From Hyphomicrobiales bacterium (GTDB lineage: Bacteria > Pseudomonadota > Alphaproteobacteria > Rhizobiales > Beijerinckiaceae): a stretch of 37,549 bases of DNA. The notes beneath the pieces are model-generated. The model was given only the letters and a program-made list of their open reading frames with translations, made no database searches and had not been told where the DNA came from. The stretch is taken from contig JAFBAK010000357.1 in assembly GCA_019247795.1 (NCBI GenBank), forward strand, positions 1-37,549, given 5' to 3'. Made by a program: the position numbers and the translations under genes. Below are positions 1-37,549 of this stretch, piece after piece. Position 1 is the first letter of the stretch. Every line of letters starts with the position of its first letter.

Positions 1-81
1 GTTGCGTTCGTCGCCTTCGCGGTGATGGAGGAACGTCCGCTGCGTGTCACGCGTCCGGGCGCTGCCTCGACGGCCGAGTAG
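1..81 (+). CDS. 3' end of a truncated CDS, possibly the C-terminus of an MFS-type transporter
   Basis: Frame 1 is open from base 1 (VAFVAFAVMEERPLRVTRPGAASTAE*) to TAG at 79-81. A hydrophobic end followed by 'EERPLR' resembles an MFS C-terminus. Very short. Confidence 0.35.
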   Translation, partial: VAFVAFAVMEERPLRVTRPGAASTAE

Positions 82-123
82 CGCTCGGCCGTTCGCCGAG
101 CCGCCCCGGATCGTGGGCTCGGA

Positions 124-396
124 TCAGATCGCGTAGTCGACGGAGGCGCGCACCTCGAGCGAAGGCGCGCTCGACGGCGACGGCGCGGCGCGCCGCGACA
201 TATTCGCGTACATTTTCTTGATTGCGCTCGAGGCCGTCGTTACGAACAGGAATGGCAGGAGTGCATGCACGAAGGCGGCACAAGACGCCGCGAAGAGCTT
301 CCCGGAATACGACATCGCGACCCCGAAATGATCGCCATAACTTTCGCCCACCGCATCCGGGTGGGAAGTGAAGAGGCTCTTGAGTGATTCGCCCAT
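124..396 (-). CDS. DUF6356-like small membrane protein (often annotated 'capsule biosynthesis protein')
   Basis: MGESLKSLFTSHPDAVGESYGDHFGVAMSYSGKLFAASCAAFVHALLPFLFVTTASSAI; matches the recalled family pattern 'HPxSVGESYxEHF...HxLLPFLFxTTxS'. A GGAGGAG Shine-Dalgarno lies just upstream of the ATG at 396. Confidence 0.72.
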   Translation of the reverse strand: MGESLKSLFTSHPDAVGESYGDHFGVAMSYSGKLFAASCAAFVHALLPFLFVTTASSAIKKMYANMSRRAAPSPSSAPSLEVRASVDYAI

Positions 397-519
397 GTGC
401 GGCTCCTCCATCGATCGCGAGCGGAGATTGCGCTTGATCTGCCGAAAACGCATCGCCAAAAGCTGGCAATTTCTGAGGCGTTTTGGTAAATATGTCCCAC
501 GTAAATCGGCAAGCATGGG

Positions 520-993
520 ATGAAATCTACTCCACTCGACAGCACAGACAAACGTTTGCTCGCAGAGCTGCAGCGCGACGCGACTTTATCGCTCGATGAC
601 CTGGGCGAGCGGGTTGGTCTCTCCCGCAACAGTTGCTGGCGACGCGTAAGCCGGCTCGAGGAGATGGGCGTCTTCAAGGGGCGGGTGGCGCTGCTCGATC
701 CCGAGGCGGTGAATGCGAAGCTCACGGTCTTCATCGCGGTGCGCACCAGCCGCCACAGCGCCGATTGGGCCGAACGCTTCCGCGCCGCCGTGAAGGACAT
801 TCCCGAGATCGTCGGCGCCTTTCGCACCGCGGGCGAGATCGATTACATCCTGCAAGCGCGCGTGCCCGACGTTGCCGCCTATGACGCGCTCTATCAAAGG
901 CTCATCGCGCGCATCGACATGCTCGACGTCTCGGCGACTTTCGTGATGGAAACCATGAAAGAAACGACGGAAATTCCGCTCGGTTATATCTGA
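520..993 (+). CDS. Lrp/AsnC family transcriptional regulator
   Basis: LDSTDKRLLAELQRDATLSLDDLGERVGLSRNSCWRRVSRLEEMGVFKG HTH plus AsnC ligand-binding domain. Confidence 0.93.
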   Translation: MKSTPLDSTDKRLLAELQRDATLSLDDLGERVGLSRNSCWRRVSRLEEMGVFKGRVALLDPEAVNAKLTVFIAVRTSRHSADWAERFRAAVKDIPEIVGAFRTAGEIDYILQARVPDVAAYDALYQRLIARIDMLDVSATFVMETMKETTEIPLGYI

Positions 994-1196
994 GTTCGCG
1001 ATGCTGTTGCTCTTCTGCAACTTGACGTTTTCTTTACCTTAACGAGGCACCAACGAACCGGGTCGTCGGCGAATGGCCGGATCAGCGCCCTTGTTTCGTC
1101 GCATTGTCAGCCGAGTGACTGGCGCGGGACAGGTCGGTGAGGTCGGCGCGGTCGGCACGCCTGCTCATGGGTCTTGTGAACGGATCGATTTCGATG

Positions 1197-1913
1197 AATC
1201 CAGCCGATGTCGCGCAAACCGCGCTCCCAACCTTCGCCCCGAGCCTGTCGATCTGGACCCTCTTTTGGCAGGCCCACATCGTCGTCAAGCTCGTCATGAT
1301 CGGGCTCATCTTTGCCTCTGTGTGGTGCTGGGCGATCATCCTGAACAAGGCGCTGCTCTACAAGCGCCTCGCGCGCGAGATGGACCAGTTCGAGGATTTG
1401 TTCTGGTCGGGACAGTCCCTCGATGAGCTCTACCGGGATCTCGCGGAAACACAGCCGACCGGAATGGCCGCAGTCTTCCTCGCCGCCATGACGGAATGGA
1501 AGCGCTCGCTCGAGGGCTCAGGCAAGGCGTTCGGCAGCTTCGCGGGACGCGTCGAGAAGGTGATGGACGTCGCCATTCAACGCGAAACCGAGCGCCTCAA
1601 CAGGGGACTGATGGTGCTCTCCAACATCGCCTCTGCGGGGCCGTTCATCGGCCTCTTCGGCACGGTGTGGGGCATCATGAACTCCTTCATGGCGATCGCC
1701 GCCTCGAAGAACACGAGCCTTGCGGTCGTCGCACCGGGGATTTCTGAATCGCTGTTTGCGACCGCAATCGGTCTCGTGGCGGCCATTCCGGCTGTCATCG
1801 CCTATAACAGCTTCCATGCGCGCGTGCTGAATCTGCAGACCCGGCTCGAGGGCTTCGCCGACGAGTTCTCCGCGATCTTGTCGCGGCAGGTCGATCAGCG
1901 GCTCGCGGCCTGA
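1197..1913 (+). CDS. tolQ: Tol-Pal system protein TolQ (ExbB/TolQ family); ATG at 1167 is an alternative start
   Basis: GLMVLSNIASAGPFIGLFGTVWGIMNSF...GISESLFATAIGLVAAIPAVIAYN MotA/TolQ/ExbB signature; followed by tolR and tolA. Confidence 0.95.
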   Translation, partial: NPADVAQTALPTFAPSLSIWTLFWQAHIVVKLVMIGLIFASVWCWAIILNKALLYKRLAREMDQFEDLFWSGQSLDELYRDLAETQPTGMAAVFLAAMTEWKRSLEGSGKAFGSFAGRVEKVMDVAIQRETERLNRGLMVLSNIASAGPFIGLFGTVWGIMNSFMAIAASKNTSLAVVAPGISESLFATAIGLVAAIPAVIAYNSFHARVLNLQTRLEGFADEFSAILSRQVDQRLAA

Positions 1914-1935
1914 AGTCGAGAGGGGTTCCGAGGCA

Positions 1936-2397
1936 ATGGCGGGGAAAGTTGCGGCGGCCCTGGCGGGAGCGAAAAGCTCGGGAAGGCGGCGCCGGCGTCA
2001 TCATTCGGCCATTGCCGAAATCAATATGACGCCCTTCATCGACGTGATGCTCGTGCTTTTGATCGTGTTCATGGTGACCGCGCCATTGCTCACGGCAGGC
2101 GTGCCGCTCGACCTGCCGCAGACCGGCGCCAAGGCGTTGAACGTCGAGAAGCAACCGGTGACCATCTCGATCGACGAGAACGGCAAGGTGTTCCTGATGG
2201 ACAAGCCGGTGGAGGACGCGGCGCTCTTGGATACGCTGAAAGCGATCGCGGCGAACGGTCCTGACGAACGCATTTACGTGCGCGGTGCCAAGCAGGTCGG
2301 ATATGGGCGCGTCGCCCAAATCATGTCGACGATCACCGCAGCCGGCTACAAGCGCGTCGCGCTCGTCACGGAGCCGGAGCCGGCGACGAGGAATTGA
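1936..2397 (+). CDS. tolR: Tol-Pal system protein TolR (ExbD/TolR family)
   Basis: AEINMTPFIDVMLVLLIVFMVTAPLLTAGVPLDLP signature. Confidence 0.96.
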   Translation: MAGKVAAALAGAKSSGRRRRRHHSAIAEINMTPFIDVMLVLLIVFMVTAPLLTAGVPLDLPQTGAKALNVEKQPVTISIDENGKVFLMDKPVEDAALLDTLKAIAANGPDERIYVRGAKQVGYGRVAQIMSTITAAGYKRVALVTEPEPATRN

Positions 2398-2409
2398 GGA
2401 ACGGTTGAG

Positions 2410-3471
2410 GTGAAGATCGACTGGTCCGAGCCCGGCTTGCCGCTCTCCGCCGCCGCCCATGCGGCGCTGCTGGTCGTGAGCCTCATCGGGCTTTCCTCGG
2501 CTCAGCCTTTCGCCGATGCGGAGGAAACACTTCCGGTCGAAATCATCACCTCCGATCAGTTCAGCGCCATGACGAAGGGCGAGAAGACGGCGAAAGAGGT
2601 GCAGCCCGCTCCCAAGCCGCGCATCGACAAGGTTGCCGAGACCGAGCAGCTGAAGCCGACGCAAGGCGCGGACCCAACCGATGTTCCGACCCCTCCCGCG
2701 CGTGCCCCTGAAATCTCCGACGCAACCAGCGCGCCGCCCCTGCCGCCGACGCGTCCACCCGATCCGGTGAAGCCCGAGCCGAAGCCGGAGCCGCAGAAGA
2801 CGGCCGAGCCGCAAAAGCCGGAGCCGCCGAAGGTCGACGCCGAAATTCCGAAGCCGCCCGAAAAACCGCAGCCTCAGAAGCTCGCGAAAGCTCCCGATCC
2901 CCCAAAGGAGTTGGAGAAGCCGAAGCCGCAACCGCCGCAATTCGATAAGATCGCCCAGCTGCTCGAGCAGAAAAAGGTCGAGGAGCAGCCTAAGCCTGTG
3001 AAGCCTCCGGCCAAGGAGAAGGGCGAGCCGTCCTTCTCCACGAGCGCCATCGAGAAGCTATTGGTGTCGAAGGAGAAGCCGCAAGCTTCGGGCTCAGTCG
3101 GGGCGCAGTTGCAGAAGACGGCCTCGCTCGGCACCCAGACCGGCAACGCACCCAAGCTCTCGCCTTCGATGCGTGACGCACTCGCCGGGCTCCTGAAGGA
3201 TCAGGTGCAAAAGTGTTTCGATATTCCGCCCGGACTCGATGAGACCAAGATCCAGCAGGCACAAGTGCGTGTGGTCTTCAAGGAAGACGGCAGCTTGGCC
3301 GAGCGCCCACAAGTCGCAAGCTCGTCCTCCGACCCTGGTGTGCGCGCTGTGGCGGGCGCGCTGCAACGCGCCATCATGCGCTGCGCGCCCTACCAAATCC
3401 CGGCGCAATTCCTTCCGACCTTCAACGAATGGAAGGACACGCTCTTTACACCGCCCGAGTCCTTGGGATGA
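2410..3471 (+). CDS. tolA: Cell envelope integrity protein TolA-like
   Basis: Single N-terminal TM helix, long Pro/Lys/Glu-rich middle, C-terminal TolA/TonB-like domain (VRVVFKEDGSLAERPQV...AIMRCAPYQIP); position between tolR and tolB. Confidence 0.88.
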   Translation: MKIDWSEPGLPLSAAAHAALLVVSLIGLSSAQPFADAEETLPVEIITSDQFSAMTKGEKTAKEVQPAPKPRIDKVAETEQLKPTQGADPTDVPTPPARAPEISDATSAPPLPPTRPPDPVKPEPKPEPQKTAEPQKPEPPKVDAEIPKPPEKPQPQKLAKAPDPPKELEKPKPQPPQFDKIAQLLEQKKVEEQPKPVKPPAKEKGEPSFSTSAIEKLLVSKEKPQASGSVGAQLQKTASLGTQTGNAPKLSPSMRDALAGLLKDQVQKCFDIPPGLDETKIQQAQVRVVFKEDGSLAERPQVASSSSDPGVRAVAGALQRAIMRCAPYQIPAQFLPTFNEWKDTLFTPPESLG

Positions 3472-3543
3472 GCGTTGCCCGTCATAGTCGGGCCGCATCT
3501 GAAGTCTAACCGAAACCGGCATTTCGATGAGCCGCAGCAAATC

Positions 3544-4842
3544 ATGACCCCATTCATTTCCCGACGCTCTCTCGCCCTCGGCCTTGCGGCGACCCCGCTG
3601 GTCGCCGCCGCCGCGCGGGCGGAGCTCATCGTCTCGCTCGATCGCGCCAATTTCCAGCCGATGCCGATCGCGATTCCCGATTTGCAAGGAGAGGGCGATC
3701 TCGGAGCCCGCGTCGCCGCGGTGATCGCCAACGACTTGCAGCGATCCGGCGTTTTCGCGCCGATCGACAAGAGAGCCTTCATCGACAAGGCGGTTTCACC
3801 CGATGTGATGCCGCAATTCGATTCGTGGCGGGCCATCAACGCGCAGGCCTTGGTGACCGGGCGGGTGCAGCGCGATTCGGCGCGCATGCACGCGGAGTTT
3901 CGCTTATGGGACGTCGCCTCCGGCGAGCAGGCGACCGGTCAGCAATACACGACCGACGCGAACAACTGGCGGCGCGTCGCTCATCTGATCGCCGATGCCA
4001 TCTACTCAAAGATCACGGGCGCCGGAGGCTTCTTCGATACGCGCGTCGTTTATGTCGACGAGACGGGACCGAAGCAGGCGCGCCGCAAGCGCCTTGCTCT
4101 CATGGACCAGGACGGCGCGAATGTCCGCTATCTGACCGAGGGCAACGAGCTCGTCGTCACGCCACGCTTCTCGCCCACGAGCCAGGAGGTCACCTATATG
4201 GCCTTCGCGTCGAATGGTGACGCGAGCGTGCGGCTCCTCAACATCGAGACGGGCCAGCGGGAAATCGTCGGAAATTTCCCCGGAATGACCTTCTCGCCCC
4301 GCTTCTCGCCGGATGGCGAACGTGTGGTCATGAGCCTCGAGCAAAGCGGCAACGCCAACATCTACACGATGGACCTGCGCTCGCGGGCCACGACAAGGCT
4401 CACGGACACGAGCGCGATCGATACCTCGCCATCCTATTCGCCGGACGGCTCGCAAATCGTCTTCGAAAGCGATCGCGGCGGCGCGCAGCAGCTTTACATC
4501 ATGGGATCGAGCGGCGGCCCCGCGCGCCGCATCTCCTTCGGCCAAGGCCGATATTCGACGCCGGTCTGGTCACCCAAGGGCGACTACATCGCCTTCACCC
4601 GCCAATCGGGCAATTCTTTCGGCATCGGCGTGATGAAGCCGGACGGTTCGGCGGAACGCATCTTGACCGAGGGCTTCCACAACGAAGGGCCGACCTGGGC
4701 CCCGAATGGGCGATATCTGATGTTTTTTCGAGACCAGGGCGGCGCCAAGATCTTCATGGCCGATGTCACGGGGCGGGTCGATGTCGCCGTGCCGACGCCG
4801 AGCTTCGGCTCGGATCCCGCGTGGAGCCCGCTTCTCGGCTAA
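3544..4842 (+). CDS. tolB: Tol-Pal system beta-propeller protein TolB; the ORF track extends upstream to a TTG at 3475
   Basis: [27 protein letters not shown] signal peptide; repeated 'FSPDG..I.F.SDRGG..QLYIM' WD40-like propeller blades. Confidence 0.95.
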
Positions 4843-5097
4843 CCCGAGGGAAGAGGCGGTGCCAGGTTCTTACGCCGTGGCGCACATTCGCGTGAGCTTG
4901 CACGGATTTCGCGGCCGCGGGCCCGACGCGCCGCAAATTTGCCATTCACCCCTCGTTAACCCTGACGCCAAGTTTGGAGGCTCGGAAGCGTTTTCGGCAT
5001 TGGTCTAAGCTCTCATCAAGGTTGATGGAACCTTGGCTTAACCCGTGCCGGCTATGTGAGGCTCGATCGTAGCGTTCAATGGATCCGGAGGTCCGGC

Positions 5098-5595
5098 ATG
5101 CTTCATCTTCCCGTCTCGGCTCGCGCCGTGAAATTCGCGCTGGTCGTCGCGGCCGCCCTCGCCGCGTCCGCTTGCGCCAAGACAGGCGATGACCAATTCG
5201 GGGCGGGTGCGGGCGCGGGCGCTCCTGGCAGCGTGCAGGACTTCGCCACCAATGTCGGGGATCGCGTCTTCTTCGAGACCGATTCGTCCGAGCTGACATC
5301 CACCGCGCAGGCGACGCTGTCGAAACAGGCCGCCTGGCTCTCCCGCTACGCCAATTATTCGTTCACGATCGAAGGCCATGCGGATGAACGCGGCACTCGC
5401 GAATACAATTTCGCGCTTGGCGCAAGGCGCGCCCAGGCGACGCATGACTATCTCATCTCGAAAGGGATCTCGGCCTCGCGCATGCGCACCGTATCCTACG
5501 GCAAGGAACGCCCGGTCGCGACATGCGACGACATCTCATGCTGGTCGCAGAACCGGCGCGCCGTCACGGTGCTTTCCGGCGCTCCCGCTTCCTGA
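5098..5595 (+). CDS. pal: Peptidoglycan-associated lipoprotein Pal (OmpA-like)
   Basis: Lipobox AASAC; YSFTIEGHADERGTREYNFALGARRAQATHDYLISKGI OmpA-like motif. Confidence 0.97.
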   Translation: MLHLPVSARAVKFALVVAAALAASACAKTGDDQFGAGAGAGAPGSVQDFATNVGDRVFFETDSSELTSTAQATLSKQAAWLSRYANYSFTIEGHADERGTREYNFALGARRAQATHDYLISKGISASRMRTVSYGKERPVATCDDISCWSQNRRAVTVLSGAPAS

Positions 5596-5757
5596 GACGA
5601 AGCCGGCGCTCTCACTCTCCCGCTGCGCCGGCTTTCCGTCGTCGGGTCGCCCGATTCCTGCCGCGCTGTCGTTTAATGTGTCGTCGGGCCGCGCCCACGA
5701 GCCGACGAATTTTCTTAGGCGGCGCGGCGGTGATGGATGAGAAGGGGCTCCTGCGCC

Positions 5758-6771
5758 ATGATGCGTCCCGTGACGTTCGTCGCAATTCTTGCCGGCATGA
5801 CGGCCGGGCTCCATGCCCTCCCGACACACGCGCAAGACGAGTCGGATGTGGTCGTGCGCCTTTCCCAACTCGAGGCGCAAATGCGCCAAATGTCGGGGAA
5901 GATCGAAGAGCTGCAATTCCAGAATCAGCAGCTTCGCGATCAGCTCAAGCGCTTCCAGGAGGACACCGAGTTCCGTTTCCAGGACAGCGGCAAGGGGGTG
6001 GGTCCGGCAGCGAGTTCCCATCCACCGCCGGTGCATGAAAATTCCCCGCCGCCGCGTCAGATCGTGACGGCGCCGCCCGCCGCATCTCCGCCGCCCCTCG
6101 CGCCTGCGGCACCGACGCCGCGCGTGGCGACGCGCGGCGATGTCTTCAATCCCGAGGCTGATCCGAATGCCCCGGGCGCGCCGCGGCCTCTTGGTTCGCC
6201 GGATAGCGCCGCCCCCCCGCCCATGAGGCGCTCGGCGGTTCCGGGCTCCATTATGGAGCAGCCGGACGGAATTCCGGGTGATCCCGCGACCCCCCTCGAC
6301 ATCGCTGGCATCGGCAATCCTCCCGGTGCGCCGCAGGGACAGCCGCGGCAGCCCGAGACCTCGGTCGCCGCGACCGGCACCGATTCGGCCCGTTCCGATT
6401 TCGACAATGCCTACACTTACATCCAGCAGCACCAGTTCGAGCAGGCCGAAATGGGGTTCCGAAGCTTCCTGCAATCCCATCCGCGCTCGAAACTCGCGCC
6501 TGATGCGACTTACTGGCTTGGCGAGAGCTACCTCCAGCGAGCCCGTTATCGCGACGCCGCCGAACAATTCCTCAAGATCACGACGAGCTACGGCACATCT
6601 CCGAAAGGGCCTGACAGCATGTTCAAGCTGGGCGTCTCCTTGCGGGGGCTCGGCGCCAACGACCAGGCTTGCGCCACCTTTGCCGAGGTGGGACGAAAAT
6701 ACCCTTCCGCGCGTCCGGCTCTGCTGAAGGATGTGCAGCGCGAGCAGCAGCGCGCCAAATGCCCGAGCTGA
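5758..6771 (+). CDS. cpoB: Tol-Pal system protein CpoB/YbgF (coiled coil, Pro-rich linker, TPR)
   Basis: Signal peptide, coiled coil VVVRLSQLEAQMRQMSGKIEELQFQNQQLRDQLKRF, C-terminal DFDNAYTYIQQHQFEQAEMGFRSFLQSHPRS..APDATYWLGESYLQR. An ATG at 5758 fits the signal peptide better than the ORF-track start 5737. Confidence 0.92.
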   Translation: MMRPVTFVAILAGMTAGLHALPTHAQDESDVVVRLSQLEAQMRQMSGKIEELQFQNQQLRDQLKRFQEDTEFRFQDSGKGVGPAASSHPPPVHENSPPPRQIVTAPPAASPPPLAPAAPTPRVATRGDVFNPEADPNAPGAPRPLGSPDSAAPPPMRRSAVPGSIMEQPDGIPGDPATPLDIAGIGNPPGAPQGQPRQPETSVAATGTDSARSDFDNAYTYIQQHQFEQAEMGFRSFLQSHPRSKLAPDATYWLGESYLQRARYRDAAEQFLKITTSYGTSPKGPDSMFKLGVSLRGLGANDQACATFAEVGRKYPSARPALLKDVQREQQRAKCPS

Positions 6772-7964
6772 GGAAAGCGGGGAAGCGCCGCAAAGCTTCG
6801 GCTCGGGGAGCCTTCACGCGCGAAAAGGACAAGCGACGGGTTGCGCCCGACCACCAGCCGCTCGGCCCGGACGAGGCAAAAATCCTTCTCCTGCCCTTCA
6901 TCGGCTCCGCTCAGTGCATTCTGCTCGCCGTTTCGGGCGGACCGGATTCTGTTGCCCTCATGCGGCTTTTCTCCATGGTCTCCAGGGATTGTTCCGGAAC
7001 CGAGCTCCGCGCCGCCACAGTCGATCACGGCTTGCGGGAAAATTCGCGTGCCGAGGCCGAAAAGGTAGGCACATGGGCCCGTGACTGCGGTGTCGAACAC
7101 CAGGTGCTTCGCTGGAAGGGGCGCAAACCCTCGACGCGCATCCAGGAGCGGGCGCGAAACGCGCGCTACGCGCTGCTCGATGCGAGAGCGCGGGACATCG
7201 GCGCGATGCTCCTCGTCACCGCCCACACGCTCGATGACCAAGCCGAGACGTTGCTGATGCGGATGGCGCACGGCTCGGGAATTGCCGGGCTTGCCGGCAT
7301 GCGCCGCGTTTCGGAACGAAGTGGGCTGCATCACGCGCGACCTTTCTTGAGCGTTCCCAAGGCACGACTGCTCGCCACCTGCCAGGCGAATGGCTGGGAA
7401 TTCGTCGAGGACCCGTCCAATGAGGATCCGCGTTTTGCTCGCGCGCGCTGGCGTCGCTTGGCCCCGACATTGGCAAGAGAGGGCCTCACGCCGGCGCGGC
7501 TTGCAAAGCTCGCGGAGCGTGCCGCCACCGTCGAGGAGGCGCTTCGACTGAAGACGGAGGCGGCTTTCGCCGCTGCGTGCCTCGAAGAAAGCGCGCGTGG
7601 CCTCGTCCTCGATATGGAACGGATCATGCGGCGCGAGCCGCGCGAGCTGGCTTTGCGCGTTTTGACCCTGGCCTTGAACAAGATCATGGGCGAACGTCCA
7701 AGCCCGATCCGGCTCGAGCGCGCAGAGGGCTGCCTCGACGCCTTGTCCACAGCCTTCGGCGCCCGCAAACCGCTGACGCGCACCCTGGGCGGTGCCCTTC
7801 TCGATTACGATGGCGCCGGGTGCCTGCGAGTGCGTCGTGAAGGCGCTCGCCGGCGAGGTCGAAAATTCGTGCAAAAGGGGCCGAAAGCCGCCGTTCCGGC
7901 TCGGGTCCGCAGAGCTCCTCAAGCAAATCAGAGTAACTCTATTGCATTATCGACGCTGGTTTGA
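6759..7964 (+). CDS. tilS: tRNA(Ile)-lysidine synthase TilS
   Basis: LLAVSGGPDSVALMRL PP-loop; TVDHGLRENSRAEAEKV; LVTAHTLDDQAETLLMRMAHGSG. Overlaps the 3' end of cpoB. Confidence 0.93.
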   Translation: MPELRKAGKRRKASARGAFTREKDKRRVAPDHQPLGPDEAKILLLPFIGSAQCILLAVSGGPDSVALMRLFSMVSRDCSGTELRAATVDHGLRENSRAEAEKVGTWARDCGVEHQVLRWKGRKPSTRIQERARNARYALLDARARDIGAMLLVTAHTLDDQAETLLMRMAHGSGIAGLAGMRRVSERSGLHHARPFLSVPKARLLATCQANGWEFVEDPSNEDPRFARARWRRLAPTLAREGLTPARLAKLAERAATVEEALRLKTEAAFAAACLEESARGLVLDMERIMRREPRELALRVLTLALNKIMGERPSPIRLERAEGCLDALSTAFGARKPLTRTLGGALLDYDGAGCLRVRREGARRRGRKFVQKGPKAAVPARVRRAPQANQSNSIALSTLV

Positions 7965-8104
7965 GGCGCGATTTCACTCTAAGGTCGGTCCGACCGCGCC
8001 TTGGCTTGGAAAGAAAGCGTCTCGCCCCTACATTAAAATTGCTTCGGTTGTGGTCGGCCCTCGTGAACGCGGCTGGAGCATCGCGCTAGAACAGATGTGA
8101 AGCG

Positions 8105-10027
<1,923 letters not shown>

Positions 10028-10029
10028 AC

Positions 10030-10695
10030 TCAGCGCCTGACGATGATCGCACTGGGCGAGCGCCGCTCTTCCCAGCCTCGACGTTCCAGCTCGGGCGTCT
10101 CGCATTCCTCTTCAGGATAGCCGATGCATAAATAGCCGATCAGCTTCCAGGCCGGGGGCGTGTCGAGGATCGAGGCGACGCGGGAAGGGTCGAGGATCGA
10201 CACCCAGCCGACGCCGATACCCTCGGCCCGCGCCGCGAGCCAGAGCGTGTGAATCGCGATCACGCCTGAGTATTCGATCATCTCCGGCATGGTGTGGCGA
10301 CCGAGACCATGCCCGTGCGTCGTCGCCCTGTCGGTGAACACGGCGACCTGCGTGGGGGCATCCACGAGACCGGCGAGCTTGAGGCTTGCATAAAGTCCGG
10401 CTTTCTCGGCCTTTTGCTCACGTAGCGCCTGCGCGTTGCAAGCTTCGAAGCATTCGCGGATGGCTACCCTCCTGACATCATCGTCGACGATGACGAAGCG
10501 CCACGGCTGGCTCAGGCCGACCGAAGGGGCGAGGCAGGCCGCATCGAGCAGGCGCTGCAACGCCCCGCTCGGAAGCGGAGATCGCCGAAAGTGGCGCACA
10601 TCGCGCCGCCATCTGAAGAGTTCGTGAAGCTTCGCGCGGAAGCTCGGATCGAAGTCGGGCGCGATATTTCCTGAGCGTTGGAGCTCGGCTCTCAT
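10030..10695 (-). CDS. bluB: 5,6-dimethylbenzimidazole synthase BluB (nitroreductase-like)
   Basis: [14 protein letters not shown]...[24 protein letters not shown]...[15 protein letters not shown]...[22 protein letters not shown]. Confidence 0.92.
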
Positions 10696-11312
10696 CGGGC
10701 GAGCTCCCTCAGCCCGAGCTTGATGAGCTGCGACGCCGCCGGGTTCTCACCCGCCGCCTTGAGCGCGACCGCGACCGCGGCGCTCGCCTGGGGTGGCGCG
10801 TAGCCGAGATTGGTGAGGGCGGAGATCGCGTCGGCGACAGGCTGCGGCAAGCCGGCCCTGGCCTCGACCGCGCCCGCGAGCCTCGCGACGAGCGGATCGA
10901 TCGGCGCGAAAGCGGGCGCCTTGTCCTTGAGCTCTGTCACGAGACGCTCGGCGAGCCTGCCGCCCACGCCGGTCGCGCGCTGCAGCTGCGCCTTGTCGCG
11001 ACTGGCGACCGCGCTCGCAAGCTCTCCCGGGTCGAGCGTCGACAAGATGGCGAGCGCGACCTTCGCGCCGACACCTTGAACCGTCTGCAGAAGTCGAAAC
11101 CATTCCCGCTCCGCCTCCTCGCGAAAGCCGAAGAGGCGGATTGCGTCCTCGCGCACTTGCGTCTCGATCAAGAGAGAAACCTCGTCCCCGGCCCGGGGCA
11201 GGGCCTGGAGGCTGCGCGATGAGCATTGGACGAGGTAGCCGACGCCGCTCACGTCGAGGATGACGAAGTCCTCCCCGTAACTATCGACGACGCCTCTGAG
11301 CTTGCCGATCAT
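10692..11312 (-). CDS. ruvA: Holliday junction branch migration protein RuvA
   Basis: [32 protein letters not shown]...[26 protein letters not shown]...[17 protein letters not shown]. Start set at MIGKLRG rather than the ORF-track 11354. Confidence 0.96.
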
Positions 11313-11439
11313 ATCAAAGGGTTCCCGCGGCGCCGTCGAGTCGCACTCATCCATACCGGATTTCGCGGCCGAAAAGCGAGTTTGCGGCTCAGATTGTTGG
11401 GGCGCTGGACATTATATGGCACATTCACCCATGAGTGGG

Positions 11440-11820
11440 ATGAAAGAGCCAGCCAGAAAAATCTCCGTCGCGTTTTACCGAACTGCGTCTGGCGAAGAGG
11501 TTGTCCGGGACTGGCAGAAGATCATGAGAAGGAGGAGACCTCCTGGCGCCGAAGGGCTTTCGACACTCGATGAGTGGCTCGAGGAAGATGGCACGCGCGA
11601 AATCTTTCAGGATGTGGCAATAAAAGAAGTTCTGGCCTGGCAGATTTTGGAAGCCATGAAGGCCGAGGGGCTTTCACGCGAGCGTATGGCCGAACGCATG
11701 CATACGAGCCGCTCCCAAATTGGCCGCTTGCTAGATCCCAACGACGGCAACGTAACCCTTTCCACGCTACAGCGAGCGGCCGAACTTCTCGGACGTAAAG
11801 TCAGCGTTGAACTGGTTTAA
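11440..11820 (+). CDS. Fused remnant of a Gp49/HigB-like toxin N-terminus and an XRE-family antitoxin (HigA-like); alternative starts 11416, 11431, or 11524 for the antitoxin alone
   Basis: MKEPARKISVAFYRTASGEEVVRDWQK resembles the first ~25 aa of Gp49/HigB-like toxins. It is followed directly by GLSTLDEWLEEDGTREIFQDVAIKEVLAWQILEAMKAEGLSRERMAERMHTSRSQIGRLLDPNDGNVTLSTLQRAAELLGRKVSVELV, which resembles the partner antitoxin. Confidence 0.75.
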   Translation: MKEPARKISVAFYRTASGEEVVRDWQKIMRRRRPPGAEGLSTLDEWLEEDGTREIFQDVAIKEVLAWQILEAMKAEGLSRERMAERMHTSRSQIGRLLDPNDGNVTLSTLQRAAELLGRKVSVELV

Positions 11821-11861
11821 CCCTCTCCCGACCATCGCACGGAATAGGAACACCATTCGTT

Positions 11862-12350
11862 TCACGCACCGCCACGTGCTCGATGGTGGGCATGGGTAAT
11901 GGCGACCGCAAGCGCGTCAGCCGCGTCGGCCGCGGGCGGGTCGGCCTTGGGGAGGAGGACGCGGATCATGGCTTCGACCTGATGCTTCTCGGCATGTCCG
12001 ACGCCGACGACCGTCTTCTTGATGAGGTTCGCCGCGTATTCGGCGACCGGCAGGCCGAGCAGCGCCGGGACGAGAAGCGCGACGCCGCGGGCTTGGCCGA
12101 GCTTCAGCGTCGCCCGCGCATCCTTGCTCACGAACGTCTCCTCGACCGCAGCTTCGCGTGGGGCGTGCTCGGCGATGATCGCGCTCAAGCCCTCGTGCAA
12201 TTGCAGCAGCCTTTCGGCGAGCGAACGCTTCTCGCTGCTCGTGACGACTCCGCAAGCGATAAAGGAAAGCCGCGTCCCCTCCACGGCGATGACGCCCCAG
12301 CCGGTTCGCCGCAAGCCCGGATCGAGGCCGATCAGGCGCAGATCGCGCAG
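11862..12350 (-). CDS. ruvC: Crossover junction endodeoxyribonuclease RuvC; likely CTG start (12350 or 12341)
   Basis: Minus-strand reading upstream of the ORF-track TTG (12314) gives [25 protein letters not shown], the conserved RuvC N-terminus with catalytic Asp. The only start-like codons in frame before the stop are CTGs (12350, 12341, 12335). Confidence 0.88.
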
Positions 12351-12351
12351 C

Positions 12352-13098
12352 TCACCCCTCCATCTTCGTCATCAGCGTGTCCGAGATCTCGAAATTCGCA
12401 TAGACCTTCTGGACGTCGTCATTGTCCTCGAGCGTGTCGACGAGGCGGATGAGCTTCTCGCCGCTCTCATCATCGACCGGCACGGTGTTTTGCGGACGCC
12501 AGGCAAGCGTCGCCTTGCGGGGCGGGCCGATTTTCGCCTCGAGCGCTTTCGCGGTTTCGGCGAGATCCTCGGCCACGCAGATGATCTCGTGCCCGTCGGC
12601 CGTCGATGACACGTCGCTCGCGCCCGCCTCGATCGCCGCCTCGAGCATCGCCTCTTCGCTTGCGGCTTTCGCGTCGTATTCGATGAGGCCGATGCGCTGG
12701 AACATGAAGGAGACGGCGCCGGATTCCGCAAGATTGCCGCCGCTCTTGGTGAAATAGGAGCGGATCTCGGAGGCGGTGCGGTTGCGATTGTCCGTCAAGG
12801 CCTCGACGATGAGTGCGACGCCGCCCGGTCCATAACCCTCGTAACGGACCTCGTCGTAGTTCTCCGCGTCGCCGCCTTGCGCCTTCTTCACGGCGCGTTC
12901 GATATTGTCCTTCGGCATATTCTCGGCGCGCGCCGCCTGGATCGCAAGGCGAAGACGTGGGTTGAACGCCGGATCGGCCTGGCCGATCTTCGCCGCGACG
13001 GTGATCTCGCGGGCAAGCTTTGCGAAGAGCTTGGCGCGCACCGCGTCCTGCTTGCCCTTGCGGTGCATGATGTTTTTGAACTGGGAATGCCCGGCCAT
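12352..13098 (-). CDS. yebC: YebC/PmpR (TACO1) family protein
   Basis: [39 protein letters not shown]...[15 protein letters not shown]...[25 protein letters not shown]. Confidence 0.96.
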
Positions 13099-13257
13099 CA
13101 AGGTCTCCGGCTGGCTGGAACCGCAATGATGCTGAAGGCTGCGCTTATAAGGCAGGCATGGGCGCGAACCAAGGCTCGGGACCCAGGCTCGCGATCAAGG
13201 TGACATGGCCTTTGGAATATGGGCTTTACCCATTTTTTAACCATAAGCACCGCTTAA

Positions 13258-14487
13258 ATGGCGCCCATGCCGAATACCATCTCTCGCCTGCGATTTCGTC
13301 CCTTTGACGCTCTCCTTTTGGGAGCGGTGGCCCTCATTGGTCTTGCTTCGGGTCCGGCTCGCGCCGAACAGGATTTCGGCGCCTGTCTCGAAAGCATGCG
13401 GGCCGATGCGACGGCGAAGGGGGTGTCTGCCGCGACGTTCGATGCGCAGTTGCGCGGTCTTTCTCCAGACAGGACTGTGCTCGACTTGCAGCAGGAGCAG
13501 CCGGAGTTCAAGACGCCGATCTGGGATTATCTGGCCGCGCTCGTCGACGATCAGCGCATCGCGGACGGTCGGGCCATGCTGGCGCAATGGCGTTCGACGC
13601 TGGATGCCGTCGAGGCGCGTTTCGGGGTCGATCGGCATGTGGTGGTCGCCGTCTGGGGCGTCGAATCCGATTTCGGCAAATCCATCGGCAAGCGACCTTT
13701 GATCCAGTCGCTTGCGACACTTGCGTGCTACGGCGAGAAGGCCTCGTATTTTCGCCACGAGTTGATCACGACGCTGAAGATCATCGACGACGGCAACGTC
13801 AACCCGGCGCACCTCGTGGGGTCGTGGGCCGGAGCCTTCGGGCATACGCAATTCATGCCTTCCACCTTCATGCGGCTCGCTGTCGACATGGACGGCAGCG
13901 GCAACCGCGACATCGTCGATTCGGTCCCAAATGCTCTCGGCTCCACCGCGAATTTCCTGCGCAAATCCGGCTGGACGACAGGGGAGAGCTGGGGATTCGA
14001 GGTCGTCCTGCCGGACGGATATCGCGGCCCTACCGGACGCGGTGCCAAGCGGCCATTTTCCGCTTGGGCTGCCGCCGGCGTCAGGCGGGCCGATGGTCGC
14101 GCCCTTCCGGCGGCAGGCACCGCAGGCCTCATCGTTCCGGCGGGGCGCGAGGGGCCGGCCTTTTTGGTGACCCATAATTTCGATGCGATCTATTCCTACA
14201 ACGCGGCCGAATCCTATGCGCTCGCGATCTCGCTTCTTTCCGATCGACTGAAGGGTGCGGGTCCGCTCGTCGGCACCTGGCCGACGAATGATCGGGGCCT
14301 CTCGCGAGCCGAGCGCAAGGAGGTCCAGGCCCTCCTGACGCAACGCGGCTACGATGTCGGCACACCGGATGGCGCCGTCGGCGCCAAGACGCATGAGGCG
14401 ATCAAGGCCTACGAGGCGAGGCTCGGCTTGCCGCCGACAGGCCGGCCTGGCGGTGTGGTGCTCGACGCCTTGCGCGCGGGAAGATAG
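13258..14487 (+). CDS. Lytic murein transglycosylase, MltB-type, with C-terminal peptidoglycan-binding domain
   Basis: Signal peptide; VDRHVVVAVWGVESDFGKSIGKRPLIQSLATLAC...GSWAGAFGHTQFMPSTFMRLAVDMDGSGNRDI; C-terminal VQALLTQRGYDVGTPDGAVGAKTHEAIKAYEARLGL. Confidence 0.93.
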   Translation: MAPMPNTISRLRFRPFDALLLGAVALIGLASGPARAEQDFGACLESMRADATAKGVSAATFDAQLRGLSPDRTVLDLQQEQPEFKTPIWDYLAALVDDQRIADGRAMLAQWRSTLDAVEARFGVDRHVVVAVWGVESDFGKSIGKRPLIQSLATLACYGEKASYFRHELITTLKIIDDGNVNPAHLVGSWAGAFGHTQFMPSTFMRLAVDMDGSGNRDIVDSVPNALGSTANFLRKSGWTTGESWGFEVVLPDGYRGPTGRGAKRPFSAWAAAGVRRADGRALPAAGTAGLIVPAGREGPAFLVTHNFDAIYSYNAAESYALAISLLSDRLKGAGPLVGTWPTNDRGLSRAERKEVQALLTQRGYDVGTPDGAVGAKTHEAIKAYEARLGLPPTGRPGGVVLDALRAGR

Positions 14488-14599
14488 CCTCGCGAAGTCC
14501 CTGACCGTCCAAGTCTCGTGAGTCTTGTGGGGTCGAGGGCAAACCGTGCCGAGCGCCGCTTCAGACTCGAGGTAAGGCGCTCCACCGGGGAGCGCCGCA

Positions 14600-15430
14600 A
14601 TGGATTACCGCAAAGAGTTCATCGTCAAGCCCGAGACCCCGGTGCGTCTCGACCGCATCGACACGCGCTTCACGGCTCTCGCGCTCGACAATCACGACAT
14701 CGACACACGCATCGAGAAGAACCGTGCCCGCATTGCCGATCAGCAATTGCGCATCTATGCCGAGCGGCGCCATTCGGTGTTGATCGTGCTGCAAGGTCTC
14801 GACGCGGCCGGCAAGGACAGCGTCGTCAAGCACATCTTCTCGGCGATGAACCCCATGAGCTGCACGGTCACCGCCTTCAAGGTGCCGACGCCGGAGGAGG
14901 CCGCGCATGATTTCTTGTGGCGCCATCACAAACGCGCGCCGGCGAGCGGCTGGGTCTCGATCTTCAATCGGAGCCACTACGAGGCGGTGCTGGTCGAGCG
15001 CGTGCACAAGCTGGTGTCGAAGAAAGTGTGGTCGAAGCGCTACGAGATGATCAACGCGTTCGAGAAGCTTCTGCACCGCCATCAAACGACCGTGATCAAA
15101 CTCTTCCTCCACATTTCCAAGGAAGAGCAGCTTCGCCGGTTCAAGGATCGGCTGGACGATCCCGACAAGCGCTGGAAGATCAGCGAGGACGATTACAGAG
15201 AGCGTGCCTTCTGGGCTGACTACATGAAGGCTTATGAGGACGCGCTCTCGAAGACCAGCACCGGGCGTGCTCCTTGGTATGTCATCCCGTCGGACCGCAA
15301 GCGCGTGCGCAATTTCGTGGCTTCGGAGATCGTCGCCGACACCCTCGACGAACTCAAGATCTCGCGACCGAAGCCGTCGGTCGACATCGAGATGATCCGG
15401 AAAAAATATCACGAGGCGCAGGAGTCCTGA
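14600..15430 (+). CDS. Polyphosphate kinase 2 family protein
   Basis: VLIVLQGLDAAGKDSVVKHIFSAMNPMSCTVTAFKVPTPEEAAHDFLWRHHKRAPASGWVSIFNRSHYEAVLVERV: PPK2 Walker A 'GxDAAGK' and 'NRSHYE' signature. Confidence 0.93.
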   Translation: MDYRKEFIVKPETPVRLDRIDTRFTALALDNHDIDTRIEKNRARIADQQLRIYAERRHSVLIVLQGLDAAGKDSVVKHIFSAMNPMSCTVTAFKVPTPEEAAHDFLWRHHKRAPASGWVSIFNRSHYEAVLVERVHKLVSKKVWSKRYEMINAFEKLLHRHQTTVIKLFLHISKEEQLRRFKDRLDDPDKRWKISEDDYRERAFWADYMKAYEDALSKTSTGRAPWYVIPSDRKRVRNFVASEIVADTLDELKISRPKPSVDIEMIRKKYHEAQES

Positions 15431-17488
15431 ATGAAGAGCCGGTGGTCGGAACCGGAGGCGAGGCGAGCCGTCGCCCATTATGCGGAACGCGGCATCGGCG
15501 AGGATCTCGCCTTGCGGACCTATTCGGCGCGGCTTCTCGGCGGCGACCGGCGGCTCGTCCTCCATGGTGGTGGCAACACCTCGGTCAAGACGTGCATGCG
15601 CGACGTCTATGGGGACGAGGTGCGCGTCCTTTGCGTCAAGGGAAGCGGTTGGGATCTCGCGACCATCGAACCCGAAGGTCATCCGGCCGTGCGCCTCGAG
15701 CCGCTCTTGCGCTTGCGCAGGCTCGACAAGCTTACCGACGAGGAGATGGTGAGCGTGCAGCGTGCCAACCTCCTCGACAGTGCCGCGCCGAATCCATCGG
15801 TCGAGACCCTGCTGCACGCTTTCCTGCCGCAAAAATTCGTCGATCACACGCATTCGGTTGCCGCGGTGGCGATTGCCGATCAGCCGGAAGTCGAGGAAAT
15901 CTGCCGGCGCATTTACGGCGAGCGCCTCGCTTGCGTGCCCTATGTTCTTCCGGGCTTCGGTCTCGCGAAAGCGGCGGCGTCCGCCTTCGAAGCCAATCCG
16001 GAAGTCGAAGGCCTGATGCTCATCAAGCACGGCATCTTCACCTTCGGCGCCACGGCGCGCGAAGCCTATGAACGCATGATCGAACTCGTGACGCTCGCCG
16101 AAAGTTACATCGCGGTGACCGCAAGGCCGCGCCCAAAGCCCCGGGAGCAGTCGCGACACCCGGCCACCGACGAAGCCGAATTATTGGCGGCTCTGCGAGG
16201 CATGCTGGGGAGTGCGGCGCAAGGCAAATGGCCGCGCCACTGGATCATGGATTGCCGCAAGGGGCCGGATATCGAGGCTTTCCTCGGCGATGACAAGCTC
16301 GCAGCATGCGCGCTGCGCGGCCCGGCCACGCCCGATCACATCATCCGCCTGAAAGGCAAACCGCTCCTGCTTCTCCCCGCGCGGTGCGGCGAGCTCAAGG
16401 CCTGGGCAGAAAAAGCGGCGCTGGCGATTGGGGATTATGCCGCCGAGTATGAGAATTATTTTCAGCGTCAAAACGCGCGCGCTGGCGGCAGGAAGAAAGC
16501 GCTCGATCCGATGCCCCGCATCATCCTCGTTCCCGGCGTCGGCATTGTGGGAATCGGCAAGGACAAGGCTGACGCAAAAATCGTGGCGGATCTGTTCGAA
16601 GCGGCCATGGCCTCGATGATCGGGGCCGAGGCGATCGGCCGCTACGAGCCTATCGGGGAGGATGACCAATTCGACATGGAGTATTGGTCCCTCGAGCAGG
16701 CAAAGCTTGGCAAGTCGGCACCCAAACGCCTGGGCGGCCATGTCGTCGTCGTCACGGGGGGCGCGGGCGCGATCGGCGCTGCGACCGCGACAGCTTTCGC
16801 GCGCGAGGGTGCGGAAATCGCGCTACTCGACATCGACTCGCAAGCGGTCGCCCGGATCGCGAAATCGCTGGGAGGCTCGGCGCTCGCGGTTTCCTGCGAT
16901 GTGACCGATCAGGGATCGGTCGCCTCTGCCTTCACCAAGGTCGTCGAATGTTTCGGCGGGGTCGACATCCTGGTATCGAATGCCGGAACGGCGCTGACCG
17001 GCATGATCGCCGAAATTTCGGACGAGATCTTGCGCCGAAGCTTCGAGATCAATTTCTTCGCGCACCAGAATGTGGCCCGCGAGGCTGTCGCAATCATGAA
17101 GCGGCAAAAGCTGGGTGGTGTGCTCCTGTTCAACGTATCGAAACAGGCGGTGAATCCGGGTCCGAATTTCGGCGCATACGGGACGTCAAAGGCGGCCCTC
17201 CTCGCGCTTGTGCGTCAATACGCGCTGGAGCACGGTGCCGACGGCATTCGCGCCAATGCGCTCAATCCCGATCGCATCCGCTCGGGCCTGCTCACGCCCC
17301 AGATGATCCAACAACGCGCCGCCACTCGCGGCGTCTCGCCTTCCGAATACATGGCGGGCAATCTCTTGCGCGAGGAAGTCACCGCGCAAGACGTTGCCGA
17401 TGCCTTCGTGGCTCAAGCTCTGATGCAGAAGACCACCGGCGATGTGATGACGGTCGATGGCGGGAACGTAGCCGCGATGATGCGGTAG
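15431..17488 (+). CDS. Bifunctional class-II aldolase / short-chain dehydrogenase (RhaD-ADH-like fusion)
   Basis: N-terminal class-II aldolase (LVLHGGGNTSVKT...FVDHTHSVAAVAIADQ...MLIKHGIFTFG); C-terminal Rossmann SDR (VVVTGGAGAIGAATATAFAREGAEIALLDID...LVSNAGTA...AYGTSKAALLALVRQYALE). Confidence 0.92.
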   Translation: MKSRWSEPEARRAVAHYAERGIGEDLALRTYSARLLGGDRRLVLHGGGNTSVKTCMRDVYGDEVRVLCVKGSGWDLATIEPEGHPAVRLEPLLRLRRLDKLTDEEMVSVQRANLLDSAAPNPSVETLLHAFLPQKFVDHTHSVAAVAIADQPEVEEICRRIYGERLACVPYVLPGFGLAKAAASAFEANPEVEGLMLIKHGIFTFGATAREAYERMIELVTLAESYIAVTARPRPKPREQSRHPATDEAELLAALRGMLGSAAQGKWPRHWIMDCRKGPDIEAFLGDDKLAACALRGPATPDHIIRLKGKPLLLLPARCGELKAWAEKAALAIGDYAAEYENYFQRQNARAGGRKKALDPMPRIILVPGVGIVGIGKDKADAKIVADLFEAAMASMIGAEAIGRYEPIGEDDQFDMEYWSLEQAKLGKSAPKRLGGHVVVVTGGAGAIGAATATAFAREGAEIALLDIDSQAVARIAKSLGGSALAVSCDVTDQGSVASAFTKVVECFGGVDILVSNAGTALTGMIAEISDEILRRSFEINFFAHQNVAREAVAIMKRQKLGGVLLFNVSKQAVNPGPNFGAYGTSKAALLALVRQYALEHGADGIRANALNPDRIRSGLLTPQMIQQRAATRGVSPSEYMAGNLLREEVTAQDVADAFVAQALMQKTTGDVMTVDGGNVAAMMR

Positions 17489-17504
17489 GACCAGGAGGGT
17501 GCGC

Positions 17505-17960
17505 ATGGAGACGAAACAAAAGGGCAGCAACGACCCGCTTTCCGGGAACGCGCCGAACCCCGAAGCCTTGTCGCGAATATCGAGCTTCCACGCGCATATT
17601 TATTACGATCCCGCCGCGACGCGTGACAAAGCCGAGCGCTTGCGTCAGCTCGTGGCGGAGCGCTTCCTCGTGCGCAACGGCTCCTGGCATGATCTCCCCG
17701 TTGGGCCGCATCCGAGCGCCATGTTCCAGATCTCCTTTGCGAAGGAGGTATTTCCCAAAATCGTGCCTTGGCTGATGCTGAACCGTCTCGGGCTCACCAT
17801 CCTGGTTCACCCCAATACGGATCGGCCGCGAGACGACCATCTCAATCATGCGCTGTGGATGGGGAGCGTGCTGCCGCTCGACGCCAGCCATCTGCCACAA
17901 GCCGATGCGCCGGAGCCTCCGCTCGAACCGAACACGCAGCCTCATATCTCGCCTGAATAA
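17505..17960 (+). CDS. DOPA 4,5-dioxygenase family protein
   Basis: ISSFHAHIYYDPAATRDKAERLRQLV...GPHPSAMFQISF...LGLTILVHPNTDRPRDDHLNHALWMG. Start METKQ at 17505. Confidence 0.88.
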   Translation: METKQKGSNDPLSGNAPNPEALSRISSFHAHIYYDPAATRDKAERLRQLVAERFLVRNGSWHDLPVGPHPSAMFQISFAKEVFPKIVPWLMLNRLGLTILVHPNTDRPRDDHLNHALWMGSVLPLDASHLPQADAPEPPLEPNTQPHISPE

Positions 17961-18084
17961 AGGACGATCGGGATCGGCGGGAAGCGGGTTTTCGAAGAGA
18001 TCTTGGTCGGGCAGAAAAGTCCGAGCATGGTGACGAGCGAGCATGAAGTCCGTCGTTCGCCAGGGGCGATCCGTATCCTTCCCC

Positions 18085-19452
18085 TCAGTGCAGCTTCACG
18101 CGCGGCTCGCCGCCCCCACGTGACAGGCTTCGCGCCAGGCTGCCGATGAGCGTCTTGGCGACCCCGTGCAGGGCAGTCTCATGCATCTTGTAGAGCGAGC
18201 GATACATGAGGCGCGCGAGCGCGCCCTCGACGAACAGGCCCTTGCCCAACAGGAAACCCATCAGATTGCCGACGGCTCCCAAGCGGCCGAAGGAAACAAG
18301 CGAGCCGAAATCGCGATAGACGAAGGGTTCGAGCGGCTTGCCCTCGAGCCGCCGCTTGAATTGGCGAAGAAGATGGGAGGCTTCCTGGTGCGCCGCCTGG
18401 GCACGGGGCGGCACCGGCTGCCTGTCGTGAGGTCTCGGGCAGGCCGCACAATCGCCGATGGCGAAGATGTCCGGATCGCGCGTCGTCTGCAAGGTGCTCG
18501 TCACCACGAGCTGATTGACGCGGTTCGTCTCGAGGCCATCAAGGTCGCGCAACACATCCGGTCCCTTGACGCCGGCAGCCCAGACGACGAGTTCGGACGG
18601 GATGGTCTCGCCACTCGCGAGTTTGACGCCGTCGGCGCACACCTCGCCGACCCGCGCCTTGGTGCGCACCTCGACACCGAGCCCCTTCAGAATTTTCAAG
18701 GTCGCGGCGGAGACGCGTTCGGGTAAGGCCGGCAAAATACGGTCGGCGGCCTCGACGAGGACGATGCGAATGTCCTTGTCGGGATCCACGTGATCGAGGC
18801 CGAAAGCCGCCACCTCGCGAGCCGTTTGATACAATTCCGCCGCGAGTTCGGTGCCCGTCGCTCCGGCCCCGATGATGGCAACGTGAAGCTGGCCGGGCCG
18901 AACAGGGCCGTCTTGCGATTGAGCTCGCAAGAAAGCGTTCACGAGCCGATGATGGAAGCGCTCTGCCTGCTCTTGGGTGTCGAGCGGGATCGCATGTTCC
19001 GCGGCGCCAGGGGTGCCGAAATCATTGTTGATGCTGCCGACCGCGATCACCAAAGTGTCGTAGCCGACGCTTCGTGCCGCGGTGATCTGCCGTCCTTCCC
19101 CGTCGAAGGTCGGGCCGAGATGCACGCTCTTCTTCGCGCGGTCGAGGCCGATCATCTCCCCATATCGGTAGCGGAAATGATGCCAATGCGCCTGAGCGAG
19201 ATAATTGAGCTGATGCTCGCTCGCATCCATGCTGCCTGCGGCCACTGCGTGGAGGAGCGGCTTCCACAGATGCGTGCGGCTCTTCTCGACGAGCACGGCG
19301 TCGGCGAGCCGGCGCTTGCCCAGCTGATCGCCGAGGCGCGTGACGAGCTCGAGGCCTGCCGCTCCGCCGCCGACCACCACGATGCGGTGCAGAGGCGTCG
19401 CGCGCCCCACGCTTCGTGCTTCGGTGGATGCGCGCGGCACGGCTACGGCCAT
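18085..19452 (-). CDS. Type II NADH dehydrogenase-like NAD(P)/FAD-dependent oxidoreductase
   Basis: RIVVVGGGAAGLELVTRLGDQLG dinucleotide fold; HVAIIGAGATGTELAAELYQTA second Rossmann motif; FAIGDCAACPRPHDRQPVPPRAQAAHQEASHL. ATG at 19452 chosen over the GTG at 19482, which lies inside an inverted repeat. Confidence 0.92.
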   Translation of the reverse strand: MAVAVPRASTEARSVGRATPLHRIVVVGGGAAGLELVTRLGDQLGKRRLADAVLVEKSRTHLWKPLLHAVAAGSMDASEHQLNYLAQAHWHHFRYRYGEMIGLDRAKKSVHLGPTFDGEGRQITAARSVGYDTLVIAVGSINNDFGTPGAAEHAIPLDTQEQAERFHHRLVNAFLRAQSQDGPVRPGQLHVAIIGAGATGTELAAELYQTAREVAAFGLDHVDPDKDIRIVLVEAADRILPALPERVSAATLKILKGLGVEVRTKARVGEVCADGVKLASGETIPSELVVWAAGVKGPDVLRDLDGLETNRVNQLVVTSTLQTTRDPDIFAIGDCAACPRPHDRQPVPPRAQAAHQEASHLLRQFKRRLEGKPLEPFVYRDFGSLVSFGRLGAVGNLMGFLLGKGLFVEGALARLMYRSLYKMHETALHGVAKTLIGSLARSLSRGGGEPRVKLH

Positions 19453-19471
19453 GGGGCGGTCCTCAGATGAA

Positions 19472-19496
19472 GTCGGACGCACACTGTGCGTCCGAC
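19472..19496. repeat. Perfect 12-bp inverted repeat (GTCGGACGCACA-C-TGTGCGTCCGAC) between pnp and the ndh-like gene
   Basis: Read directly; 20 bp upstream of the ATG at 19452. Confidence 0.8.
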
Positions 19497-19552
19497 GACT
19501 ATCTCGAAGCTGGCGTCGAGAGCCAGGCCAAAGGGAGCTGCGTCGCGCCTTG

Positions 19553-19587
19553 CGCGTCGCGCCGTCGATGAAGGACGACGCGACGCG
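19553..19587 (-). terminator. Strong stem-loop just downstream of the pnp stop codon (terminator or 3' stabiliser)
   Basis: Plus-strand CGCGTCGCGCCGTC-GATGAAG-GACGACGCGACGCG: 14-bp stem with one mismatch, 7-nt loop, 7 nt past the pnp stop. No clear U-tract. Confidence 0.55.
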
Positions 19588-19594
19588 AATCGCG

Positions 19595-21757
19595 TCAGGC
19601 CGTCTGCTTCTGCGTCCGCTCAGCGTCGCGTTCGGCGCGCAGCTTCTCGGTGACGTCTTCGCCGGTCGCCTGATCGACGACCTTCATCGAGAGGCGCGTC
19701 TTGCCCCTGTCGTCCATGCCGAGGAACTTCACCTTCACCTTGTCGCCTTCCTTGACGACGTCCGTCACCTTGGCGACGCGGCGCGGTGCAAGCTCGGAGA
19801 TATGGACGAGCCCGTCCTTCGGTCCGAAGAAGTTCACGAAGGCGCCGAACTCCATCACCTTGACGACCGTTCCCTCGTAGATGTGACCGGGCTCGGGTTC
19901 CGACGCGATCGACTTGATCCAGTTGAGCGCCGCGGCGATCGACTCCTGATTGGCCGAGGCGACCTTCACCATGCCATCATCGGAAATGTCGATCTTGGCG
20001 CCGGTCTTCTCGACGATCTCGCGGATCACCTTGCCGCCCGAACCGATCACCTCGCGGATCTTGTCGACCGGGATCTGGATAACCTCGATGCGCGGCGCGT
20101 ATTGGCCGAGCTCGGCCCGGGCGCCGGTGAGCGCCTTGGCCATCTCGCCGAGGATATGCAGTCGCCCGTCCTTCGCCTGTGCGAGAGCCACGCGCATGAT
20201 CTCCTCGGTGATGCCGGTGATCTTGATGTCCATTTGCAACGAGGTGATGCCGGTGTCGGTCCCCGCCACTTTGAAGTCCATGTCGCCGAGATGATCCTCG
20301 TCGCCGAGGATGTCGGAGAGCACCGCGAAGCGCTCGCCCTCGAGGATGAGGCCCATCGCGATTCCGGCCACTGGCCGCCGCAGCGGCACGCCCGCATCCA
20401 TCATGGCCAGAGAGGAGCCGCAAACGGTCGCCATCGACGACGAGCCGTTCGACTCGGTGATCTCGGACACCAGACGGATGGTGTAGGGGAACTCGTGATG
20501 GGGCGGCAGCAATGGGTGGACGGCGCGCCAGGCGAGCTTGCCATGACCGATCTCCCGCCGGCCCGGCGAGCCCATGCGCCCGGTCTCGCCCACCGAATAC
20601 GGCGGGAAATTGTAGTGCAGCAGGAAGGTCTCCTTGCGCGTGCCTTCGAGCTCGTCGATGTATTGCTCGTCATCTCCCGTGCCGAGCGTCGCCACCACCA
20701 TGGCTTGGGTCTCGCCGCGGGTGAAGAGCGCAGACCCATGCGTGCGCGGCAAGATGCCCACCTCGCTCACAATCGGGCGAACCGTCTTCACATCGCGGCC
20801 GTCGATGCGTGCGCCATCATCGAGAATGTTCCAGCGAACGATCTTCGCCTGCAGCTCCTTGAACACGCCCGCCACTTCCTCTTTGGTGTGGCCGCCCGCC
20901 TCCTCGCCCTCGGGGAAGAAGTGCGAGTTGATCTTGGCCTTGATGGCGTCAACCGCGTTGTAGCGTTCCTGCTTCGCGGTGATCTTGTAGGCGGCGCGCA
21001 AATCTGCTTCGGCGAGCTCGAGCACCGCCTTTTCGAGAGCCGCATGGTCGGGCTTCACCACCTCGCGCGGTTCCTTGCTGGCCATCTCCGCGAGGCGGAT
21101 GATCGCCTCGATCACGGGCTGGAAGCCCGTGTGGCCGAACATCACGGCGCCGAGCATGACGTCTTCGGAAAGCTCCTTGGCTTCCGATTCGACCATGAGC
21201 ACCGCGTCTTGCGTGCCGGCCACCACGAGATCGAGCGCGCTCGCCTTCATCTGGTCGAGCGTCGGATTGAGCACGTATTGGCCGTCGACGTAGGCAACGC
21301 GCGCACCGCCGATCGGTCCCATGAACGGCACGCCGGAAATCGTCAGCGCCGCGGAGGCCGCAATCATGGCGACGATGTCGGGATCATTCTCGAGATCGTG
21401 GGAGAGTACGGTGATGATCACCTGCGTATCGCAGCGCCATCCGTCGATGAAGAGCGGCCGAATGGGGCGGTCGATAAGCCGCGAGACCAGCACCTCCTTC
21501 TCCGAAGGGCGCCCTTCGCGCTTGAAGAAGCCGCCCGGAATGCGTCCGGCAGCGAAAGCCTTCTCCTGATAGTTGACGGTGAGCGGCATGAAATCGACGC
21601 CGGGCTTCGGCGCCTTCGCGGCGACCACCGTCGCAAGCACGGCCGTGTCGCCATAGGTCGCAAGCACGGCGCCATCGGCTTGGCGAGCCACCTTGCCGGT
21701 TTCCAGGACGAGACGGCGCCCGCCCCAATCCAGCACTTCTCGTTGAACATCGAACAT
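19595..21757 (-). CDS. pnp: Polyribonucleotide nucleotidyltransferase (PNPase)
   Basis: [62 protein letters not shown] domain [27 protein letters not shown]1 domain [28 protein letters not shown]. Confidence 0.98.
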
Positions 21758-22062
21758 TGACCATCCTCATGGTTGGCCGGCGGGCGCGAAGCCATGAGCA
21801 AGATGGCAAGACGCTCTTCTTATCGCAGCGCCGCTCGGGATTCCGAAGCCGCGGAATTCCCGTTTCGGACGACGAGCCTGAACGGCTCGGCTCATCGACA
21901 CGAACATGCCCGATACGCGCGGAGCTTCGGGCCTGGCGCTAAAAAGCGTCCAACGATCCTGCCATGGCGGGCGTGGCCTGCCGGCGGGGTTCATCGCCCA
22001 CGATCCTCATGATGCGGGCGCAGCAAAATCGACCTGCGCGCCATCAGGCGCGCGGGTCCTCC

Positions 22063-22332
22063 TCAGCGACGGATGCCCAGGCGCTCGATCAGCGTCTTGT
22101 AACGGGGCTCGTCCCTGTCTTTCACATAGTTCAGGAGCGAGCGTCGCTGCGAGACCATCTTTAACAGGCCGCGCCGTGAATGGTTGTCCTTCACATGCGT
22201 CTTGAAATGCTCGGTGAGATTGTTGATGCGCTCGGTGAGAAGCGCCACCTGCACCTCGGGAGAGCCTGTATCCCCCTTCTTAGTGGCATAGTCGGAAATG
22301 AGCGCACTCTTGCGCTCGGTCGCAATCGACAT
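22063..22332 (-). CDS. rpsO: 30S ribosomal protein S15
   Basis: [52 protein letters not shown]. Confidence 0.98.
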
Positions 22333-22359
22333 CGGGAGTTCCTTTCTCGCGAGGGCCGC

Positions 22360-23352
22360 TCAGCGTCCCAGATTGAAGATGCGCGTCGGCCTGATCTCCG
22401 CTCCTTCCGCCTCGGCGAGCGCCACCAAGGCGCCTTCCGAAGTCACGCTGATGCGTCCCTGGAAGAGCGGGGCATCACGCCCGCGCAGCAGGACGATTTG
22501 GCCTCGGCGAAGCCGTCCTGCATCCGCCCGGCTCACGGCCAGCGCCGGGATGTCGTCCAGCGCGGTCGCAACGGGCAGTAATTCGCCGGCCAAGTTCCCT
22601 TCGCCAGCGGCGGCCTTATGGCGCAATTCAGTCAAATCGTCCAGCGAAATTGCATCTTTCTCGGAAAATGGCCCGACGTGAGTGCGCCGTAGCGCGCTCA
22701 CATGCCCGAAACAACCGAGCGCCCGGCCGAGATCACGGGCGATGGCCCGCACATAGGTTCCCTTGCCGCAAACCGCTTCGAAAACGCTCGTGTCGGATTG
22801 GTGCTCGACGATCACCAGCCTCTCGATGCGCACGAGGCGGGCTTCGAGCTCGACACTTGCGCCGGCGCGCGAGAGATCGTAGGCGCGCTCGCCGGCAATC
22901 TTGATGGCGGAGAACCGCGGCGGCGTCTGCCAAATCTCGCCGATGAAGGCAGAAAGCGCATCCGCGACCGAGGCTTGCGAGGGCCGAGCGTCGCTCGATG
23001 CGGTCACTGCGCCTTCGCTGTCGTCGGTGTCGCGCTCTTCGCCCCAGGCGACGGTGAAGCGATAGCCCTTGCGCCCATCCATGACGAAGGGAACGGTCTT
23101 TGTGGCTTCGCCGAAGGCGATGGGCAAGAGCCCGGAGGCCAGGGGATCGAGCGTCCCCGCGTGACCTGCCTTCTTGGCATTGAACAACCGTTTGGCCACG
23201 GCGACGGCATGCGTCGACGTCATGCCGACCGGCTTGTCGAGGATGAGCCAGCCATTGACCTCGCGCTTGCGCGGGCGCGCCGGTTGCGGCTCTCGGGAAT
23301 CGACCCTCATGCTCTCGCCGGAGCGGGAGCTTTCGCTGGCGCCCTCAGCCAT
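22360..23352 (-). CDS. truB: tRNA pseudouridine(55) synthase TruB
   Basis: [52 protein letters not shown]. Start at MAEGASES (23352), overlapping the rbfA end. Confidence 0.95.
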
Positions 23353-23776
23353 GGTTCCGGTCATCTTCAGCTTTTCGGTCCGACTCGAGATCGCGCCGCA
23401 CCTTCTCCGAATGGAGGAGAGCCTCGATTCGTGACGCCTCCTCGAATGTGTCGTCGTGGCGGAAGCGGATCTCCGGTGCGTAGCGCAGGTTGATGCGGCG
23501 CGCGATCTCTCCCTTGATGAAGCGCTTGTTGCGGTCGAGTGCCTCGAGCACGAGACCGACATCCTTGCCGCCGAGCGGTATCACATAGGCCGTGGCAAGA
23601 CGCAGATCAGGCGACATGCGCACCTCGGGAACCGTGACCGGATGATTTTCAAGCACATCGTCACGGACCTCGCCGCGCGACAAGAGCTCGGCGAGCGCGT
23701 GGCGCACGAGTTCGCCCACCCGAAGCGCGCGCTGGGAAGGGCCTCGCTCATGACGGCTGGGTTGGTGTCGTGCCAT
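23345..23776 (-). CDS. rbfA: 30S ribosome-binding factor RbfA
   Basis: [52 protein letters not shown]. Confidence 0.95.
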
Positions 23777-23854
23777 CTTCTCTCCTCCGGAGTCGAACCG
23801 GAACCTCGATACTCGCGAAATCCGCTCGGGCCCGTTCGGGCCTTCGCGAATCCT

Positions 23855-24628
23855 TCATCGTATGCGCGCAAAAAATCGCGCCGGCCTCAATGCCGATGCC
23901 CATTCGGAGGGTCGGCGTGCCACGGGAAAATTCCAAGACCCCAAGACCACCTCGGCGCGGCCGATGAGATTCTCGGCCGGGACGAAGCCAACGCCGCCGG
24001 CGACAGCCGAAACGCGGCTGTCGAGCGAGTCGTCTCGGTTGTCTCCCATCAGGAAGACGTGGCCCGGCGGCACCACGAAGACGCGCGTGTCGTCGAGTGC
24101 GCCTTTCGACTCGAGCTTGAAGATCGGGTGCTCGCGGCCGTTCGGCAACATTTCCATGAAGCGTGCCGCGCCGATCTCACTGCCGTCCTCCTGTTCCACT
24201 TTTCCCTGGCCATCGCGTCGCAAGGGAAGCTCGGCGCCATTGATCCATAGGCGCCCCTCCCGCATCTGAATGCGGTCGCCGGGCAGGCCGATTGCGCGTT
24301 TTACATAGACCTGCCGTGGATCGCGCGGCAGTCGGAAAACCACCACATCTCCATATTCCGGCAAGCTTTCGAGCAAACGGTGCTCGGAAGAAAAACCGAG
24401 ATCTACCGGAAGCGAGTAGCGGCTGAATCCATAGGCGTATTTTGCAACGACCAGCTCATCGCCGATCAGAAGGGTCGGCTCCATCGAGCCCGAAGGCACA
24501 TAAAATGGCTGGGCCAAGACGGTTCGCGAAGCAAGGACGAGGGTTAAAGCGATTGCCGGTCCCTTCACGGCCGCGAGGACGCGGCGCACTCGGCTTTCGG
24601 GGCTTGCCCCAAGCATCAGATGCTCCAT
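23855..24628 (-). CDS. lepB: Signal peptidase I (LepB-like)
   Basis: FYVPSGSMEPTLLIGDELVVAKYAYGFSR (Ser box), PRDPRQVYVKRAIGLPGDRIQMREGRLWINGAEL (Lys box), VFLMGDNRDDSLDSR. Start MEHLM at 24628; the ORF track extends to 24661. Confidence 0.93.
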   Translation of the reverse strand: MEHLMLGASPESRVRRVLAAVKGPAIALTLVLASRTVLAQPFYVPSGSMEPTLLIGDELVVAKYAYGFSRYSLPVDLGFSSEHRLLESLPEYGDVVVFRLPRDPRQVYVKRAIGLPGDRIQMREGRLWINGAELPLRRDGQGKVEQEDGSEIGAARFMEMLPNGREHPIFKLESKGALDDTRVFVVPPGHVFLMGDNRDDSLDSRVSAVAGGVGFVPAENLIGRAEVVLGSWNFPVARRPSEWASALRPARFFARIR

Positions 24629-24670
24629 TGCAGCAAATCTTCCGTTTCTTCTTTTGGGCACCTACGAGGA

Positions 24671-24723
24671 TGAGCCGGAAAGGTGGAAAGCACCTTTCCA
24701 AAGGATCATGTTCTGATGATCTT
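24671..24723. repeat. Intergenic palindromic element (CCGGAAAGGTGGAAAGCACCTTTCC...GGATCATGTTCTGATGATC), resembling dispersed Rhizobiales intergenic palindromes
   Basis: Perfect 9-bp stem GGAAAGGTG-gaaag-CACCTTTCC (24677-24699), followed by GATCAT-gttctg-ATGATC. Similarity to dispersed elements is from memory only. Confidence 0.5.
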
Positions 24724-24796
24724 GATAATGGCTGCAGGCCGTCATGCTCGAATTCCGGAAGTCGGTAACAAACCCCCATAAGCGAGACGGCACGCC

Positions 24797-27529
24797 TCAA
24801 AGGGACCGCTTGACCTCTTCGACGCGATAGCATTCGATCACATCGCCCGACCGCATGTCCTGGTAGTTCTCGAATGACATGCCGCATTCCTGGCCGGCAC
24901 GCACTTCCTGCACATCATCCTTGAAACGCTTGAGCGTTGCGAGCTTGCCCTCGTGAATGACCACGTTGTCGCGGATGAGGCGGACATTCGCGCCCTTCTG
25001 CACCACACCGTCGGTGACGCGGCAACCCGCGATCTTGCCGATCTTCGAGACGTTGAAGATCTCGAGGATCTGGGCGTTGCCGAGCATGGTCTCGCGCAAA
25101 GTGGGCGCCAGCAAGCCCGACATCGCATCCTTCACGTCGTCAACCAGGTTGTAGATGATGTTGTAATAGCGGATCTCAATTCCGGCCTGCTCGGCCGCCT
25201 CGCGCGCTTCCTTGTGCGCGCGCACGTTGAAGCCGATCACCGCGGCACCGGATGCATTGGCGAGGATCACATCGCTCTCGGTAATGCCGCCGACGCCCGA
25301 ATGGATGACGCGCGCGCCCACTTCTTCGTTGCCGAGCTTTTCCAGCGCACCCGCGATCGCCTCCACGGAGCCTTGCACATCCGCCTTGACGACGAGCGGG
25401 AACTCCTTGCGGCCGGCCCCCGTCTTGAGATCCTGCATCATCTCCGCAAGCGAACCACGCGCGCCGGCCTGGCGAGCGACCGATCTCTCGCGCTTCTGGC
25501 GGGTGCGGTAAGCCGTAACCTCACGGGCGCGCGCTTCGTTCTCGACGACCGCGACCCGATCTCCGGCGTCGGGTGTACCGTTGAACCCGAGCACCTCGAC
25601 CGGTGTCGAGGGGCCGGCTGAAACAAGTGTCTCCCCCTTGTCATTGAGCAAGGTGCGAATGCGTCCCCACTCCGAGCCCGCGACGATGATGTCACCGCCC
25701 TTGAGCGAGCCGCGTTGCACGAGCACCGTCGCGACCGGCCCACGGCCACGATCGAGCCTTGCCTCGATCACCGCGCCTTCGCCGCTGCGGTTCGGGTTGG
25801 CCTTGAGGTCGAGCACCTCCGATTGCAGCGATACGCCTTCGAGGAGCTTGTCGAGGTTGATCTTCTTGGTCGCCGAGACCTCGACTTCCAGGACCTCGCC
25901 GCCGAGCGATTCCACCTGGATTTCATGTTGCAGAAGCTCGTTGCGCACACGGTCTGGCTTCGCGTCCGGCTTGTCGATCTTGTTGATGGCGACGATTATC
26001 GGCACATGGGCGGCCTTGGCGTGGCTGATCGCCTCGACCGTCTGGGGCATGACGCCGTCATCTGCCGCGACCACCAGGATCACGATATCCGTCACCTTGG
26101 CGCCACGCGCGCGCATTGCCGTGAAGGCGGCGTGGCCCGGCGTGTCGATGAAGGTGATCTTGCCGCCGAGCGGGCTCTCTACCTGATAGGCGCCGATATG
26201 CTGGGTGATGCCGCCGGCCTCTGCGCTCACCACGTCGGCCGAGCGGATGGCATCGAGCAACGAGGTCTTGCCGTGGTCGACATGGCCCATGATGGTGACG
26301 ACCGGCGGCCGCGGAGCGAGATCCTGCGGCTGGTCGGGCGCGTCGAACAGACCCTCTTCGACGTCGGATTCGGCAACACGCTTCACGGTATGGCCAAGCT
26401 CTTCGGCGATGAGCTGCGCCGTGTCGGCGTCGATCACGTCCGTGATCTTCAGCATCTGGCCTTGCGCCATCAGCAGGCGGATCACATCGACTGCCCGCTC
26501 CGCCATGCGGTTCGCGAGCTCTTGGATCGAGATCGTCTCCGGGACCGTCACCTCGCGAGCGATCTTCTCCTTCTGCTCGCCCGCGGAGCCTTTCATGCGC
26601 TGCTGACGACGGCGCTGGGCAGCGAGCGAACGCGTACGTTCCTCGTCGCTCGTCAGCGCGTTCGCCAAGGTGAGGCGGCCACGTTGCTTGTGATCTCCTT
26701 TCGGAGCCCTCGGAGCGGGTGCCGCCCGCGCTGCCCCTCCGCCTCCGGGGCGGCGGGGCTGCTGGCGAGGGCTTCCCTCCGTCTCGGGCAGGAGGGTACG
26801 GCGCGACGGCGTCGCGGCACTCAGTCCCGCACGTGCGGCGGTGCGCCCCGTACCGGCCGATCCGGCGCTGGCGGCCTGGGAGGCGGGACGCGGATCGAGG
26901 CGCGGAATTGGAGTTCCCGGCGCCCGGCTCGCCGGCGGAGGATCGCCAAAACGGCGTCGGGCCTCTTCTTCGGCTTTTCGTTTGGCCTGGTCCTCGGAGC
27001 GGCGTCGGTCTTCCTCCTCACGCTTGCGCTCGTCGGCCGCTTCGCGCTCCTTGCGCTCGACCTCGTCACGCGCCGCGCGAAGTCGCGCCTCCTCCTCAGC
27101 GTGCTTGCGCTCGTCCTCCTCGCGCCGGCGCGCCTCGGCAAGGGCGGTGCCTTGTCGATTCCGCTCCTCTTCCGTGAGGGTGCGAAGAACGATGCTCGCC
27201 TTTTGCCCAGCGCCGGCGGGACCGCGCGCCGTGGGTTGCGCGCTACCGGTCGAAGCGACGGAGGGCGCGGCCGAGGACGGGGTCGCGGACTTGGCACCGC
27301 GCGCCAGCGGGGCAGGGGCCGCGCGCTTTGCAGCGGGAGCTTGCGCGCCAGTCGCCTCGCGCGGTTCCACGCTCGTGCCGGTGCGCCGCTTGACCTTCTC
27401 GACGACGACCGTCTTCGAGCGGCCATGGCTGAAGCTTTGGCGCACGGTGCCCGTCTCGGGCCTTTTGATGCTCAACTTTCCGGTCGGCATGCTCAACGGC
27501 TTGTCGCCCGGCGTCTTAAGATCGCTCAT
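24797..27529 (-). CDS. infB: Translation initiation factor IF-2
   Basis: [23 protein letters not shown]...[37 protein letters not shown]...INKIDKPDA; long basic/Ala-rich N-terminus. Start [10 protein letters not shown] at 27529. Confidence 0.98.
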
Positions 27530-28401
27530 ACAGACTTCTGTCCTGCGGCTCGATTCGCCCCGTTCGCGTCCCAACCTGGGAGCTCGCGGTTCAGATTGGC
27601 GTTGAGATTGCGGTTCTTTCGGGCGGCGCCGCAACGCTCGGCGCCTCCACTAGCGTGTTTTTCGATCAATTCAAAACGGTGAAGGCGCAGACACCTCGCC
27701 AAGGCGAAATCGCCGACCGGCGCCCGCAGCAAGGCTGCATGTATCACATGGGGGCGCCCCAACGCCAAATCCAGCTCCGACGAGGTGAAGCTGGCGATGA
27801 TTTCAGGTCCATCCACACCGGCGTCGCCGATGCTGACCGCTGAACTTCCGGCGCCCCGCCGCAACAGGCCGACAAGCTTCCTGCGTCCTTCCGGTGAACC
27901 GTCACTCGCCTCGATCAAGATCAGGACCTCACCTTTTTCGAGAGCGGAGCGTGTCTTCTCGAAGCCGGACGTCACCGCGCCCGCCTTGTTGGCCAGCGAA
28001 AGGGCCTGCAGCGCGTCCTTGCGCAGGAGAGCATCCACCTCATCGGCGAGATCGACGGGAACCGCGACTTCCTTCTTGAACGCCCGCGCAAAAGCTTTTC
28101 GGCGAGAAGCTTCGGCCACCCGGTCTTTGTTCGCGGTCACCCAGACTCCCCGGCCGGGCAAAGCGCGTCGGATGTCCGGCGTGACCACCCCTTGGGGCGA
28201 AAGGACGAAACGAATCAATTGATCGGGAGGCAGCAGCGCGCGGGTGACGATGCAACTACGTTCCGACTTGGCCCGCTTGGGCCCTCGTGCGTGCTCCGGT
28301 GGCGACCCTATGTCGCGGCCTTCCGGGCAAGCGCCATCACGCCCCGCCGCAGGGGCACTCGCGACACCACGCGATCCAAGCTCATGCGCATGTCGCGCCA
28401 T
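27526..28401 (-). CDS. YlxR/DUF448 RNA-binding protein with C-terminal L7Ae-like domain
   Basis: [50 protein letters not shown]; then [36 protein letters not shown]. Located between nusA and infB. Start uncertain. Confidence 0.92.
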
Positions 28402-28506
28402 GCCCGCATCCGTCCATCATCGCTCCAACTCGTCATTGCCCAAGGACCGGGAATGCCGACGGGAGATCATCGACATCTCTGATCGATCCAAGGCCGTCAT
28501 TCCCCT

Positions 28507-30117
28507 TCAGGACGCAGCGTCGGCCGCCGTTTCGCCACCCTCGCTCTCACTGGCCTGCGTTCCTTCGGCTTGCAACTCTATCCAACCGACGGCGACGCGT
28601 GCCGCCATGATCATGGCTTCCGCTTCTTCTCGGGAAATATCGAAGCCGTCGAGCGCGCCGGCGTGGCGGGTCGCCTGCCCATCCTTGCGCTCGGTCCAGC
28701 CGGTAAGATCGTCCGTGGCGCAGCCGGCGAGATCCTCGACGGACTTGATCCCATTCTCGCCGAATTTGACGAGCATCGCCATGGTGACGCCGTCGATGTT
28801 CAAGAGCGCGTCCTCGACACCGAGCTCCTTGCGCTTGGCATCGTGCTCGGCTTCGATCATCGCAAGATAATTGCGCGCCCGGCTCTGCAGCTCCTTCGCG
28901 GTCTCCTCGTCGAAGCCCTCGATCGAGGCGATCTCGTTCTCCTCAACGTGAGCGAGCTCTTCGATCGAGCGGAAGCCTTCTGAGGCGAGGAGCTGGCCGA
29001 CAGTCTCGTCTACGTTAAGGGCGCTGATGAACAGTGTCGAACGATGCTCGAATTCCTGCTTGCGCCGCTCCGATTCCTCTTCCTCGGTCAGAATATCGAT
29101 GTCCCAACCGGTGAGCTGAGAGGCGAGGCGCACATTCTGGCCGCGCCGCCCGATCGCGAGCGAGAGCTGCTCGTCGGGCACGACCACCTCGATCTTGTCG
29201 GAGTCTTCGTCGAGCACGACCTTGGCGACCTCGGCGGGTTGCAAGGCGTTGACGACGAAAGTCGCGACATCGGCCGACCAGGGGATGATGTCGATCTTTT
29301 CGCCCTGCAGCTCGCCGACCACCGCCTGCACGCGCGAGCCGCGCATGCCGACGCAAGCGCCGACGGGGTCGATCGATGAATCGCGCGAGATGACCGCGAT
29401 TTTGGCGCGAGAGCCAGGGTCGCGCGCGACCGCCTTCACCTCGATGATGCCGTCGTAGATCTCGGGCACTTCCTGACCGAAGAGCTTGGCCATGAAGAGC
29501 GGATGGGTGCGTGAGAGGAAAATCTGCGGGCCGCGCTGCTCGCGCCGCACATCGAGCACATAGGCGCGGACGCGATCGCCGGGCTTGAACGTCTCGCGCG
29601 GGATCAGCTCGTCGCGACGAATGATGGCTTCGCCGCGACCGAGATCGACGATCACGTTGCCGTATTCCACCCGCTTCACCGTGCCATTGACGATTTGACC
29701 GATGCGGTCCTTGAACTCGTCATATTGGCGATCCCGCTCGGCCTCGCGTACCTTCTGCACGATCACCTGCTTTGCCGATTGTGCGGCGACGCGGCCGAAC
29801 TCGAAGGGCGGCAACGGCTCGGAGATGTAATCACCGGCCTGAGCAGCGGGATTGCGCTTGCGGGCATCCTCGATGCTGATCTGGGTCGCGGGATTGTCGA
29901 TGGCGTCGGCCACGAGAAGATGCCGGGCGATCCGCAACTCGCCCGTCTTCGGGTTGATTTCGGCATGGATGTCGGTCTCGAGCCCATAACGCGAACGCGC
30001 GGCCTTGGCGATCGATTCCTCCATCGCCGAGATCACGATCTGCCGATCAATGAGCTTCTCGCGGGCGACGGCATCGGCGATCTGCAGAAGCTCCAGCCTG
30101 TTTGCGCTGACGGCCAT
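28507..30117 (-). CDS. nusA: Transcription termination/antitermination protein NusA
   Basis: N-terminal domain, S1 ([31 protein letters not shown]), KH domains ([29 protein letters not shown]), C-terminal HhH repeats. Confidence 0.98.
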
Positions 30118-30133
30118 GGTTCATTCACTCCGA

Positions 30134-30817
30134 CTATTGATGTCGCATCATTCGTTGAGAATTCTGCGGGCGGCCATGAAAAGCGCGCTCCGCTCGTTCG
30201 GTCTTGGGTTGCGCCGGCTCTGCATCATGGCCGGAAGAAACTTGCTGGTTCGTTGCCCCGCGTCCGGCCCGCTTGCCGCGACGGAGAGCTTCCCGGATCA
30301 GCTCGTCGGTGAGCACGAGGCGGGCCTCGGCGATCTCCGCGAGCGGCAGAAGCACCTCAGCGTCCTCGCCTTCAGGCGCGTCGAGCCGCCGCAAACGCGC
30401 TCCCTCGCCCTCGAGTCCGACCAGCACTCCGTTGAAGCGCCTGCGCCCCTCGAGGGGCAGGGCGAGCTCGACTTTCGCGCGATGACCCGCCCAACGAGCA
30501 AAGTCGGACCGGCGCACCAAAGGACGATCGATTCCGGGCGAAGAGATCTCGAGACGATAGGCGCGCTCGATCGGATCCTCGACGTCGAGGATCGGCGAGA
30601 TCAAACGGCTCACCGCTTCACAATCTTCGACGCTCATCGAGCCGTCAGCCCGTTCGGCCATGATTTGCACGGTGCAGCCGGCCTCACCCGTGACCTTGAC
30701 GCGAACGAGACGAAAGCCCGCCGCCTGAACCGAGGGCTCAATGGCGGCGGCGACACGCGCCGCAAGACCCGTCTCGGCGACGAGGCGCGGCTCGGCAATT
30801 TCGCCTGCTTCTTCCAT
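30134..30817 (-). CDS. rimP: Ribosome maturation factor RimP
   Basis: [78 protein letters not shown]. Confidence 0.96.
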
Positions 30818-30838
30818 TCAACGTCCGATCAAACGAAA

Positions 30839-30867
30839 AGAGCGCGGCCCCCAGCGGACCCCGCTCT
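30839..30867 (-). terminator. Terminator/attenuator-like hairpin with U-tract in the rimP-nusA leader
   Basis: Minus strand AGAGCG-G-GGTCC-GCTGG-GGGCC-G-CGCTCT followed by TTTTCGTTT, about 22 nt before the rimP start. Confidence 0.5.
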
Positions 30868-30908
30868 CGATAAAGGTTTTCGATTGCACGCTGAAAAGCT
30901 TGAAGGTC

Positions 30909-30936
30909 AGATAATGGTCTTCTGCCCATTTGGCAA
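30909..30936 (-). promoter_or_regulatory. Candidate sigma70-type promoter for the rimP-nusA operon
   Basis: Minus strand TTGCCA (30936-30931), 16-bp spacer, TTATCT (30914-30909). Confidence 0.35.
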
Positions 30937-31035
30937 GTGTTTCGCCTTAGGCCTACTTGGGGCCTGAGCTTTGATCGGCAATTTTCCTGTCTAGCGAATG
31001 TCCCACAAGGCTCGCTGAACTGCGCCATCGAAGCA

Positions 31036-31062
31036 AAGGCTCGACGGGTGCCGTCGAGCCTT
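31036..31062 (-). terminator. Perfect 12-bp stem, 3-nt loop hairpin between the DUF5666-like gene and rimP
   Basis: AAGGCTCGACGG-GTG-CCGTCGAGCCTT; ~70 nt downstream of the stop at 31132 on the minus strand, with only a short T-run. Confidence 0.6.
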
Positions 31063-31131
31063 CATGTGTCTTCCCCTTGAGGCTCGCGCCGGAATGCGGA
31101 TCACATTGGGCGCAGATCACATCATCGCAGA

Positions 31132-31764
31132 TCACATCGGTGGGGCGACACCGTTCTTGCCGAGTGTCACCGCTGCAGCCGTGTAGGTGCCGTCAGCCTG
31201 CTTTTGCGTCGTGGTGAAGACCGGCGTTCCCGGCTTGATATCGGATTTGTCGGCAGGCCCGAGCGTCACGATCGGAGTGTCTGGGCCAATCGTGATCTTC
31301 CGCTCGCCTCCCTTATAGGCGACCGTGATCACGGGGCCGGCAACGCTCTCGACGGATGAGCCCACCGTGCCATTGGTCATCATGCTGTCGGGCGTGAGGT
31401 CCCAAGCGTAGTCTCCCTCGCCCGTGCCGCGCAGGGCCTCGGGAAATACGAGCACTTCGAGCGCGCGAGAGCCGCCTTCCTTCGTGACTGACGCGGTGCC
31501 GATGAAGACGCCGGGCTTGACGTCGGCGGCGGAGGCCTTGACCACGGAGGCGACGCGGAAATTGTCGGCGAGCTTGATGGTGACATCCGCGCCTTGGCGC
31601 GTCTTCACTGTGAGCATCGAGCCTTCGAGCGAGACGACCGAACCGCGCACCCGGACGGTCTGAGTGGCTTGCGCGAAAGCGATCGACGAGCCGACAGCCA
31701 TTGTCGTCAAGGCGACGGCCATGGCGCAGGCGAAGGAGCGCGACATGATTGTGGAAAAGGTCAT
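31132..31764 (-). CDS. Secreted protein of unknown function, DUF5666-like
   Basis: Signal peptide MTFSTIMSRSFACAMAVALTTMAVGSSIAFAQA, then repeated small beta units (VRVRGSVVSLEGSMLTVKTRQGADVTIKLADNFRVASVVKASAADVKPGVFIGTASV). Confidence 0.7.
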   Translation of the reverse strand: MTFSTIMSRSFACAMAVALTTMAVGSSIAFAQATQTVRVRGSVVSLEGSMLTVKTRQGADVTIKLADNFRVASVVKASAADVKPGVFIGTASVTKEGGSRALEVLVFPEALRGTGEGDYAWDLTPDSMMTNGTVGSSVESVAGPVITVAYKGGERKITIGPDTPIVTLGPADKSDIKPGTPVFTTTQKQADGTYTAAAVTLGKNGVAPPM

Positions 31765-31900
31765 CGTGGGCTCTCGGAATTGAGGGTTTATGTGCACGCA
31801 TAAACACCTGTGGCTCGCCGAAGGCGAGCGTTAAGGGCGCCAACGACGTGCACGATTGCGTGAGGTGGAACTCGAGAGCGAAACGCAAGGGAGGATCTCG

Positions 31901-32350
31901 ATGACGGCACCACAAGGCGGCAAAGACGGAGCTGATCCTCGGATTGATCCTCGGCTTTCCGAGCGCATCGATCGGCTGCTCATCGGCTCACCCGTGGCAT
32001 GCGCGCTGGGCATCACGTTGCACGAACTCGCCGTCGATCGTGCCGTGCTCAGCCTGCCCTTCAAAAAGGAGAATGTGACGGTCGAGGACATCGTGCATGG
32101 CGGCGTGATCGCTGCGTTCATCGATGTCGCCGGTGTCGCGGCGGCGCTCTCGGGCGCGGACTTCGAGACGCTGCGCGGCAGCGCGACGAGCTCATTGAGC
32201 ATCAGCTATCTCGCCCCCGCGAGGAGCGTGGCGCTGCGGGCCGACGCCTTGGTGCTTCGGCGTGGCCGTCGACAAGTGGTGATCGACGTGACGGTGGCGG
32301 CGGGCACGCTCGCGGTGGCGAAGGCGCTGGCCACGACCTCGCTTTTTTGA
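31901..32350 (+). CDS. PaaI-type hotdog-fold thioesterase
   Basis: VTVEDIVHGGVIAAFIDVAGVAAALSGA (HGG motif)...SSLSISYLAPARSVALRADALVLRRGRRQVVIDVTV. Confidence 0.88.
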   Translation: MTAPQGGKDGADPRIDPRLSERIDRLLIGSPVACALGITLHELAVDRAVLSLPFKKENVTVEDIVHGGVIAAFIDVAGVAAALSGADFETLRGSATSSLSISYLAPARSVALRADALVLRRGRRQVVIDVTVAAGTLAVAKALATTSLF

Positions 32351-32520
32351 CCTCTGCGGAAAGCCGAAGCATGTGGCGCACAAGTGATGTGGCGCGGCAC
32401 TTTCGCCCTCCACCGCGCGAGGCCTTGCGCGGGGACGCCTTCCGACATCAGATCTGGCCTCGAGCGAATCATCACCAGCCGGCGTTGTCTGCGAGCGCGG
32501 CGTGAGCGAAGGCTATTCTC

Positions 32521-34764
32521 ATGGGCAAGCCGATGAAGCCGCCGGAAGACGGCAATATCGAAAATGTCGACCTCAAGAGCGCGCTCGAGGAGCGGTATCT
32601 CTCCTACGCGCTTTCGACCATCATGGGACGGGCATTGCCGGATGCGCGGGACGGTTTGAAGCCCGTGCACCGACGCATCCTGCATGCGATGCGCCTGCTG
32701 CGCCTCGATCCGGGCGCGGCTTTCAAGAAATCTGCGAGCGTCGTCGGCGAGGTGATCGGCAAGTTTCATCCGCATGGCGATCAGGCCATCTACGACGCCA
32801 TGGTCCGCCTCGCTCAGGATTTCGCCCAGCGCTATCCGCTCGTGGACGGCCAAGGCAATTATGGATCGATCGACGGCGACAACCCCGCGGCCTATCGCTA
32901 CACGGAAGCGCGCCTCACCGAGGTCGCCCGCCTCCTGCTCGAAGGCATCGATGAAGACGCGGTCGACTTTCGCGATACTTACAATGGAGAGAACCAAGAG
33001 CCGGTCGTTCTGCCTTGCGCCTTCCCAAACCTGCTCGCCAATGGTTCTCAAGGCATCGCCGTCGGCATGGCGACCTCGATCCCGCCGCACAACGCAGCCG
33101 AGCTTTGCGATGCGGCGCTTCACCTGATCGAAAATCGCAAGGCGAAAACCGCCGATCTGTTGGCCTTTGTTCAAGGACCGGATTTCCCGACCGGCGGTGT
33201 GGTGGTCGAGCCGAAGGAAGCGGTGCTGCAAGCTTATGAGACCGGCCGCGGGAGCTTCCGCGTGCGCGCCCGCTGGGACAAAGAGGAGGGCGGCCGTGGC
33301 ACCTGGGTCGCAGTCGTCAGCGAAATTCCTTATGGAGTGCCGAAAGGCCGCCTGATCGAGCGCGTCGCCGAGCTCCTCGAGAACAAGAGGCTGCCGCTGG
33401 TGGCCGATCTGCGCGACGAGAGCGCCGAAGATGTGCGCATCGTGATCGAGCCGAGGAACCGATCGGTCGATCCGGCAGTGATGATGGAATCCCTGTTCCG
33501 CGTGACCGACTTCGAGAGCCGTGTCCCGCTCAACATGAATGTGTTGATGGGCGGACAGATTCCGCGCGTGGTCTCGCTCGCAGAGGTGCTTCTCGCCTGG
33601 CTCGATCATCGCCGAGAGGTTCTGCAGCGGCGCTCGCGCCATCGGCTTGCGACGATCGAGCGACGCCTCGAGATTCTCTCCGGGCTCCTCATCGTCTACC
33701 TCAATCTCGATGAAGTGATCCGCATCATCCGCCACGAGGATGATCCGAAGATCGAGTTGATGCAGGCCTTCACGCTCACAGAGGTTCAGGCGAACGCCAT
33801 TCTCGACACGCGGCTTCGCGCCTTGCGGCGACTCGAGGAGCTGGAGCTGAAGCGCGAATTCGATGCGCTCACGGTCGAGAAAGGCCAGATCGAACGTTTG
33901 CTCGGCTCGCCAGCGCGCCAATGGAAGGTCCTGGCCGCCGATATTCGCGAGATCCGCAAGGCCTTCGGCCCGGACACGAAACTCGGCAAGCGGCGTACGA
34001 GCTTCGACGACGCGCCGCCCGCGGCCGATGTCGATCTCGCCGAAGCGATCATGGAACGCGAGCCATTGACCTTCGTGCTCTCCGAGAAGGGCTGGGTGCG
34101 CGCCCTCAAGGGGCATGTGCAAGACCTCTCGGCGTTGCAGTTCAAAGGGGATGACGCGCTCAAGCTCTCCTTTCCGACCGAGTCCACCGCAAAGGTCCTC
34201 GTGCTCGCCTCGAACGGCAAGCTCTACACGCTCGACGTAGGCAAGCTCCCAGGCGGACGCGGCTTCGGAGATCCGGTGAAGCTGATGGTCGATTTCGACG
34301 AAGGCGCCGACGTCGTCACCGCGGTGCCCTATCGTCCCGGGAGCAAGCTGCTCGTCGCGGCGAGCGATGGGCGGGGCTTTGTCGCGTTGGCCGATGACAT
34401 CGTCTCGTCGACTCGAAAGGGCCGTCAGTTCTTGAATCTGCGTGCACCGGCGCGCGCCGCGCTTCTGGTGCCGGCCGACGGCGACCGCATCGCGGCGATC
34501 GGAGAGAATCGCAAGCTCATCATTTTCCCCATCCGCCAAGTCGCCGAGATGGGGCGCGGCTCCGGCGTCCGGCTGCAGCGCTATAAGAGCGGCAGTTTCT
34601 CCGATGCGCGCGTGTTCCGCCTCGACGAGGGTCTGACCTGGACCGATACGTCGGGCCGCACCTGGACCGTCGGCAAGGCCGATCTCAGGGATTGGCTGGG
34701 AAATCGGGGAGATGCCGGACGCCTGCCGCCAAAGGGTTTTCCGAAGTCCAATCGCTTTGCGTAA
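32521..34764 (+). CDS. parC: DNA topoisomerase IV subunit A
   Basis: [33 protein letters not shown]...[43 protein letters not shown]...[11 protein letters not shown] (catalytic Tyr). Short C-terminal domain consistent with ParC rather than GyrA. Confidence 0.93.
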
Positions 34765-34905
34765 GCACCGGCCGGAAATGAACGCGTACATTATATATTA
34801 GGACGCGTCTTTGGTGTGCCCTCCCGCGGATGCGAGGTTTACGTCAGCATGTCCCGAGAGCGCGCGCGCCGGGCTCGGCTGGTTTCGCCTGTGAGGCGAT
34901 CGGGC

Positions 34906-34977
34906 TTGGACCAGGAGCGAGCCTTGAGCGAGAATAAAGTTTTGGGCGAGAATAAAGGTTTGGGCCAGGATCGGGCG
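34906..34977. repeat. Tandem repeat, four ~18-bp units (two outer units diverged)
   Basis: TTGGACCAGGAGCGAGCC / TTGAGCGAGAATAAAGTT / TTGGGCGAGAATAAAGGT / TTGGGCCAGGATCGGGCG. Confidence 0.8.
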
Positions 34978-35002
34978 CCGTGCATCGAGCGCCGTGCATT
35001 GA
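34975..35002. repeat. Tandem repeat, two 14-bp units (one mismatch)
   Basis: GCGCCGTGCATCGA / GCGCCGTGCATTGA. Confidence 0.8.
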
Positions 35003-35131
35003 CGCTGCTCCAGGCTGACACTATAAACCCGGCCTTCGGCGAAGACGTGCGCTCGGCGCGACTTCGCCTCATCCGCATCGTCAATTGAGAAGCGACCCTG
35101 TTCGGGCTCGACCTCACGTCAAGGAATTCCG

Positions 35132-35398
35132 ATGGCCAACACCACTTCGGCCAAGAAGGCTGCTCGCCAAGCCGTGCGACGCGCCGAGGTCAACAAGAAC
35201 CGTAAGAGCCGCGTGCGCACGCATGTGCGAAAAGTCGAGGAGGCGATCGCTTCGGGAGATGCCGCCGCGGCGCAAGCCGCGCTCAAGGCTGCCCAACCCG
35301 AATTGATGCGGGCCGCGCAAAAAGGCGTATTCCACAAGCGAACCGCTTCGAACAAGGTTTCGCGCCTCGCGGCGCGTGTGAAAAACGTCGGCTGAAGC
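35132..35398 (+). CDS. rpsT: 30S ribosomal protein S20
   Basis: [84 protein letters not shown]. Confidence 0.98.
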
Positions 35399-35614
35399 TT
35401 CGCTCCGATCCCGACACGGCTATCCCGTCGCAAGCCGGTGTGACAATTTCCTGGATTCTGCACGTGTCGAACGGGGCGTCGTTCGCCGAAGCGTAGCGGC
35501 GCTGCACAAACGACACGCCAATCTCAACGCGGAATCGGAGCCGATCGGGCTCGCGACAGGGCCGCGAACATCGGCGCTATGGAACCCGATCCCAGCCTCT
35601 CCGTGGGTGTTGAT

Positions 35615-35623
35615 TTATCCACA
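35615..35623 (+). promoter_or_regulatory. DnaA box (perfect TTATCCACA)
   Basis: Exact match to the R-type DnaA box in the rpsT-dnaA intergenic region. Confidence 0.65.
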
Positions 35624-35857
35624 GGCCCCGTCGCCGGGTCGCGCGCCGACACTTCGAGTGATGCGCGCTTCCGCTCAGGGAACAAGTGGGATTGCCACTC
35701 GCGTGAAGCAACCCTCAACTGAGGCGCGCAACCCGACCTCGATCATGTTCCGGCTATATGAACATGGAAATTTCAGTTGAGTCATGGGGTTGTCCGCCAA
35801 GAGTGGAAAGGCGGGGCGACAAGCCGTTTGCAACTGCATCGCGCGCCGGGCCGATGA

Positions 35858-35872
35858 TTAATTTTCGTTTAA
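35858..35872 (+). promoter_or_regulatory. CtrA binding site (perfect TTAA-N7-TTAA)
   Basis: TTAA-TTTTCGT-TTAA; 15 bp upstream of a DnaA-box-like sequence. Confidence 0.55.
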
Positions 35873-35887
35873 TGCGCTCCCCCCAAA

Positions 35888-35896
35888 ATATCCACA
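35888..35896 (+). promoter_or_regulatory. DnaA box-like site (ATATCCACA, 8/9)
   Basis: One mismatch to TTATCCACA. Confidence 0.45.
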
Positions 35897-36315
35897 GACT
35901 TGAATATGAAATATCCATGAGCCGCAACGGGTTGAGGAGCCGCAGCCGACGAAGCTTCGTGGGCCGCCGCCGACCTTGAAAACGAATCAGCGATGAGTGT
36001 TGCAAAACCGCAATTGCAGCGTTGCCGTCGAGATGCTTACGTGATGCGGCGAGAGGGCGGGCGGCGGCAGGCGTCATCGTCCAACGAAAAAACAAAACGG
36101 GCCTCGCCACCTGGAGTGGGCAATGACACTAATTGATGAACTGGGGATACTGCTCTCGTTTCCATGCTCACGTGTATTTTGTTCCTTGTATCGGAGTATC
36201 GCTAGGTTCGCGTAACGGCGTGAACTCCGTCTAGCTTCCGCTTGGCTTTCTGAATGTCCTGAACCGCCGCGTTTTTGGACCGATGCGTCTAATACGTGTC
36301 GGTGAACGGGAACGC

Positions 36316-37549
36316 ATGTCCGCAGCGAACCTCTTTGGCATGAGCGTGATGTTCGAAAACACTCTTCCGACCCGTGCTGGTGAAAAGGTCTCTCTCGGCG
36401 AACTCATGATGGAAAAGACGATCCGTCCAATCGCCGAACCGAGCCTTTCGGCTTCCGCACTCGGAGAGTTGTGGGAGCGGGTGCGGCGCAAGCTGCGCGC
36501 CGAACTCGGCGACGACGTGGTCGCAAGCTGGTTCGGCTCGCTCGAGCTCGCGAGCATCGAGGAAGGCGTGGCACGCTTGAGCGTGCCGACTCGCTTCCTC
36601 AAGAGCTGGATCGACACCCATTACGCGGAGCGGCTGCGCAAGCACTTTGCAGCAGACGGCAACGCGGTGAGTGTCGAGGTGAGCGTGCGCGGTGCTTCGC
36701 CGCAGCGAAACCCCATCATGCGCATCGGTGCCCGGCTCGCGGAAGGCGCGACTCCCTGCGAACTCAACGCCTCGCTGCGGCGTCCTCAGGCACGGGCTTC
36801 GATCGACGGTCGACAGGATAAGAGGCAATCGGAAATCGCGATGCCGCTCTCTGTCGCCGCGGCGCTCGACCGGCAACTGAACTTCGACAACTTCGTCGTC
36901 GGCCGATCCAATCAATTCGCCTGTGCGGCCGCCCGCAAGGTCGGAGAAACGGTGGGTGGCCAGGCGGTCTACAACCCTCTCTACATCCACGCGGCGGTCG
37001 GTCTCGGCAAGACGCATCTCTCGCAAGCGATGGCGCATTCTTGCGAGTCGCGCGGCATGCGGGCGCTGTATCTCACAGCGGATCGCTTCATGCATGGGTT
37101 CGTCTCGGCGCTGCGTTCGCAGACGGCGATCCAGTTCAAGGATCAGATGCGCAACATCGATCTCCTGATCGTCGACGACGTGCAGTTCCTGCAGGGCAAG
37201 ACCGTGCAGCAGGAGTTCTGTCACATCATCAACGCTCTCGCGGATCAACGGCGCCAGATGGTGGTTGCCGCCGACCGGCCGCCGAGCGAGCTCGAAGGCC
37301 TCGATGAGCGCATCAAATCCCGGCTGGCCGGAGGGTTATGCGTCGAGATCGGCGCCTTCGACGAGGAGTTGCGCCGGCGCATCCTCGAGCGGCGCATTGC
37401 CGCCGCGTGCGAGCGCGACCCTTGCTTCAAGGTGCCGCAAAACGTCATCGATTTCGTCGCCGCCTCAATCACGAGCAACGGCCGCGATCTCGACGGCGCG
37501 GTGAACCGGCTGATCGCGCATGTAAGCTTTGCCGGCGCGCATGTGACGC
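36316..37549 (+). CDS. dnaA: Chromosomal replication initiator DnaA, truncated at the window edge; alternative in-frame ATG at 36283
   Basis: LWERVRRKLRAELGDDVVASWFGSLELASIEEGVARLSVPTRFLKSWI; FDNFVVGRSNQFACAAARKVGE; NPLYIHAAVGLGKTHLSQAMAH; NIDLLIVDDVQFLQGK; LDERIKSRLAGGL. Absent from the ORF track because it has no stop within the window. Confidence 0.96.
   Translation, partial: MSAANLFGMSVMFENTLPTRAGEKVSLGELMMEKTIRPIAEPSLSASALGELWERVRRKLRAELGDDVVASWFGSLELASIEEGVARLSVPTRFLKSWIDTHYAERLRKHFAADGNAVSVEVSVRGASPQRNPIMRIGARLAEGATPCELNASLRRPQARASIDGRQDKRQSEIAMPLSVAAALDRQLNFDNFVVGRSNQFACAAARKVGETVGGQAVYNPLYIHAAVGLGKTHLSQAMAHSCESRGMRALYLTADRFMHGFVSALRSQTAIQFKDQMRNIDLLIVDDVQFLQGKTVQQEFCHIINALADQRRQMVVAADRPPSELEGLDERIKSRLAGGLCVEIGAFDEELRRRILERRIAAACERDPCFKVPQNVIDFVAASITSNGRDLDGAVNRLIAHVSFAGAHVT

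Follow-up and report, generated by a model that had tools for sequence, protein, structure and literature searches.

A Tad-Ata-like toxin-antitoxin module between ruvC and ruvA that has probably been disarmed by deletion of its toxin

Tad-Ata toxin-antitoxin modules, described from Paracoccus aminophilus pAMI2, combine a COG4679/DUF891/Gp49 toxin with a COG5606 Xre antitoxin (PMC2701414). In Gp49 modules the toxin gene precedes the antitoxin gene, and in one such module the antitoxin is known to repress its own promoter (PMC5906591). Antitoxins also abound without a toxin, as orphans: one Klebsiella survey counted 2253 of them (PMC7192599), and solo genes make up over half of the genes in the largest families (PMC2701414). 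Some of these orphans, which retain an intact antitoxin, arose by loss of the toxin in place (PMC7192599; PMC7354431; PMC2701414). Gp49 and HTH parts may also be fused in mono-gene modules, with an N-terminal Gp49 part and a C-terminal HTH antitoxin in one ORF (PMC11980606). The only solved sequence relative of the intact toxin of the family examined here is HigBA of Streptococcus pneumoniae (PDB 6af3/6af4, E 1.9e-6).

We analysed a locus between ruvC and ruvA in a 37,549-nucleotide stretch of DNA (the window) of the source genome, G000. Labels starting with G, L and C denote genomes, antitoxin/toxin loci and contigs of G000, respectively. The features of the locus are as follows.

10692..11312, minus strand: ruvA (Pfam RuvA_N, HHH_5, RuvA_C)
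11406..11436, plus strand: remnant of the module promoter/operator (GGACATTATATGGCACATTCACCCATGAGT), from a 30-mer match and alignment with relatives
11416..11820, plus strand: ORF, open throughout, 134 aa from ATG 11416
11440..11820, plus strand: probable real product, a 126-aa chimera of toxin head and whole antitoxin, from homology and the AlphaFold model
11440..11514, plus strand: toxin head, the first 25 codons (start codon included) of a Gp49/Tad/HigB-like toxin (MKEPARKISVAFYRTASGEEVVRDW), from alignments
11514..11524, plus strand: deletion junction, from DNA alignment with seven relatives
11524..11820, plus strand: complete Xre-type antitoxin (Ata/HigA-like) that has an HTH domain and an ATG of its own; stop at 11818-11820
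11862..12314, minus strand: ruvC (Pfam RuvC); the listed ORF is probably short of a few N-terminal residues

The window copy resembles Tad-Ata in its toxin-first order with an Xre antitoxin second, in its homologous toxin head, in its full homologous antitoxin and in its upstream region; an Xre/HTH antitoxin downstream of a toxin start is shared with HigBA as well. It differs in lacking the toxin catalytic domain, the toxin stop and the antitoxin ribosome-binding site, and in forming one chimeric ORF. By origin it groups with the Tad-Ata modules, but the defining toxin is absent; as it stands now, it amounts to an orphan antitoxin preceded by a toxin leader. As in other orphans, a complete antitoxin stands with no functional toxin gene alongside, and the head and upstream region are still in place as the trace of a former toxin. 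Unlike them, the window copy has its antitoxin fused to the start and first 25 residues of the former toxin, a footprint that was not found in the literature searched. The fused gp49-HTH modules share the one-ORF layout but contain the whole toxin domain, whereas the window chimera has only the segment before the Gp49 domain and cannot be a toxin. The S. pneumoniae HigBA differs in being a complete two-gene module; its antitoxin chain (6af3_F) was a weak structural match to the chimera.

A sequence-only reading had proposed that a single open plus-strand ORF at 11416-11820 joins about the first 25 residues of a Gp49/HigB-like toxin to the whole partner antitoxin. The ORF is present, and comparison with homologues bears out both halves. 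Residues 1-25 of the head (MKEPARKISVAFYRTASGEEVVRDW) paired without gaps with residues 1-25 of the intact L055 toxin (score 91), while shuffled sequences scored 40 at most (0/2000 as good), ruling out a chance likeness. Since this one-to-one alignment is counted from ATG 11440, we take that codon, rather than ATG 11416, as the real start. Against the L057 toxin (residues 7-25), the identity of the head was 79% (E 2e-5 within the set of loci). Neither Pfam nor NCBIfam detected the head alone, because the Gp49 model begins at toxin residue 24. The antitoxin half carries HTH_3 above the Pfam cut-off, aligns with the antitoxins of intact pairs and is 74% and 67% identical to those of L050 and L049. 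AlphaFold modelled the HTH part confidently (block means 84-97 over residues 41-120), with residues 1-14 of the toxin head below pLDDT 50 and a weak helix at 18-30. A fold search returned only generic matches to solved HTH antitoxins or regulators, with E above 0.01.

The deletion was measured by DNA alignment with seven relatives (L049, L050, L051, L052, L055, L057 and L058), in which the toxin lies upstream in another frame and the antitoxin ATG closely follows the toxin stop. The full L057 toxin has 115 residues, with Gp49 (PF05973) at residues 24-111 (E 5.5e-21); the L050 toxin itself has a frame break in the middle. In the chimera, Pfam found no Gp49 toxin domain, and toxin residues 26-115 are missing, 90 residues where a loss of about 70-90 had been predicted. 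The Pfam model starts at residue 24, so the surviving head precedes the catalytic domain, which has itself been lost. Toxin and antitoxin start codons are 358-361 nt apart in L057/L055 versus 84 nt in the window. The net loss of ~274-277 nt comprises the toxin from codon 26 to its end, the toxin stop and the antitoxin ribosome-binding site, and it merged two originally different frames into one. The alignment places the junction at 11514..11524, opposite a gap of ~275 bp, with breakpoints ambiguous within a few bases since even the closest relatives share only 60-74% identity in the antitoxin. These results, together with parallel cases in relatives (below), support deletion of the toxin with the antitoxin kept. 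The description of the deletion as in-frame is right for the product, which is read in one frame, but not for the event, which did not remove a multiple of three within one frame.

Upstream of the head, the promoter/operator of the original module is still recognisable (GGACATTATATGGCACA). Its 30-mer matched the upstream regions of L050, L051, L052 and L057 (p 0.002 or less, 500 randomised sequences) and of L058 (p 0.036); matches to L049 and L055 were not significant. A palindrome best seen in L050 (TAAATGGTACATGTACCATATA) is half preserved in the window copy. A promoter scan found no sigma-70 consensus, and the scan, Rfam and PADLOC returned nothing specific. With the operator palindrome partly degraded and no such consensus, the gene may be weakly expressed.

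The ruvC-ruvA gap in the same-genus genomes G001 and G003 is roughly 130-180 bp and contains no cassette, so that the window cassette is most simply read, from these sequence comparisons, as an insertion specific to this lineage, in antisense orientation to ruvC and ruvA. A function of the locus in DNA repair found no support and was rejected, because the cassette is lineage-specific and lies on the strand opposite ruvC and ruvA.

We consider it likely that the locus is a disarmed Tad-Ata type II module, which was inserted, lost its toxin by deletion and left an antitoxin that survives as a toxin-free autorepressor, perhaps with an anti-addiction role. A complete Tad-Ata-like module (toxin first, Xre antitoxin second) would have entered the ruvC-ruvA gap in this lineage, and a later deletion of ~275 bp would have removed the toxin catalytic domain and the antitoxin ribosome-binding site while sparing the promoter/operator, the first 25 toxin codons including the start, and the entire antitoxin. 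Translation of the antitoxin would now begin at the toxin's old start, giving a 126-residue protein, or weakly at its own ATG. DNA binding has most likely been retained, with the chimera acting as a toxin-free autorepressor that may also neutralise related toxins on incoming elements. When both genes of a toxin-antitoxin module are lost, the leftover stable toxin is unopposed; when the toxin alone is lost, the cell is not exposed. Toxin-only loss would thus be the viable exit from addiction.

To place the deletion among its relatives, antitoxin homologues were collected both from related genomes, at the level of family, order and class, and from public ones (79 full-length antitoxins). A near-full-length toxin match lay upstream in 65 of the 79 loci and a full toxin was missing from 14, where presence means coverage by homology, and small frame breaks as in L050 may lie among the 65. 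On the antitoxin tree the pattern of toxin loss needed 13 changes, at least 9 of them forced by well-supported branches. Because the search started from antitoxins, their constant survival among these loci is in part an ascertainment effect. The toxin start was kept in 5 of the 14 toxin-less loci: the window locus (25 toxin residues, in frame with the antitoxin), a second G000 locus on C8 (below), L005 in G017 (11 toxin residues, MINRSKKLSAR, also in frame with the antitoxin), L081 in G449 (~23 toxin residues, with a stop overlapping the antitoxin ATG) and L094 in G098 (~8 toxin codons). L094 occupies the same site as L092 of G148 (flanks 90-92% identical). The pair is complete in L092, while L094 has had its toxin excised and retains the operator, the start of the toxin and the antitoxin; the two antitoxins differ by 5 synonymous and 0 nonsynonymous changes. 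At another site, G031 and G272 carry orthologous toxin-free antitoxins (L015/L103, flanks 82-86% identical) that show purifying selection (dS 0.585, dN 0.038, dN/dS 0.065) and would have been constrained without a toxin, provided that the loss predates their split. We conclude that toxin-only loss is a recurrent, already known phenomenon, of which the window locus is a clear example. It is doubtful, and in our judgement improbable, that toxin-only excision leaving the promoter and toxin start on the antitoxin is a recurrent, selected route that turns the family into a class of toxin-free regulators or of anti-addiction proteins, the toxin leader being retained because it drives translation of the antitoxin. 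The window fossil is unusually legible, with operator, toxin start, breakpoint and intact antitoxin all readable. With C8 and the loci of G017, G449 and G098 it forms a set of natural toxin deletions for asking why antitoxins outlast toxins; the set includes two close loci of which only one has the toxin (G148/G098) and toxin-free orthologues under purifying selection (G031/G272).

Decay may have followed disarming, the surviving ORF being a pseudogene that drifts to loss and has no current function; this outcome is possible, though we think it rather unlikely. It would fit the partly lost operator palindrome and the lost antitoxin Shine-Dalgarno sequence, and two other loci of G000 point the same way. 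At C8:14403-14687 (L002) lies another antitoxin of this family, whose toxin is reduced to a frameshifted head of ~28 residues by deletion of its core; the antitoxin's HTH region carries changes (RRQLDR to RQQLDC) absent from its two orthologues, which suggests that some such copies are decaying. The sister species G002 and G003 have an intact pair at the orthologous site, and the dN/dS of the C8 antitoxin is 0.05-0.10, a low value that may predate toxin loss. A less closely related Gp49/HigB-like pair on C155 (L108, about 1420-2140) has an open HTH antitoxin adjoining a toxin with an internal stop and a frame break from an apparent small duplication, the third broken toxin in G000. The window antitoxin itself is fully open, however, and in a leave-one-out profile test it ranked at the 45th percentile of 65 paired antitoxins, showing no decay. 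The reading frame is also continuous across the junction, and the L015/L103 orthologues are constrained. No close orthologue of the window copy was found, and no intact orthologue at the ruvC-ruvA site; dS to all relatives ranged from 1.4 to infinite, with synonymous sites saturated or nearly so, making dN/dS uninformative. Elsewhere in G000, C292:1926-2190 (L129, L130) may hold a further broken toxin, a ParE-family match that is split into two overlapping parts and contains an internal stop.

Alternatively, the solo antitoxin may be kept as protection against related toxins arriving on plasmids or other elements, an explanation that we hold only tentatively. Chromosomal CcdA is a documented case of an anti-addiction antitoxin, and the same role has been proposed for orphans (PMC7354431; PMC7192599), related antitoxins are present on alphaproteobacterial plasmids, and the L015/L103 comparison points to constraint after toxin loss in the family. 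The closest plasmid antitoxin, however, is only 62% identical, which makes cross-neutralisation uncertain, and the concept was questioned by a reviewer in PMC2701414. Within G000, the genome search suggested by the sequence-only reading found no close intact partner toxin: its two Gp49 matches, the broken pair on C155 and an intact pair on C32, are both distant.

An assembly or sequencing artefact would be a natural concern in a draft genome of 431 contigs with 3.8% contamination, yet it is very improbable for a deletion whose frame continues across the junction and which has independent parallels in other genomes; the flanking ruvC, 87-92% identical to those of same-genus genomes, indicates that the contig is native. 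Hardly credible at all is the reading that the ORF belongs to a normal single-gene family or encodes a functional gp49-HTH fusion of toxin and antitoxin: 69 full-length fusions have been reported (PMC11980606), but the window ORF lacks the Gp49 domain, 65 of the 79 genome loci are ordinary two-gene pairs, and no homologue in genomes, plasmids (0/37 records cover 80% of the query), phages or viral contigs covers the whole query. The same single-ORF architecture in many genomes, or a lack of likeness between the first 30 residues and Gp49-like toxins, would have spoken against a deletion; neither was observed, and the deletion reading stands.

The surroundings of the disarmed module gave three further observations. 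In G002 the place of ruvA beside ruvC (L020, upstream of ruvC) is taken by what looks like a gene for an ABC-transporter ATPase, so ruvC and ruvA do not always adjoin within the genus. In the window, a nitroreductase-family gene, possibly BluB-like, lies directly after ruvA at 10030-10695 on the minus strand. In G000, ruvB is located elsewhere, on contig C74.
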